Notes: a model not told the origin generated them from the sequence alone. Positions 1 to 64,000 are shown, counted from the first letter of the stretch. The stretch is 64,000 nt of DNA from Sulfurovum sp. NBC37-1 (GCF_000010345.1 NC_009663.1:558001-622000), one strand, 5' to 3'. Numbers and translations: made by a program.

Positions 1-32
1 TAGGAGAACCTGCGGTTGGATCACCTCCTTTC
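1..32 (+). rRNA. rrs: 16S rRNA, 3' end (partial)
   Basis: The window opens inside the last bases of a small-subunit rRNA. The universally conserved 3' end GGATCACCTCCTT, which contains the anti-Shine-Dalgarno sequence, lies at about 18-30. It is followed by a spacer with tRNA-Ile and then by 23S rRNA. The exact mature 3' end is uncertain by a few bases, and the body of the gene lies upstream of the window. Confidence 0.95.
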
Positions 33-161
33 AAGAGTATAGATGATATTTCCTCACAGAGTATTATCACAATCGATAAGACGATGGTTTGTTTGCACTG
101 TTTATTCAGTAGCTTATGTTTGGTTGATAAAGATCATATAGGTTCTTTAAACAATGCATAT

Positions 162-238
162 GGGCGTATAGCTCAGCTGGTTAGAGTGCACCCCTGATAA
201 GGGTGAGGTCCCAGGTTCAAGTCCTGGTACGCCCACCA
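162..238 (+). tRNA. tRNA-Ile (anticodon GAT)
   Basis: A full 77-nt cloverleaf. Acceptor arms GGGCGTA and TACGCCC pair, the anticodon stem CACCC/GGGTG closes the loop CTGATAA with anticodon GAT, the T-arm is CCAGG-TTCAAGT-CCTGG, and CCA is encoded. It sits in the 16S-23S spacer, the usual place for tRNA-Ile in bacterial rRNA operons, and would be co-transcribed and excised by RNase P and other processing enzymes. I see no tRNA-Ala beside it. Confidence 0.98.
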
Positions 239-571
239 TATGTTTAATGCAAGTTTTCCTTGGAAAATTTGAATTAGACATTTGTCTAAAAGTTATTTAA
301 CTTATTATTGTTAAGAGTCTAACGTAATGTTGCAAAACGCGAAGAGAATGTTTATTTATAAACGTTTGAATCAAATTTTACAAAACAATTACAATTTAAC
401 AGAAAATATTAACAAGAAGAACTTGTTCTTCAGACTTAATATCTTTCATGTGCAAGAAACTCAATAAATTAGAAGACGTAAGAAATCTTCAACTTATTAA
501 ACATACAAAAAACGAACCAAAGTGGTAAGACACAAACAGTTCATTTTGCATTTAATAAGGTAGTACCTTAG
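239..571 (+). other. 16S-23S internal transcribed spacer, distal part
   Basis: About 330 AT-rich bases between tRNA-Ile and 23S rRNA. I find no second tRNA and no convincing coding sequence. A short hairpin (GAAGA...TCTTC, about 471-489) and the 5' arm of the 23S processing stem near its end are visible. A boxA-like stretch (GGTTCTTTAAACAA) lies just before the tRNA at 141-154 and could serve rRNA antitermination, but this rests only on resemblance. Confidence 0.7.
557..568 (+). repeat. 5' arm of 23S rRNA processing stem (3' arm at 3468-3479)
   Basis: AAGGTAGTACCT at 557-568 is the exact reverse complement of AGGTACTACCTT at 3468-3479. The two arms flank the 23S rRNA and would form a 12-bp duplex in the precursor, the usual RNase III processing stem of bacterial 23S rRNA. 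Confidence 0.85.
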
Positions 572-3455
<2,884 letters not shown>

Positions 3456-3643
3456 TTATTCTTCAATAGGTACTACCTTGCTAAGTGCAAGGCAGAGCGT
3501 TTAGCGCTTAGCGCTGAGCGTTCAGAAAAAGGTACTTGCAGATTGTAATTGTAAACATTATTTAGGCTCTTAACAATACTAAGTTTCTCAAGCTTTCCAA
3601 AAGCAAAGAGAGACATGCACACTACGGTGTTCATCTCTCTCTT

Positions 3644-3758
3644 AGTGGTGGGGCTAGAGGGAGGGTCATACCCAGCTCCATTCCGAACCTGGAAGTCAAG
3701 CCTCCCATCGCCGATAATACTGCAGGCTACGTCTGTGGGAATGTAGGTCGCTGCCACT
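3644..3758 (+). rRNA. rrf: 5S rRNA
   Basis: About 115 nt beginning AGTGGTGG and ending GCTGCCACT, whose ends pair to form helix I. The internal segment CCATTCCGAACCTGGAAGTCAAG is typical of bacterial 5S rRNA. It is the last gene of the rRNA operon. A precursor hairpin (AGAGAGA...TCTCTCT, about 3608-3640) lies immediately upstream. Confidence 0.95.
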
Positions 3759-4010
3759 TTGAGTTATAAATGACTTCTTATCTTTACAATAATCATAAAA
3801 TTACTTTCTTTTTATTCAAATATTCACACATAACACTTAATTAAACTTTTAATCTATGTCAAACTGTTCACTATTCATGTTAGTGGTGCGATGAAACGGC
3901 ACCCTACGGCTTCCTAATAACCAATACACCAATAACCAATAACAGCGTTAGCCTTCCCTACATCAACTTTTCGCTAAAATACCTTAATTTATTATTTACA
4001 GGATACTGCT
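3759..4010. other. intergenic region between rRNA operon and argH
   Basis: About 250 AT-rich bases without a supported gene. It holds a short run of heptamer-like units (ACCAATA, around 3916-3943) and one TTCACTATTCA stretch (around 3864-3875) that matches the heptamer array in front of rnpB at 51684-51760. An argH promoter would lie near the TAAAATACC at about 3974. Confidence 0.5.
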
Positions 4011-5405
4011 ATGTCTAAAAAAATCGCTTCTGCCAGAATTTCAGAGAAGAGTTCCAAACTTCTTCAGGATCTTAACAACTCACTTCCTTTTGACAAAGTA
4101 CTCTACAGAGAGGATATTGAGGGGTCACGTGCACACGCTTTCATGCTCAGTGAACAGGGGATCATCTCCAGGGAAGATCAGGAAAAGATCGATGCAGGGT
4201 TGCAGGATATACTTGCCGATATAGAGTCAGGTCTGTTTAAACTTGAGGGTGATGATGAAGACATTCATATGGCGATAGAGGGTGAACTTACACGACGTAT
4301 AGGTGATGCAGGAAAGCGTCTGCATACAGCTAGAAGCCGTAATGATCAGGTAGCACTGGACTTCAGACTTTATGTTCAGCGTAATACCAAAACCATTGCG
4401 GAACTGCTTTTGAAGAATATTGAAACGTTTGTAAAGGTGGCAGAGGAAAATGCGGAAACAATGCTGCCGGGAATGACACATCTTCAGCATGCTCAACCCA
4501 TCAATTTCGGTTATCACATGATGGCTTATGCCAGTATGTTTAAACGTGACTATGAGCGTTTTATGAGCTCTTATGAGCGCAATAACTATTCACCAATTGG
4601 GTGTGCAGCGTTGGCTGGCACACCACACCCCATTAATCGTCAGACCACTTCGGATAAACTGGGGTTCAATGCACCGACTCTTAATTGTCTCGATACGGTG
4701 AGTGACCGTGATTTTGCACTCGAAATACTCTTTAACATTTCCACTGTGATGATGCATATGAGCCGTTTGAGTGAAGAGCTCATCTTATGGTCGGCCGCAG
4801 AATTCAAATGGGTGACACTTAGTGACCGTCATGCGACAGGCTCCTCCATCATGCCGCAAAAGAAAAATCCGGATATTCCTGAACTGCTTCGCGGTAAGAC
4901 AGGGCGTGTCAATGGGAATCTTGTAGCACTGCTTACAGTCATGAAAAGTCTTCCTCTTGCCTACAACAAAGATATGCAGGAGGATAAAGAGGGTGTGTTT
5001 GACTCTGTAAGAACAGCTATTCTTTCACTACAGGTACTTGAAGAGATGATCGCTGATATGACGGTGAACAAAGAAGCTATGGAACGTGCCTGTATGGTGG
5101 GTCACCTTTCTGCAACAGACCTGGCGGACTACCTTGTAAAAGAACAGGGACTTCCATTCCGTGATGCCTACCATATTACCGGTAATGTGGTGAATCTCGC
5201 TGAAGAAAAGGGACTTGATATCTCTGAACTTTCTTTGGAAGATTTGCAAAGTATCGATGAGCGTATTGCTGAAGATGTAGTAGCTCTCCTTGATAACCGT
5301 GCTTCGATGAATGCCCGTCAGTCTGAGGGTGGTACGGCTACGGTGAGGACTTTGGAGCAGATAGAGGACCTGAAGAAATGGCTTGAAAAACAAGATGAAA
5401 AATGA
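4011..5405 (+). CDS. argH: argininosuccinate lyase
   Basis: 464 residues, the usual length. ArgH cleaves argininosuccinate to arginine and fumarate, the last step of arginine synthesis, and is a cytosolic tetramer of the fumarase/aspartase superfamily. The superfamily signature [12 protein letters not shown] starts at residue 277, the N-terminal TARSRNDQV motif is near residue 105, and the HLQHAQP segment with the catalytic-region histidine is near 160. The ATG has ACAGGA about 8 bases upstream. It stands alone after the rRNA operon, convergent with hinT. Another arginine gene, argD, lies at 62282, so the pathway is scattered. Confidence 0.97.
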
Positions 5406-5522
5406 TGAACATATCGCTTCGGATACGGTAGGATTGAGATGGATGATGGTTTTGGTGGAGTGTATTGCTCCTAAAAAGTTTTAAAAGTACAGAAGGTGCA
5501 GAGAAATGCACCTTACAAAAAT

Positions 5523-5876
5523 TTAGATACTTTTATGTGGGTCTTCGTGAGAGTGGTCCCAAACAAGTTTTGCTCCGCCAAGCATATGGAAATGTAGATG
5601 GTTTACCTCCTGCCCTCCGTCAACTCCGTTGTTGGTAATCAGTCTGTATCCGGATTGGTCAATACCGACTTTTGTTGCGACTTCCTGGATAAATGGTGTC
5701 ATATCGGCCATCATTTCGGGTGACACAACCTGAAAACAGTCTACATGCTGTTTTGGGATGATAAGTATATGAACCGGTGCCTTGGGGTAAAGGTCATGAA
5801 ATGCCAGAAAATGGTCACTCTCATGCACGGTATTGTTCGGTATTTCTCCATTGACGATCTTGCAGAATATGCACAT
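5523..5876 (-). CDS. HIT-family nucleotide-binding protein
   Basis: 117 residues of the histidine triad family, small cytosolic purine-nucleoside phosphoramidases. The triad His-X-His-X-His is HLHFH at residues 93-97, close to the C-terminus as in HinT. The N-terminal CIFC pair resembles zinc-binding members. The start has AAAAGGA upstream and a -10 box (TATAAT, complement of 5920-5925). It is divergent from pheS with the intergenic region shared between both promoters, and I recall a HIT gene next to pheS in Helicobacter as well. The physiological substrate is unknown. Confidence 0.93.
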   Translation of the reverse strand: MCIFCKIVNGEIPNNTVHESDHFLAFHDLYPKAPVHILIIPKQHVDCFQVVSPEMMADMTPFIQEVATKVGIDQSGYRLITNNGVDGGQEVNHLHFHMLGGAKLVWDHSHEDPHKSI

Positions 5877-5919
5877 GGTATTATCCTTTTTAAATTAATT
5901 ATTGATTTTTATATTGTGG

Positions 5920-5925
5920 ATTATA
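5920..5925 (-). promoter_or_regulatory. -10 box of the HIT-family gene
   Basis: The complement reads TATAAT inside GATATAATCC, about 45 bases ahead of the start codon. No clear -35 hexamer is seen, in keeping with housekeeping promoters of this phylum. Confidence 0.5.
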
Positions 5926-5969
5926 TCATAGAAAAATCGCAATAAACCCCACTATTAGTTACTTTTGGA

Positions 5970-5975
5970 TAAAAT
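5970..5975 (+). promoter_or_regulatory. -10 box of pheST operon
   Basis: TAAAAT in TTTGGATAAAATCACGG, about 33 bases before the pheS start. It would drive the run pheS-pheT-ispH-aroA. Confidence 0.45.
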
Positions 5976-6007
5976 CACGGCAATTATTATGCGATAAATG
6001 GAGCATT

Positions 6008-7000
6008 ATGGAGAATTTGGAAGCAAAGATACTTGAGGCAGATTCGCTTGAAGTATTGGAAAAAGTACGTATAGAACTGTTCGGTAAAAAAGGGCTGCTT
6101 GCAGCACAGTTTGCCAAGATGAAAGATATCCCTGGGCCGGAGAAGAAAGCCTTTGCAGAAGGTTTGAACAAGCAAAAAACAGCACTTCAGGAAGCGTTCG
6201 ATGCACGATATGAAGTGCTGAAGGCCGAAGAAATAGAAAAAATGCTCAAGAGTGAAGCGATCGATATTTCCTTGTATGGAGCAGTGGCAGAAAAGGGTGC
6301 ACTGCATCCGGTCATGGAGACGATGGATAAGATCATTGACTACTTTGTGGCATTGAACTTTGCAGTCGAGACCGGGCCGATGGTCGAAGATGATTTCCAT
6401 AACTTTGAAGCTTTGAACCTCCCCAAATACCACCCGGCAAGAGATATGCAGGATACGTTCTACTTTAAAGACAGTGGGCTGTTGAGAACACACACTTCAC
6501 CCGTGCAGATCAGAACGATGCTGGAGACCAAACCTCCCATCAGGATGATCGCTCCGGGTTCTGTTTTCAGACGGGATTATGACCTGACACATACGCCGAT
6601 GTTCCATCAGGTCGAAGGACTGGTAGTCGATGAAAAGGGTAAAGTGAGTTTTGCAAACCTCAAAGCGATACTAACCGATTTTTTACAGTATATGTTTGGA
6701 GATGTCGAGGTACGTTTCAGACCGAGCTTCTTCCCGTTTACCGAGCCTTCTGCGGAAGTAGATATCAGCTGTATTTTCTGTGAAGGAAAGGGGTGTCGTG
6801 TCTGTTCACACACTGGATGGCTGGAAGTACTCGGTTGTGGGATCGTCGACCCCAATGTCTTCAAAGCGGTAGGCTATGAAGATGTAAGCGGTTATGCCTT
6901 CGGACTGGGCGTAGAACGTTTTGCGATGTTAATGCATAAGATACCGGACCTGAGAAGTCTGTTTGAGGGAGATATTCGTTTGTTGGAGCAGTTTAGATGA
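6008..7000 (+). CDS. pheS: phenylalanyl-tRNA synthetase alpha subunit
   Basis: 330 residues, typical of bacterial PheS. With PheT it forms the cytosolic alpha2beta2 enzyme that charges tRNA-Phe; PheS holds the catalytic class II core. The N-terminal part is a coiled coil for tRNA contact. Class II motif 2 is visible around the [19 protein letters not shown] stretch (about residues 190-210) and motif 3 near [10 protein letters not shown] (about residues 300-309). A Cys-rich stretch ([12 protein letters not shown], about residues 255-266) lies where other bacterial PheS proteins have similar cysteines. The stop overlaps the pheT start by four bases (ATGA), indicating coupled translation. Confidence 0.97.
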
Positions 7001-9330
7001 TAGTAACAAGAAGTTGGTTAAATGAATTTATAGATCTGAGCGAGGTCAGTAACGATACACTCTATGAAACGTTCAATGCCATTGGACTGGAAGTTGACAG
7101 TATCGACCAGGTAGAGATCGACCCCAAAGTCGTGGTTGGGAAGATCATTTCCTGTGAGAAACATCCGGACGCAGACAAATTGAATGTCTGTCAGATCGAT
7201 GTGGGTGGCAGGGTCGAGCAGATTGTCTGTGGAGCAGCCAATGTGCTTGATGCAGAGTATGTGGCTGTGGCGACCATCGGTGCCGTGCTGCCGGGTAATT
7301 TTGAGATCAAAGATGCAGAACTTCGCGGTGTGAAGAGTGCCGGTATGGTCTGTGCCTCTTCTGAACTCGGATTGCCTGAAATGGGCAAAGGGATCATGAT
7401 ACTCGATGAGAGCATCGGGGAGCTTGAAGTGGGGAAAGCGCTTGGTGAATACCCAACCGTTGCCGATACGATCATAGAGCTTGAACTCACAGCCAACAGA
7501 GGCGATTGCCTTAGTATCTATGGTGTGGCAAGAGATCTCAGTGCAGCGCTCAATATAGAGATGAAATCGTTCGAGTACAAGCAGGCTGAGAGAATGAAGC
7601 TTGGTATCGCCAGAGATGCAGAGTTACATACTGAAGGTGAAATAGATGCCGATCTGCGCTATAAGCTGGCAAGCATAGAATATATTGATGATACCTTCCT
7701 GATCCGACTTCGTTTGGCAATGGTCAATGTGGAAGCAGAAGGCAAACTGGACAGAATACTTGCCTATGCCACCCATACGACAGGAGTGATTCTGCGTGCG
7801 TATGACTGTGTGCCGCTCTGCAATGAAGATGACAAGATCATGGTGAGTCCCAGAGCCAAAGCTAAAGGTATCATAGAGATCTTTGCCCATGAGAAAGTAT
7901 TAAGTATCGTCGGTGTGAATCAGGTAGAGGATTATAAAGCAACGGATAATACAACAAAACTATTGATCGAAGCAAGTTACATTGATCCTGATCTTTTGGT
8001 TGAAGCCGTAGCTGAACATCAATTGAAAACAGATGAGCTTTACTATAAGACATCCAGAGGGTCCAATCCCGATCTTGGTCTTGGTCTGCAGTTCCTGGCT
8101 TACCTGATGGATAATTACAGCGATATCAACTGTTATGAAGGCTCGCTTGATGTACGTGTGGAACGTCATAACAAGAAGATCATTGTGGATTCCGGGGAAG
8201 TGTCATCCATCATCGGTATGGATGTAGAGATGAACAAGATTGTTACTATCCTGAAAAAGCTGGGGTTCGAGATTACGATGATGGACCATGAGCATGTGGC
8301 AGTGGCTGTACCATTGTTCAGACATGATATCAGGAATATTCAGGATATTACTGAAGAGATCGTTCGTATCATTGGCATTAACAATATTGAAGCCAAACCG
8401 TTTGTTTTTGCAGAGAAGAGACGTCTGAATGCCACTTCAGACCGTTTCAAAGCCAAGAAAAGTATTAAAAATCGTGCCGTAGGAAATGGTTTCTATGAGA
8501 ATGTTTCTTATGTCTTTACTGAAAGAGCAGTACTGGAGAAATACGGCTTTGAAACAGTGGAGACAGCGCTTGACCTTGCCAACCCGATTGCGGAAGAGCT
8601 TAATACGCTTAGGAGTACGATTCTGACAAATCTGCTCAATGCAGTAAAACGTAATGTCAGTTACACCAAGAAATCGATTCCGCTTTTTGAAATCGGTGCG
8701 GTATTCGGGAGTCAAAGAGAGGAATCCGAGGTGCTCTCCTTTGTCTTTTCCGGACAGATAGAAGGGGAGAATGTAAGTAATGCGGGTAAACCGAAAATGG
8801 TGGATTTCGCTTCCTTCACACAGAAGATCGGTGCTGTGGTTGGTGACTTTGACCTGGTACCCTGTACCAGGAATAATGCACTACTCCATCCTTACCAGTC
8901 TGCCGATATTATTGTAAACGGCAAAGTATGTGGATATATGAGCAAACTGCATCCGATGGTACAGGAGGAGTACGGGATCCCCGTGACGTTCATTGCAGAG
9001 CTTTCGCTGGATGCCCTGTTGCCAGAACATATCAGTGCAACACCTATTTCAAAATTCCAGGGAGTCTATAAAGATCTCAGTATCGTAATAGACAAATCTC
9101 TCTCATACTATGAAGTGGCCAAAGTACTGAACGGATTGGATATTCCGACACTTAAAGAGAGCTACCCGGTGGATATCTATGAAGATGAAAAACTGGGGAA
9201 CAAAAAGAGTCTGACTATCAGGTTCTTCATCCAGTCCATGGAAAAAACACTCGAAGACAGCGATATAGAAGCCGTGATGGCAGAAGTGATGCAGGCACTC
9301 GAGACCAACTGCAATGCGGAGCTGAGATAG
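6997..9330 (+). CDS. pheT: phenylalanyl-tRNA synthetase beta subunit
   Basis: 777 residues, normal length. PheT carries tRNA binding and editing. An EMAPII-like tRNA-binding domain lies at about residues 40-150 ([21 protein letters not shown]), followed by a divergent B3/B4 editing region (about 200-380), the B5 domain (about 400-475), the catalytic-like core and a C-terminal FDX-ACB anticodon-binding domain ending near residue 775. It overlaps pheS by four bases and is followed after one base by ispH, so the genes are probably one transcript. Confidence 0.96.
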
Positions 9331-9331
9331 T

Positions 9332-10165
9332 ATGAAGATACAGCTTGCATCGAGTTACGGTTTCTGTTTCGGGGTGAAGCGTGCCATCAAGATTGCTGAA
9401 GAACATCAGGGAAGCAAGACCTACGGACCGCTTATCCATAACAAAGACGAGATCAACCGCCTCAAAGAAGGGTTTGATATCGGACTGGCAGAAAAACTCG
9501 ATGATGTAACACCGGAAGATTCCGTGGTCATCCGTACACATGGTATCCCCAAAGATGAACTTTCCCAGCTTAAAGCACAGGAGAATCCGATCATTGATGC
9601 GACCTGTCCCTATGTGACGACACCCCAGAATATCGTTGCGAATATGAGCGAAAAAGGTTACAGTATCGTCATTTTCGGAGACAAAGAGCACCCGGAGATC
9701 AAAGGGGTGGTCTCTTATGCCAAGGATCTCCGCAATGCGTTCATCGTTAAGCATGAAGATGAACTTAAAGGGCTTCCCATCCTTTCAAAAGTAGCAGTGG
9801 TAGCGCAAACTACCCGAAAGCCGGAAGATTTTCTAAAGATCGTCAATGCCCTGATTCTCAACCATAAAGAGGTACGTGTTTTCAACACGATCTGCAATGC
9901 AACGTTTGAAAATCAGGATGCAGCGGCAGAGTTGGCAAAAGATGCAGACGTGATGGTCGTCATTGGCGGGAAGCACTCGTCCAATACCAAGCAATTGCAC
10001 TCTATCTGCAAAAGTTATTGTGATGATAGCTATCTGATAGAGAATGAAGCAGAATTGGAACCGAAGTGGTTTGAAGGTAAGAAACTGTGCGGTATTTCGG
10101 CAGGGGCTTCGACACCGGACTGGATCGTTCAGAACGTTATCGACAAGATAGAAGCGCTGAAGTAG
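9332..10165 (+). CDS. ispH: 4-hydroxy-3-methylbut-2-enyl diphosphate reductase
   Basis: 277 residues. IspH (LytB) makes IPP and DMAPP in the last step of the MEP isoprenoid pathway and uses an unusual [4Fe-4S] cluster with an open iron site. The three cluster cysteines are C12 (GFCFGV), C92 (DATCPYV) and C188 (ICNAT); the active-site TxHG region is THGIPK near residue 69. It starts two bases after the pheT stop. I recall Helicobacter having aroA before ispH at this place; here the order is ispH then aroA. Confidence 0.97.
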
Positions 10166-10175
10166 GCAGAGCACG

Positions 10176-11459
10176 ATGAACAGTATTACACTCAAACCGA
10201 TCAGATATATTGAAGGAGAAGTAAATCTTCCGGGTTCCAAGAGTCTTTCCAACAGAGCACTGCTGATCGCGGCACTGGCAGAAGGAACGACAAGGATCAC
10301 CAATCTGCTTGAGAGTGACGATACCCGGCATATGCTCAATGCACTTAAACTTTTGGGTGTGGAATACACACTTTCTGAAGACAGAACGGAATGTACCGTG
10401 GTTGGGAACGGCGGCCCCTTTCATACGAAAGAACCCTTGGAACTCTTTTTGGGAAATGCCGGAACGGCCATGCGCCCGCTATGTGCTGCTTTGACGCTGG
10501 GAAGCGGAACTTATGTGCTTACCGGAGAACCGCGTATGAAAGAGCGACCTATAGGCCATCTGGTGGATGCACTTAGAGAAGCAGGGGCGAAGATCACTTA
10601 CCTGGAGAATGAAGGGTACCCGCCGTTGAAGATCGAAGCTGACGGACTCAAAGGCGGAGAGGTCAGGATAGACGGTTCGATCTCGAGCCAGTTTTTGACG
10701 GCACTCCTGATGGCTGCACCGATGGCTCGGGGAGACATGCAGATCGATATTGTGGGCGAACTTGTATCCAAACCCTACATCGACATAACATTGCACATCA
10801 TGAAGCAGTTCGGTGTGGAGGTTCGTAATGAGAATTATGAACGTTTTTTTATTAAAGGCGGACAAATCTACCAGGCGCTTGAAACTTTCATGGTCGAAGG
10901 AGATGCCTCCTCTGCTTCCTATTTCCTGGCGGCAGCGGCCATTAAGGGCGGGACGGTCAAAGTGACAGGTATAGGGAAAACATCTGTACAGGGAGATGTC
11001 GCTTTTGCAGATGTACTTGAGAAGATGGGTGCCAAAGTAGAATGGGGAGATGACTATGTCTCCGTCAGTAGGGGAGAGCTCAATGCGGTCAATATGGATT
11101 TCAACCATATCCCCGATGCGGCGATGACCATAGCGACCACGGCACTCTTCGCCAAAGGGACAACTACGCTGCGTAACATCTATAACTGGCGCGTCAAAGA
11201 GACGGACAGGCTCCATGCCATGGCAATGGAACTTCGAAAAGTGGGTGCAAAGGTGGAAGAGGGTGAGGACTACCTCACTATCACTCCGCCGGTACAGCTT
11301 AAGCATGCCGCTATCGATACCTATGATGACCACCGTATGGCGATGTGTTTCTCTCTTTTGGCACTCGATCCGGTTTCTGTCACTATCAATGAACCTGAAT
11401 GTACGGCCAAGACTTTTCCAACCTATTTTGAGGTTTTGGAGAGTATTTCCAGTTATTAA
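10176..11459 (+). CDS. aroA: 3-phosphoshikimate 1-carboxyvinyltransferase (EPSP synthase)
   Basis: 427 residues. AroA joins shikimate-3-phosphate and phosphoenolpyruvate to give EPSP in the shikimate pathway. Family motifs are [19 protein letters not shown] near residue 19, [11 protein letters not shown] near residue 92 and the C-terminal DDHRMAM. The G-N-A-G-T-A-M-R-P arrangement is that of ordinary EPSP synthases. It begins ten bases after ispH and ends the pheS-led run; a hairpin (11479-11500) lies in the gap before rpsA. Confidence 0.97.
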
Positions 11460-11478
11460 AAATATGATATCTCTGTAG

Positions 11479-11500
11479 GGTGTTGTCCCCTGACAACACC
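11479..11500 (+). terminator. hairpin after aroA
   Basis: A nine-base perfect stem, GGTGTTGTC/GACAACACC, with loop CCCT. It is not followed by a run of T, so it may be a terminator-like hairpin or a copy of a short palindromic repeat; a similar GTAGGGTG palindrome occurs at 44671-44691. Confidence 0.5.
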
Positions 11501-11598
11501 AGAAATATGGCTAAATAAGGAGCTGTGAAAATGCAGCGCTCTATGGTTTCCCCCAAAAATTTATTTTTTACCCTAAGCATTCTGATAAAAAATTTAGA

Positions 11599-11604
11599 TA
11601 TAAT
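11599..11604 (+). promoter_or_regulatory. -10 box of rpsA
   Basis: TATAAT in TTTAGATATAATATCGC, 33 bases ahead of the rpsA start. A ribosome binding site (AAGGATAGG) precedes the ATG. Confidence 0.55.
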
Positions 11605-11636
11605 ATCGCAAAATTTGTGTACACATAAGGATAGGT

Positions 11637-13295
11637 ATGAAGTTCGAAGATATCGAAATAGAAGATGTAGATTTTGAGGCGATGCTTGAGGAATCGTTTA
11701 AAAAATCAGAATCAAGAAGTGATTTGGTAACCGGTACGGTCGTTAAGATCGATGAGAAAGACAATTTGGCTGTAGTGGATATCGGTGGCGGTAGAGATGC
11801 AAACCTTGCGCTCGACGAGATCAAAGATGAAGAAGGAAATATCCTCTTTAACGTCGGTGACAACATTGATGTATTGAACATGGGTAGAGGACGTATCTCT
11901 TACAAAGCGGCACTCGGAAGAGCGGCATTGAACGAGTTCATCTCTGAGTATGACGAAGAGCAGGAATATATCATCGAAGGTGTTGTGACCAAGAAGAACA
12001 AAGGCGGATACGTCGTTGAGGTGGATGGTCTTGAATTCTTCATGCCGCGCACGCTTTCATACCTTTCTTCGAAGCCAGGTTTTGAAGCTATTGGCAAAAA
12101 AGTCAAAGCAGTCATCGTGAAAGTCGATAAAGATAAAGGGTCAGTTGTTGTTTCAAGAAAAGAACTTATCGAAAGAGATAAGGCGAAAACAGATGAGATC
12201 GTTGGAGAACTTTTAGAGAACAAAGAGCCTGTCGTAGGTACGATCAAAAAGATCACATCTTACGGTATGTTTGTAGATGTGGGTGGAATGGACGGTCTTG
12301 TTCATTATTCACAGATCTCCCATAAAGGTCCGGTCAATCCTTCCAAATATTTCCAGGAAGGTGACGAGGTCAATGTCATTGCACTTGACTATGATAAGAA
12401 AAAAAGACATCTTTCTCTTTCTATCAAAGATGCCAATCCTGATCCTTGGGCAGATATCGATTCTATCATCGGTGTAGGCGATACAGTAACAGCAACAGTT
12501 TCTAACATTGAGCCTTACGGTGTATTCGTTGATCTTGGTGAAGATCTTGAAGCATTCCTTCATGTATCTGAAATTTCTTGGGATAAAAATGTCAAGCACC
12601 CCAAAGATTATCTGACAAATGGCGAAGAGATCAATGTTGAAGTGATCGAAGTTGACAAAGAAGGCAGAAGACTCAGAGTAAGCCTCAAGAGCCTTCTTCC
12701 AAAACCTATGGATGCATTTACGCAGCAGTACAGAGTTGGCGATGTGGTCAAGGGTACGGTAACTTCCATCACGGATTTCGGTGCATTTGTTAAAGTAGGT
12801 TCTGTAGAGGGTCTTCTTCATAATCAGGAGATCTCATGGGATAAGAGCAAAAATGCCAAGTCAGAGCTTGCAGTCGGTGATGAAGTTGAAGTGAAGATCA
12901 TCAAGATCGACAAAGATGCAGGTAAGATCTCTTTGAGCAAAAAAGCGCTTGAAGATTCTCCGATAAAAGCATTTGCACAGACTCACAAGAATGGTGCCAT
13001 CGTAACCGGCACAGTAAAAGACAAAAAAGATTTCGGTGTGTTCATCGCGCTTGAAGACAATGTGGATGCATTGATCAGAACAGAAGATCTTCACCCGCTT
13101 AAATTCGACGAGATCGAAAAAGGGCAGGAGATCAAAGGTGTGATCTCTTTCATCGACGAGAACAATGACAGGATCAGAGTTTCTGTTAAAAGACTTGAAC
13201 GACAGGAAGAAAGAGAAGCAATGGAGCAACTCAATCTTAATCAGGACGACAGCATGACACTTGGTGATGCTTTCGGTGACAAGTTCAAAAAATAA
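11637..13295 (+). CDS. rpsA: 30S ribosomal protein S1
   Basis: 552 residues, the full-length form with six S1 (OB-fold) RNA-binding repeats spread along the chain. S1 binds mRNA leaders and aids translation initiation. The repeated S1 pattern is visible, for example TSYGMFVDVGGMDGLVHYSQIS near residue 205 and later DFGAFVKVGSVEGLLHNQEISW, each with the conserved G-F/V-V and GL-H-SEIS features. It has its own promoter and is followed by a ten-base-stem hairpin at 13307-13333. Confidence 0.96.
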   Translation: MKFEDIEIEDVDFEAMLEESFKKSESRSDLVTGTVVKIDEKDNLAVVDIGGGRDANLALDEIKDEEGNILFNVGDNIDVLNMGRGRISYKAALGRAALNEFISEYDEEQEYIIEGVVTKKNKGGYVVEVDGLEFFMPRTLSYLSSKPGFEAIGKKVKAVIVKVDKDKGSVVVSRKELIERDKAKTDEIVGELLENKEPVVGTIKKITSYGMFVDVGGMDGLVHYSQISHKGPVNPSKYFQEGDEVNVIALDYDKKKRHLSLSIKDANPDPWADIDSIIGVGDTVTATVSNIEPYGVFVDLGEDLEAFLHVSEISWDKNVKHPKDYLTNGEEINVEVIEVDKEGRRLRVSLKSLLPKPMDAFTQQYRVGDVVKGTVTSITDFGAFVKVGSVEGLLHNQEISWDKSKNAKSELAVGDEVEVKIIKIDKDAGKISLSKKALEDSPIKAFAQTHKNGAIVTGTVKDKKDFGVFIALEDNVDALIRTEDLHPLKFDEIEKGQEIKGVISFIDENNDRIRVSVKRLERQEEREAMEQLNLNQDDSMTLGDAFGDKFKK

Positions 13296-13306
13296 TTAAA
13301 CAAAAA

Positions 13307-13333
13307 TGGTGTATGCATTTCTCGCATACACCA
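13307..13333 (+). terminator. hairpin after rpsA
   Basis: A ten-base perfect stem, TGGTGTATGC/GCATACACCA, with loop ATTTCTC, 11 bases after the rpsA stop. No strong T-run follows. Confidence 0.65.
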
Positions 13334-13383
13334 CCTTCATAGTACTGCGTACTTAAACTCAACCAAAATTAAAAGGTTTTCAG

Positions 13384-14973
13384 ATGTCAAAAAAAACAAT
13401 TGTTGTTTGTGACCATATTCACCAGAGCGGTTTGGACATTCTTGCAAACGATAGCGAGATCAAACTCATCAATGCAGCAGATGAACCCAAAGACAAACTC
13501 ATCGCAGAGATCATTCCTTTGGCAGATGTTGCGATCACACGTTCTTCTACCGATGTAGATGCGGCTTTTCTTGAATCAGCCAAAAAGATCACTGCCATTG
13601 TACGTGCGGGCGTGGGTGTGGATAATGTCGATATCCCCGGTTCAAGCAAGCAGGGTATCGTAGTCATGAACGTACCTACAGCCAATACGATCGCTGCGGT
13701 CGAGCTGACTTTGGCACACATGCTCTCCTGTGTCAGACAGTTCCCGTATGCACACAATAATCTTAAGCTGGACCGTGTCTGGAGAAGACAGGACTGGTAC
13801 GGAACGGAGCTGAAGGACAAAAAACTGGGTATTATCGGTTTTGGTAATATCGGTTCGCGCGTTGGTAAAAGAGCCAAAGCTTTCGAGATGGATGTACTTG
13901 CGTATGACCCGTATATCGATCCGAGCAAAGCGACCGATCTTGATATCGGGTATACCAAGAATTTTGAAGATATTCTTGCCTGCGATATCATTACGATCCA
14001 TACACCGAAAACGGAAGAGACCATCGGTATGATCAATAAGGATGAGATCGCCAAAATGAAAGACGGTGTGATCCTCATTAACTGTGCACGTGGCGGGCTT
14101 TACAATGAAGAAGCACTTCTTGAAGGCTTAAAATCAGGTAAGATCGCCATGGCGGGTATCGATGTATTTAACAAAGAACCGGCTACAGATCATCCTCTAT
14201 TAGATCTTGATAATGTAACGGTGACACCTCACCTTGGTGCCAATACAAAAGAGTCTCAGCGTAACATTGCCATTCAGGCAGCGGAAAATGCGATCGCGGC
14301 GGCAAAAGGTATTGCCTATCCGAATGCACTGAACCTTCCTATCAAGGAGAACGAACTTCCTGACTTTGTCCGCCCGTACCTTGAATTGATCCAGAAAATG
14401 GGGCATCTCTCTTCACAGGTGACAAAATCTGCAGTCAAGTCTATCAAAGTGACTGCTAAAGGCCCGGTATCGGATTATCTTGCCTCTATGCAGACATTCG
14501 CTACCGTAGGTGTACTGACAGAATCGCTTGCAGATCAGGTGAACTATGTCAATGCCGAATTTGTTGCCAAAGAGCGTGGCATCGAACTTGCCAATGAAGT
14601 GCTGCCTAACACCAGTGGTTTCACGAATAAAGTTAAGATCAAGCTTACTACGGCTGATAGTACGATCACGATCGCGGGAACCGTTTTTGACGATACTGTA
14701 CAGCGCATCATCGAGATCGATGACTATATTTTGGATGTTGAGCCCAAGGGGACGATGATCTTCTTTAGAAATACGGACACTCCAGGTGTGATCGGCGACG
14801 TAGGTCGAATTCTTGCAGAAAATGGTCTGAACATTTCAGACTTCAGACTGGGACGCGACAAGAAACAGCAGGCACTTGCTGTGGTCCGTGTTGATGGTCA
14901 GGTCTCCAAAGAGGTACTTGATGCCCTTTCTGCACTTAAGGCTTGCATCAGCGTAAGTCACGCAACGCTTTAA
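13384..14973 (+). CDS. serA: D-3-phosphoglycerate dehydrogenase
   Basis: 529 residues, the long type with intervening and ACT domains. It oxidises 3-phosphoglycerate with NAD to open serine synthesis. The nucleotide fold carries GFGNIGSRVGKRA around residues 152-164; substrate and catalytic motifs include the RAGVGVDNVD segment (about 75-85), CARGGL (about 235) and PHLGANT (about 281). The C-terminal 70 residues look like an ACT domain, the usual site of serine feedback. AAAAGG precedes the ATG. I recall serA lying close to rpsA in Helicobacter too. Confidence 0.97.
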   Translation: MSKKTIVVCDHIHQSGLDILANDSEIKLINAADEPKDKLIAEIIPLADVAITRSSTDVDAAFLESAKKITAIVRAGVGVDNVDIPGSSKQGIVVMNVPTANTIAAVELTLAHMLSCVRQFPYAHNNLKLDRVWRRQDWYGTELKDKKLGIIGFGNIGSRVGKRAKAFEMDVLAYDPYIDPSKATDLDIGYTKNFEDILACDIITIHTPKTEETIGMINKDEIAKMKDGVILINCARGGLYNEEALLEGLKSGKIAMAGIDVFNKEPATDHPLLDLDNVTVTPHLGANTKESQRNIAIQAAENAIAAAKGIAYPNALNLPIKENELPDFVRPYLELIQKMGHLSSQVTKSAVKSIKVTAKGPVSDYLASMQTFATVGVLTESLADQVNYVNAEFVAKERGIELANEVLPNTSGFTNKVKIKLTTADSTITIAGTVFDDTVQRIIEIDDYILDVEPKGTMIFFRNTDTPGVIGDVGRILAENGLNISDFRLGRDKKQQALAVVRVDGQVSKEVLDALSALKACISVSHATL

Positions 14974-14976
14974 CCC

Positions 14977-15002
14977 AAACTACAGGCTCTTGTCTGTAGT
15001 TT
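14977..15002 (+). terminator. terminator of serA
   Basis: Stem AAACTACAG/CTGTAGTTT (nine bases) with loop GCTCTTGT, four bases past the serA stop; a T-rich stretch (AATTTTTTACTC) follows a few bases on. Confidence 0.7.
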
Positions 15003-15162
15003 GTCGACTTAATTTTTTACTCATTTTTTACTTTAACTCTTTATTCATATTCTATTCAAACAAATTGATGAAAAACATATTTATTCTTCATTATTTTAAA
15101 TTAATTTTGATATAATTCGCGCGAATACTGCAAAAAAAGCACAATAATGCTACATCTTGTGC

Positions 15163-15168
15163 TATAAT
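15163..15168 (+). promoter_or_regulatory. -10 box of the efflux operon
   Basis: TATAAT in TTGTGCTATAATAAACG, 25 bases before the TolC-like start at 15193; GAGGAGATA is the ribosome binding site. A second candidate (GATATAATTCGC) lies at about 15108-15119. No operator palindrome is evident. Confidence 0.5.
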
Positions 15169-15192
15169 AAACGATTATATTGAGGAGATACA

Positions 15193-16611
15193 ATGATGAT
15201 GAAAAGAGTGATACTTTTATTATCTCTTTCTTTACCGCTTATTGCGGGAGTAAAGAACCTGCCACTTCGCCAGGCATTGGATATGGTGAAGCATGATAAC
15301 CTGGAAGTAAAGGTCGCACGTTTCAATGAACAGATGCAGGCTATGGAAGTGAAGGTGGCCGAGGGGATGAACTACGGTTCTCTTGATATCAGTCTGTCAG
15401 GGATGCGCTCGAACGATGCTTTGAATGTTTTTGGTTTTAAACTGATGAGCAGGGAAGCAACATTTGGAGATTTTGGTTTCAGTGAATTTTTGGGACCATT
15501 GGGAAATGCACTGACAGCTGCGAACAGTGGAATGCTTCCTCCCGGTTTCTCTCAGAACTTGAATGGATTGCTTGCTGTTCAGCCGAATGACCTGAACTAC
15601 CCTGCTGCCCGAAACAACTATCAGACAAAACTCTCCTATATGCTGCCCATCTATACCGGCGGTAAACTGACAGAATATAAACACATCATGGAATCGATGT
15701 ACCGTATGAGCAAGTACGATACGCAAAAACTCCTGAACGTGAAGATTTACGAAGTGAAAAAAGCGTTCTACGATATTTCACTGGTCGAACGCTATATCGC
15801 CAACCTCTCCAAGATCAGGAAGAACATCAATACACTCGAAGATGTGATCCAGAATATGCAGAAGGAAGGCTATGCCAAAGAGATGGACCTGCTTGAAGTG
15901 CAGGCAAGAAAGGCCGAGGCTGACAGTATGTACAACCAGGCAAAGCTCAACAGAGACCTTGCCTACCAGTTCCTCTCTTTCCTGCTCAATAGAGACGTAA
16001 GCTCCATTCACAAGGTCAGTGCGAAAGCACCTATGCCACGCGTAGATCGGCATATACTCGAGGCGAACAACATTGACATTCAGAAAGCCAAACTGGGGCT
16101 GCAGATCTCCGAAATGGCCGTGAAAGTGGAAGAGTCGAGTTTCCTGCCGACCGTAGGCGGCTTCGCGGAGTACGGCTCTGCGGACAATACGCTCTTCAAT
16201 GACTTTACAGGAAAAGACTCCTATACCTTCGGTGTTCAGGCAAAATGGAATATCTTCAACGGCGGGCAGGATGATGCCAGGCTTGAAAAAGCGAAGCTCA
16301 AGCGTCTGCAGGTACGTGACCAGGTTGAACTGGCCAAAAAAGGGATCGTGCTTCAGGCCAAAAAACTCAAAACGGAGATCCTGAGTGCCGATGCGGATAT
16401 CAGAAGCTACACAAAGCAGCTGCAGTTCGCCAAAAGGGTGTATGAAAACTACAGGACACGTTACGAAGAGGGACTTGCTTCCATTACGGACGTGCTGATC
16501 CAGCAGTCAAAACAGCTCGAATCGCTGTTGAAGCTTCTGACCGTCGTCAACAAAAGAAATACCAAAATATTCGAACTTGAAAGTATCATAAACATAGGAG
16601 GGGATGTATGA
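15193..16611 (+). CDS. TolC-family outer membrane efflux protein
   Basis: 472 residues with a signal peptide (hydrophobic residues about 6-18, ending near IAGVKN). The rest shows the long helical, coiled-coil-prone pattern of TolC-type channels with two internally related halves; the G-G-K-L at about residue 156 and the second-half FNGGQDDARLEKAKL are typical of the family. It would form the outer-membrane exit duct of the pump encoded downstream. Its stop overlaps the next start (ATGA), so channel and fusion protein are translationally coupled. The substrate cannot be told from sequence. Confidence 0.9.
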   Translation: MMMKRVILLLSLSLPLIAGVKNLPLRQALDMVKHDNLEVKVARFNEQMQAMEVKVAEGMNYGSLDISLSGMRSNDALNVFGFKLMSREATFGDFGFSEFLGPLGNALTAANSGMLPPGFSQNLNGLLAVQPNDLNYPAARNNYQTKLSYMLPIYTGGKLTEYKHIMESMYRMSKYDTQKLLNVKIYEVKKAFYDISLVERYIANLSKIRKNINTLEDVIQNMQKEGYAKEMDLLEVQARKAEADSMYNQAKLNRDLAYQFLSFLLNRDVSSIHKVSAKAPMPRVDRHILEANNIDIQKAKLGLQISEMAVKVEESSFLPTVGGFAEYGSADNTLFNDFTGKDSYTFGVQAKWNIFNGGQDDARLEKAKLKRLQVRDQVELAKKGIVLQAKKLKTEILSADADIRSYTKQLQFAKRVYENYRTRYEEGLASITDVLIQQSKQLESLLKLLTVVNKRNTKIFELESIINIGGDV

Positions 16612-17402
16612 GAAAGATCGTTACATTAATAGCAGTGTTCCTGCTGTCCACATTGAACGCAGTGGAGATAGACCTGAGCGGTTCAGTCGTATCTGATAAC
16701 CAGAAGATGATGACCAGTCGTTATATGGGTTATATCAAGAACATGGCGGTATCGGAAGGAGATATCGTTAAAAAAGGACAATTGCTTTATGAGATTGACT
16801 CCAAAGAGATCGAAGCGGCGGAAAGACAGGTTGACCTTGCGATATCACAGGCAAGACTGGCATTGCAGATGAACAAGAACCAATACAACAATGTTATACT
16901 CAACCTGGCGAGACACAAAAGACTTTATGAAAAGAAAATGGTTTCCAAATATGAGTTGGAAACCCTTGAACTGGCAGAAAAGAACCTCAAGGATATGGTA
17001 GAGATATCACAGGAGCAGGTCAACCAGGCTCTGGCAAAAAAAGAAGAGGTACTTAACCAGTACAACTATCTGAGGATTACCGCCCCCAATGATGGGGTCA
17101 TTGTTGCCAAGCGTATCAATGAAGGTGAGATGGCCATTCCCGGAATGCCGGCAGTGGTTCTGACAGACCTGAGTCGTCTCAAGATCGTGGCAGAGATCTC
17201 AGAGACACAGTTGCCCTTCATTCACTTGGGTAAAGAAGTAGAGGTGGAGGTACCTTCTTTGAACTTGAAAACGAAGGGAAAGATCTCATCGATCATCCCC
17301 AACTCCAATCCTATGACACACAAGTTCAAAATCAAGATAGAGTTTGACCATAAAGGCAAGTCGGTTTATCCCGGCATGTATGCCAAAATCATTATCAGGT
17401 AA
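16608..17402 (+). CDS. efflux RND periplasmic adaptor (membrane fusion protein)
   Basis: 264 residues, short for the HlyD/AcrA family (usually 350-400). A signal peptide ends near residue 19 (LNAVE). A lipoyl-like half-motif (YMGYIKNMAVSEGDIVKKGQLLYEID) is followed by a helical hairpin (about 65-145), the second lipoyl half (ITAPNDGVIVAKRINEGEM) and a beta-barrel segment; the C-terminal membrane-proximal domain is largely missing. It would bridge the TolC-like channel and the split RND pump. It is clearly related to the product at 29665-30465 (shared pattern G-S/T-V-V-S-D-x-Q-K-M with SRYMGY). Confidence 0.9.
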   Translation: MRKIVTLIAVFLLSTLNAVEIDLSGSVVSDNQKMMTSRYMGYIKNMAVSEGDIVKKGQLLYEIDSKEIEAAERQVDLAISQARLALQMNKNQYNNVILNLARHKRLYEKKMVSKYELETLELAEKNLKDMVEISQEQVNQALAKKEEVLNQYNYLRITAPNDGVIVAKRINEGEMAIPGMPAVVLTDLSRLKIVAEISETQLPFIHLGKEVEVEVPSLNLKTKGKISSIIPNSNPMTHKFKIKIEFDHKGKSVYPGMYAKIIIR

Positions 17403-17408
17403 AGTAAT

Positions 17409-19040
17409 ATGGCTGAAAAAAATGAATATCAGGTAACGGACTATGCCGGGAAGCTGGCAAAAGGATTTTTACGTAATCCTTTGACCGCGGTACTGGGTGT
17501 ATTTTTGCTCCTTATGGGATATTTGGCACTCAATATCATGCCAAGAGAAGAAGATCCGCAGATCGCAATTTCCGGTGGTGCGGTTGTTGTAGCGATGCCC
17601 GGAGCGACACCTCGTGAGATCGAGAATATCATCATCAACCCCCTGGAGCGTAAACTGCGTGAGGTCAAAGGTATTGAGCATATTTACGGACAGGCATTTA
17701 ACAACTATGGGGTCGTCAGTGTGATGTACTATATCGGTGAGAACCGTGAAGATTCGAACCTAAAACTCTATGACAAGGTCATGCAGAACATGGACCTGAT
17801 GCCAAAAGGGGTCATGCAGCCTTTGATCAAACCGTTTGATATCGATATCGATATTCCTATTGTCACTGTGGCATTCTACCCCAAAAAAGGGAGTAATGTT
17901 GATGATGTCAAACTCTTTGAAATGGTGAGAAAAATACAGCAGAAGATCAATGCAGTGGATAATGTGGCTAAAACAACCCTGAAGGGTGCTAGAAGGGCGC
18001 AATACAACATTGAGGTCGATATGAGCAAACTCTCCGCCTATCACCTCTCGATGGGGCAGATCATGAAGGCGGTACAGTCCGTTGCGGTGGATGTTCCCGA
18101 TGTCAAAGGACGTACTAAAAATAATGAGCTGGTGATCTTTGGTGTCAAAAATGCCATAGAGAGTGTCCAGGATGTCGGTTCCGTTATCGTGGCGCAGTAC
18201 ATGGGGTCGCCGATCTATCTCAGAGACGTTGCCAAAGTGACCGAAGGTATGGACATACAGAATTTTAAAACAGCGACAGTGCGTTTTAAGGAAGATGCCA
18301 ATGCGACCAAACTCGGCGAAGAGAGAAACCAGGTGACGCTCACCGTGGCGAAACTTGCCGGGACCAATGCGGTCTTCGTTGCCGAAGATGTACTCGAAGT
18401 CCTGAAGGAACATGAGAAGGAATTCGCGAAAGAGGGGATAGGTTACATTATTACACGAAATTACGGTGAACGTGCGAATGAGGCGGTCAACGAGTTGATG
18501 AATCACTTGATCATCACCATTGTCATCATCGCTTTGATGCTGGTATTTGCTTTGGGATGGAAAGAATCTCTGATCGTTACCTTTACCGTACCGGCCATTT
18601 TGGCTATCACACTTTTCGTAGCCTATCTCTCCGGACAGACGATCAACAGGATCACCCTCTTTGCCTTCCTGCTCTCGCTGGGACTGCTGGTAGATGCAGC
18701 GATCATCGTGATTGAAAATATCCACAGACACCTGCATGCGCATGATGTCGATGAGAAAGAGATGGATCAATTGTTGATCGAAGCGACTGATGAGATCGGT
18801 GCACCTACGAACGTTGCAACACTTGCGATCATTCTGACGATGGTACCGATGGCATTTGTCGGGGGTATGATGGGATCGTTTATGAAGCCTATCCCGTATA
18901 ATGTACCGGTGGCATTGATTGCTTCACTTTTTGTGGCGTATATCTTTACACCGTATTTGAGTTTGAAGTTGTTGAAAAAACCGGTGCATAAGCATCATCA
19001 CCATAAAAAAAAGCATAAAGACAGCAAGGAGGTCAAGTAA
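17409..19040 (+). CDS. RND efflux permease, N-terminal half
   Basis: 543 residues that correspond to only the first half of an RND pump (whole pumps are about 1000-1050). It has TM1 (about 24-46), a periplasmic porter region (about 47-345), then TM2-TM6 (about 352-525) and ends in a lysine/histidine-rich tail (VHKHHHHKKKHK). In TM4 the proton-relay segment reads GLLVDAAIIVIEN, with one aspartate and a later glutamate, closer to metal/other RND types than to the D-D pair of AcrB. The second half is the next gene, overlapping by one base. The histidine tail might bind metal, but this is only a suggestion. Confidence 0.88.
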   Translation: MAEKNEYQVTDYAGKLAKGFLRNPLTAVLGVFLLLMGYLALNIMPREEDPQIAISGGAVVVAMPGATPREIENIIINPLERKLREVKGIEHIYGQAFNNYGVVSVMYYIGENREDSNLKLYDKVMQNMDLMPKGVMQPLIKPFDIDIDIPIVTVAFYPKKGSNVDDVKLFEMVRKIQQKINAVDNVAKTTLKGARRAQYNIEVDMSKLSAYHLSMGQIMKAVQSVAVDVPDVKGRTKNNELVIFGVKNAIESVQDVGSVIVAQYMGSPIYLRDVAKVTEGMDIQNFKTATVRFKEDANATKLGEERNQVTLTVAKLAGTNAVFVAEDVLEVLKEHEKEFAKEGIGYIITRNYGERANEAVNELMNHLIITIVIIALMLVFALGWKESLIVTFTVPAILAITLFVAYLSGQTINRITLFAFLLSLGLLVDAAIIVIENIHRHLHAHDVDEKEMDQLLIEATDEIGAPTNVATLAIILTMVPMAFVGGMMGSFMKPIPYNVPVALIASLFVAYIFTPYLSLKLLKKPVHKHHHHKKKHKDSKEVK

Positions 19041-20764
19041 TGAAAGGTTTGGAAAAATTCATTTACGGCATCCTTAGCAGTAAAAGCAAGAAGATGCTGG
19101 TCATTGTATTGACAGCAGCGGCTTTCTTCCTCTCTTTGATGATGTTTCCCACCAAAATGGTACTGGCCAAAATGCTTCCCGGGAAAAGTGACAATACCTT
19201 CTCTGTCTATGTAGATACACCGACGGGATCTTCCATAGAGCAGACAGACAAGGTCAACCAGTGTGTCATCGATATACTTAAAGATGAAAAAGAGATCATG
19301 AACCTTGAGCTCTTCCGTGGGCAGGGTATACCCCTTGATTATGCGGGACTTGTCAAAGGTGCAGCGATGAAAAGTACGGAGAATGTTTCAGAAATTTCTG
19401 TCAATCTTACGGACAAACATACGAGAGCAGAACCCTCTTTTCTCATGACACAAAGACTCAGACCCATCGTTAAAAAGAAATGTCTGCCTCTGGTCAAAGG
19501 AACCAACATCAAATTCGTTGAACAGCCTGCTGGACCTCCGACACTGGCTTCTATTGTACTTGAAGTGCATGGTGAGAACCTGAAGAAAGTACGTGACATT
19601 TCTGTACGTGTTGCAAATATTTTTGCAAAAACCGAAGGTCTTGTCGATATCGACGTAATGATGGACGATATTTTTGACAAATTTGAACTGATCCCAGACA
19701 AAGAAAAGGTAGCCAGAAGTGGATTGAGCGTTGAACAGGTAAACAACATTCTTTATCTGGCATTCGAGGGGATGGTCATAGCACACAAGAACTCAAAAGA
19801 CGTGCCTGACCAGATACCGATATTCCTCATATTGCAAAAAGAGAGTAAAATACTGAACGGACGTAATGAAAATGAATTACGAAGCAAACTCTCCTCTTTG
19901 AACCTGATGAACATGAAAGGGATGATGGTACCACTCAGTGAAGTGGTGACGATCAGGAAGGTAAAATCGAGTCCGATGATCATGCACAAGGACCTTTCAC
20001 GTATGGTCAATGTCATTGCCGAAACGGATATGGTCTCACAGGTCTATCCGCTGCTTGATGCAAGAGAACAGATGATAGAAGCATTCTCCAAAGATTATGA
20101 AATCGAGAAGGCCGGATTTACGACCTATATGTTCGATCTTTACCTGACGGATAAAAAGACCGGAGAAAAGTTCCTGCTTCGCTGGGACGGTGAGATGAAA
20201 GTGACACTTGACACCTTCAGGGACCTTGGTGGTGCCTTTATCGCTGCACTGGTATTGATATTCCTGCTGCTGGTGATCTATTATAAGAGCTTTGCCATTT
20301 CCGGGATCATTCTGCTGGGATCATTCCTCTCTTTGATCGGGGTGATCGTTGGGCACTGGGTAGCTAACTTCTTTACAAGTGAGACCTTTTTCCTGACAGC
20401 GACCTCACTGATCGGCTTTATCGCCCTGATGGGTATCAGTTCGAGGAACTCACTGCTTCTGATCGACTTTGCCAAGTCGCTGATGGAATATCATGGTATG
20501 GACAAGAAAGAGGCAATTGCCACTGCAACGGCGACCAGGGCGAAACCAATCGCACTGACCGCTGTTGCGATTATCCTTGGTTCAGCACTGCTTGCTTCCG
20601 ACCCTGTCTTTGGCGGTCTGGGTGTCGCACTGATCTCCGGTACGGTAGCGGCGGTCTTTGTATCGCTGATTTTCGTACCGGTACTGATGCACAATTCAAA
20701 AGCGATGGATTTCCATCTTGATGAAGACGGTAAACGCAAAGACAGTATTTCTATTACAAAATAA
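19040..20764 (+). CDS. RND efflux permease, C-terminal half
   Basis: 574 residues matching the second half of an RND pump: TM7 (about 19-37), the second periplasmic porter region (about 38-390) and TM8-TM12, including the family segment TATRAKPIALTAVAIILGS with the conserved lysine. The start overlaps the previous stop (TAATG) and has a perfect AAGGAGGT site nine bases upstream, so it is translated as a separate polypeptide rather than being a broken remnant. Both halves must assemble for function. A strong hairpin at 20785-20810 ends the operon. Confidence 0.88.
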   Translation: MKGLEKFIYGILSSKSKKMLVIVLTAAAFFLSLMMFPTKMVLAKMLPGKSDNTFSVYVDTPTGSSIEQTDKVNQCVIDILKDEKEIMNLELFRGQGIPLDYAGLVKGAAMKSTENVSEISVNLTDKHTRAEPSFLMTQRLRPIVKKKCLPLVKGTNIKFVEQPAGPPTLASIVLEVHGENLKKVRDISVRVANIFAKTEGLVDIDVMMDDIFDKFELIPDKEKVARSGLSVEQVNNILYLAFEGMVIAHKNSKDVPDQIPIFLILQKESKILNGRNENELRSKLSSLNLMNMKGMMVPLSEVVTIRKVKSSPMIMHKDLSRMVNVIAETDMVSQVYPLLDAREQMIEAFSKDYEIEKAGFTTYMFDLYLTDKKTGEKFLLRWDGEMKVTLDTFRDLGGAFIAALVLIFLLLVIYYKSFAISGIILLGSFLSLIGVIVGHWVANFFTSETFFLTATSLIGFIALMGISSRNSLLLIDFAKSLMEYHGMDKKEAIATATATRAKPIALTAVAIILGSALLASDPVFGGLGVALISGTVAAVFVSLIFVPVLMHNSKAMDFHLDEDGKRKDSISITK

Positions 20765-20784
20765 CAAACCTTCTTTCTGTGCCG

Positions 20785-20810
20785 CGGAGAGTGTTTTTAC
20801 TCACTCTCCG
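20785..20810 (+). terminator. terminator of the efflux operon
   Basis: Stem CGGAGAGTG/CACTCTCCG (nine bases) with loop TTTTTACT, 21 bases after the permease stop. Confidence 0.7.
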
Positions 20811-20843
20811 GTGCTGTCCATTACCCTTTTACCAACTCTTTGC

Positions 20844-20849
20844 TATAAT
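20844..20849 (+). promoter_or_regulatory. -10 box of efp
   Basis: TATAAT in TTTGCTATAATCTCTC, 28 bases before the efp start; TTAAGGATAT supplies the ribosome binding site. Confidence 0.55.
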
Positions 20850-20876
20850 CTCTCAATTTATTTTTAAGGATATATC

Positions 20877-21443
20877 ATGGCAACAATCGGAATGGGTGAC
20901 ATCAAAAAAGGCGTAAGACTTGAACTAGACGGCAACCCGTATAAAGTAACTGAATTCCAACACGTTAAACCGGGTAAAGGCGCGGCGTTCGTACGTGTTA
21001 AGATCAAGAACCTCAAAACAGGTAAAGTGATCGAAAAAACTGTACATGCGGGTGATAAATTCGAAGTGCCTGAACTCGAACAGAAGACAATGCAGTATCT
21101 TTACGATGATGGTGAGATGCTTCAGTTTATGGATACGACCACGTTTGACCAGATCGGTTTGACACATGAGCAGGTAGGTAAAGAGACATTTGATTTTATG
21201 ATAGACGGTATGGAAGCGGATATACTGTTCCATAACGGTGAAGCGATTTCTGTCGAGATCCCTCAGACAGTGGTACTCAAGATTGTTGAAACACCGCCTA
21301 ACTTCAAAGGTGACTCACAGGGTGGCAAGAAGCCTGCTACACTCGAGAGCGGTGCAGTGGTTCAGGTACCATTTCACGTACTGGAAGGTGAGATGATTAA
21401 AGTAGATACGGTCGAAGGCAAGTACCTCGAAAAGGCTAAGTAA
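20877..21443 (+). CDS. efp: translation elongation factor P
   Basis: 188 residues, full length. EF-P binds stalled ribosomes between P and E sites and relieves arrest at polyproline. The loop KPGKGAAFV places a lysine at residue 34, equivalent to the lysine modified by EpmA/EpmB in E. coli, so a lysine-type modification is possible. The three-domain layout and the C-terminal signature region ([21 protein letters not shown], about 142-162) are intact. It has its own promoter and stands alone. Confidence 0.97.
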
Positions 21444-21574
21444 AATATTTTATTTTAACAAGACTGCTATGATATAATAAAGTATATTTTGATGTGGGCA
21501 AGGAGGATGGACTTTATTAGGGCAGGATTTACAGAACCACTTGTCTGTTATCTTTTTTTACAAAAGTTATTATT

Positions 21575-23545
21575 ATGGATATATTAAATAATTTTTTACA
21601 TAGTGGTTATACTTTTTCCGATGAAGAATATGAGTTAAAATCAAAATTTTCTTTATTGAATAGTGCAATAGCTGTTATTTTAATCTTTATATCTTTTTTA
21701 ACTATATCCATGATTGTTAAGGAAGAAACCTTTTTTGCATCTTTTCTTTGCGTTTATATTTTTCTAAGTATAGGTCTAGTTTATCTTCTAAGAAAATCAA
21801 AAGATAACTATCAAATAGTAATTCCAGTATTTACAATAATCAGTCTCATCCTCTTATTGACAGCAATAAGTATATTTCCAAATGAACATGAACGTGTAGC
21901 ATGGTTTTTAGTTATTATTATTTTTTCATTTTTCCTTGGTGGTAGACAGTTAGGTGTCGCCATGACACTAATGAGTATTGTTGGTATTATCAGTATTGAC
22001 TATTTTGTAGATATGGGATTAAGTTTTTATTCTCTTATGTTAATAATAGTCATTATTTTAATTGGCTCTGTACTTGTTGATTTATATGAAAAAAGAGATA
22101 AAACAGCAAAAAAAAGATTATACAAGCTGAATAATAGTTTGGAGCTAAGAATAAAAGAGGAGATAGAAAAACGTATCTTGATCTATGAAAAAAGCAATCT
22201 TGACTTGAAAGAGAGTTCGAAAAAACTTAAACAACAAAAAGATGCATATAAAAAACTTGCGTATTATGATATTCTTACCAAATTGCCAAATCGTGTTTTA
22301 TTTTATGATAGATTAAAGCATTCTATTGATAAAAGTAAACGAAACAATACTAAACTGGCAGTATTGTTTCTGGATCTTGACAACTTTAAGGAAATTAATG
22401 ATTCTTTGGGACACCACGTTGGTGACAATGTATTAAAGATACTTGCAACGAGACTACAAAAAAGGCTTCGAAAATCAGATACTTTGGCAAGACTCGGCGG
22501 AGATGAATTTACCTTGCTTTTAGAAGACTTGGAAGATCTCTCCAATATTGGTGAGATTTCTCAAAGTCTTATTCAGGTTATTTCAAAACCTATAAAGATA
22601 AAAGAACATACACTCTATGTAACAGTAAGTTTGGGTATTAGTATCTATCCCGATGATGGGCAAGATACGGAAAGCCTTTTAAAATGCGCTGATGCAGCTA
22701 TGTACAGTGCCAAGAATGAGGGATGTAATTTATTTCATTTTTATAAACAAGAGATGACAGTAAAAGCGCTTGAGAGAATTACCTTCGAGACAAGCATACG
22801 ACATGCACTTGACAATGACGAATTCATAGTTTACTATCAACCATTAATTGATATTAGAACAAATCAATTGATTGGACTGGAGGCATTGTTAAGATGGCAA
22901 CATTCTGAAAAAGGATTATTGTCCCCAGATAAATTTATTCATATTGCAGAGACAAGTTCTATTATTATTCAAATTGGAGAAAGAGTCTTGGAAGATGTTG
23001 CTGCGCAATTAGAAATATGGCATGAAAAGGGATTTAATCCAGAACGCATTGCGGTTAACCTTTCTGTTAAACAGTTGCGTCACCATGGCTTAATATCAAT
23101 CATTTCAGATATTTTAGAAAAAACAAAATTCAGACCTAAGTGGTTGGAACTGGAAATTACAGAAAGTTATACAATGCAAAAACCTGTTCAGGCAATAAGA
23201 CTTCTCAATCAGATTAAAGATCTTGGAGTCGATCTCACTATTGATGACTTTGGTACAGGATATTCGTCTCTCTCTTATTTAAAAAAGATACCGGTAAATA
23301 AATTGAAAATAGATAGAGCATTTATAAAAGACATTACTGAAAATAAAGATGATAAAGCACTTGTAAGTGCTATTTTGTCTATGGCCAAGAGTATGAATCT
23401 TGACGTAGTTGCAGAAGGTGTTGAAACTGAAGAGCAGAGACAATGTCTAGAAGCACTTGGTTGTTATAAAATACAAGGATACCTTTTTTCAAAACCTATG
23501 TCCGTAAGCGATATAGAGAAAAAATATATTGAAAATAAATCATAA
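21575..23545 (+). CDS. membrane GGDEF-EAL protein (cyclic di-GMP synthase/phosphodiesterase)
   Basis: 656 residues. About six hydrophobic helices fill residues 27-170, followed by a coiled-coil linker (about 175-225), a GGDEF domain (about 228-395) and an EAL domain (about 410-650). The GGDEF signature is exact (RLGGDEF near 306-312) and is preceded by an RKSD inhibitory-site motif. The EAL domain keeps E-A-L (near 434), NLSVKQL, LEITES, DDFGTGYSS and VAEGVETEEQ, so both activities could be intact. The membrane part has no loop long enough for a periplasmic sensor and may sense a lipid-like ligand. The DNA is markedly more AT-rich than its upstream neighbours. An RpfF-like gene follows after 13 bases, suggesting signal synthesis and c-di-GMP turnover are linked. 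No good ribosome binding site precedes this ATG. Confidence 0.92.
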   Translation: MDILNNFLHSGYTFSDEEYELKSKFSLLNSAIAVILIFISFLTISMIVKEETFFASFLCVYIFLSIGLVYLLRKSKDNYQIVIPVFTIISLILLLTAISIFPNEHERVAWFLVIIIFSFFLGGRQLGVAMTLMSIVGIISIDYFVDMGLSFYSLMLIIVIILIGSVLVDLYEKRDKTAKKRLYKLNNSLELRIKEEIEKRILIYEKSNLDLKESSKKLKQQKDAYKKLAYYDILTKLPNRVLFYDRLKHSIDKSKRNNTKLAVLFLDLDNFKEINDSLGHHVGDNVLKILATRLQKRLRKSDTLARLGGDEFTLLLEDLEDLSNIGEISQSLIQVISKPIKIKEHTLYVTVSLGISIYPDDGQDTESLLKCADAAMYSAKNEGCNLFHFYKQEMTVKALERITFETSIRHALDNDEFIVYYQPLIDIRTNQLIGLEALLRWQHSEKGLLSPDKFIHIAETSSIIIQIGERVLEDVAAQLEIWHEKGFNPERIAVNLSVKQLRHHGLISIISDILEKTKFRPKWLELEITESYTMQKPVQAIRLLNQIKDLGVDLTIDDFGTGYSSLSYLKKIPVNKLKIDRAFIKDITENKDDKALVSAILSMAKSMNLDVVAEGVETEEQRQCLEALGCYKIQGYLFSKPMSVSDIEKKYIENKS

Positions 23546-23558
23546 ACAAGGAAAAAAT

Positions 23559-24545
23559 ATGGATAAAGAGTTTCATAGATTATTGCGAGACAGGGGTGAA
23601 ATTACCGTACGATATGATCCTGAAACAGAAGCAATATGGGGGTATTCAAACCCAAGTTTAAGACCATGTTATAATATGGAACTATTGAATGAATTTAGAC
23701 AACTTCAACTGGATATTATAGATTACTTTAAGTATTGTGATATGAAACCAGTAACACCGATAAAATATTTTGTTCATGCTTCACAAATACCCGGAATATA
23801 TAATTATGGTGGTGATCTAAACCTGTTTTCCGAGTTGATTCAAAAGAAAGATGCTGATAGACTTTTTGAATATGCCAAAGTCTGTATAGATATTGTTTAT
23901 ATGAATGCAGTTAATTTACATCTCCCAATTACAACAATAGCACTTGTTGAAGGTAATGCTCTTGGTGGTGGTTTTGAAGGAGCTATCTCTCATAGTATTA
24001 CTATTGTGGAAGAGCAAAGTCAGATGGGTCTTCCTGAGATTAGATTTAATCTTATTCCCGGAATGGGTGCTTATAGCTTTTTAGCCAGATCGGTCGGTAT
24101 TAAACTGGCGGAAGAAATTATTGCCAGCGGAAAAGTATATGATGCTGCAACATTGCATGAAATGGGGGTGATTACCCAAGTAGTAAAAAGAGGAGAAGGT
24201 GAAAAAGCGGTTAATCAATATATGAAAAGAAATAGTCGTCTGTTTAATGGTATGCAGGCGTTACAGGCAGCCAGACAACGGTATGCTCCACTTGACTATG
24301 AAGAGTTAATAGATATTACTAAAATCTGGGTTGATGCAGCACTTAGGCTGGAACCAAAGGATTTAAAAATGATGAAAAAACTGGTAGATGCACAAAATCA
24401 AAAAAACATTGATATGAACTATAAACTCAGAACAAAGCAAGATCGTAGATTTGAGAAAGGTGGTTCTGATTTTCCGTATACTGATAGTGATGGCAATATA
24501 GTACTTCATGATCGAAGATCTCATAAAGATCCTCGTTCACATTAA
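23559..24545 (+). CDS. RpfF-like crotonase, putative DSF (diffusible signal factor) synthase
   Basis: 328 residues of the crotonase fold. The segment ALVEGNALGGGFEGAI and the later MGLPEIRF...PGMGAYSF follow RpfF of Xanthomonas and Burkholderia closely as I recall it, and the two catalytic glutamates fall at E140 and E160, matching E141 and E161 of RpfF. RpfF releases cis-2-unsaturated fatty-acid signals from acyl-ACP. The chain is about 40 residues longer than Xanthomonas RpfF, with a polar C-terminal tail. The ATG at 23559 is chosen because AAGGAAAA lies just ahead; an in-frame TTG at 23529 overlaps the previous gene. A plain enoyl-CoA hydratase is the alternative but fits the flanking motifs less well. 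Confidence 0.83.
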   Translation: MDKEFHRLLRDRGEITVRYDPETEAIWGYSNPSLRPCYNMELLNEFRQLQLDIIDYFKYCDMKPVTPIKYFVHASQIPGIYNYGGDLNLFSELIQKKDADRLFEYAKVCIDIVYMNAVNLHLPITTIALVEGNALGGGFEGAISHSITIVEEQSQMGLPEIRFNLIPGMGAYSFLARSVGIKLAEEIIASGKVYDAATLHEMGVITQVVKRGEGEKAVNQYMKRNSRLFNGMQALQAARQRYAPLDYEELIDITKIWVDAALRLEPKDLKMMKKLVDAQNQKNIDMNYKLRTKQDRRFEKGGSDFPYTDSDGNIVLHDRRSHKDPRSH

Positions 24546-24575
24546 TCCAAGTATAGGATAATCTTTTTTCCTATA

Positions 24576-27500
24576 TTATTTAAATACTTTTCCGCAATCC
24601 CTTATGATTGCACCCGGTACGGTTGCGATGGTCATGAACTCCGACATTTGAAGCAGCGGGTACATGACAGAGATATAATACTTCGGTTCCATGATCTTGG
24701 CTTCACCGTTCTCTATGAGGATAGGATAAGGGAGCAGGGCGGCATTGTTCGTACCGATACGTCCAATGAATTTACCGGTACGTCTGCCAAGTGCTACGCC
24801 GATCAGGGTCGCACCGTTATCCAGTTTCTGTACGAAGAGTACTTTCTTGTTGTTCTTGATCTTGGAAAGCAGATTGTCCCCTCTTGCTACTACGACCATA
24901 TCCTGGTATTTTGGCATGCCGTGCATGAACTGGTAGTTTGGAAGCAGCTGGAACTTTAGTTTGTCTTTGGAATTCAGCAGATTTTCGAAGTTATCTGTGA
25001 TCTTCTTGAGTGTTGCTTTGGCTGCCTTGTCGTCATACTGATCCTGCATGAATGCCTTGGCCATGTATATCGGGTTGGTAATACTGATATGGTTATCTTT
25101 TTTGTCGACAAGCAGACGCAGTGAAGCCGCGAAACCACGGTTCTTTTTGCTGGCCATTTTTGTCAGCTCTTTGTCTGTAAAGACGATGGAGACCAAATTT
25201 CCTTTTTTATCAAGTGTTGTTTCTCCCAAAATGGTGAAGCCGGCTTTTTTGAGTCGTTTTTCAGCTTCTTTAACATCAATGTATTTACCTCTGATATAGG
25301 CAGGTACCCTGCCATGAACTACTTCACCTATATCCGTTGCCGTATTTTTCGCTTTCCCTTTAGCTATTCTCTGTTCCGGAGGAATGTAATTCGGAGGCAT
25401 ACGTTTGGAAAATTTGATCGAGCGGTCCAGTATCCCCTGTTGCGTATGGAACGTTTTGACTTTAACTGGTTCCACAGGCTTTGGTGGTACCGGAAGTGTG
25501 ATCTCAACTGTCTTATTACTTGTTGGGATCTTGATGGTTTTCTTCGTCTCTGTAGTCGTGGCTGTTTTTGCTTTTGTTTCTTCTTTTTTAGCTGATGGTT
25601 TGGCAGGTACTATCGGTACTTTTCTCTTCTGTGTTACGGCTGGTTTTGCAATCGGTTTTGGTGAACCGGTCAGTGGATTGACATTCGGAATGGCCTTCAT
25701 TCCCAGGGAAGTGAGAAGTTCAGGTATCTCCCTGTCAAGCTTCTCTACAAGTTTGACCCTTTTTTCATCCGTGATACCAAGACTGTCGGTCCAGTTATGC
25801 AGTCTGTACATACCTACTATGAGTTTGTTGCTTCCTTTGGGAATGAACATATACATGGTACAGGGTGCGAAGAGCCCTGCAAGCGGTTTTGCATTTTCAG
25901 TGTCGAACATATTGTAGGAGAACTCAAGATGACAGAGTGAGTAGGTCCAGAAAGCATCGTAGTCTTTCAGGACTTCCGCGGCATCGGGTGTACCTTCCAT
26001 GAAGTTATGATAGCCGGCTATGAGATACTCCTTCTCGATGAAGGCATCTTCGAATTTCCCTTGAAACTCATCCATAAAATCTTCAATATCTTCCACAGGT
26101 TCAAAGGTGTATTCATAGGTCAGCATCGTCTGTTCCGGCAGCTTTTTCAGCGGAAGATGGCTTTTTTTGCCACCCAGCTCTTTTTCGATCATCGCATCGA
26201 GTGCGACAAAGCTTTCCGTGAAAGTATCTCTGACCTTTTGATCTTTTATACCAAGGATATCCAGCATCACTTTGGGAGAGAGATGCCCCACCTGTGTGAA
26301 ATCTTCATCCAGTTTCTTGGCAATGAGCATATTGAAAGGGCCGAAACCGGAAATACGGGGATCGATGTTGAGCAGGGGAAGCATCATTTTGTCATTGACA
26401 ACGGGCATGAAGCTCAGTACATCCAGAACGGTTGAACCATATTTCTTTTTATATTGGTCATTGACCCTTTTGTGCGGGTCGGTGAGGTTGAATCCTATGG
26501 TCTTTAGTTTCTCTTCCATCATGGCATTGTATTTCTTCTCGACATCGCCTTTGATTGTATACATGGTTGCCAGATTTGTCTTTCCGGTACTTTTTGCTGT
26601 AGGGGGGACAGGCGTAACTACGGATATCTTTTCAGGTATTTTCTTCTGTGCTGTTTTGAAGAGTGTTTTTGGATTGACATTGGGAATAGCCTTCATGCCC
26701 AGGGAAGTGAGAAGTTCAGGTATCTCCCTGTCAAGCTTCTCTACGAGTTTGACCCTCTTTTCATCTGTAATGCCGAGTGAGTCCGTCCAGTTGTGCAGTC
26801 TGTACATACCTACTATGAGTTTGTTGCTTCCTTTGGGAATGAACATATACATGGTACAGGGTGCGAAGAGCCCTGCAAGCGGTTTTGCATTTTCAGTGTC
26901 GAACATATTGTAGGAGAACTCAAGATGACAGAGTGAGTAGGTCCAGAAAGCATCGTAGTCTTTCAGGACTTCCGCGGCATCGGGTGTACCTTCCATGAAG
27001 TTATGATAGCCGGCTATGAGATACTCCTTCTCGATGAAGGCATCTTCGAATTTCCCTTGAAACTCATCCATAAAATCTTCAATATCTTCCACAGGTTCAA
27101 AGGTGTATTCATAGGTCAGCATCGTCTGTTCCGGCAGCTTTTTCAGCGGAAGATGGCTTTTTTTGCCACCCAGCTCTTTTTCGATCATCGCATCGAGTGC
27201 GACAAAGCTTTCCGTGAAAGTATCTCTGACCTTTTGATCTTTTATACCAAGGATATCCAGCATCACTTTGGGAGAGAGATGCCCCACCTGTGTGAAATCT
27301 TCATCCAGTTTCTTGGCAATGAGCATATTGAAAGGGCCGAAACCGGAAATACGGGGATCGATGTTGAGCAGGGGAAGCATCATTTTGTCATTGACAACGG
27401 GCATGAAGCTCAGTACATCCAGAACGGTTGAACCATATTTCTTTTTATATTGGTCATTGACCCTTTTGTGCGGGTCGGTGAGGTTGAATCCTATGGTCTT

Positions 27501-27659
27501 TAGTTTCTCTTCCATCATGGCATTGTATTTCTTCTCGACATCGCCTTTGATTGTATAGATCACTGCAAGCGAATCGTCATTATTGGTATCGGCAGAGAAT
27601 AGGGAGAGGGGGATGAAGAACAGCAGGCTTAGAATGAAGAACTTTTTAAAAATAGACAT
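24576..27659 (-). CDS. secreted protein with near-identical tandem duplication (function unknown)
   Basis: 1027 residues. The start at 27659 is chosen because TAAGGAT lies at the right distance; an ATG six bases earlier sits too close to it. A signal peptide (about 1-23, ending LFSA) is followed by two copies of a roughly 330-residue unit (period 332 residues, 996 bp), a Pro/Lys/Thr-rich linker (about 675-760) and a different C-terminal domain (about 780-1027). The unit copies differ only at their edges. Parts such as FAPCTMYMFIP followed by a C-terminal helix recall DUF302-type folds, but I would not assign that firmly. The C-terminal domain resembles the product of 37585-38646 (YQFM-GMP, GD-LLSK). 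It probably lies in the periplasm. Confidence 0.85.
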   Translation of the reverse strand: MSIFKKFFILSLLFFIPLSLFSADTNNDDSLAVIYTIKGDVEKKYNAMMEEKLKTIGFNLTDPHKRVNDQYKKKYGSTVLDVLSFMPVVNDKMMLPLLNIDPRISGFGPFNMLIAKKLDEDFTQVGHLSPKVMLDILGIKDQKVRDTFTESFVALDAMIEKELGGKKSHLPLKKLPEQTMLTYEYTFEPVEDIEDFMDEFQGKFEDAFIEKEYLIAGYHNFMEGTPDAAEVLKDYDAFWTYSLCHLEFSYNMFDTENAKPLAGLFAPCTMYMFIPKGSNKLIVGMYRLHNWTDSLGITDEKRVKLVEKLDREIPELLTSLGMKAIPNVNPKTLFKTAQKKIPEKISVVTPVPPTAKSTGKTNLATMYTIKGDVEKKYNAMMEEKLKTIGFNLTDPHKRVNDQYKKKYGSTVLDVLSFMPVVNDKMMLPLLNIDPRISGFGPFNMLIAKKLDEDFTQVGHLSPKVMLDILGIKDQKVRDTFTESFVALDAMIEKELGGKKSHLPLKKLPEQTMLTYEYTFEPVEDIEDFMDEFQGKFEDAFIEKEYLIAGYHNFMEGTPDAAEVLKDYDAFWTYSLCHLEFSYNMFDTENAKPLAGLFAPCTMYMFIPKGSNKLIVGMYRLHNWTDSLGITDEKRVKLVEKLDREIPELLTSLGMKAIPNVNPLTGSPKPIAKPAVTQKRKVPIVPAKPSAKKEETKAKTATTTETKKTIKIPTSNKTVEITLPVPPKPVEPVKVKTFHTQQGILDRSIKFSKRMPPNYIPPEQRIAKGKAKNTATDIGEVVHGRVPAYIRGKYIDVKEAEKRLKKAGFTILGETTLDKKGNLVSIVFTDKELTKMASKKNRGFAASLRLLVDKKDNHISITNPIYMAKAFMQDQYDDKAAKATLKKITDNFENLLNSKDKLKFQLLPNYQFMHGMPKYQDMVVVARGDNLLSKIKNNKKVLFVQKLDNGATLIGVALGRRTGKFIGRIGTNNAALLPYPILIENGEAKIMEPKYYISVMYPLLQMSEFMTIATVPGAIIRDCGKVFK
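25798..26561 (-). repeat. long direct repeat, copy 2 in gene order
   Basis: About 764 bases that by eye match 26794-27557 without a difference (offset 996 bp). It encodes the second of the two repeat units in the secreted protein above. Similarity continues at lower identity on the 3'-of-gene side (about 25685-25797 against 26681-26793), showing that the duplication is older and the core has been homogenised. Confidence 0.85.
26794..27557 (-). repeat. long direct repeat, copy 1 in gene order
   Basis: Partner of 25798-26561, same strand, 996 bp apart. It encodes the first repeat unit. Identity stops sharply at 27557, where the gene-specific N-terminal coding sequence begins. Confidence 0.85.
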
Positions 27660-27683
27660 AGGCATATCCTTAGAATAATTAAT

Positions 27684-27689
27684 ATTATA
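27684..27689 (-). promoter_or_regulatory. -10 box of the tandem-repeat secreted protein gene
   Basis: The complement reads TATAAT in TATCCTATAATATTAA, about 25 bases before the start codon at 27659. Confidence 0.5.
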
Positions 27690-27749
27690 GGATAGCATAT
27701 TCCTTATATATATAATAAATGAAATTAATGATTTTTGATCAATAGAAGT

Positions 27750-27780
27750 GAAAAGCTACCAAAAGTTACGGTAGCTTTTC
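27750..27780 (-). terminator. terminator of the 11-residue-repeat protein gene
   Basis: An eleven-base perfect stem, GAAAAGCTACC/GGTAGCTTTTC, with a nine-base loop, 17 bases beyond the stop of the minus-strand gene ending at 27798. Confidence 0.75.
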
Positions 27781-27797
27781 GAAGTATTGTAGAAAGA

Positions 27798-28949
27798 TTA
27801 TTTGTGTGCGTCGTTATCGTCAGCCACTTCTTTCACTGATTTTCTTGTCTCTTTTGAGATCGTTTTGGTAGAGTCGTTCGCATTGTCAGAAACTTCTTTT
27901 ACAGAATCTCTTGAATCATTAGAGATCGTTTTTGTAGAGTCATTGACATTATCGGAAACTCTCTTGACAGAATCTCTGGAGTCGTTGGAGACTGTTCTTG
28001 TTGTATCATCGAGGTCGTTGGAAACTTCTTTTACAGAATCTCTTGTATCGTTGGAAACAGTTTTGACTGAGTCTCTTGAGTCGTTGGAAACTGTTTTAAC
28101 GGAATCTCTTGAATCATTAGAGACTGTTTTTGTTGTTTCGTCAAGGTCGTTGGAAACGGTCTGAACAGAATCTCTTGTATCGTTGGAGATCGTTTTTGTA
28201 GAATCATTCACATTGTCAGACACATCTTTTACAGAATCTCTTGTATCGTTAGAAACAGTTTTCACTGAATCTCTTGAGTCATTTGAGACAGTTTTAACTG
28301 AGTCTCTTGAATCATTGGAAACTGTTTTAACGGAATCTCTTGAGTCATTTGAAACGGTTTTCACTGAATCTCTCGAGTCGTTGGAAACGGTTTTAACCGA
28401 GTCTCTTGAATCGTTTGAAACGGTTTTGACTGAATCAGTTGTATCGTTCGAGACAGTTTTTACGGAATCTCTTGAATCATTGGAAACTGTTTTAACGGAA
28501 TCTCTTGAGTCGTTGGAAACAGTTTTTGTTGCATCATTGATATCTTTTGAAACTGAAATAGCTGAATCTTTAAAATCTTTGGATGCGATCGTCGTAGAAT
28601 CTTTAAGATCTTTCGTAGTATTTGTAATAGAATCTTTTGTATCTTCTGCTACTTCCACTGTTGCATCTCTGACATCTTTACTTGTTGAAACCTGTGCTGT
28701 TTTAAGGTCGTCAGATACTTTGACAGATGTATCTTTTGCATCCGCACTTACATTGGTTACGGTTCTTTCAGCACTCTTACTTGTTTCTACTGCACCGTCT
28801 TTCATGGACTCGACGCTGTCTTTAGCATCTTTACTCATAGAAATCGCTGCTTCTTTCATATCTTTGAACATGTCTCCAAAGCTAAAATCTGCTTGAGCAC
28901 TTGTTAAAAGTGCCGCTGCTGCTACACATGAAATTACTGTTTTTTTCAT
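27798..28949 (-). CDS. periplasmic 11-residue-repeat protein, LEA/apolipoprotein-like
   Basis: 383 residues: a clear signal peptide (about 1-20, ending SAQA) and then about 33 consecutive 11-residue units to the C-terminus. Nine units read exactly SRDSVKTVSND; others vary (TRDSVKEVSND, VNDSTKTISND). The units have no Pro, almost no Cys or Trp, and alternate charged and small polar residues with Val/Ile at fixed places, so an extended amphipathic helix or coiled coil is expected. Eleven-residue repeats of this kind are known from LEA group 3 desiccation proteins and some lipid-surface proteins; a role in envelope protection is inference. The 33-bp DNA repeats make copy number prone to change. 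Confidence 0.85.
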   Translation of the reverse strand: MKKTVISCVAAAALLTSAQADFSFGDMFKDMKEAAISMSKDAKDSVESMKDGAVETSKSAERTVTNVSADAKDTSVKVSDDLKTAQVSTSKDVRDATVEVAEDTKDSITNTTKDLKDSTTIASKDFKDSAISVSKDINDATKTVSNDSRDSVKTVSNDSRDSVKTVSNDTTDSVKTVSNDSRDSVKTVSNDSRDSVKTVSNDSRDSVKTVSNDSRDSVKTVSNDSRDSVKTVSNDTRDSVKDVSDNVNDSTKTISNDTRDSVQTVSNDLDETTKTVSNDSRDSVKTVSNDSRDSVKTVSNDTRDSVKEVSNDLDDTTRTVSNDSRDSVKRVSDNVNDSTKTISNDSRDSVKEVSDNANDSTKTISKETRKSVKEVADDNDAHK

Positions 28950-29144
28950 ATACCATCCTTTTGTTTGGTTGTTAATTTTTAGGTATCACCTTCCAGCATC
29001 TTATCACCAAATATTTAAATTAAAACTTAAACTGTATAAAAAAATGTAATTAAACTTGATGATGATAATAAATGTAATTGTTTCATTAAAGATAATTGGT
29101 TACAATGCTCTTATCTAAAATAATATCGATAAGGGGATGATAAA

Positions 29145-29567
29145 ATGGTAAAATTATTACGTCAATTCGCACTGTTAACAGCCGCAACAACGGCTTTTAC
29201 AATGGCAGAAGGGTACACACAGGCAGACAGAATAGCAGATATGCAAAAGATGGCACAGGCAATGCAGGATATTCAATCCGGCTTCTTCTATAACAATATC
29301 GATATTGTCAAGGCGGGTACAAAAGTGCTCAAAGAGACCATTACCAATGTCCGGCCCATAGATTCGGAAGTGAATAATAAAGATATCTATGAAAAGTGGC
29401 TGAACAATGACTTGAGGATGACACGAAAGATCCAAAAAAAGATCAAGAAGAAAGCCGAGGATATCGAGGAGCGTTTCTCTGACGGAGATGCAGTCCAGGC
29501 CCTGCAGGAATACAGCAAGATCTCACAACAGTGTATGAAATGCCATATACGTCTGAGAAAATGGTAA
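29145..29567 (+). CDS. periplasmic monoheme c-type cytochrome
   Basis: 140 residues with a signal peptide (about 1-21). One heme c motif, CMKCH, sits at residues 130-134, almost at the C-terminus, and the body is predicted helical, as in four-helix cytochrome c' proteins. In true cytochrome c' the motif is also C-terminal, which supports the comparison, but sequence similarity is not strong. It would be a periplasmic electron carrier or a gas/stress-binding protein. It is followed after 97 bases by a fusion-protein gene on the same strand. Confidence 0.8.
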   Translation: MVKLLRQFALLTAATTAFTMAEGYTQADRIADMQKMAQAMQDIQSGFFYNNIDIVKAGTKVLKETITNVRPIDSEVNNKDIYEKWLNNDLRMTRKIQKKIKKKAEDIEERFSDGDAVQALQEYSKISQQCMKCHIRLRKW

Positions 29568-29664
29568 CTGTATAGGTGATCATTAACCATAGAAGTTGTA
29601 AAATGGCATCCAGCAATATTGAATATTATGTGATGTTGCATTTTAGTATGAAAAGAAACACTAT

Positions 29665-30465
29665 ATGTTAAGACTACAAAAAATTACCCTTTTTCTGCTC
29701 CTTTTGGGAAGTTTTGTACATGCCGGCAGTATTTCACTGACAGGGACAGTGGTTTCCGACGGACAGAAAATGATCGGAAGCCGCTATATGGGCTACGTGA
29801 AAAAAGTTTATGTCAAACTGGGTGACAAGGTCAAGCGTGAAGATGATCTCTATGAGATGGAGTCAGCTGAATTCGACATTATGAAAACGCAGGCCAACTT
29901 GATGCTTGAGCAGTCACAGATAGCGTTGGAATATTGGAAAGACCGTCTGCGTGTGATCAATAAAAAGAAAGAGAACGTCAAAAAGAAGTATGGTATGACC
30001 GGGTTTGGTATGGATGATCTTGAAGGACAGATTGAGACCGTCAAAGCGATGCTTGAATCGACCAAGATCATGGTCAAACATGCTGCAGAACAGGTCAAAC
30101 AGATGGCAGTGGTCTTCAATTATCTCAAGATGAAAGCTCCGGCAGACGGTGTCGTGGTACAAAAAAATATCAAAGTAGGTGATATGCTTATGCCCGGCAT
30201 GTTGGCTATTATGATTGTCGATACAGAGCATCTTGAGATCGATGTTTCACTCTCAGAAGGGATTATAGGGAGAGTTCACGAGGGACAACGTATTGCAGTA
30301 GAGATACCATCTATACAGTATAAAACTGTAGGTAAGATCAAAGCGATTATTCCCGATGCCAACCCTATGACCCATAAGATCAAAATGCGTGTTTCATTTG
30401 ATAAAGATGACAGAAATATCTTCCCGGGTATGTATGCAAAAGTGATCATTCCTGAAAACAAATAG
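29665..30465 (+). CDS. membrane fusion protein (HlyD/AcrA-like), orphan
   Basis: 266 residues with a signal peptide (about 1-20, HAG). It has the same compact architecture as the product of 16608-17402: lipoyl half (SRYMGYVKKVYVKLGDKVK), helical hairpin, second half (KMKAPADGVVVQKNIKVGDM) and beta barrel, ending NIFPGMYAKVIIPE. The two are evidently paralogues. No inner-membrane pump or outer-membrane channel gene lies beside it, so it may serve the split RND pump at 17409-20764 or a distant one. Confidence 0.85.
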   Translation: MLRLQKITLFLLLLGSFVHAGSISLTGTVVSDGQKMIGSRYMGYVKKVYVKLGDKVKREDDLYEMESAEFDIMKTQANLMLEQSQIALEYWKDRLRVINKKKENVKKKYGMTGFGMDDLEGQIETVKAMLESTKIMVKHAAEQVKQMAVVFNYLKMKAPADGVVVQKNIKVGDMLMPGMLAIMIVDTEHLEIDVSLSEGIIGRVHEGQRIAVEIPSIQYKTVGKIKAIIPDANPMTHKIKMRVSFDKDDRNIFPGMYAKVIIPENK

Positions 30466-30550
30466 ATTTTTTAAGTAAAAGTATGGATTTCTCTTTGAGA
30501 AAGTGGTACACTTATCTTATTTGAATTGTTATTAAGAAGGATGGTACTTA

Positions 30551-31504
30551 ATGGAAAATGTATATGATCTGATCATAATCGGCGGTGGACCTGGAGGTAT
30601 AGGGTCTGCAGTAGAAGCGAAAGTGCTTGGACTTGAAAAAGTACTGATGATAGAAAAAATGGATAACCACTCACATACCATCCGTAAATTCTACAAAGAT
30701 ATGAAGCGTGTCGACAAGGACTGGCAGGGTCAGGCAGTGGATATGGAAGGCAATGTCGAATTCACCGACGGTACCAAAGAGAGTACGCTTGATTTCTTTG
30801 ACCGACAGTTGGATGATGAAAAGATCGATACCCGTTTTAACTGTGCGGTCGAAAAGGTCGAAAAAAGAGATGGACTTTTTCATGTTATTTCCGGCTGTGG
30901 CGAAGATATGGCAAAAAATGTCATTGTTGCTATCGGACGGATGGGAAAACCGAATAAACCTTCCTATAAAATTCCCCCTTCATTGAGATCACAGATCAAT
31001 TTCAATCTTGACAAATGCAGTAACGGAGAACATATACTCGTTGTCGGAGGCGGGGATAGTGCAGTGGAGTATGCCTGTGAACTGAGTGCAACGAACGAAG
31101 TGACACTCAACTACAGACGTGAAGATCTGACGCGCCCCAATCCGACCAATCAGGAGATGATCGCAGAATATTGTGACAATGAAGCGGTCAGATTGAAACT
31201 GGGTGTGGATATTGAAAGCCTGGAAGGTGAACACGGACAGGTCAAAGTCAATTTCACGGACGGCCCGGAACTTTTTGACAGGGTTATTTATGCCATAGGC
31301 GGGACCACCCCGAAAGATTTTCTTAAAAGCTGCGGTATCACCCTGGATGAAACGGGTGAACCTATTTTCGATGATAACTACGAGAGTGAAGTCCCCGGGC
31401 TCTACATTGCAGGTGATATCGTGTTCAACAGTGGCGGGAGTATTGCCATCGCTTTGAACCACGGATACAGGATCATCAATCATATTTTAAGTAAGGAGAA
31501 TTAA
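30551..31504 (+). CDS. FAD/NAD(P)-dependent oxidoreductase (thioredoxin-reductase-like fold)
   Basis: 317 residues. An FAD-binding GGGPGGIGSA motif lies at residues 11-20, an NAD(P)-binding GGGDSAVEYA near 165, and a C-terminal FAD motif (GLYIAGDIVFNSGG) near 280. There is no CxxC pair, so it is not a classical thioredoxin reductase. The length and lack of cysteines resemble YpdA/bacillithiol disulfide reductase and ferredoxin-NADP reductase relatives. The substrate is unknown. The next gene (DJ-1 family) starts one base after its stop, so the two are probably an operon concerned with redox or carbonyl stress. Confidence 0.85.
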   Translation: MENVYDLIIIGGGPGGIGSAVEAKVLGLEKVLMIEKMDNHSHTIRKFYKDMKRVDKDWQGQAVDMEGNVEFTDGTKESTLDFFDRQLDDEKIDTRFNCAVEKVEKRDGLFHVISGCGEDMAKNVIVAIGRMGKPNKPSYKIPPSLRSQINFNLDKCSNGEHILVVGGGDSAVEYACELSATNEVTLNYRREDLTRPNPTNQEMIAEYCDNEAVRLKLGVDIESLEGEHGQVKVNFTDGPELFDRVIYAIGGTTPKDFLKSCGITLDETGEPIFDDNYESEVPGLYIAGDIVFNSGGSIAIALNHGYRIINHILSKEN

Positions 31505-31505
31505 C

Positions 31506-32066
31506 ATGGCAAGCGTATTGATACCATTGGCAAAAGGATTTGAAGAACTCGAAGCGGTCGCGCTCATTGATGTAATGCGTCGCGGCGGCATTGAAGTACG
31601 TGTGGCGTATCTTGAAGATGAAATGCAAAGTGACCTGGTGCTGGGTGCCAACGGCATCACCGTCAAAGCGGATACATCCATCAAAAATGTCATTTCCGAT
31701 GACTTCGATATGATGGTACTTCCCGGAGGGTGGGGCGGTACCTATGCACTGGCGGAAAATACCAGAGTGCAGGAACTGCTCAGAGAGTTTAAAGCTAAAA
31801 AGATCGTCGGTGCCATGTGTGCTGCACCGTTCGCTTTAAAACAAGCCGGTGTATTGGGTGAAAGATATACCGCGTATCCCGGTGCGGTAGAAGAGATAGA
31901 CCATCCCGGCTATGTAGCGGACGAAAAAGTTGTGGAAGATGGAAATGTCATGACTTCACAGGGGCCGGGAACGGCAGTGTGTTTCGGTCTGGCCATTGTC
32001 AAAAGACTGGTAGGTGAAGAGAGTATGCAGGCTGTGAAAGAGGGAATGCTTTTGGGATACTGCTAA
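31506..32066 (+). CDS. DJ-1/PfpI family protein
   Basis: 186 residues, the standard length. The nucleophile-elbow cysteine is C105 (GAMCAAPF) and the partner glutamate is E16 (FEELE). DJ-1 family members are reported as glyoxalase/deglycase, chaperone or redox sensors; nothing here decides between them. AAGGAG lies nine bases before the ATG and inside the end of the preceding flavoprotein gene. Confidence 0.92.
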   Translation: MASVLIPLAKGFEELEAVALIDVMRRGGIEVRVAYLEDEMQSDLVLGANGITVKADTSIKNVISDDFDMMVLPGGWGGTYALAENTRVQELLREFKAKKIVGAMCAAPFALKQAGVLGERYTAYPGAVEEIDHPGYVADEKVVEDGNVMTSQGPGTAVCFGLAIVKRLVGEESMQAVKEGMLLGYC

Positions 32067-32166
32067 GTACTATAAGTTTAAATTCTTAAAATCATTAGTT
32101 TATTTTATATTTATTAAAGTTTCATTCTGATATAGTTTTTGCTAACAACGCAAAGTGGAGACTATT

Positions 32167-32457
32167 ATGAAACTATCGATAATTGCTTTACTGCTGAGCT
32201 TTACTATTGTAATGGGCTTTGGCAGTGAACATAACACTACAAAAGAGAATAACAGTAGTATAGATAACAACAAAACCAAAGAAGCGGTAAAAAAAGCGAT
32301 GGAGCTTGAGAAAAAATATGCCAAAGAGCAGCGTTTCTATCAGGGGAGTGAATATGACCTGAAAAGCAAGGAGTTTGATCCTGAAACTTTGAAAAAGGTA
32401 CCTGCTATTGAACCTGACTACGATTTCGACATGGATGAAGGTGTGTACAGCGACTGA
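32167..32457 (+). CDS. small secreted protein of unknown function
   Basis: 96 residues. A signal peptide (about 1-18) is followed by an Asn/Thr/Lys-rich stretch, a charged helix (about 40-60) and an acidic tail (DYDFDMDEGVYSD). The ATG at 32167 has GTGGAG upstream; an ATG 12 bases earlier is less well placed. I do not recognise a family. The next small gene begins 27 bases downstream. Confidence 0.65.
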   Translation: MKLSIIALLLSFTIVMGFGSEHNTTKENNSSIDNNKTKEAVKKAMELEKKYAKEQRFYQGSEYDLKSKEFDPETLKKVPAIEPDYDFDMDEGVYSD

Positions 32458-32484
32458 CCCCTTTGTAATTACAAGGCAACAGAG

Positions 32485-32802
32485 ATGAAAGAAAAAATAA
32501 AACACATACATGGAAAAATAGAGCAGGACCCGAGATTCAAAGAGGCAGTTAAATCCATCAAGCCGAAAAAAGGAATATGGGGGATCGTAGGTATCATTTT
32601 CTTTTTCTTCCTGCCTGAAGCTATAACATATATCTGGCAGGATGAACTTGTCTTCTGGGCACACCTGCACAGTATTACTGAACCGATCGCTATACAGCGC
32701 TGGCTGTTCATCCAGCTTGAAGATATGTTTGCTTCGGGTGTCAGTTGGGTTAACTTGGGGATCGGTAGTTTGTTCCTGCTTTGGGTTTTGAGGTCAAAGT
32801 AG
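32485..32802 (+). CDS. small membrane protein of unknown function
   Basis: 105 residues. A basic N-terminal region (about 1-30) is followed by a hydrophobic helix (about 32-52) and a second near the C-terminus (about 87-103). No catalytic motif is seen. GGCAACAGAGATG is a weak ribosome binding context. It lies just upstream of the dnaE promoter. Confidence 0.65.
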   Translation: MKEKIKHIHGKIEQDPRFKEAVKSIKPKKGIWGIVGIIFFFFLPEAITYIWQDELVFWAHLHSITEPIAIQRWLFIQLEDMFASGVSWVNLGIGSLFLLWVLRSK

Positions 32803-32886
32803 GGCTTGAGCGGTTACATTTTGATATTGTTTTTTATTTGATCTTTTGTTTGATTTTAATTAATCCCAGTTTCACAAAATCTCTGC

Positions 32887-32892
32887 TATATT
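32887..32892 (+). promoter_or_regulatory. -10 box of dnaE
   Basis: TATATT in CTCTGCTATATTAGAATCC, 47 bases before the dnaE start. Confidence 0.4.
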
Positions 32893-32938
32893 AGAATCCA
32901 TTTAATTAAAATAGAATATTTTATAAGGTCTATATAAT

Positions 32939-35900
32939 ATGTCAGAAGAACCGAAATTAAAACCGCAGTTTACACACCTCCATCTTCATACGGAATATTC
33001 ACTGCTTGATGGCGCCAACAAGATCAAAGCCCTGGCCAAAAAGGTCAAAGAGTTGGGAATGACGTCGGTAGCGATGACCGACCACGGCAATATGTTCGGT
33101 ACTATCGATTTCTACAATACCATGCGCAAAGAAGGTATCAAGCCGATCATCGGGATGGAAGCCTATGTACACAATCAGCCTGAACTAGGAGACAAGTCGG
33201 TTCGACAGCGTTTCCACCTCTGTTTGTATGCAAAAAATGAAGCAGGGTACAAGAATTTGATGTTCCTCTCTTCCAAAGCCTACATTGAAGGATTTTACTA
33301 CTATCCGCGTATCAACTGGAACCTGCTCAAAGAGCATGCGGAAGGGCTTGTCTGCTCGTCTGCCTGTCTTCAGGGGGAAGTGAACTGGCATCTCAACCTT
33401 TCCGAGCGCAATCTCAAGTTCGGTGCCAAAGGGTACGAGGAGGCCAAACGTATTGCCCTGAAATACAAAGAGGTTTTCGGGGATGATTTCTACCTTGAAC
33501 TGATGCGTCATGGCATCGGGGATCAGCACCGTATAGACAAGCAGATCCTTCAACTCTCGCAGGAGACGGGTATCAAGATCGTCGCTACGAACGATACCCA
33601 CTACACCAATCCTCAGGATGCGGACGCGCATGAGGCATTTATGTGTATTGCGATGAACAAGCTCTATGACGATCCCAATCGTCTGCGCCACTCTGTACAT
33701 GAGTTCTATGTGAAATCCCCCGAGCAGATGGCCGAACTTTTCGCCGATATTCCCGAAGCACTTGAAGCAACGCAGGAGATCGTGGACAAGTGCAACCTTG
33801 AGATCAAACTGGGAAATCCGACACCGCCGAATTTCAAGTTTGCCAGAGAAAAAGCGAAAGAGATCGGACTCAAACTGCCTGAACCCGAGGTGGAGTATTC
33901 ACTTGAAAACGACAAAATCCTCTTTATAGAAGAATCTAAAAGAGGTTTGGTCGAACGTCTAAAGATTGTTCCCGAGGAGAAGCACCAGGAGTACTGGGAT
34001 CGCCTACAGGTAGAGATAGACATTATTAACAATATGAAGTTCCCGGGTTATATGCTGATCGTATGGGAATTTGTCGATGCTGCCAAACGTATGGGGATCC
34101 CGGTAGGTCCTGGTCGTGGATCGGCAGCAGGATCGCTGGTGGCTTATGCCCTTCGTATTACCGATATCGACCCCATGCCTTACGGCTTGCTCTTTGAGCG
34201 ATTTTTGAACCCGGAACGTATCTCCATGCCGGATATCGATATGGACTTCTGTCAGGCGCGTCGTCAGGAGATACTCGACTATGTGGTAGAAAAGTACGGT
34301 CGTGTGAACGTGGCGCAGATTATCACCTTTGGTAAACTGCTTGCCAAAGGGGTTATCCGTGATGTTGCGCGTGTGCTTGACATGCCGTACTCCAAAGCGG
34401 ATGCGATGGCAAAACTGATCCCTGATGAACTGGGGATCGACCTGAAGGCGTCGTATGAAAAAGAACCCAAGATCAAGGAATTGCTGGAGAGCGATCCCCA
34501 GGCCAAACGTACCTGGGAGTATGCACTCGCACTCGAAGGGCTGAATCGGAATGCAGGTACCCATGCTGCCGGTGTTGTTATCTCGAACGAAGCGCTCTGG
34601 CAGAAGACACCGCTTTTCAAGCCTTCGGGGCTTGATACGCTGGCAACACAGTATTCGGGGAAATATGTGGAAGATGTCGACCTGATCAAGTTTGACTTTT
34701 TGGGGCTCAAAACACTCACCGTGATCGAAGAAGCACTGCAACTGGTTGAGAAAAGGCACGGAAAGCGTATCAACTTTGTTGAAGAGAACATCGAGGATCC
34801 CAAAGTGTATGATTACATTTCAACGGGTGAGACGCTTGGCCTCTTCCAGATCGAATCGGCCGGAATGCAGGATTTGGCGAAAAAACTGAAACCGTCCAGC
34901 TTCGAAGATATCATTGCGATGCTTGCACTCTACCGTCCCGGGCCGATGGAGTCGGGAATGCTCGATGACTTCGTCGAACGTAAACACGGCCGGGCAGAGA
35001 TTACCTATGCCTTCCCAGAACTTGAACCTATTCTCAAGCCGACCTACGGGGTCATCGTCTATCAGGAACAGGTTATGCAGATCGTGCAGACCATCGGCGG
35101 TTTCTCACTCGGTGGTGCTGACCTCGTGCGACGGGCAATGGGTAAGAAGATCAAGGAAGAGATGGATAAACTTAAAGACGAGTTTGCTGAGGGTGCTGCC
35201 GAGAAAGGATTTGATAGAGCCAAAGCGGCGGATCTTTTCGACCTTATCGTGAAATTCGCCGGTTACGGTTTTAACAAATCACACTCGGCTGCCTATGCGA
35301 TGGTTACCTTCTATACTTCCTATCTGAAGTATTATTATCCTACAGAGTTCATGGCTGCGATCCTGACTCTGGAAAAGAACAATACCGACAAAGTCGTTAA
35401 GTATGTAGATGAACTGAAACAGATGGGCATCAAACTGCTTCCGCCAGATATCAACAGGTCCGGACTGGTCTTTGAAGCGACGAATATCGATGGTGATGAG
35501 GTTGTCATGTTCGGTATGGGTGCGATCAAAGGTGCAGGGGACATTGCGATCACTTCCATGCTGGAAGCCAGGGAAGAGGGAGCGTTCAGGGATTTCTCAG
35601 ACTTCGTTTCACGTATCGATTCGAGCAAAGTGAATAAAAAGGTCATAGAATCGCTCATTAAAGCAGGGGCGCTGGACAGTTTCGGTTACAGTCGTAAAGC
35701 AATGCTTTCCCAGATAGAAGATATCATCGATACGGCCAAAAAAGCTGGAGAAGCCAGGAAAATGGCTGTTGGCTCCCTTTTTGGTGAAGGGGAGGAAATG
35801 ACTTCTGTTACCCTTGAACTCTCCCATATGGAAGAATTTGAACCTATGGAGATCCTTGAGATGGAGAAGGAGTCACTGGGCTTTTATGTCTCCGGTCACC

Positions 35901-36505
35901 CGCTTGACAAGTACCGTGAAACGCTGGAGAGTATCAACTATACACTCAGTTCCGAGATCGATGATCTGGCAGACGGTTCACAGGCCCTTTTCATTGGAAA
36001 AATAGAAAGCATTACCGAGAAGATATCGAAGAAAGGGAACAAGTTCGGAATCGCGAACATTATGGACCTGCATGGGAACATTGAACTGATGCTTTTTGAG
36101 AACCGTCTCAAAGAGCTCGATGAAGGTTTCGATACGACCAAGCCGATCGCTTTCAAAGTCAAGATCAGTAAAGATGGTGATTTTACCCGTATGAATATCA
36201 TCAAGATCGAATCGCTCAAAGATGCCAAGAAAGAGAAGGTCAAGGTCAAAAAAGAGGAGAAGCACACGCCGGAACCGGAACAGCCGCCGCTGATCCTGGC
36301 TTTGAACCTGATGCCCGATGCCAAAACGGTGGAGGATCTGATGTGCCTTGTGGAGCGTTACCCGGGCAAGCGTCCTCTGGAACTCCGAATCAAGTCAAAG
36401 CTGGCAGATGTGATCATCGAATCAAAATGGAAAGTGAGCGAAATGATCCTTGGAGAGGCGAAGGAACTGGGTGTGTATCTCGAAGAGAGTTTGAGTGTTG
36501 AATAA
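32939..36505 (+). CDS. dnaE: DNA polymerase III alpha subunit
   Basis: 1188 residues, full length. The replicative polymerase subunit has an N-terminal PHP domain (HLHLHTEYSLLDG at about 13-25), the C-family polymerase core with catalytic aspartates in PDIDMDF (about residues 431-437), the GPGRGSAAGS motif just before it, a helix-hairpin-helix region and an OB domain (about 990-1070). The C-terminal 100 residues include a Lys/Glu/Pro-rich linker. It stands alone with its own promoter. Confidence 0.97.
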   Translation: MSEEPKLKPQFTHLHLHTEYSLLDGANKIKALAKKVKELGMTSVAMTDHGNMFGTIDFYNTMRKEGIKPIIGMEAYVHNQPELGDKSVRQRFHLCLYAKNEAGYKNLMFLSSKAYIEGFYYYPRINWNLLKEHAEGLVCSSACLQGEVNWHLNLSERNLKFGAKGYEEAKRIALKYKEVFGDDFYLELMRHGIGDQHRIDKQILQLSQETGIKIVATNDTHYTNPQDADAHEAFMCIAMNKLYDDPNRLRHSVHEFYVKSPEQMAELFADIPEALEATQEIVDKCNLEIKLGNPTPPNFKFAREKAKEIGLKLPEPEVEYSLENDKILFIEESKRGLVERLKIVPEEKHQEYWDRLQVEIDIINNMKFPGYMLIVWEFVDAAKRMGIPVGPGRGSAAGSLVAYALRITDIDPMPYGLLFERFLNPERISMPDIDMDFCQARRQEILDYVVEKYGRVNVAQIITFGKLLAKGVIRDVARVLDMPYSKADAMAKLIPDELGIDLKASYEKEPKIKELLESDPQAKRTWEYALALEGLNRNAGTHAAGVVISNEALWQKTPLFKPSGLDTLATQYSGKYVEDVDLIKFDFLGLKTLTVIEEALQLVEKRHGKRINFVEENIEDPKVYDYISTGETLGLFQIESAGMQDLAKKLKPSSFEDIIAMLALYRPGPMESGMLDDFVERKHGRAEITYAFPELEPILKPTYGVIVYQEQVMQIVQTIGGFSLGGADLVRRAMGKKIKEEMDKLKDEFAEGAAEKGFDRAKAADLFDLIVKFAGYGFNKSHSAAYAMVTFYTSYLKYYYPTEFMAAILTLEKNNTDKVVKYVDELKQMGIKLLPPDINRSGLVFEATNIDGDEVVMFGMGAIKGAGDIAITSMLEAREEGAFRDFSDFVSRIDSSKVNKKVIESLIKAGALDSFGYSRKAMLSQIEDIIDTAKKAGEARKMAVGSLFGEGEEMTSVTLELSHMEEFEPMEILEMEKESLGFYVSGHPLDKYRETLESINYTLSSEIDDLADGSQALFIGKIESITEKISKKGNKFGIANIMDLHGNIELMLFENRLKELDEGFDTTKPIAFKVKISKDGDFTRMNIIKIESLKDAKKEKVKVKKEEKHTPEPEQPPLILALNLMPDAKTVEDLMCLVERYPGKRPLELRIKSKLADVIIESKWKVSEMILGEAKELGVYLEESLSVE

Positions 36506-36597
36506 AAATCCTTTACTTTATCTGTATAGTAGATAAATAATTCTATAATAAGCATAACCATAATATATTATAATAGCTGAATAGTAAAGGATTGGAA

Positions 36598-37500
36598 ATG
36601 AATAGAATAATGATTGCCTTCTTCATGGGTGTTTTTTTTGTGTCATCGCTACATGCACAGGATGAGCGGAGCAGGGTACAGGGAGAGATATTGAATTCTT
36701 TTGCAGAGGTAGTGAAGGCCAGAACTGAAGCCATTCAAACCCTGAAGGAGACAGTAGCGCAGATCGAAGCTGAGCGTGCACATCGGGGAGAGGAGAATCT
36801 TTCTTCTGATGGAATACAAACCAGGATCGCAGAGACTAAATCGGTTGCTCAGATTGCACAGTCCGTAGCAAAAGTAGAAATCAGCAAGATCGATGCTAAA
36901 GAAAAGATAGTGCTAAGTGTGGATGAGATGGCAAAAAAGCAGGCATCTGCAATAGATGAGCAGGCATTGAAAAAAGAGAAACTAAAAGCGATGAAAAACA
37001 TTGCAAATGCTATTTCACAGGTTGAAGTTCAAAAGGCCAAAGCGACACAAAACATCATCCTTGCGACAGGGAATGTGGAGCGAAGCAGAATGCAGCCTGA
37101 ACCAAAAGTGGTGGATGAAGAAGCAACACTCTCCGTAGCAAAAAGCCATGCGGCTGTAAAGATTGCCAGATCTGTTTCTGCTGTGGAGATCCGTCAGGCT
37201 GTATCCAAAGCGGAATTGGTCAAAGCTTTACCAAAAAAGGATATCGAAGTATTACTTCAAATGAGAAGAGAAGATGTTTCGCTTGAGGAGATCAAAGCTA
37301 AAGCCCGTGCTGCCATAGCCAGAGCAGCAGCGAAGGTCGAAGTGGCCCGTGCGGCTGCACTTTCCGAAATTGCGAAGACGGTTGCAGCAGTAGAGATAGC
37401 CCAGTTTCTAGATACATATGAACAAACCCGGGAAGACCAGAAACTTCAGGGCCTTCCATCGAGTTACCCTAAAGAGTTGATCTACTTTAAAAACAGGTAA
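36598..37500 (+). CDS. secreted Ala-rich coiled-coil protein of unknown function
   Basis: 300 residues. A signal peptide (about 1-21, LHAQ) is followed by helices rich in Ala, Val, Lys and Glu with imperfect repeats of the type AKVEVARAAALSEIAKTVAAVEIA at several places (about 78-100, 135-150, 180-205, 235-270). A coiled coil or helical bundle in the periplasm is likely. The ATG at 36598 is chosen because AAAGGA lies six bases upstream. No known family is recognised. Confidence 0.75.
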   Translation: MNRIMIAFFMGVFFVSSLHAQDERSRVQGEILNSFAEVVKARTEAIQTLKETVAQIEAERAHRGEENLSSDGIQTRIAETKSVAQIAQSVAKVEISKIDAKEKIVLSVDEMAKKQASAIDEQALKKEKLKAMKNIANAISQVEVQKAKATQNIILATGNVERSRMQPEPKVVDEEATLSVAKSHAAVKIARSVSAVEIRQAVSKAELVKALPKKDIEVLLQMRREDVSLEEIKAKARAAIARAAAKVEVARAAALSEIAKTVAAVEIAQFLDTYEQTREDQKLQGLPSSYPKELIYFKNR

Positions 37501-37584
37501 ATTGATCATTTTTATCAAAATATATATTTTTCCTTATAATAAATCTGATAGAATAATATCAGGATTTTTGATGAAAGGATTGAT

Positions 37585-38646
37585 GTGAATTTATATAAAG
37601 CTACAAAAATAATAACAATAATGTTTGTATTGCTTTTTACCTATCTTCAGGCAGATGTATCTTTGGGCCAAACAAAAGCAGAATCCAGTGCTGATCCTGG
37701 ACTTGGGTTCAAGGCTCAGGATCCAAAAGCATCTGAAATTATTTCGCTCGAGAAAGAGAATGAGCGTCTTAAAGAAAAAGTAAAGGAACTTGAAGCACAG
37801 ATAGAAACACTTAAAGAAGATGATGTAACCGTAGAGGTAAAATCTGAACCGTCTGTGAAGGTTGAAGTGCCACCCAAGGTCTTTAAGGGTGCCAAACTTG
37901 TCATTGGTGGCAAAGCACCTAAAAAACTCTCTACCTATTATGCGGCACGACTGCAGAATATCGATAATCTCAAACAAAAACTGGAAGCCAATGGATTCAA
38001 GGTCCTGGCAGTAACACCCATTCTGAAAGGCAAGACTGTACTGACCATTACCAACGATGAATTGCTTCAGACCAATACCTGGATGGCTGCACTGCATCTA
38101 CTGGTCAACGAAGGTAATGAGATACGTGTGCAGAACCCTTCTTATTTTGGAGCGGCTTTCCTCCAGGACAAATACAAGTACGGACAGTTCACTGAAACAC
38201 TCAAAGCTCTGCAGATAGTTCTGGGTGATATGTATGAAGTAGAAGAAAAATATGTGCTTGAAGATCTTCCAAAGTATCAGTTCATGTTCGGTATGCCGTA
38301 CCTGAACGATACCATCAAAGTGGGCGAAGGAGATGACCTTCTTTCCAAAGTTGCAGGTGGGAACGGAAACAAATATGTTGCTTACACTTTGAAACTTCCC
38401 AATGGAAATGTCCTTGTAGGGCATAAGCTCAGAAACATAACCAACAAGTTTCTTCAGAAGATCAAAGCGGAGCGTGATGCGAATATCCTTCCGTACGAGT
38501 CTATGATCATAGGAAAGAAGGCAGTAATGCTTGATCCGAAATTCTATCTGGCCCTTTCTATTCCGCAGTTGAGTATGTCTGAGTTCATGAAGATCGCTTC
38601 AGCACCGGGTGAGATTGAAAAAGATGTCAAAAGAGCCTATCAATAG
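37585..38646 (+). CDS. secreted protein sharing a domain with the tandem-repeat protein
   Basis: 353 residues, GTG start with AAAGGA upstream (an ATG two bases earlier runs straight into TGA). A signal peptide (about 1-23), a Glu/Lys coiled coil (about 50-75) and a C-terminal domain of about 250 residues. This last domain follows the C-terminus of the minus-strand protein at 24576-27659 position by position in key places (LPKYQFMFGMP, GDDLLSKV, LPYESMII, LSMSEFMKIASAPG). The shared domain is unknown to me. Confidence 0.8.
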   Translation: MNLYKATKIITIMFVLLFTYLQADVSLGQTKAESSADPGLGFKAQDPKASEIISLEKENERLKEKVKELEAQIETLKEDDVTVEVKSEPSVKVEVPPKVFKGAKLVIGGKAPKKLSTYYAARLQNIDNLKQKLEANGFKVLAVTPILKGKTVLTITNDELLQTNTWMAALHLLVNEGNEIRVQNPSYFGAAFLQDKYKYGQFTETLKALQIVLGDMYEVEEKYVLEDLPKYQFMFGMPYLNDTIKVGEGDDLLSKVAGGNGNKYVAYTLKLPNGNVLVGHKLRNITNKFLQKIKAERDANILPYESMIIGKKAVMLDPKFYLALSIPQLSMSEFMKIASAPGEIEKDVKRAYQ

Positions 38647-38762
38647 GTCAAATGTAACGTACAGGAAATAGTGCCTGCTCTTTTCTGTGTAGAATGGAAA
38701 CAAATAACTAATATAAGTTTTAAAAAATAGTTAATTCACCTGCCTTCATAATCAAATAGTGC

Positions 38763-38768
38763 TACAAT
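38763..38768 (+). promoter_or_regulatory. -10 box of icd
   Basis: TACAAT in AGTGCTACAATCTTTCC, about 36 bases before the start codon; AAGGAA is the ribosome binding site. Confidence 0.45.
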
Positions 38769-38803
38769 CTTTCCACATAAAATCAATTTATTAAGGAACA
38801 CAC

Positions 38804-40987
38804 ATGTCTAAACCAACTATTATATGGTCAAAAATCGATGAAGCTCCGGCTTTGGCAACCTATTCACTTCTTCCGATCGTAAGCAAATTTACGAATGCGG
38901 CAGGTGTCGATGTGAAAACAAGCGATATCTCTCTTGCAGGAAGAGTACTTGCTGCTATGGGCCTGGCTGAAGATGAACTTTCAAAGTTGGGTGAATTGGT
39001 ACATAAACCTGAGGCGAACATTATTAAACTCCCAAATATTTCAGCCTCTATCGGTCAGCTCAAAGAGTGTATCGCTGAGCTGCAGTCTCAGGGATTCGAT
39101 ATTCCTGATTTTCCGGAAAACCCTGAAACAGAAGAAGAAAAAGCGATCAGAGCAAAGTATAACCCTTGTCTCGGATCTGCGGTTAACCCGGTACTGAGAG
39201 AAGGAAACTCTGACAGACGTGCAGCAGCAGCGGTTAAAAAGTATGCACAGCAGCATCCGCACAGACTCAAGCCGTTTGCTGAGAACTCCAAAGCGTATGT
39301 TGCGCATATGGAAGGTAACGGGGATTTCTACGGTAATGAGAAGTCAGTGACTATGGATAAGGCACAAACAGTCAAGATCCTGCTGAACGGTAAAGAGCTT
39401 AAAACGATCGATGCACTTGAGAGTGAGATCCTTGATGCAACTTTCATGTCAGCCAAAGCACTCAGAGCGTTCATCAAAAAAACGATTGATGATGCAAAAG
39501 CGAACGGTGTACTCTGGTCGATCCACCTCAAAGCTACAATGATGAAGATCTCTGACCCGATCATGTTCGGTCATGCCTTTGAAGTATTCTTCCAGGAAGT
39601 GTTCGACAAGTATGCAGATGTTTTCAAAGAACTTGAAGTCAACCCTAACCTTGGTATGTCAGACCTTGAGAAGAAGATCGCCGGCCATGCAAAAGAAGCT
39701 GAGATCAAAGCGGCATTCCAGGCAGTGGTGGATGCCGATGCTCCAAAGATCGCAATGGTCGATTCTGACAAAGGTCAGACGAACTTCAACGCTTCCAACG
39801 ATGTGATCATCGATGCTTCTATGCCGGTAGTGGTAAGAGAGGGTGGTAAGCAGTGGGATAGAAACGGAGATGCAGTTGAATGTGTAGCGGTCATCCCTGA
39901 CAGTACCTACGCAATGTTCCACCAGGAAATGGTAGCGGACTGTGTAAAGAATGGTCAATATGATGTCACAACGATGGGTAATGTTGCAAACGTTGGTCTT
40001 ATGGCACAAAAAGCGGAAGAGTACGGTTCTCACCCGACTACATTCGAAATCGCTGAAGCCGGGACGGTTGATGTTGTCAATGAGAACGGTGATGTATTGA
40101 TGAGCCATGAAGTAGAGGCTGGAGATATCTGGAGAATGTCACGTGCCAAAGACATCCCGATCAAAGACTGGGTAAGACTTGCCGTTGAAAGAGCGAAACT
40201 GACGGGTCTCCCGACTGTCTTCTGGCTGGATGAAAACAGAGCACACGATGCAGAAATGATCAAGAAGGTCAACAAGTATCTTAAAGAACATGATACAACA
40301 GGTCTTGATATCAAGATCATGGATGTAGCTGCAGCAACAAGATACACCAACGAAAGAGTAAGAGCAGGTAAAGATACCATCTCAGTAACAGGAAACGTTC
40401 TCAGAGACCACCTGACAGACATGTATCCGATCCTTGAACTTGGTACTTCTGCAAAAATGCTTTCTATCGTTCCACTGCTTGCAGGTGGCGGTCTGTTTGA
40501 AACAGGTGCGGGCGGTTCAGCACCGAAGCATGTAGACCAGTTCCTTGCAGAAGGTCACCTAAGATGGGATTCACTTGGTGAGTTCCTTGCCTTGGCTGAA
40601 TCACTCAGAATGGAATACCAGAAATCCGAAGACAGCAAGATCGGTGCATTGACAGAAGCGCTTGACAAAGCGAACCAGGGATACCTTGACAATGACAAGG
40701 CACCGTCAAGAAAAGCGTGTGAGCCGGACAATAAGGCATCTCACTACTGGGTAGCACGTTACTGGGCGGAAGCGCTGAGTACGCAAACAGCTGATGTTGC
40801 GCTTGCCGAGAAGTTCGCACAGGTAGCGGATGCACTGGTCAAAAACGAAGAAAAGATTCTTTCCGAACTTCTTGCGGCTGAAGGTTCTGCAAAAGACATC
40901 GGTGGTTATTACCATCCGAATGATTCCAAAGCGGAAGCGGCAATGAGACCGTCTGAAACACTCAACAGCATCATTGATGCTATCTAA
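38804..40987 (+). CDS. icd: isocitrate dehydrogenase (NADP), monomeric type
   Basis: 727 residues, the length of the monomeric IDH family, which is unrelated in length to the 400-residue dimeric enzyme. It interconverts isocitrate and 2-oxoglutarate with NADP. Recognisable segments include PNISASIGQLKECI near residue 76, the RAAAAVKKYAQQHPHR stretch near 140 and ETGAGGSAPKHVDQF near 565. In a reductive TCA cycle it would carboxylate 2-oxoglutarate made by OorDABC encoded downstream. It has its own promoter and a terminator at 41029-41052. Confidence 0.96.
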   Translation: MSKPTIIWSKIDEAPALATYSLLPIVSKFTNAAGVDVKTSDISLAGRVLAAMGLAEDELSKLGELVHKPEANIIKLPNISASIGQLKECIAELQSQGFDIPDFPENPETEEEKAIRAKYNPCLGSAVNPVLREGNSDRRAAAAVKKYAQQHPHRLKPFAENSKAYVAHMEGNGDFYGNEKSVTMDKAQTVKILLNGKELKTIDALESEILDATFMSAKALRAFIKKTIDDAKANGVLWSIHLKATMMKISDPIMFGHAFEVFFQEVFDKYADVFKELEVNPNLGMSDLEKKIAGHAKEAEIKAAFQAVVDADAPKIAMVDSDKGQTNFNASNDVIIDASMPVVVREGGKQWDRNGDAVECVAVIPDSTYAMFHQEMVADCVKNGQYDVTTMGNVANVGLMAQKAEEYGSHPTTFEIAEAGTVDVVNENGDVLMSHEVEAGDIWRMSRAKDIPIKDWVRLAVERAKLTGLPTVFWLDENRAHDAEMIKKVNKYLKEHDTTGLDIKIMDVAAATRYTNERVRAGKDTISVTGNVLRDHLTDMYPILELGTSAKMLSIVPLLAGGGLFETGAGGSAPKHVDQFLAEGHLRWDSLGEFLALAESLRMEYQKSEDSKIGALTEALDKANQGYLDNDKAPSRKACEPDNKASHYWVARYWAEALSTQTADVALAEKFAQVADALVKNEEKILSELLAAEGSAKDIGGYYHPNDSKAEAAMRPSETLNSIIDAI

Positions 40988-41028
40988 CTAAAGTTCAACT
41001 ATTACCTATCGATACAGATGGGTACTTC

Positions 41029-41052
41029 ACACAGGGCAATGTGCCCCTGTGT
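41029..41052 (+). terminator. terminator of icd
   Basis: Arms ACACAGGG and CCCTGTGT with a short loop, followed by AACACTTTTATAATAATTTT. Confidence 0.65.
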
Positions 41053-41251
41053 AACACTTTTATAATAATTTTCCAGTATTATTATAATTGAACCTATAGA
41101 CTCCTTAAATAAGTCTACACGTTCTTCAACATGGGATTTTACGCTTCAGAAGCATTGCAAAACATTATTGATAATCATCTAAGTTATGAGTTATGTTTTG
41201 TTTGCAGCTTCCCTGAAGATAATTCTATGATTCTCACACAAAAGGAAATCA

Positions 41252-42214
41252 ATGGCAAAAGGAAAAAAAGTAACGGTAATCGGTACAGGTAATTTTGGTT
41301 CAACGGTCGCATTCATTCTTGCAATGAACGGTTCGTGTCACCATGTCATGCTCAGAGGTCGTAACTACGATGTCGCTAAAGGTAAAGCGCTGGACATGTC
41401 ACAGGCAGCCAATGCTGCAAGACAGCATACCATCGTCAAAGCGGCTAAAGGGCCTGAAGATATGGAAGGCTCCGATGTAGTCATCATCACTGCGGGTGCA
41501 CCAAGAACACCGGGTATGAGCAGGGATGACCTTCTTTTTAAAAATGCAGATATCGTTAAATGCTATTCAAGAGAGATAAAAGAGTATGCTCCCGATGCAA
41601 TCGTGATCGTTGTATCTAACCCCCTGGATGTCATGACCTATGTGGCACTCAAAGAGACTGGCTTCCCGAGACAACGTGTACTTGGTATGGCGGGGATACT
41701 CGATGCCGCGAGAATGGCGCACTTCATTTATGAAAAACTTGAGTACGGTGCCGGTCAGATCCGTGCAACGGTCATGGGTGGACACGGAGATACCATGGTA
41801 CCGCTTCCAAAGTTCACCACGGTTGCCGGTGTACCTATTGAAGACCTTCTGGACTCGGAAGAGATCGGTGAGATCGTCAGAAAAACAAGGAACGGCGGTG
41901 CGGAGATTGTAAATCTTCTGGGTGACGGTTCGGCCTATTATGCACCGGCAAAATCCACGACAGTAATGGTCGAGGCGATACTCAAAGATACCAACCAGAT
42001 CCACTCCTGTGCCATTATGCTGAAAAATGATTACGGCTATTCCGATATTGTTTCAGGTGTGCCTGTCATGATTGGAGCAGGCGGTGCGGAAAAGGTCATC
42101 AATATGACACTCAAACCGCTGCAGCAGACACGTTTCAAAAATTCGGTCGCTTCCGTCCAGGAGATGGTCGATACCCTGTATGAAGCCAATTTCTTTGACG
42201 ACGACAAGAAGTAG
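41252..42214 (+). CDS. malate dehydrogenase, possible NADP-preferring paralogue
   Basis: 320 residues of the LDH/MDH family. The dinucleotide motif is GTGNFG, the catalytic histidine lies in GGHGDTMVPL, and the substrate arginines are in APRTPGMSRDDLL and LDAARM, so malate/oxaloacetate is the expected substrate. The end of beta strand 2, which in NAD enzymes carries an aspartate that holds the ribose hydroxyls, here reads LRGR instead of LFDI as in the next gene. Loss of that acid with flanking arginines points to NADP(H). The next gene is a second malate dehydrogenase starting five bases on. Confidence 0.9.
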   Translation: MAKGKKVTVIGTGNFGSTVAFILAMNGSCHHVMLRGRNYDVAKGKALDMSQAANAARQHTIVKAAKGPEDMEGSDVVIITAGAPRTPGMSRDDLLFKNADIVKCYSREIKEYAPDAIVIVVSNPLDVMTYVALKETGFPRQRVLGMAGILDAARMAHFIYEKLEYGAGQIRATVMGGHGDTMVPLPKFTTVAGVPIEDLLDSEEIGEIVRKTRNGGAEIVNLLGDGSAYYAPAKSTTVMVEAILKDTNQIHSCAIMLKNDYGYSDIVSGVPVMIGAGGAEKVINMTLKPLQQTRFKNSVASVQEMVDTLYEANFFDDDKK

Positions 42215-42218
42215 ATAG

Positions 42219-43163
42219 ATGCATAGACGTAAAGTAGGGATCATCGGCGCGGGAGCGGTCGGTGCGACAGCAGCATACAGTCTGTGCATGATGGGAACGT
42301 GTAATGAGATCGTTCTTTTTGACATTGCCGAAGGTGTGGCTAAAGGAAAGGCCATCGACATCGCGCAGTCAAGCCATTATGCACCCAACAGTACCATCGT
42401 TACTGCGGCAGAAAGCCCGGCAGATGTCAATGACTGTGACATCGTTGTCATTACCGCTGGCGTTCCGCGTAAAGGTGATATGACACGTGAAGACCTGCTG
42501 ATGATCAATGCAAAGATCATGAAGACAGTGGTGGAAGATGTCAAGACGTATTCTCCCGATGCCGTGATCATCTGTGTCTCCAATCCACTGGATGTCATGA
42601 CTTATGTTATTCAGAGGATGACAGGCTGGGAGCGTAACCGTATCATCGGTATGGCAGGTGCACTTGACGGTGCCAGAATGGCCTATCAGATCTACAATAA
42701 ACTCGGTTACGGTGCTGGACAGATCGGTACTTTGGTGATCGGTGATCACGGACAGAACATGATCCCTCTGCCCCAGAAAGTACAGGTGGGTGATGTACCG
42801 GTGAATGAACTGTTGAGCAAAGCAGAGATGGAAGAGATCATCGAGCGTACACGAACGGGTGGTGCGGAGATCGTTAAACATCTGGGTACTTCGGGCTATT
42901 ATGCCCCTGGCCGTGCCATCGCACATATGGTAGAAGCATTGTTGAATGACAGCAGGATCGTAGTTTCTTCTTCCGTACTTCTGGATGGTGAATACGGGTA
43001 TAGTGATGTGACAGTAGGCGTGCCTGTAGTACTGGGAAAGAACGGTGTAGAGAAGATCATTGAGATCGATCTGGACAGTGAGACCAGAGAAAAGTTTAAA
43101 ATATCAGTAGATTCCATCAATGAGAATATCGCTATTTTAAAACAGAATAAATTTTTTGACTAA
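42219..43163 (+). CDS. mdh: malate dehydrogenase (NAD type)
   Basis: 314 residues, paralogous to the preceding gene. It has GAGAVG for the nucleotide, LFDI with the NAD-selecting aspartate at the end of beta 2, substrate arginines in VPRKGDMTREDLL and LDGARM, and the catalytic histidine in GDHGQNMIPLP, where the usual aspartate after H-G is glutamine. It would reduce oxaloacetate to malate in the reductive TCA cycle. It starts five bases after its paralogue and is followed closely by the fumarase genes, so they form one transcript. Confidence 0.93.
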   Translation: MHRRKVGIIGAGAVGATAAYSLCMMGTCNEIVLFDIAEGVAKGKAIDIAQSSHYAPNSTIVTAAESPADVNDCDIVVITAGVPRKGDMTREDLLMINAKIMKTVVEDVKTYSPDAVIICVSNPLDVMTYVIQRMTGWERNRIIGMAGALDGARMAYQIYNKLGYGAGQIGTLVIGDHGQNMIPLPQKVQVGDVPVNELLSKAEMEEIIERTRTGGAEIVKHLGTSGYYAPGRAIAHMVEALLNDSRIVVSSSVLLDGEYGYSDVTVGVPVVLGKNGVEKIIEIDLDSETREKFKISVDSINENIAILKQNKFFD

Positions 43164-43171
43164 GGAAAAAA

Positions 43172-44023
43172 ATGAGAGAGATTGAATTTGACGAAGTAGT
43201 AAAAGCGGTAAGAGATATTATCGTTCATTGCGGTACGGACCTTCCTCAGGGTACCTATGATGCGCTCAAAGAGGCGATGGAAACTGAAAAATCACCTGTC
43301 AGTAAAGAGGTGATCCGACAGATTCTTGAGAATGCTGATATCGCGAAAGATGAAAAAAGGCCGCTTTGTCAGGATACAGGATTGGCAGTATTCTTTGTCA
43401 AGGTCGGTGATGAGGTGAAGATCAGGGGCGGATTGCTCAAAGATGCCATCAATAAAGGGACGGAACAGGGCTATACAGATGCTTACCTCAGGGCATCCAC
43501 CTGTGAACCGTTCTCTCGTGCGAACCTGAAAGATACAGTAGGGTATAACCTGCCTGCTATCATTCATTTCGATATCGTTGCAGGGGATAAAATAGATATT
43601 GAGTACGCAGCCAAAGGCGGTGGTTCCGAAAATGTTTCAAGAGCGAGAGTGTTCCCTCCTGCCGCTGGTAAAGAGGGGATCGTCAATTATGTCAAAGAGG
43701 TGATCTCAGATGCGGGCGGGAACCCCTGTCCTCCTATTACTGTGGGTGTTGGGATCGGCGGTACTTTCGAGAAGGCGTGTATCTCTTCCAAGCATGCACT
43801 GTTCAGAGATATTGGCTCCGTGAACGAAGACCCTGAAATGGCAGAGCTTGAAGGAATCATCCTTGAAGAGATCAACAAGCTGGGTATCGGTGCGATGGGA
43901 ATGGGTGGAACCAAGACGGCACTGGCTGTACACATCGAATCCAACCCCTGTCATATTGCTTCATTGCCGGTTTCAGTCAATGTACAGTGTCACTCGTCAA
44001 GACATACACATATTACGATATAA
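43172..44023 (+). CDS. fumarate hydratase class I, alpha subunit
   Basis: 283 residues corresponding to the N-terminal half of class I [4Fe-4S] fumarases (also TtdA-like). Conserved cysteines are in LCQDTGLAVFF (about residue 69), in ASTCEPF (about 111) and in the PCPPITVGVGIGG region (about 187). It is translated separately from the beta subunit, as in many anaerobes. Specificity for fumarate rather than tartrate is inferred from its place between malate dehydrogenase and other TCA genes. Confidence 0.93.
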   Translation: MREIEFDEVVKAVRDIIVHCGTDLPQGTYDALKEAMETEKSPVSKEVIRQILENADIAKDEKRPLCQDTGLAVFFVKVGDEVKIRGGLLKDAINKGTEQGYTDAYLRASTCEPFSRANLKDTVGYNLPAIIHFDIVAGDKIDIEYAAKGGGSENVSRARVFPPAAGKEGIVNYVKEVISDAGGNPCPPITVGVGIGGTFEKACISSKHALFRDIGSVNEDPEMAELEGIILEEINKLGIGAMGMGGTKTALAVHIESNPCHIASLPVSVNVQCHSSRHTHITI

Positions 44024-44034
44024 GGGAGAAGAAA

Positions 44035-44592
44035 ATGGCACAATATACATTAACGACACCATTGACATCGGAAGATACAAGACAACTTAAAGCAGGTGAT
44101 ACCGTACTGCTTAACGGTACTATCTTTACTGCACGTGACGCGGCACACAAACGCTTGGTAGAGCTTCTTGAAAAAGGGGAAGAGCTACCGTTTGATATTG
44201 AGGGATCTGTCATCTATTTTGTAGGACCGACACCGCCAAAACCTGGAGATCCGATAGGCTCTGCCGGACCGACTACCTCATACAGGATGGACAGTTACTC
44301 TCCAACTATGCTTCGGTACGGTTCTAAAGGAATGATCGGTAAAGGAAAGCGTAATCAGGTAGTCAAAGATGCCTGTAAAGAGTATGACGGTATTTACTTT
44401 GGTGCGACCGGTGGCGCAGGTGCACTGCTTGGTAAAAAGATCACTTCAGCCGAAGTGATCGCCTATCCTGAACTCGGCCCCGAAGCGGTACGTAAGATCA
44501 CGGTCAAAGATTTCCCGGTCACTGTCATTAATGATACGTACGGAAACGATCTCTACCAAATGGGAAGAGAACAGTACGAAGTCAAGGATTGA
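44035..44592 (+). CDS. fumarate hydratase class I, beta subunit
   Basis: 185 residues matching the C-terminal half of class I fumarases, with the GPTPPKPGDPIGSAGPTTS signature region (about residues 62-80) and the KGMIGKGKRN motif near 100. The ATG at 44035 follows GGGAGAAG; a longer reading from 43987 would overlap the alpha gene and lacks a ribosome site. It is the partner of the gene 11 bases upstream. Confidence 0.93.
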   Translation: MAQYTLTTPLTSEDTRQLKAGDTVLLNGTIFTARDAAHKRLVELLEKGEELPFDIEGSVIYFVGPTPPKPGDPIGSAGPTTSYRMDSYSPTMLRYGSKGMIGKGKRNQVVKDACKEYDGIYFGATGGAGALLGKKITSAEVIAYPELGPEAVRKITVKDFPVTVINDTYGNDLYQMGREQYEVKD

Positions 44593-44603
44593 AATCCAGT
44601 GCA

Positions 44604-44691
44604 TGTGAGAGGCTAAACCTCGAATCGTAGAAGGACTAAAGTCCTTCCCCTCCCCATTAACATCCCGTCGTAGGGTGCGTAACCACGCACC
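44604..44691. repeat. cluster of three short palindromes after the fumarase genes
   Basis: Three hairpins in a row: GAGG...CCTC (about 44609-44621), GAAGGACT-AA-AGTCCTTC (44630-44647) and GGTGCGT-AACC-ACGCACC (44674-44691). One or more may end transcription of the mdh-fumarase operon. The last starts with TAGGGTG like the palindrome after aroA (11476-11500), suggesting a dispersed repeat family. Confidence 0.5.
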
Positions 44692-44802
44692 TCTCTTCAT
44701 CCTCCAAACATTATTTTTCTTCATTTTCCAAATATTCATTAACCAAACAGTAGTACCATAACCTATTCAGAATAATATATTACAAGATACAAAGGATCAA
44801 CC

Positions 44803-46200
44803 ATGCAATACAGAATAGAAAAAGATACGATGGGTGAAATGCAGGTACCTGCAGACAAATATTGGGCAGCACAGACACAGCGTTCGGTACAGAACTTTCA
44901 GATTGGTGTGGAAAAGATGCCGATGGAAGTGGTCCATGGATTTGCCAACCTGAAAAAGGCCTGTGCCCTGGTAAACAATGAGCTTGGCCGTCTTGATGAT
45001 GAGAAGACCAATGCGATAGTCGAAGCCTGCGATTTGGTATTGGCCGGTGAACTTGACGACAATTTCCCTCTAGTGGTTTGGCAGACAGGTTCGGGTACGC
45101 AGTCCAATATGAATATGAACGAAGTGGTCGCCAACAAAGCTACTGAAATCATGGGTGGTGATTTCACCAAAGAACATATCGTTCATCCCAATGATGATGT
45201 GAACAAAGGGCAGAGCTCCAATGACACCTACCCCACAGGCATGCGGATTGCCGAAGTAGTTGCGGTAACAGACAATCTCATTCCTGCACTCAAGCAGCTT
45301 AAGGGTACGCTCGAAGAGAAGTCAAAAGCCTTTGCCGATATCGTGAAGATAGGACGTACGCATCTTCAGGATGCGACACCATTGACATTGGGGCAGGAGA
45401 TCAGTGGATATGTCGCAATGCTGGAAACGAATCTGAAGCAGATCGAGGATGCTCTGGTCTACTGTAGAGAGCTTGCTATCGGCGGTACTGCAGTCGGTAC
45501 AGGGTTAAATTCTCACCCGGAATTCTCACAGAGGGTTGCGACCCAGTTGAACCGTTTTATGGCACATAATTACGGTTTTGTCTCACAGCCCAACAAGTTC
45601 CATGCACTGACGGGACATGATGCAGAAGTGGTTCTCTCAGGTACGCTCAAAGCATTGGCGGCCAATCTCATGAAGATCGCTAACGATATCCGCTGGCTGG
45701 CTTCCGGTCCCCGTTGTGGCCTGGGTGAGATCGAGATCCCGGCAAATGAACCAGGATCGTCCATTATGCCGGGCAAGGTTAACCCGACGCAGGCGGAAGC
45801 GCTTACCATGGTGGCCGTACAGGTGATGGGGAACGATGCTGCTGTCGGTTTTGCTGCATCACAGGGGAACTTCGAACTCAATGTATTCAAGCCGGTGATC
45901 GCCTACAATATCCTGCAGTCTATCAGATTGCTGTCTGACTCAATGAGAAGTTTCGATGTCAACTGCGCCGTCGGCATTGAGCCGATCGAAGAGAAGATCG
46001 AAAAATTCCTCAATGATTCGTTGATGCTGGTCACGGCACTCAATCCGTACATCGGGTATGAGAATGCAGCGAAGATCGCCAAAACAGCACATGCCAACGG
46101 TACGACACTGAAAGAAGAAGCCGTTGCACTCGGCTTCCTGACCGAAGAAGAGTTCGACCGTTATGTGCAACCCAAAGAGATGATAGCGCCTAAGGACTAA
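44803..46200 (+). CDS. fumC: fumarate hydratase class II
   Basis: 465 residues, iron-independent tetrameric fumarase. The signature [13 protein letters not shown] is near residue 319, and [13 protein letters not shown] (about 97) and the TYPTGM/HLQDATP segments (about 142 and 187) are present. It catalyses the same malate/fumarate reaction as the class I enzyme immediately upstream, giving an oxygen-tolerant backup. It is separately transcribed and followed by a strong hairpin at 46215-46239. Confidence 0.97.
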
Positions 46201-46214
46201 ACCTCCTTTTTTAC

Positions 46215-46239
46215 AAAAGGTAGCATTTTGCTGCCTTTT
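46215..46239 (+). terminator. terminator of fumC
   Basis: Arms AAAAGGTAGCA and TGCTGCCTTTT pair over 11 positions with one G-U, loop TTT, followed by CCTCTGTTTTTTCT; 14 bases after the fumC stop. Confidence 0.8.
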
Positions 46240-46336
46240 CCTCTGTTTTTTCTTTAAAACTGTGTAAAAATTTAACACTTTCTTTAAATCACCTCTCATA
46301 ATAATTCAATTAATAAAATATTATCGCTAATAGGCG

Positions 46337-46342
46337 TATAAT
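46337..46342 (+). promoter_or_regulatory. -10 box of sucCD
   Basis: TATAAT in TAGGCGTATAATAAAGG, about 30 bases before the sucC start. Confidence 0.5.
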
Positions 46343-46372
46343 AAAGGAACTTATTGTAAAAAAGGAGACTAT

Positions 46373-47548
46373 GTGAACGTACATGAATATCAGGCAAAAC
46401 AGATCTTTGCCGAATATGGTGTTCCCACACCAAAAGGTATAATGGCGGAAAGTGTTGATGCAGCCGTTGAAGCAGCAAAAGAACTGGGTGGACCGATTTG
46501 GGTCGTGAAAGCTCAGATCCACGCAGGTGGACGTGGGCTTGGCGGTGGTGTCAAGCTTGCAAAATCATTGGATGAAGTAAGAGAATTGGCAGATGAGATC
46601 CTTGGAATGACTTTGGTGACACACCAGACAGGTCCTGAAGGAAAACTGGTTCAGAAGCTCTACATCGAAGACGGTGCAGACATTAAAGATGAGTTCTATC
46701 TTTCTGTCATTCTTGACAGAAAACTGGAAATGCCTCTGATCATGGCTTCTACCGAAGGTGGAATGAACATTGAGGATGTTGCGGAAAATACACCCGAAAA
46801 GATCATTACGGTTCCGGTAGACCCGACGATTGGTTTCCAAGGTTTCCATGGGCGTGAATTGGCGTTCGGTCTTGGTATTACGGACAAAGCGGAACAGAAG
46901 AATATCATTACATTTGCACAGAAGCTTTATAAACTTTATATGGACAAAGATGCAGAGATGATCGAGATCAACCCGCTTGTAAGAACAGGTTCGGGTGAAT
47001 TCCTGGCACTTGACGGGAAAATGGGCTTCGATAATTCTGCGCTCTACAGACAGCCTGAGATCGCAGCGATGAGAGATCTGAGCGAAGAAGACCCCGATGA
47101 AGTCGAAGCGGCAAAGTACGGTCTTTCCTATGTAGCACTTGACGGTGAGATCGGTTGTATGGTAAATGGTGCCGGTCTTGCAATGGGTACGATGGATACG
47201 ATCAACCACATGGGTGGTACACCGGCGAACTTCCTTGATGTAGGTGGTTCGGCAAACGCGGAGACCGTTGCAAAAGGTTTCGAGATCATTCTCAAGAATC
47301 CAAATGTCAAAGCGATCTTCGTCAATATCTTCGGCGGTATCGTAAGATGTGACAGAATCGCGAATGGTATTATCGAAGCGACAAAGATCACGGATGTGCA
47401 TGTGCCTGTGATCGTACGTCTTGACGGAACGAATGCTCCGGAAGCGGCAGAGATCCTTAAAAATGCGAACATTTCAAACCTGATCGTTGCTGAAGATCTG
47501 GGTGACGGCGCTGCAAAAGCAGTTGCTGCGGCGAAAGGAGAGATATAA
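46373..47548 (+). CDS. sucC: succinyl-CoA synthetase beta subunit
   Basis: 391 residues with an ATP-grasp N-terminal domain ([19 protein letters not shown] at 3-21, [12 protein letters not shown] near 50) and a C-terminal CoA-ligase domain ([15 protein letters not shown] near 320). With SucD it makes succinyl-CoA from succinate, feeding OorDABC in the reductive direction. GTG start after AAAGGAG; the preceding ATG runs into TGA. The stop overlaps the sucD start (TAATG). Confidence 0.96.
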
Positions 47549-48420
47549 TGTCAATTTTGGTAAATAAAGATACAAAAGTAATCGTTCAGGGCTTTACAGG
47601 TAAAGAAGGTTCTTTTCATGCGGAGCAGTGTATTGACTACGGTACGAATATCGTAGGCGGTGTTACACCGAACAAAGGTGGCCAGGTGCATTTAGGCAAG
47701 CCGGTATTCAATACGGTAGCAGAAGCGGTCAAAGAGACAGGCGCTACGGTTTCCATGATCTTCGTTCCACCTGCATTCGTCGGTGATGCAGTGATGGAAG
47801 CGGCAGAAGCGGGCATTGAACTTGCAGTCATTATTACGGAAGGTGCTCCAGTCAAAGATATGCAGGCAGCCAAAGCGTATGCGACAAAACATGGTATGAA
47901 GACTATCGGGCCAAACTGTCCGGGTATCATTACGGCAGAAGAGTGTAAAATAGGTATTATGCCGGGTATGATCTTCAAAAAAGGGAATGTCGGACTGATC
48001 TCCAAGTCAGGGACATTGACTTATGAAGGTGCGAATCAGGTTTGTAATGTAGGGTATGGTATCACTACAGCAGTCGGTATTGGTGGTGACCCGATCATCG
48101 GTCTCTCCTATAAGCAGATCCTCCCAATGTTTGAAGCGGATCCAGATACGGAATGTATCGTGATGATCGGTGAGATCGGCGGAGACCTCGAAATTCAGGC
48201 GGCAAAACTGATCAAAGAACAGATCACTAAGCCTGTTGTTGCTTTTATTGCGGGTCAAACTGCGCCAAAAGGTAAAACAATGGGACATGCCGGGGCTATC
48301 GTAAGCGGCAGTGCCGGTACAGCAAAAGAGAAGATGGAAGCATTGGAAGCAGCAGGCGTAAAAGTAGTTGTTTCTCCTGCGGAGATCGGTAAAGCTGTAA
48401 AAGAAGTACTGTCAAAATAA
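47548..48420 (+). CDS. sucD: succinyl-CoA synthetase alpha subunit
   Basis: 290 residues. CoA-binding Rossmann domain ([15 protein letters not shown] near residue 13, GVTPNKGG near 38) and the phosphohistidine segment [10 protein letters not shown] near 243. It is coupled to sucC by a one-base overlap and is followed by a hairpin at 48443-48460. Confidence 0.97.
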
Positions 48421-48442
48421 CCAGTTGGCTTTAACGGTTTAG

Positions 48443-48460
48443 CGGGGTGTTCTCACCCCG
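48443..48460 (+). terminator. terminator of sucCD
   Basis: Stem CGGGGTG/CACCCCG (seven bases) with loop TTCT, followed by TTCCTCTATT, 22 bases after the sucD stop. Confidence 0.75.
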
Positions 48461-48648
48461 TTCCTCTATTCCTGCGTCATATAAATTTTCCAAATATTAC
48501 ACTTTTTTTGTTGCTTCAAAAGGTAACAACCCCACTTATACTCCACATAATTACCACTTATTTATAGTTAAATTATTAAAAGTAAGCTATTCTAATTTTA
48601 GTGAATAACAAATCTCACTTAATATTTCAAAAATAAAAAGGGGAAAAT

Positions 48649-48981
48649 ATGTCAACAATGGCAGCTCCGGAAAATACTCCGGTATGGGTAAACACCGATA
48701 GATGTAAAGCCTGTGATATCTGTGTGGATTCATGTCCTGCAGGTGTTCTCTCGATGAAGCAGGAACCAAAATCAGTTCTAGGTGCAATGATCAGTGTAAT
48801 TGCTCCTGAATCATGTATAGGATGTAACGAGTGTGAGCTTGTCTGTCCTGATTTTGCAATTTACGTAGCAGAGAAAAAAGAGTTTAAATTCGCAAAACTC
48901 ACAGATGCTTCAAAAGCACGACAGGAAGCAATTATTAACAATGGGTGGAGATTACCCGAAGATTATAAGGAGGCTAACTAA
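48649..48981 (+). CDS. oorD: 2-oxoglutarate:ferredoxin oxidoreductase delta subunit
   Basis: 110 residues, a ferredoxin-like subunit with two [4Fe-4S] motifs, CKACDICVDSCPAG (about 22-35) and CIGCNECELVCPDF (about 61-74). It passes electrons between ferredoxin and the thiamine-dependent core. It is first of the four-gene oorDABC set; the stop shares a base with the next start. In the reductive TCA cycle the complex carboxylates succinyl-CoA to 2-oxoglutarate. Confidence 0.95.
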   Translation: MSTMAAPENTPVWVNTDRCKACDICVDSCPAGVLSMKQEPKSVLGAMISVIAPESCIGCNECELVCPDFAIYVAEKKEFKFAKLTDASKARQEAIINNGWRLPEDYKEAN

Positions 48982-50117
48982 TGTCAGCAACAAGAGAAGT
49001 AATATCTAGTGGAAATGAACTGTCTGCAATGGCAGCGGTGGATGCCGGATGTATGTTTTTTGCCGGATATCCACTGACACCGTCAAGTGAGATAATGCAC
49101 GTCAGTTCTGACCTTTTACCTAAAAAAGGTGGTGTGGCAATTCAAATGGAAGATGAGATCGCCGGTGTCGCAGCAGCGATTGGTGCGGGTATGACAGGTG
49201 TAAGAACATTAACAGCAACATCAGGACCGGGTATGTCTCTCAAAGCAGAGAACCTTGGGCTTGCCCAAATGGCAGAAGTACCGTTGGTATGTGTAAACGT
49301 TATGAGAGGCGGGCCATCAACAGGACTTCCTACACGTGTTGCCCAGGGTGATGTTGCTCAGGCAAAGAATCCTTCGCATGGTGACTATAAATCGATCACT
49401 GTGTGTGCAGGAAATCTTGAAGAGTGTTATACTGAAACAGTAAGAGCGTTTAACCTTGCAGACAGATTCATGCAGCCTGTATTTGTTCTTCTCGATGAGA
49501 CACTTGGGCATATGCATGCAAAGGCGATCATTCCGACAGCTGAAGAAGTTGAAAAAGGTATCGTACCAAGAAAGAAGTTTGAAGGTGATCCTGCAGACTA
49601 CAAACCATACGGTGTAGCCCAGGATGAACCGGCAGTACTCAATCCAATGTTTGAAGGTTACAGATACCACTTTACGGGTCTTCACCATGATGCCATGGGA
49701 TTCCCTACTGAAGAGATCGAAACATGTAGAAAGCTGATCGACAGGCTTTTCAGAAAAGTAGAAGAACATCAGGATGAGATCGAAAGTAACGAAGAGTATA
49801 TGCTTGATGATGCGGATATCCTTCTTGTAGGTTATGGTTCAGCTTCATTGGCAATCAAAGAAGCGGTAAATATGCTCAGAGAAGAAGGGATCAAAGCGGG
49901 TCTTTTCAGACCTATTACGCTCTGGCCAAGTCCCGAAAAACGTATGCATGAACTTGGTCAGAAATTTGACAAAGTACTTGTGGTTGAACTGAACCAGGGG
50001 CAATACCTCGAAGAGGTACAAAGATCAATGGGTAGACTGGATATCAATAAATTGACCAAAACGAACGGTCGTCCATTCTCACCTGCAGATATTATAGAAA
50101 AAGTGAAGGAGCTGTAA
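48981..50117 (+). CDS. oorA: 2-oxoglutarate:ferredoxin oxidoreductase alpha subunit
   Basis: 378 residues. The pyrimidine-binding and domain II part of the oxoacid oxidoreductase, with AGYPLTPSSEIMH near 28, the MEDEIAGVAAAIGAGMTG segment near 55, TATSGPGMSLKAE near 77 and a C-terminal swinging domain ending in RPFSPADIIE. The KorA/OorA type without a fused gamma domain, in keeping with separate OorC. Overlaps oorD by one base and abuts oorB. Confidence 0.95.
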   Translation: MSATREVISSGNELSAMAAVDAGCMFFAGYPLTPSSEIMHVSSDLLPKKGGVAIQMEDEIAGVAAAIGAGMTGVRTLTATSGPGMSLKAENLGLAQMAEVPLVCVNVMRGGPSTGLPTRVAQGDVAQAKNPSHGDYKSITVCAGNLEECYTETVRAFNLADRFMQPVFVLLDETLGHMHAKAIIPTAEEVEKGIVPRKKFEGDPADYKPYGVAQDEPAVLNPMFEGYRYHFTGLHHDAMGFPTEEIETCRKLIDRLFRKVEEHQDEIESNEEYMLDDADILLVGYGSASLAIKEAVNMLREEGIKAGLFRPITLWPSPEKRMHELGQKFDKVLVVELNQGQYLEEVQRSMGRLDINKLTKTNGRPFSPADIIEKVKEL

Positions 50118-50975
50118 ATGGCATTTAATTATGATGAGTATTTAAGAACAGAAAAGATGCCGACACTATGGTGTTGGGGATGTGGTGACGGTGTTATTTT
50201 GAAGTCATTTATTCGTGCAGTTGATAAACTCGGTTGGAAGAAAGATGACATCTGTGTCGTTTCCGGTATCGGATGTTCGGGAAGATTCTCTTCGTATGTC
50301 GACTTCAATACCGTACATACAACACACGGAAGAACGGTAGCATTCGCAACAGGTATCAAGCTGGCAAACCCTGACAAGCATGTTGTCTGTGTTGCAGGTG
50401 ACGGTGACGGCCTTGCAATCGGTGGTAACCATACGATCCACGGATGTAGAAGAAATATTGATATTACATTGATCATTATTAATAACTTTATTTATGGTCT
50501 TACAAATTCTCAGACTTCACCTACCACACCAAGAGGGATGTGGACCGTTTCCCAGAAAGCGGGTAACATTGACCCTACATTTGACGGCTGTAAACTTGCT
50601 GAAGCAGCGGGGGCTTCTTTTGTCGGTAGAGAAAAGGTAACAGCACCCAAGAAGTTGGAAAAGCTTCTTTTGCAGGCAATGGAGCACAAAGGTTTCTCCT
50701 ATGTTGAAGCGCTCTCCAACTGCCATATCAACCTTGGTAGAAAGAATAAAATGGCAAATGCTATGGAGAACCTGGATTGGATCGACAGTATTACTGTTTC
50801 CAAAAAGAAATATGATACTTTGTCTCCTGAAGAGCAGATGAACCTGCTTCCAACAGGTATCCTAAAGCAGGATACAGAAGCAGATGAATATTGTGATATG
50901 TATAAAGAGATTCAAGAAGTACATCAAGGTCTGAGAGGTAAGATTACCCAAGATGACTTTGAGAAAAAAATATAA
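50118..50975 (+). CDS. oorB: 2-oxoglutarate:ferredoxin oxidoreductase beta subunit
   Basis: 285 residues, the thiamine-diphosphate subunit. GDGDGLAIGGNH (about 95-106) followed by NN (about 122-123) is the TPP/Mg motif, and cysteines in WCWGCGDG (about 18-25) plus a later cysteine are placed to bind a cluster as in related oxidoreductases. It begins directly after the oorA stop. Confidence 0.96.
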   Translation: MAFNYDEYLRTEKMPTLWCWGCGDGVILKSFIRAVDKLGWKKDDICVVSGIGCSGRFSSYVDFNTVHTTHGRTVAFATGIKLANPDKHVVCVAGDGDGLAIGGNHTIHGCRRNIDITLIIINNFIYGLTNSQTSPTTPRGMWTVSQKAGNIDPTFDGCKLAEAAGASFVGREKVTAPKKLEKLLLQAMEHKGFSYVEALSNCHINLGRKNKMANAMENLDWIDSITVSKKKYDTLSPEEQMNLLPTGILKQDTEADEYCDMYKEIQEVHQGLRGKITQDDFEKKI

Positions 50976-50986
50976 GGAGCCAGAGG

Positions 50987-51541
50987 ATGAGTAGAATAGT
51001 AATGAGATTTACCGGTGTCGGTGGTCAAGGTGTTCTTCTGGCTGGTGAAATCTTTGCAGCTGCAAAGATCAAAGCAGGCGGATATGGAGTCAAAACAGCA
51101 ACGTATACATCACAAGTGCGTGGCGGTCCGACGGTTGTGGATATTCAATTGGATGATAAAGAGATCTTCTATCCATATGCGATAGATGGAGAAGTTGACT
51201 TTATGCTTTCAGTTGCAGAAGCAAGTTATAAACTCTTTAAAAACGGTGTGAGAGAAGGCGGGACTATTGTTGTAGAACCAAACTTGGTACACCCGACAGA
51301 AGAAGATAGAAAAAAATGGAATATCGTTGAGATACCTATTATTACTATCGCCAAAGAAGAAGTAGGGAATGTAATTACACAGTCTGTCGTTGCCCTGGCG
51401 ATTGCGAATACATTCACCCATGCACTCGATGAAAAAGTTCTTATCGATACAATGCTTTCTAAAGTACCTAAAAAAGTTCATGAAGTGAACCTAAAAGCAT
51501 ATGAGTTAGGAAAAAAATACGCTCTCGAAGCAATGAAGTAA
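50987..51541 (+). CDS. oorC: 2-oxoglutarate:ferredoxin oxidoreductase gamma subunit
   Basis: 184 residues. The gamma domain with GVGGQGVLLAGEI near residue 8, TYTSQVRGGPTVVDIQ near 39 and the C-terminal NTFTHALDEKVLIDTMLSKVP region. It completes oorDABC. The start has AAGGAGCC upstream. A long imperfect inverted repeat follows just after the stop. Confidence 0.95.
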   Translation: MSRIVMRFTGVGGQGVLLAGEIFAAAKIKAGGYGVKTATYTSQVRGGPTVVDIQLDDKEIFYPYAIDGEVDFMLSVAEASYKLFKNGVREGGTIVVEPNLVHPTEEDRKKWNIVEIPIITIAKEEVGNVITQSVVALAIANTFTHALDEKVLIDTMLSKVPKKVHEVNLKAYELGKKYALEAMK

Positions 51542-51543
51542 TC

Positions 51544-51644
51544 TTTCTTCTCGCTTTCATGTGTCTTTGAAGGGGTGACTCAGTCATGTACTGACGTACA
51601 CTCCTTCATCACAACCTTCAAATCCACATAAAATCAAGAAGAAA
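51544..51644. repeat. long imperfect inverted repeat after oorC
   Basis: Arms at 51544-51590 and 51597-51644 pair over roughly 47 bases with several mismatches (for example TTTCTTCT and AGAAGAAA at the outer ends, TTTGAAGG and CCTTCAAA within). A transcript would fold into a long hairpin. It may end the oor transcript or be a relic of a dispersed palindromic element. Confidence 0.65.
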
Positions 51645-51683
51645 TCTTTACTTCATGAGATTTTAAGTAAGTCCATATAAAAT

Positions 51684-51760
51684 TTCACTATTCACTATTC
51701 ACTATTCACTATTCACTATTCACTATTCACTATTCACTATTCACTATTCACTATTCACTA
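51684..51760 (+). repeat. heptamer array, 11 x TTCACTA
   Basis: Eleven exact, uninterrupted copies of the seven-base unit TTCACTA (77 bases), ending ten bases before the -10 box of rnpB. The -35 region of the rnpB promoter lies inside the array. Confidence 0.95.
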
Positions 51761-51769
51761 TTTCTATGC

Positions 51770-51775
51770 TATAAT
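51770..51775 (+). promoter_or_regulatory. -10 box of rnpB
   Basis: TATAAT in ATGCTATAATTCGCG, about six bases before the likely RNA start. There is no -35 consensus because the position is occupied by the heptamer array. Confidence 0.65.
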
Positions 51776-51780
51776 TCGCG

Positions 51781-52127
51781 CAGGTGCAACAGGTAGTTGC
51801 TGGTGACATTTGTGTCACGAGAGGAAAGTCCGGGCTGCAAGTGAGACAGGACTCCATCTAACGGATGGCCAGAGTAATCTGAGGGCAAGTGCAACAGAAA
51901 GTAAACCGCCAGACTTTGTTTGGTAAGGGTGAAAGGGTGGGGCAAGAGCCCACCGGTGAGTGTGGTAACACGCTCAGCCAGGTAAACCCTGTCCGCAGCA
52001 AGAAGTATATGGTATAAGTCTCACAAGCCGTTCAGTCGGCACTCATACTTCGCTCGAGCCTGCTGGCAACAACAGGCCTAGATAAATAACTACCCAATGA
52101 CAGAACCCGGCTTATCGTTGCACCTAT
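51781..52127 (+). ncRNA. rnpB: RNase P RNA (bacterial type A)
   Basis: About 345 nt. The conserved core is clear: GAGGAAAGTCCGGGCT near 51820-51835, the AGGGTGAAAGGGTGGGGTAAGAGCCCACC-type P8-P10 region near 51925-51955, and the 3' GACAGAACCCGGCTTATCG near 52100-52117. The ends AGGTGCAAC and GTTGCACCT pair as helix P1. It is the catalytic RNA that removes tRNA 5' leaders. The last 17 bases recur at 56447-56463. Confidence 0.95.
52111..52127 (+). repeat. left 17-bp attachment-like repeat (in rnpB)
   Basis: CTTATCGTTGCACCTAT, forming the 3' strand of helix P1 and the end of rnpB. Its exact copy is at 56447-56463. Confidence 0.8.
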
Positions 52128-52323
52128 TATCTAACTCATCCAACCAATATATCCTCGAAAATATTAGATGAACTATGCAGGTGGGAATGTATTGCTAAGT
52201 TTATCCCATTTTAAATGTATTGCAATACAATATTCCTATAAATTGAACTCTTAAATACAAAAATATATAAATATATTGGACTTAGAAGTCTAATTTATGT
52301 ATAATTTTCTTTAAGGAGTCGTT

Positions 52324-53514
52324 ATGCTTGATGAACTAAGAGAATATCAAAGAAAAATATTTCATAAAAATAATTTTACTTATGAAAGATATTTTCATAA
52401 AAATATTAATCTTGATCAGAAACTTGTTGGTATTGTTGGGGCAAGAGGGGTTGGTAAAACGACATTTCTAATTCAGTATTTAAAAAAACTTGATATTCCA
52501 TTCAGTAAAAAACTGTATATTAGTGCAGATACGATTAATATCCCTTCATTGTTTGCTGTAGCAGAAGCATTCAGTAAAGAAGAAGGGGAAGTATTGGTGA
52601 TTGATGAGATCCATAAGTATCATGACTTCGAGAAAGAACTCAAGATGATTTATGATATTTTGGATTTAAAGGTAATCTTCAGTGGAAGCAGTGCACTTAA
52701 AATAGACAATGCCAAAGCAGACTTGAGTAGAAGGGCATTGCTTTATCATGTATATGGGCTATCTTTCAGGGAGTTCATAGAGCTGAAAAAAGGGATATTA
52801 TTAAAAAGTTTCAGCTTGAGTGAGATTTTGAAAGACCATGTGGATATTGCTTATGACCTTCTTGAGAAATTTAACCTGACACTGCTTTTTAGAGAATATT
52901 TGGAAAGTGGTTACTATCCTTTTTATTTTGAAGATCAGGAAAATTATCTTGTGAGACTTAATGAAACAGTAAATACAGTAATAGAAGTTGACATTCCCTC
53001 TGTTTTTCCTATAGAGTATGACAGTATATCAAACATAAAAAAGCTTGTACGGCTTGTATGTTCTTCCCATCCCTATACACCTAACATTAAAGAACTACTA
53101 CAGCGAATGGAGATGGGTGATAACTATAAGGGACTGTATAGATTTCTAGACTATCTTCATAAAGCAAAAATTTTGAATGTAATGCGAGCGAAGACAAAAG
53201 GTGATAATATATTTACAAAGCCTGAAAAGGTTTATCTCAATAACACCAATCTTCATGCAGCGTATTGTGACAAAAGTCAAAAAGGAACCGTACGAGAAGT
53301 ATTCTTTGCAAGTATGCTGATAGATAGATATGTTATGTCTATACCAAAACGAGGTGATTTTCTGGTAAATGACCGGTATACTTTTGAAGTAGGTGGCAGT
53401 TCAAAAGGATTTAAACAGATAAAAGATCTGCCTGATTCTTTCGTTGTTTCTGATGATATAGAGATCGGTAGTGGCAACAAGATTCCTCTTTGGCTTTTTG
53501 GATTTTTGTATTAG
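52324..53514 (+). CDS. AAA ATPase with C-terminal DUF4143-like domain
   Basis: 396 residues. Walker A GARGVGKT (about 40-47), Walker B VLVIDEIHK (about 90-98) and a sensor segment IFSGSSA (about 119-125). The C-terminal part (about 200-396), with EYLESGYYPF near 190 and a final MSIPKRGDFLVNDRYTFEVGG-type region, resembles DUF4143, often read as a degenerate nuclease-like domain. The cellular role of this family is not established. The stop abuts the next start (TAGATG), so it is coupled to the primase-helicase gene. AT-rich codon use unlike the surrounding chromosome. The family is common in prokaryotic accessory regions. Confidence 0.88.
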   Translation: MLDELREYQRKIFHKNNFTYERYFHKNINLDQKLVGIVGARGVGKTTFLIQYLKKLDIPFSKKLYISADTINIPSLFAVAEAFSKEEGEVLVIDEIHKYHDFEKELKMIYDILDLKVIFSGSSALKIDNAKADLSRRALLYHVYGLSFREFIELKKGILLKSFSLSEILKDHVDIAYDLLEKFNLTLLFREYLESGYYPFYFEDQENYLVRLNETVNTVIEVDIPSVFPIEYDSISNIKKLVRLVCSSHPYTPNIKELLQRMEMGDNYKGLYRFLDYLHKAKILNVMRAKTKGDNIFTKPEKVYLNNTNLHAAYCDKSQKGTVREVFFASMLIDRYVMSIPKRGDFLVNDRYTFEVGGSSKGFKQIKDLPDSFVVSDDIEIGSGNKIPLWLFGFLY

Positions 53515-55716
53515 ATGCAGTTAGAACAACTCTATAAACAATTAGCAATGTTTGAAAAACAAAAATCTGATATTGAGAATAACATTATTGCCATCAAAAA
53601 AGAGATTGAAAGACTGTCACCCTTTTCTAAGTCTGATAAGATTAAGCTTTTCCGAAAACTTTTTATTGGTAATGAGCTTGTATATGCCAAGCATTGGATT
53701 AGTAAAGATGGTTTGAAAAAAGGATATTCTCCTGTATCAAAGACATTTAAGGGTACGGATTACATCCCTGTAAATGATCATGTCATCCAGCAACACCTTG
53801 AGGGTAAAGTGAGGATGGGAACCTATGCTGTCAAAAATCAGACTCTGTGCAGTTTCCTTGCTATTGATCTGGACAAATCAAGTTTTGTAGCGGATGCCAG
53901 AGCAATTCATACTGTTTGTAATGCAATGGATATCAATGCTTACTTTGAATTATCTAAATCAGGAAACGGTATCCACATTTGGTTTTTCTTTCTCGAGGAT
54001 GTACGAGCCAGGGATGCAAGAATACTTGGTGACTTGATTATTACAAAAGCCATGGATATCAGCGATGGTATCGACATGAAAAGTTATGACCGTCTCTTTC
54101 CTAATCAAGACTATGTTGCTCCTGATGCACTGGGTAATCTTATTGCCCTGCCATTACATTTTGGATCTCGAAGTGAAGGGAAAACAGTTTTTATAGATAT
54201 TGATACCATGCAACCCTATGAAAATCAATGGAGTATACTGCAAAATGTTCTAAAAATCTCATCCCAAAAATTACATAGTTTGATTATTGATTATGCAAGA
54301 TTGACGGAATCAACATCTTTGATGCCGTGGGAAATCAAACAGGAAAAATTGGTGCTTCCAAAGGCAGTTCAAATGGTTTTGCATAATGCGATCTATATTG
54401 AAAAATCAGTACTATCTATAACACTGCTCAATTTACTGAAGCGAATGGCATCATTTTACAATCCTGAATTTTTTATGCGTCAACGGCAGAGATTGTCAAC
54501 ATTTAATACCCCTCGTGTGGTTTCAACGTATGATTTAAATGAACGTTATATTATTTTACCTCGTGGTTTGTATGGAAAACTCAAATCTTTTTTTAAAAAG
54601 CACAAAGTTCAGATGCATATAGAAGACAAAAGACTAAATATGAAAATACCTGCTCAAGAATTTTTCTTAGATCTCCGAAGTGAACAAATAAAAGCAAAAA
54701 ATGAGATATTGAAAAATGATTACTCTTTGTTGATCGCACCTCCTGGATTTGGTAAAACAGCAGTTGCTTCAGCTGTCATCTCGGAGCATGGGGTGGCTAC
54801 ACTTATTTTGGTACATAAGACAGTACTGTTGGAACAGTGGAGTAAAAGATTGAGTGAATATTTTAAAATAGATATCAAATCTATTGGAATATTGGGCAAA
54901 GGAAAGAAAAAGCTTAATGGTAATCTTGATGTTGCCACCTTGCAGTCATTGAAAAATAGACCTGAATTAATTGAAAACTATTCCCAGATCATCATCGATG
55001 AAGCGCATCACATGCCGGCAGTCTCTTTTGAAATACCACTTAAGAGGTTTAAAGGAAAGTATGTATTGGGATTGAGTGCGACACCTAAACGTAAAGATGG
55101 TATGGAAGCGATCATGTATTTGCAGTGTGGGGATATAGTGCATGAGTCTGTGAGAGAAAGTACCGTCAAGCATACGCTAAAAACCGTTACAACTCAATAT
55201 GACACATTTATGGATCATTTTAGTATGATGCTTGGTGAAATAACAGAAGATGATATGCGTAATAGGCAAATTGTCGATGAAATTGTGAAACTATCAGAAC
55301 GAAAAATACTTGTACTGAGTGAACGCATAGAGCATTTGAATATTCTGTGGCATATGTTGGAAGCAAGAGGTATTGATGCTGTGTTACTTTATGGTGGATT
55401 GAAAACAAAAGAAAAGAGGTTACAGTTTGAGAAGACTGAAGATGCTTCTATTATTCTTTCCACCAGCAGTTATATCGGAGAAGGTATCGATATCGGCCAT
55501 CTTGATACGATTATTTTCACTATGCCTATCTCCTATCCGGAACGTATTATTCAGTATTTGGGACGAATTGGCAGGCAGGGACAGCAATGTCTTGCTATTG
55601 ATTTTATTGATATATCAGTCCCAATGCTGAAAAGTAGTTTCAACAAGAGAATGAGAGGGTATAAAAAGATGGGATACGTATTGGCACCGGTTCAGACATT
55701 ATTTGAAACTGTGTAA
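53515..55716 (+). CDS. archaeo-eukaryotic-type primase fused to a superfamily 2 helicase
   Basis: 733 residues. A short N-terminal coiled coil (about 1-35) leads to an AEP-superfamily primase domain (about 40-260): FLAIDLDKS (about 118-126) gives the D-x-D pair, SGNGIHIW (about 150-157) the S-x-H motif, and YDRLFPNQD and GNLIALPL follow. A helicase core covers about 380-733: Walker A APPGFGKT (about 406), DEAH (about 497), LSATP (about 520), the GEGIDIG segment (about 657) and QYLGRIGRQ (about 681). I recall this primase type from so-called TOTE conflict systems; that link is from memory. The usual Cys-rich stretch ahead of the DxD motif is missing here. Confidence 0.87.
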   Translation: MQLEQLYKQLAMFEKQKSDIENNIIAIKKEIERLSPFSKSDKIKLFRKLFIGNELVYAKHWISKDGLKKGYSPVSKTFKGTDYIPVNDHVIQQHLEGKVRMGTYAVKNQTLCSFLAIDLDKSSFVADARAIHTVCNAMDINAYFELSKSGNGIHIWFFFLEDVRARDARILGDLIITKAMDISDGIDMKSYDRLFPNQDYVAPDALGNLIALPLHFGSRSEGKTVFIDIDTMQPYENQWSILQNVLKISSQKLHSLIIDYARLTESTSLMPWEIKQEKLVLPKAVQMVLHNAIYIEKSVLSITLLNLLKRMASFYNPEFFMRQRQRLSTFNTPRVVSTYDLNERYIILPRGLYGKLKSFFKKHKVQMHIEDKRLNMKIPAQEFFLDLRSEQIKAKNEILKNDYSLLIAPPGFGKTAVASAVISEHGVATLILVHKTVLLEQWSKRLSEYFKIDIKSIGILGKGKKKLNGNLDVATLQSLKNRPELIENYSQIIIDEAHHMPAVSFEIPLKRFKGKYVLGLSATPKRKDGMEAIMYLQCGDIVHESVRESTVKHTLKTVTTQYDTFMDHFSMMLGEITEDDMRNRQIVDEIVKLSERKILVLSERIEHLNILWHMLEARGIDAVLLYGGLKTKEKRLQFEKTEDASIILSTSSYIGEGIDIGHLDTIIFTMPISYPERIIQYLGRIGRQGQQCLAIDFIDISVPMLKSSFNKRMRGYKKMGYVLAPVQTLFETV

Positions 55717-55784
55717 GGGAATGAAACTTGGTAATCATATTAAATCCATAAAGAGAAGTATTAAACGGAGAATAATCGAAAAGA

Positions 55785-56335
55785 TTTCCCCGATGCTTGC
55801 ATCGGTAGGAGTCAAGTTTAAACGGTAGGTATGTTATGATTACAAATGAGTGATCATATATTCAAAAGTCATAACAAAACAGTATTGTTGTATCACATGG
55901 TATTTCCAGCAAAATACAGAAGGAAAGTTTTCACAAAAGAGATAGAGAAAACTTTGGTTGAAGTTTGTATAGGTATTTCGGAAAGGTTTGAGATCAATTT
56001 TCTTGAAATTGGGAATGATGAAGATCATGTACATTTTTTGATTCAATGAGTTCCAAAGATGCCTGTTTCAAGAATTGTGCAGATAGTCAAAAGTATTACA
56101 GCAAGAGAAATTTTTTCAACACACAAAGAGATCAAAAAGATACTTTGGGGAGGAAATTTGTGGACAAGTGGTTTTTACGCTAATACTGTTGGACAATATG
56201 GAAGTGAAGAGATGATTCGAAGATATGTAAAGAATCAAGGAAAGACATATCATAAGGTGCATACGGGTCAATTACGATTTGACTTGTAAGCGCATGTAGT
56301 AATGATACCCCGTTGCTTGCAGCGGGGTAGTTCAT
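55785..56335 (+). mobile_element. IS200/IS605-like insertion sequence remnant
   Basis: A tnpA-like gene lies between two subterminal hairpins, CCGATGC-TT-GCATCGG (55790-55805) and CCCCGTTGC-TT-GCAGCGGGG (56308-56327, one G-U pair). Such hairpins without terminal inverted repeats are the hallmark of this family. The transposase has an in-frame stop. Outer boundaries are estimated. Confidence 0.75.
55846..56289 (+). pseudogene. tnpA: IS200-type transposase TnpA with in-frame TGA
   Basis: Read through, it encodes about 147 residues, the normal length of a Y1 HUH single-strand transposase. The HUH motif is HVH in DEDHVHFLIQ (about 59-68), and the catalytic tyrosine is in RRYVKNQG (about 124). 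At 56047-56049 a TGA interrupts the frame right after HFLIQ, where relatives have serine (HFLIQ-S-VPK), so a single TCA to TGA change probably inactivated it. The frame continues unbroken beyond. No tnpB is present. Confidence 0.85.
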
Positions 56336-56559
56336 TCACATATTTTCTTAATTTGTATAGGATTAAGACGAAAGTCAAATAAAAAAGGTGTATAAAGAGT
56401 GTATAAAAATGTAAATACATAACGCTATATCTTCAAAAGTGCATAACTTATCGTTGCACCTATGTTCATCTCCAATTATTTCCCATTTTCTTTTTCCACT
56501 GATTTGTTTTTAAGTTACTTTCCATTATGATAAATTATATATATTTATGGGAGAGAATA
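56290..56559. other. intergenic region with IS right end and right attachment repeat
   Basis: About 270 AT-rich bases without a supported gene. From left to right it holds the right-end hairpin of the IS (56308-56327), a stretch of A/T-rich unassigned DNA, the 17-bp rnpB-like repeat, and the promoter region of the next gene (TATGAT near 56526). Confidence 0.6.
56447..56463 (+). repeat. right 17-bp attachment-like repeat
   Basis: CTTATCGTTGCACCTAT, identical to 52111-52127 at the 3' end of rnpB. The bases on both sides differ from those at rnpB, so the match is exactly 17 bp. No rnpB-like sequence precedes it. Confidence 0.8.
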
Positions 56560-57720
56560 ATGAGAAAAGTATTGATAGGAATTATGTGTACGGGTGTGAC
56601 ACTTTTTGCTGCGCAGAATTCGGGGACGTTCAGTAAGGTTTTTGGCGGTGATGAAGATGATGTCGCAAAGGCTGTTGTCAGGACGGAGAATGGCTTTATG
56701 ATCGCAGGAAAGACCAAGAGTTTTACGCAGGACAGGGACTTTGATGCCTACCTGATCAATATAGACAAGAACGGTAAAAAGATCTGGTCGAAAGTCTACG
56801 GCGGGGAAGATGACGAAGAGGCGAATGCGATTGTGCGTCAGGGAAATGATTATGTCTTTATGGGATCTACGGAGACTTACGGCAATGAACGCATGAGCTT
56901 TTATATGGTGAAAGTGAACAGTGAAGGCAAGCCCTACTGGCAGACGACATTCTATCGTGATGACTCAGATGAGTATTACGGTACGGCAGTGGTTGCTGAC
57001 GGGGAGGAACTGGTCTTTGCCGGATATGAACGACACTTACAGTTTTTTGATGAAGACCTTAGCCCATACATTTTTAAAACCGACAAAGATGGGGACAAGG
57101 TTTGGGGTGGCTACTATGGCGGCAAAGATGATGACCGTGTTTATGGTCTTATTGCCGCCGATAACGGCTATCTGGCGGTGGGAGATACGGAGAGTTACGG
57201 CCATGGTGACCGTGATGCCTATATGGTGAAGCTCGACAAGTCGGGAAAAAAAGAGTGGCATGCTGCTTTCGGTGGCAAAGATGATGACAGTGCACGTGCA
57301 GTTTTAGCGACGAAGGACGGGTATCTGCTTGTAGGGAATACGGACAGTTTTGGACGAAACTACATGAATGCCTATGTGGTAAAGACAGACAAAAAAGGTA
57401 AGCTGCTTTGGGAAAAAAGTTACGGGGGAAGCCATGAGGATGAAGCGTTTGCCGTTGCTCCAAGTGCCGATGGCGGGTTTGTGGTCGTTGGGCGGAGCGA
57501 GAGTTTTACCAGACGTAACGGCTTCGATCTCTACCTTTTCAAAATAGACAGCAACGGCAAGTTGCTCTGGGAGAGGACCTACGGCGGTGAGGCAGATGAT
57601 GTAGGCTATGACATTGTGGCACTTGAAGACGGATACCTTATTGTCGGGGATAAGAAAACAGATAGAAGAAGAGACAGTGATGTCTGGGTACTGAAAGTGG
57701 ATCTCAAGGGCCGACTTTAA
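56560..57720 (+). CDS. secreted propeller-repeat protein
   Basis: 386 residues. A signal peptide (about 1-18) is followed by about seven repeats of roughly 50 residues with the pattern YGG/FGG-x-DDD-A-x-A-V, G-Y-L-V-V-G-x-T-x-S-F-G and D-x-Y-L-V-K-D-x-x-G-K-x-x-W. This periodicity suggests a seven-bladed beta propeller in the periplasm or outside. The acidic DDD/DDE turns might bind Ca2+. The ATG at 56560 is preceded by GGGAGAG; an ATG 33 bases earlier is not. Function unknown. Confidence 0.82.
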   Translation: MRKVLIGIMCTGVTLFAAQNSGTFSKVFGGDEDDVAKAVVRTENGFMIAGKTKSFTQDRDFDAYLINIDKNGKKIWSKVYGGEDDEEANAIVRQGNDYVFMGSTETYGNERMSFYMVKVNSEGKPYWQTTFYRDDSDEYYGTAVVADGEELVFAGYERHLQFFDEDLSPYIFKTDKDGDKVWGGYYGGKDDDRVYGLIAADNGYLAVGDTESYGHGDRDAYMVKLDKSGKKEWHAAFGGKDDDSARAVLATKDGYLLVGNTDSFGRNYMNAYVVKTDKKGKLLWEKSYGGSHEDEAFAVAPSADGGFVVVGRSESFTRRNGFDLYLFKIDSNGKLLWERTYGGEADDVGYDIVALEDGYLIVGDKKTDRRRDSDVWVLKVDLKGRL

Positions 57721-57731
57721 CGCTATTTGGA

Positions 57732-57737
57732 TATAAT
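57732..57737 (+). promoter_or_regulatory. -10 box of the fusion-protein/molybdoenzyme pair
   Basis: TATAAT in TTTGGATATAATCGGTG, 25 bases before the start at 57762, right after the preceding stop. Confidence 0.5.
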
Positions 57738-57761
57738 CGGTGAAAAAAAGAGACAGAGTAT

Positions 57762-58553
57762 ATGAAAATATTGGTTTGGTTTTTACTGCCGCTGTTCATG
57801 TTCGCCAAGATGCATTATGCCAAGGTGGAGCCTTATGAAAGTGTGGTACTGAAGTCCGCAGTAAGCGGGCTAGTACTCGAGGCTGACCTGGATGCCGAGG
57901 GTACGATGGTGGAAGACAGAAGGGTGATCCATCTAGACGATGTTATGGACAACATTAATCTCAAGGACAGCCAGAAAAGTGTACAGCTTCTTGAACAGAT
58001 GATCAGTATCAATCAGGACATAGCCGGCAGTCTGAGCAGCACGGTCAAGAGACAGGAAGGGTACTATCAGCGTATCTCGAAACTGAGTACTGCTTCAAAG
58101 ACCCAAAAAGATACTGCCTACAACAGTTATACTTCTGCAAAGACACAATACCTCTCCACACGTGAAAAGATCGTCAGTCTTGAGAAACAGCTTATCGATA
58201 CAAAATACAAAGTAGCGCTTCTGAGCGATACAATAGGAAAAAAATCGATCGTTCTGAAGAAAAAATACCTCTATAAACTGATGGTGCGCGAGGGAGATTT
58301 TGTCAATCCGGGTACGCCGTTGGCCGAGGTACAGGATATCAGCAAAGCCAAGCTGGTACTTTTCCTTGAACCTGAAGAACTTAAAGACCTAAAAAGCAGA
58401 ACAGTTTATATCGATGGAAAGAAAACGGCATATAGAATCAATAAGGTCTGGAATGTGGCAGATGAAAAATTCATCTCTTCCTACCGTGCGGAGATATACA
58501 TCCCTGCGCCCAAAGAGCGGTTTTCAAAACTTTTGAAGGTTGAACTGAAATGA
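57762..58553 (+). CDS. HlyD-like membrane fusion protein
   Basis: 263 residues. A signal peptide (about 1-15) precedes a short lipoyl-like strand region (VSGLVLEADLDAEGTMV), a long coiled-coil hairpin (about 65-150), the second half (LYKLMVREGDFVNPGTPLAEVQ, about 168-190) and a beta segment. It lacks the C-terminal membrane-proximal domain, as do the other two adaptors of the window, but is not close to them. It overlaps the next gene by four bases (ATGA). No pump gene follows directly; a TolC-family gene lies at 63469. Confidence 0.8.
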   Translation: MKILVWFLLPLFMFAKMHYAKVEPYESVVLKSAVSGLVLEADLDAEGTMVEDRRVIHLDDVMDNINLKDSQKSVQLLEQMISINQDIAGSLSSTVKRQEGYYQRISKLSTASKTQKDTAYNSYTSAKTQYLSTREKIVSLEKQLIDTKYKVALLSDTIGKKSIVLKKKYLYKLMVREGDFVNPGTPLAEVQDISKAKLVLFLEPEELKDLKSRTVYIDGKKTAYRINKVWNVADEKFISSYRAEIYIPAPKERFSKLLKVELK

Positions 58554-60334
58554 AAGAGACAGCATGCGGACTTGACTGCTATGATGCCTGCAGGATCATT
58601 GTAGAAGATGATAAATTCAAAATGAAAGGGGACAAAGAGCATCCCGCAGGCAACGGTGCGCTTTGCGCACTCCTCAACAAACATATGTTCGAAACACCTC
58701 GTATCGAGAAACCGCGTATCGACGGCAGAGAAGTGAGCATGGAAGAGGCGATGCAGGCGGTTGCGGAGGCATTTAAAGCAGAGAAGTCTCTGCTTTGGAG
58801 AGGCTCGGGGAACCTGGGTGTCATGCAGGAGATCACCGATCTTTTCATGGAAAAAATAGACGGTACACTGACCAGGGGAAGTCTTTGTGACGGGGCAGGC
58901 GATGCGGGGATCATCATGGGACGAGGTATCAACAGGAACCTTCCGCTTGAGCAGATAGGAAAGGCTGAGACCGTTGTGGTCTGGGGACGGAACGTTACCG
59001 TGACCAATTCGCATATCATGCCTTTTCTAGAAGGTAAACACATTGTGGTGATAGACCCGGTAAAGACTGCCATAGCCAAAAAGGCTGACCTGCATATTCA
59101 GATACAGCCGAGAACCGACTACTATGTGGCGATCATGCTGGCACGTTTCATTTTCATGGAAGATACCGAAGATACCGAGTGGATGGACGAGTTTGCACCC
59201 GAGTATGAGGACTTCTACGACTATACACGTGAACACCGTATCAAAGCCATACTGGCCTACATCGGAGTCGATCTGGGAGATATGGGACGTATTTTGAACT
59301 ACCTACGTGACAGAAAAGTGGTCTTTCTTGTGGGTAGCGGTGTACAGAAATACTCTACAGGAGCCTACACGATGCATGCCATTGACTCCCTGGCGGCAAC
59401 GCTTGGGCTTTTTGGAAAAGAGGGGTGCGGGGTGAGTTACCTTTCAAACTCCAAATTGGGATTTGAGAATCCTTTTGAGGTGGAGTGCAAGCGTGTGCCA
59501 AAAGCGACAACGGAGTTCTCCAGCTTTGAAACAGTATTGGTACAGGGAGGGAACCCTGCCGAGTCCATGCCCGACAGCAACGGTGTCATCAAAGAGCTCG
59601 AAGCGGTCGAGAACCTGATCTATTTCGGCCTGTATGAGAATGAAACGTCCAAAAGGGCAAAGATCGTCATTCCCGCAAAGAACTTCTTTGAAAAAGAAGA
59701 TGTCAGGCTGAGTTACGGACATCAGTATGTCCAGAAAATGAATAAAATTCTTGACTCCGATATTGGTATCAGCGAATATGATTTCACCAGGAGACTCTTC
59801 AACCTGTTCGGATTTGACGGTTTACAGTCCGAGGAGTACTACTTGGATGCCTGGCTGTCCCAGTGTGAGAGGGAAGGGGAGCATTACATCTCTCCCGCAC
59901 ATCAGGACGCACCTTATGCCGAAGGCTTCGGAGAAGAAGATGATGAATTCGAGTTCATAGATGAGTTCGAAGATGACTTCATCAATACCAAACGTTTCAG
60001 AAAGTACCGAAAGGAGAGCAAGAACAAACCCAAAGACGAAAGCTTCTGGCTGTTGACACCCAAGTCTTCCAAATCGCTCAATACGCAGTTCGTCAGAGAA
60101 GATACCGTACAGTTGCCACCCGATACCGGTTATACCGAGGGGGAGAGGGTCAAAGTAAGTTCAGAGCACGGCTCTGCAGAATTTACGGTCAGAATCAATG
60201 AAGATCTCAGGCCTGACTGTCTCATCATTACTGCCAATACTGTAGGGGTGAACTATCTGACTCCTTGTATTTTGAGTGACGGGGGAGAGAATGCCTGTTA
60301 TCAGGAGGTTAAAGTACTGGTTGAAAGAGTTTAA
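58550..60334 (+). CDS. molybdopterin-dependent oxidoreductase, short DMSO-reductase-family member
   Basis: 594 residues, short for the family (usually 700-900). N-terminal cysteines CGLDCYDAC (6-14) and a fourth near 37 are arranged as a [4Fe-4S] site. Molybdopterin-binding segments follow (about 75-180), with TRGSLCDGAGDAG near 103-115, LVGSGVQKYSTG near 264 and a C-terminal cofactor domain (about 490-594). A very acidic insert (about 462-481) precedes the last domain. There is no Tat or Sec leader, so it should be cytoplasmic. The substrate is unknown; formate dehydrogenase-like and other groups remain possible. The start lies inside the end of a fusion-protein gene. Confidence 0.85.
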   Translation: MKETACGLDCYDACRIIVEDDKFKMKGDKEHPAGNGALCALLNKHMFETPRIEKPRIDGREVSMEEAMQAVAEAFKAEKSLLWRGSGNLGVMQEITDLFMEKIDGTLTRGSLCDGAGDAGIIMGRGINRNLPLEQIGKAETVVVWGRNVTVTNSHIMPFLEGKHIVVIDPVKTAIAKKADLHIQIQPRTDYYVAIMLARFIFMEDTEDTEWMDEFAPEYEDFYDYTREHRIKAILAYIGVDLGDMGRILNYLRDRKVVFLVGSGVQKYSTGAYTMHAIDSLAATLGLFGKEGCGVSYLSNSKLGFENPFEVECKRVPKATTEFSSFETVLVQGGNPAESMPDSNGVIKELEAVENLIYFGLYENETSKRAKIVIPAKNFFEKEDVRLSYGHQYVQKMNKILDSDIGISEYDFTRRLFNLFGFDGLQSEEYYLDAWLSQCEREGEHYISPAHQDAPYAEGFGEEDDEFEFIDEFEDDFINTKRFRKYRKESKNKPKDESFWLLTPKSSKSLNTQFVREDTVQLPPDTGYTEGERVKVSSEHGSAEFTVRINEDLRPDCLIITANTVGVNYLTPCILSDGGENACYQEVKVLVERV

Positions 60335-60368
60335 CTCGGATCAAGCAATTCTAATGCATAATCCGGGT

Positions 60369-60617
60369 TTAAAAGCCCGTTTCCGCCCGGCACATCTGCC
60401 GCAGGTCGTTCTCTTTGATCAGCCAGCAGCTGTTCTTGTGTTCCGCTGTCGCTTCGCAGTACGCTTTCATATCGTTCTCTTTGATAAGCCAGCAGGACTT
60501 TTTCCCTTCAAATTTACTTTCGCACAGATGCCTTTTATCTTCATTCCTAATCTGCCAGCAATGTGCTGCATGCAAGGTCGTATACATCAAAAAACAGGCG
60601 ATCAGAACTCTATACAT
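60369..60617 (-). CDS. small secreted Cys/Trp-repeat protein
   Basis: 82 residues. A signal peptide (about 1-17) is followed by three tandem repeats of 22-23 residues of the form S/H-C-W-x-I-K/R-x-x-D-x-x-x-x-C-x-A/S. The second and third repeats share CWLIKEND. Six cysteines, two per repeat, suggest three disulfides or metal sites. It overlaps the end of the permease gene upstream by eight bases, so they are one transcript. Function unknown. Confidence 0.72.
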   Translation of the reverse strand: MYRVLIACFLMYTTLHAAHCWQIRNEDKRHLCESKFEGKKSCWLIKENDMKAYCEATAEHKNSCWLIKENDLRQMCRAETGF

Positions 60618-61647
60618 CTATAATCGCCTTTGTATCTTCTCCGGAGCCAAGCATGGTTGCTATCCATTTGGTATTGGGCTGTGTGTTGAGTACGATTTTG
60701 ATGATGACGGTAAGCGGAACGGAGAGAAGCATACCTATGGGTCCAAGCAGCCATCCCCAGAAGATCAACGAGAGAAAGACAATGAGCGTGGAGAGCCCCA
60801 GGCCTTTTCCCAGGATGCGAGGTTCGAGTATGGAACCGATCAGAACATTAACCAGAAGGTATGCTCCCGCAGCGATCAGGGCGGTTGTGATGTTGAACTG
60901 TACCAGAGCCATCATGACGGCCGGTATGGCTGCAAGGATGGAACCGATATTGGGGATGAAGTTGAGCAGGAATGCCAGCAGTCCCCAAAGTACGGCATAG
61001 TGAATACCCAGCATTTTCAAGATGATCGTGATGATAAGCCCCGTAGCGGCAGAGGTCAGTGTTTTGAGCAGGATATAGTGTTTGATCTTACCGCTTACCT
61101 CGGTCACGGTTGCAAGCCCTTTGACATTGGTCTGTGCCAGCTTTGCAGTAAACTGTGAGATCTCCATCAGCATGAAGATGACGGTCATGATGATCATGAA
61201 AGAGTTGGTCAGGAGAGAACCAAAACTTCTGAGTGTGCCGGCAATGTAGTGCATAACACTTCTTGTATGAAACATCGCGAGAAAATCGTCTTTGGGAACA
61301 TGGATACCCCAGTTGTCCAGTCTGTCAAAAATATGGCTCAGGTCCGTACGGAGTTTAGCTTCATACATGGGGACATTCTGGCTGAAGTCCTGTACGGAGT
61401 TCCCTATAAGCGTAATCATGGAACTGATGACAAGGAAAAGGAACAATACAATGATGAGAAGGGCCAATATCTCATGGACGCCCATCTTTTTGAGCCACAG
61501 ATAAAAAGGGGAGAGGATGGTTGCCAGGAAAAGGGCAAGCAGAAAGGGGACTATAATCACCGCAGCCATTTTGATGCCGGCCAGGATGATGACAATAGAA
61601 GCCATTACCATGAGGGTGTAGCCTATCTTTGCATGTTGCTCCTGCAT
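60610..61647 (-). CDS. AI-2E family (PerM-like) transporter
   Basis: 345 residues with about eight hydrophobic helices: two near the N-terminus (about 9-50), one at about 60-85, then after a soluble stretch (about 86-140) the remaining helices to about 325. The C-terminal GSILEPRILGKGLGLSTLIVFLSLIFWGW segment is characteristic of this family. Members have been linked to AI-2 export, ion antiport and other roles, so the substrate is open. Divergent from the small lipoprotein gene at 61708. Confidence 0.88.
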   Translation of the reverse strand: MQEQHAKIGYTLMVMASIVIILAGIKMAAVIIVPFLLALFLATILSPFYLWLKKMGVHEILALLIIVLFLFLVISSMITLIGNSVQDFSQNVPMYEAKLRTDLSHIFDRLDNWGIHVPKDDFLAMFHTRSVMHYIAGTLRSFGSLLTNSFMIIMTVIFMLMEISQFTAKLAQTNVKGLATVTEVSGKIKHYILLKTLTSAATGLIITIILKMLGIHYAVLWGLLAFLLNFIPNIGSILAAIPAVMMALVQFNITTALIAAGAYLLVNVLIGSILEPRILGKGLGLSTLIVFLSLIFWGWLLGPIGMLLSVPLTVIIKIVLNTQPNTKWIATMLGSGEDTKAIIDV

Positions 61648-61707
61648 GATCTCCCCTGTTACAATTTATGCTATTATAACAGATAATAGTGTGAGGAAGG
61701 GCTACAA

Positions 61708-61809
61708 ATGAAAAAAGAGAGAATGATTGTCGTTTTGCTGCTTACTGTCGCGGCTTTCATACTGACGGCGTGCAGCACCTATATTATTCCCATCCCTATA
61801 CCGGTATGA
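61708..61809 (+). CDS. very small lipoprotein
   Basis: 33 residues: basic N-terminus (MKKERM), a hydrophobic stretch and a lipobox LTAC ending at C22, followed by STYIIPIPIPV. The processed lipopeptide would be only about 12 residues with a Pro-Ile tail. A good ribosome binding site (GAGGAAGG) lies at the right spacing and a -10-like TATTATAAC is upstream. Entericidin-like small lipoproteins are a loose comparison only. Confidence 0.6.
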   Translation: MKKERMIVVLLLTVAAFILTACSTYIIPIPIPV

Positions 61810-61828
61810 TCTCTGAAAGACCCTAATC

Positions 61829-62131
61829 TCATCCGAAAAAGCTTTTGGCAAAGACCATAGATCCAAAGATGAAGATGGTCATGCCGCTGAAAAAACGGAT
61901 ATAGAAGCGGTTGGAGATCATCATGGAGACGACTACCCCAGCCAGGGTCGTGAGAATGAGCAGTCCGAACAGTATGAACATCAGTGTTGCTACATGCGTA
62001 GGGAAAGTCATGGGCGGTTCATCGGGAAGCACAAACGTTTGCAGCCCGACAGTCGCGAGCCAGAGATAGATCAATACAGAGAAAAATGCTGTCCAGAAAA
62101 GAAACTGTATCTTTCCGCTTCTATAGATCAC
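61829..62131 (-). CDS. small membrane protein of unknown function
   Basis: 100 residues with three predicted membrane helices (about 9-29, 46-70 and 77-97). No motif is recognised. It is convergent with the lipoprotein gene at 61708 and divergent from argD. Confidence 0.65.
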   Translation of the reverse strand: MIYRSGKIQFLFWTAFFSVLIYLWLATVGLQTFVLPDEPPMTFPTHVATLMFILFGLLILTTLAGVVVSMMISNRFYIRFFSGMTIFIFGSMVFAKSFFG

Positions 62132-62210
62132 AAAAAACCTTTTTTGCTAATTATATCATTTTTACCTCATGGCTGTGAACAAGAAAAAATCATTTTTCAA
62201 CACACTCTGC

Positions 62211-62216
62211 TATAAT
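62211..62216 (+). promoter_or_regulatory. -10 box of argD
   Basis: TATAAT in CTCTGCTATAATATCAAC. Confidence 0.5.
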
Positions 62217-62281
62217 ATCAACACTTAAAAGAGTGATTCTGACACATGATCGGAATGACGATAACAGGAACGGAAAAGAAC

Positions 62282-63472
62282 ATGACACTGGAAGAATTGG
62301 ACAAAAAATACGTACTGCAAACCTATGCGCGTGATTACACGAACTTTGTAAAGGGTGTGGGGTCTACACTGTATGATGAGAACGGGCGTGACTACATAGA
62401 CTTCGCTTCGGGGATTGCGGTGAACTCTGTGGGACACGGGAATGAGAGACTGACCTCTGCCATTTGTGAACAGGCTAAGAAGATCATCCACATCTCCAAC
62501 CTGCAGGTGATAGAACCTCAGGCAAAGCTGGCGCAGAGAATGGTGGAGCTTTCAGGCTATGACATGGGTGTTTTCTTTGCCAACTCGGGTGCCGAGGCGA
62601 ACGAAGGGGCGATTAAGATCGCGCGAAAGTACGGTGAGACGAAGTTCGACAACAAACGATACAAAGTCATTACGCTGGAACACTCCTTCCACGGTCGTAC
62701 CATCACAACGGTCAAGGCGACAGGACAGAAGAGTTTTCATACACCGAACTTCTCACCCTATCCTGCCGGGTTCAGTTATGTGCCGAGCATTGCGGATGTC
62801 TATGATGCCATCAATGACGAGACGGTTGCGGTATTGCTCGAACTGGTGCAGGGTGAGGGGGGAGTGCAGCCTTTTGAGAAAGAGGAGATACAGAAGCTTG
62901 CCGCCCACCTCAAAGAAAAGAATGTGCTGCTCATCGTCGATGAGGTACAGACAGGGGTTTACAGAACGGGTGAGTTCCTGGCATCGAACCTTTATGAAAT
63001 AGAACCCGACATCGTTACGCTTGCCAAAGGGCTTGGCGGGGGTGTACCTATCGGTGCGGTGATGACAAAGCACAAGGATGTACTGAGCACGGGAGACCAT
63101 GGAAGTACCTTCGGGGGCAACTACCTGAGTACGGCTGCAGGACTTGCCGTTCTGGATATACTTTCCGAACTTTACGATAACGGCGGACTGCATGAAACAC
63201 TGCTCTATTTTGAAGTGAAGCTTCAGGAGATAGCGGCAAAGTATGAGAATCTTTTTGAAAAAGAGGTCGGACTCGGTCTGATGCGCGGATTGCGTGCAAA
63301 GAATGCCGAAGTACAGGGATCTGTGATAAAGAACAGTCTGAAAGAGGGGCTTGTCGTACTCAAGGCAGGGCGTAATACAGTACGCTTCCTGCCGAGTCTT
63401 ACGATCAGCAAAAATGAAATAGATGAAGGATTCAAGCGTTTTGAAATTGCCATTGATAAGGTACGTCTATGA
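62282..63472 (+). CDS. argD: acetylornithine aminotransferase
   Basis: 396 residues from the chosen ATG at 62282; a longer start at 62246 adds 12 residues and cannot be excluded. The N-terminus MTLEELDKKYVLQTYARDY matches the relatives I recall. It is a PLP enzyme of class III: FASGIAVNSVGHG near 37, SGAEANEGAIK near 98, the DEVQTG segment near 220 and the PLP lysine in TLAKGLGGGVPIGAV near 247. It makes N-acetylornithine in arginine synthesis. The stop overlaps the next start (ATGA). Confidence 0.93.
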   Translation: MTLEELDKKYVLQTYARDYTNFVKGVGSTLYDENGRDYIDFASGIAVNSVGHGNERLTSAICEQAKKIIHISNLQVIEPQAKLAQRMVELSGYDMGVFFANSGAEANEGAIKIARKYGETKFDNKRYKVITLEHSFHGRTITTVKATGQKSFHTPNFSPYPAGFSYVPSIADVYDAINDETVAVLLELVQGEGGVQPFEKEEIQKLAAHLKEKNVLLIVDEVQTGVYRTGEFLASNLYEIEPDIVTLAKGLGGGVPIGAVMTKHKDVLSTGDHGSTFGGNYLSTAAGLAVLDILSELYDNGGLHETLLYFEVKLQEIAAKYENLFEKEVGLGLMRGLRAKNAEVQGSVIKNSLKEGLVVLKAGRNTVRFLPSLTISKNEIDEGFKRFEIAIDKVRL

Positions 63473-64000
63473 AGCAAAGCTCCACAGACTACGCTGACAC
63501 TGGATCCACTTCAGCAGTGGGCTCACGCAACTGGTTGCGTTTGGTAGTGTTTGGTAGTCTTTGTGTTGCTTCTCTGCTTCAGGCGGATGAACTCGGAGAG
63601 ATACTTTCAGACACAAAAGAAACGCTCTTTGACTACCAGTTTCAGGGAAATGAACTACAGAGCGATATGCTTTCAAAAAGTTGGATCAATCCGGTGACGG
63701 TACGTTACGGAAGAGATTATACAACACGTTTCAGAACGGGGACCATTGATACCAGCAATTTTTCGGTCTATATAGACCAGCCGATCTTCAGGTCGGGCGG
63801 GATCTACTATGCCATCAAGTACTCCGGGGCATTGAGAAATGCGAATAGAGCCGACATCACATTACAGAGACGCCAGATGATCGGTGATGCCGTTGCGATC
63901 CTCTTTAAGCTCAAGCGTATCAAGCTCGAACAGCAGAAGATGAAATACCAGATCAAGAATGATATCATCGATATACAACAGAAACGTGACAGTTTTGAAG
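63469..64000 (+). CDS. TolC-family outer membrane protein, N-terminal part (runs off the window)
   Basis: At least 177 residues, cut at the window end. After an unusual polar stretch of 22 residues a signal peptide is seen (LRLVVFGSLCVASLLQA, about 23-39), then a start typical of TolC-family channels (SWINPVTVRYGRDY, later IYIDQPIFRSGGIYY and helical sequence). It overlaps argD by four bases. An in-frame TTG at 63535 would start right at the signal peptide, so the true start is uncertain. It may belong to an export system continuing downstream. Confidence 0.72.
   Translation, partial: MKQSSTDYADTGSTSAVGSRNWLRLVVFGSLCVASLLQADELGEILSDTKETLFDYQFQGNELQSDMLSKSWINPVTVRYGRDYTTRFRTGTIDTSNFSVYIDQPIFRSGGIYYAIKYSGALRNANRADITLQRRQMIGDAVAILFKLKRIKLEQQKMKYQIKNDIIDIQQKRDSFE

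Follow-up and report, generated by a model that had tools for sequence, protein, structure and literature searches.

In silico analysis of a 64,000-nucleotide stretch of the Sulfurovum sp. NBC37-1 genome, referred to here as the window, revealed two adjacent genes on the plus strand, encoding a membrane protein with GGDEF and EAL domains and an RpfF-like crotonase. Sulfurovum, belonging to the Campylobacterota, is a deep-sea-vent type of bacterium. The locus comprises the following features, with coordinates counted from the first nucleotide of the window:

20877..21443, plus strand: efp (elongation factor P), conserved upstream flank, given for context only
21575..23545, plus strand: MASE6-like membrane GGDEF-EAL protein of 656 residues, first gene of the pair (Pfam; motifs intact)
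21575..22099, plus strand: membrane input domain, residues 1-175, with about six transmembrane (TM) helices (hydropathy, AF2, blastp)
22259..22729, plus strand: GGDEF domain, residues 229-385, with the GGDEF motif and an RxxD I-site
22793..23497, plus strand: EAL domain, residues 407-641, catalytic residues present
23548..23552, plus strand: AAGGA, likely Shine-Dalgarno sequence of the crotonase gene, 6 nt upstream of its ATG (direct reading)
23559..24545, plus strand: RpfF-like crotonase of 328 residues, PRK08788 family, with E140 and E160, second gene of the pair (NCBIfam, PDB, trees)
24423..24542, plus strand: C-terminal tail of the crotonase, residues 289-328, LRTKQDRRFE...DRRSHKDPRSH, also given with the ending DRRSGRDPR (alignments)
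24576..27698, minus strand: DUF302-like open reading frame (ORF) of 1040 residues with a recent internal duplication
27798..28949, minus strand: repeat protein of 383 residues, mostly the 11-residue repeat NDSRDSVKTVS

The original prediction placed the crotonase 13 bases behind a six-helix membrane GGDEF-EAL protein, and this layout is confirmed: both ORFs are intact, and 13 bases lie between the stop codon of the first (23543-23545) and the ATG of the second (23559). Further downstream, the duplicated segment within the DUF302-like ORF spans about 1 kb (identical at 878 of 900 nt, with an exact run of 764 nt), and relatives of this ORF at loci L031, L099 and L103 measure 642-697 residues, consistent with a single copy. 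The repeat of the 383-residue protein is encoded by 33-bp tandem units at about 27889-28535, and the version at L031 is shorter.

The membrane GGDEF-EAL protein and its ancestry

The N-terminal domain of the first protein is a weak match to MASE6 (Pfam PF20966), with 19.8 bits against a cut-off of 27.4, while the L031 orthologue, with 29.6 bits, exceeds this cut-off. Hydropathy and a low-confidence AF2 model (pLDDT 66) concur in about six TM helices. Comparison of the model with the PDB returned the membrane cyclase ImcA as a weak match (E 0.16, probability 0.93, TM 0.43), on which no reading rests. The GGDEF and EAL domains score 178 and 253 bits in Pfam, both far above the cut-off, and the motifs expected of active domains of both kinds are all present: an RxxD I-site at 299, GGDEF at 308, EAL at 436, N495, E527, DD557-558, E614 and Q634. 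According to blastp, the membrane domain is the fastest-changing part of the pair, with 47-50% identity among orthologues, compared with 65-66% for the catalytic part of the same protein and 73-77% for the crotonase in the three other Sulfurovaceae genomes with the operon. Of 397 Campylobacterota genomes, 33 carry the MASE6-like domain, the window's own genome having a paralogue as well, and the RpfF-type crotonase is absent from the other 32.

No PAS domain was found in the GGDEF-EAL protein by Pfam, and hhalign against the N-terminus of RpfR, with shallow alignments, detected nothing resembling the FI/PAS region. The catalytic half is 37-38% identical to RpfR/PdeR and up to 49% identical to paralogues of its own genome. 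In the catalytic-half tree, from which L060 (branch length 10) and other long rows were left out, as they were from the p-AU test, PdeR of E. coli and RpfR of Burkholderia group together at 100/100 as a sanity check, and the Sulfurovum partners group with paralogues of their own genome and phylum at 93/94. A single clade uniting all crotonase-linked partners with PdeR was rejected (p-AU 0.0037). The GGDEF-EAL partner as an RpfR orthologue was ruled out by the missing FI/PAS region and by the position of its catalytic half outside the RpfR/PdeR clade. Since it groups with its own paralogues and the crotonase-linked clade is rejected, the Sulfurovum partner is best read, from its sequence, as a local recruitment.

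Assignment of the crotonase

The top curated match of the crotonase is NCBIfam PRK08788 (NF006452), where it scores 402.6 bits (cut-off 177). It scores 208 bits against the strict RpfF equivalog NF053515, whose cut-off is 550. As a control, the proven BDSF synthase RpfF of B. cenocepacia gives 412 bits with PRK08788 and 188 bits with NF053515, and because this enzyme also falls below the cut-off, NF053515 is too narrow to decide DSF synthesis. PRK08788 is itself a broad family, holding both proven DSF synthases and proteins from unrelated contexts. The nearest PDB relatives of the crotonase are RpfF structures, and it is 38% identical to Xcc RpfF, 35% to B. cenocepacia RpfF, 39-40% to relatives in Methylobacterium and Sphingomonas, and 16-21% to enoyl-CoA hydratases (ECHs). 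A phylogeny had been proposed as a check of the RpfF-like assignment; in maximum-likelihood trees the crotonase falls with Xanthomonas and Burkholderia RpfF and other PRK08788 members, separated at 100/100 from the hydratases of E. coli and Campylobacterota. A firm grouping with catabolic hydratases, named beforehand as a refuting outcome, was thus not seen. The trees give no resolution of its position within the RpfF/PRK08788 clade. An AF2 model of the crotonase built from two sequences only had a pLDDT of 38.7 and was left unused.

The two glutamates E140 and E160, named beforehand, stand at those positions and correspond to E141 and E161 of Xcc RpfF, but ordinary ECHs have the same glutamates, and their use as proof of DSF synthesis was dropped. 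More telling is the conservation of the substrate pocket. The pocket residues named for Xcc RpfF are G85, L136, G137, G138, M170, W258 and L276 (PMC9864630), and in a hand-mapped alignment all are kept in the crotonase, as G84, L135, G136, G137, M169, W257 and L275; the C-terminal stretch bearing W257 does not align with ECHs. These residues are largely common to PRK08788 members without a c-di-GMP neighbour (Methylibium, Bosea and an E. coli plasmid). As the pocket is shared with such members and the glutamates with ECHs, sequence alone is no proof of DSF synthesis. Purifying selection acts on the gene, with pN of 0.15-0.17 against pS of 0.61-0.81 between the window and the paired orthologues, at synonymous sites near saturation. 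No relatives of the crotonase were found in viral contigs.

The matches of the crotonase to Pfam ECH_1 and ECH_2 and the many GGDEF/EAL genes of the genome (13 EAL and 18 GGDEF matches) lend some support to the view that it is a metabolic enoyl-CoA hydratase of the ordinary kind, placed beside a c-di-GMP gene by chance. This reading was already disfavoured and is considered very improbable, as the tree separates the crotonase from the ECHs at 100/100, the pair is kept across four divergent genomes, and a catabolic setting is missing. In the closed genome of 2,562,277 bases neither an acyl-CoA dehydrogenase nor FadB was found, although FadB-like proteins of about 730 residues do occur in other Sulfurovum genomes; a full thiolase was not found either, there being one partial thiolase-domain match in a 350-residue frame. 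A second stand-alone crotonase was likewise not found. The only other ECH_1 match of the genome sits inside a 548-residue protein that can be read as HypX-like, with formyltransferase and crotonase domains, which would make it no beta-oxidation enzyme. With acyl-CoA dehydrogenase and FadB missing, a beta-oxidation role is unlikely, and the catabolic candidate was ruled out by the tree together with the missing pathway.

Conservation of the gene pair

The distribution of the pair was surveyed in 397 Campylobacterota genomes and 175 Sulfurovaceae genomes. In the former set the RpfF-type crotonase is present in one genome only, that of the window, the other matches being weak and of hydratase or FadB type; in the latter set it is present in seven genomes, with a remnant in one more. 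The survey also covered the arrangement itself, and the GGDEF-EAL gene is kept directly upstream of the crotonase gene in four genomes: that of the window, G475 (on the same contig as L031, the locus of the Sulfurovum MAG that is the nearest named relative), G418 and G447. The distance between the two genes is 13 nt in the window, 9 nt at L031 and 17 nt at L097, and at L099 they overlap. The efp gene lies upstream of the pair in all four genomes, and the order is the same at L031/L098, L097, L099 and the scarred locus L103; at L097 efp and the pair are separated by an apparent transposase ORF.

Other genomes contain traces of the arrangement. In G417 a contig begins within the crotonase gene, and a separate small contig carries the end of a membrane domain with 69% identity, fragments which are consistent with a GGDEF-EAL/crotonase pair. 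In G480 all that is left between efp and the DUF302-like gene is a frame-broken piece of the crotonase C-terminus (L103, about 7400-7600); the GGDEF-EAL gene is gone from this locus, so that the two genes of the pair have been lost together there. Two diverged Sulfurovum crotonases (52-55% identity) were found in G499 and G449 (L101 2219-3199 and L102 1-504), genomes of 74% and 80% completeness, respectively. No GGDEF-EAL gene was seen beside either; the contig of G449 starts inside the crotonase gene and its upstream side is unseen. At L101 the 591-residue ORF upstream of the orphan crotonase reads as a radical-SAM protein (YgiQ-like), and a phosphatase-like ORF lies downstream.

The charged C-terminal tail of the crotonase is kept in the Sulfurovaceae homologues, even in the orphans at L101 and L102, and is missing from the proteobacterial RpfF proteins in the alignment. 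Such a tail could serve in an alternative arrangement, in which the GGDEF-EAL protein binds the crotonase directly and so regulates it, while sensing takes place elsewhere. A precedent is provided by the established contact of RpfR with RpfF, where the FI domain of RpfR inhibits the enzyme (PMC6361424), and the Sulfurovaceae-specific conservation of the tail and the stop/start overlap at L099, which suggests coupled production, point in the same direction. However, the tail also persists in crotonases without a GGDEF-EAL neighbour, and the RpfF-contacting FI domain is missing from the Sulfurovum partner; we regard direct contact as improbable.

GC3 is 23% in the pair and about 50% in the genes around it in the window, a contrast which is smaller in low-GC relatives. 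This low GC3, together with the identical placement, suggests that the pair was replaced at this locus, or transferred to it, from low-GC Sulfurovaceae.

With about 2,450 genes assumed for the genome, the chance that a random gene has a GGDEF/EAL neighbour is estimated at about 1-2%. Against this expectation, the retention of the pair in four divergent genomes and the GGDEF-EAL neighbours of proteobacterial crotonases argue for more than a chance association. In the proteobacterial sample, which consists of plasmid records, GGDEF-EAL pairing was found in four of seven plasmid lineages with a PRK08788 crotonase. The neighbour is RpfR in Burkholderia and, in M. extorquens, a GGDEF-EAL protein for which two TM helices are predicted, and in a human-gut contig an EAL fragment lies near a crotonase relative. 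No GGDEF-EAL neighbour was found for the PRK08788 crotonases of Methylibium, Bosea and the E. coli plasmid. The last of these (L038 4941-5774; IncK2/Z plasmid NZ_CP060058) lies by ABC-transporter and lipoprotein-sorting genes, a setting unlike DSF signalling, and that of Methylibium (L037 4881-5831; plasmid RPME01) lies between genes for an iron-containing redox enzyme and a ferritin.

Proposed function and comparison with known systems

We lean towards reading the pair as a DSF-type signalling module, in which a fatty-acid product is coupled to c-di-GMP. Its basis consists of (i) membership of the RpfF clade; (ii) intact catalytic and pocket residues of the crotonase; (iii) intact GGDEF and EAL domains; (iv) a tight, conserved operon; and (v) a genome without beta-oxidation. 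On the sequence evidence the crotonase is a likely DSF synthase. Following RpfF chemistry (PMC4504480), it would take 3-hydroxyacyl-ACP from fatty-acid synthesis, dehydrate it to the cis-2-enoyl form and then cut the thioester bond to set free a cis-2-unsaturated fatty acid, probably along with some saturated acids; homology gives good support to the step yielding the cis-2 acid. The membrane GGDEF-EAL protein, expressed with the crotonase, would then shift the c-di-GMP level on encountering either this product within the membrane or the crotonase itself. If RpfR (PMC6361424) is a guide, phosphodiesterase activity would likely rise and cells would switch between sessile and motile life. We infer the identity of the product, its export, and both the occurrence and the direction of sensing. 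That the membrane domain directly senses the product of the crotonase is plausible, given the gene linkage and the RpfR analogy; against it stand the frequent occurrence of the MASE6-like domain without a crotonase, the diverged crotonases without a partner, and the missing FI/PAS region.

The enzyme may instead be an RpfF-type thioesterase/dehydratase of lipid remodelling and the six-helix domain a reader of membrane state, the pair linking fatty-acid supply to c-di-GMP within one cell and with no quorum sensing involved. RpfF enzymes are indeed broad thioesterases that free ordinary fatty acids (PMC4504480), the GGDEF-EAL protein is without a known DSF-binding domain, and its widely used MASE6-like domain may respond to a general membrane cue. 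On the other hand, the RpfF relatives with a known role produce signals, and the repeated pairing with GGDEF-EAL proteins of unrelated inputs suggests a shared, product-specific link. We therefore hold the lipid-remodelling explanation to be rather unlikely.

More broadly, RpfF synthases may have repeatedly recruited GGDEF-EAL partners with unrelated inputs: the FI-PAS RpfR, membrane-anchored proteins in Alphaproteobacteria and the MASE6-like protein in Sulfurovaceae. The six-helix domain would then represent a new class of fatty-acid receptor with direct turnover of c-di-GMP at the membrane, within the first DSF circuit of Campylobacterota. This generalization is tentative, and we place it on the doubtful side. 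The repeated pairing suggests that selection preserves the coupling of the fatty-acid signal to c-di-GMP, whereas sensors are swapped.

To our knowledge, work on DSF signalling has been confined almost entirely to Proteobacteria. If the module reading is true, it extends to the chemolithoautotrophic Sulfurovaceae, a dominant group in vent and sulfidic biofilms, and the MASE6 domain class, for which our analysis turned up no ligand, gains a specific and testable one. The enzyme kind and the signalling domains are already known; what is new is that the partner is a MASE6-like membrane GGDEF-EAL protein, a pairing of which no description was found. The original prediction knew of no described DSF circuit of this form in Campylobacterota. 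This stands in that no DSF circuit of Campylobacterota was found in open-licence papers, but pairs of an RpfF-like crotonase and a membrane GGDEF-EAL protein are not confined to this phylum, since they also occur in Alphaproteobacteria.

In these alphaproteobacterial pairs, for which no description was found in the literature, an RpfF-like crotonase of Methylobacterium or Sphingomonas has as its neighbour, like that of Sulfurovum, a GGDEF-EAL protein containing several TM helices. However, they are convergent, whereas the Sulfurovum pair is co-directional, and the Methylobacterium partner has an additional PAS_7 domain. The membrane domains of the Sulfurovum and alphaproteobacterial partners are unrelated in sequence (hhalign probability 0.1%, with shallow alignments).

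The RpfF/RpfR systems of Burkholderia, Cronobacter and others likewise consist of an RpfF-type crotonase gene adjoining a GGDEF-EAL gene, and the Sulfurovum enzyme shares their clade and their catalytic and pocket residues. The differences relate to gene organization, convergent in RpfF/RpfR and co-directional in one operon in Sulfurovum, and to the partner: RpfR is a PAS-GGDEF-EAL receptor with an FI domain, in contrast to the Sulfurovum membrane protein, which has no FI/PAS region and a non-orthologous catalytic half.

Between 15 and 30 kb of the window the ORFs read as efflux parts, efp, the pair, the DUF302-like ORF and repeat proteins, and no hybrid histidine kinase or HD-GYP regulator was found beside the crotonase. 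The RpfF/RpfC/RpfG system of Xanthomonas has a crotonase of the same clade and, as proposed here, a multi-helix membrane input domain as the sensor; in contrast to RpfC/RpfG, the c-di-GMP domains of Sulfurovum sit on the membrane protein itself.
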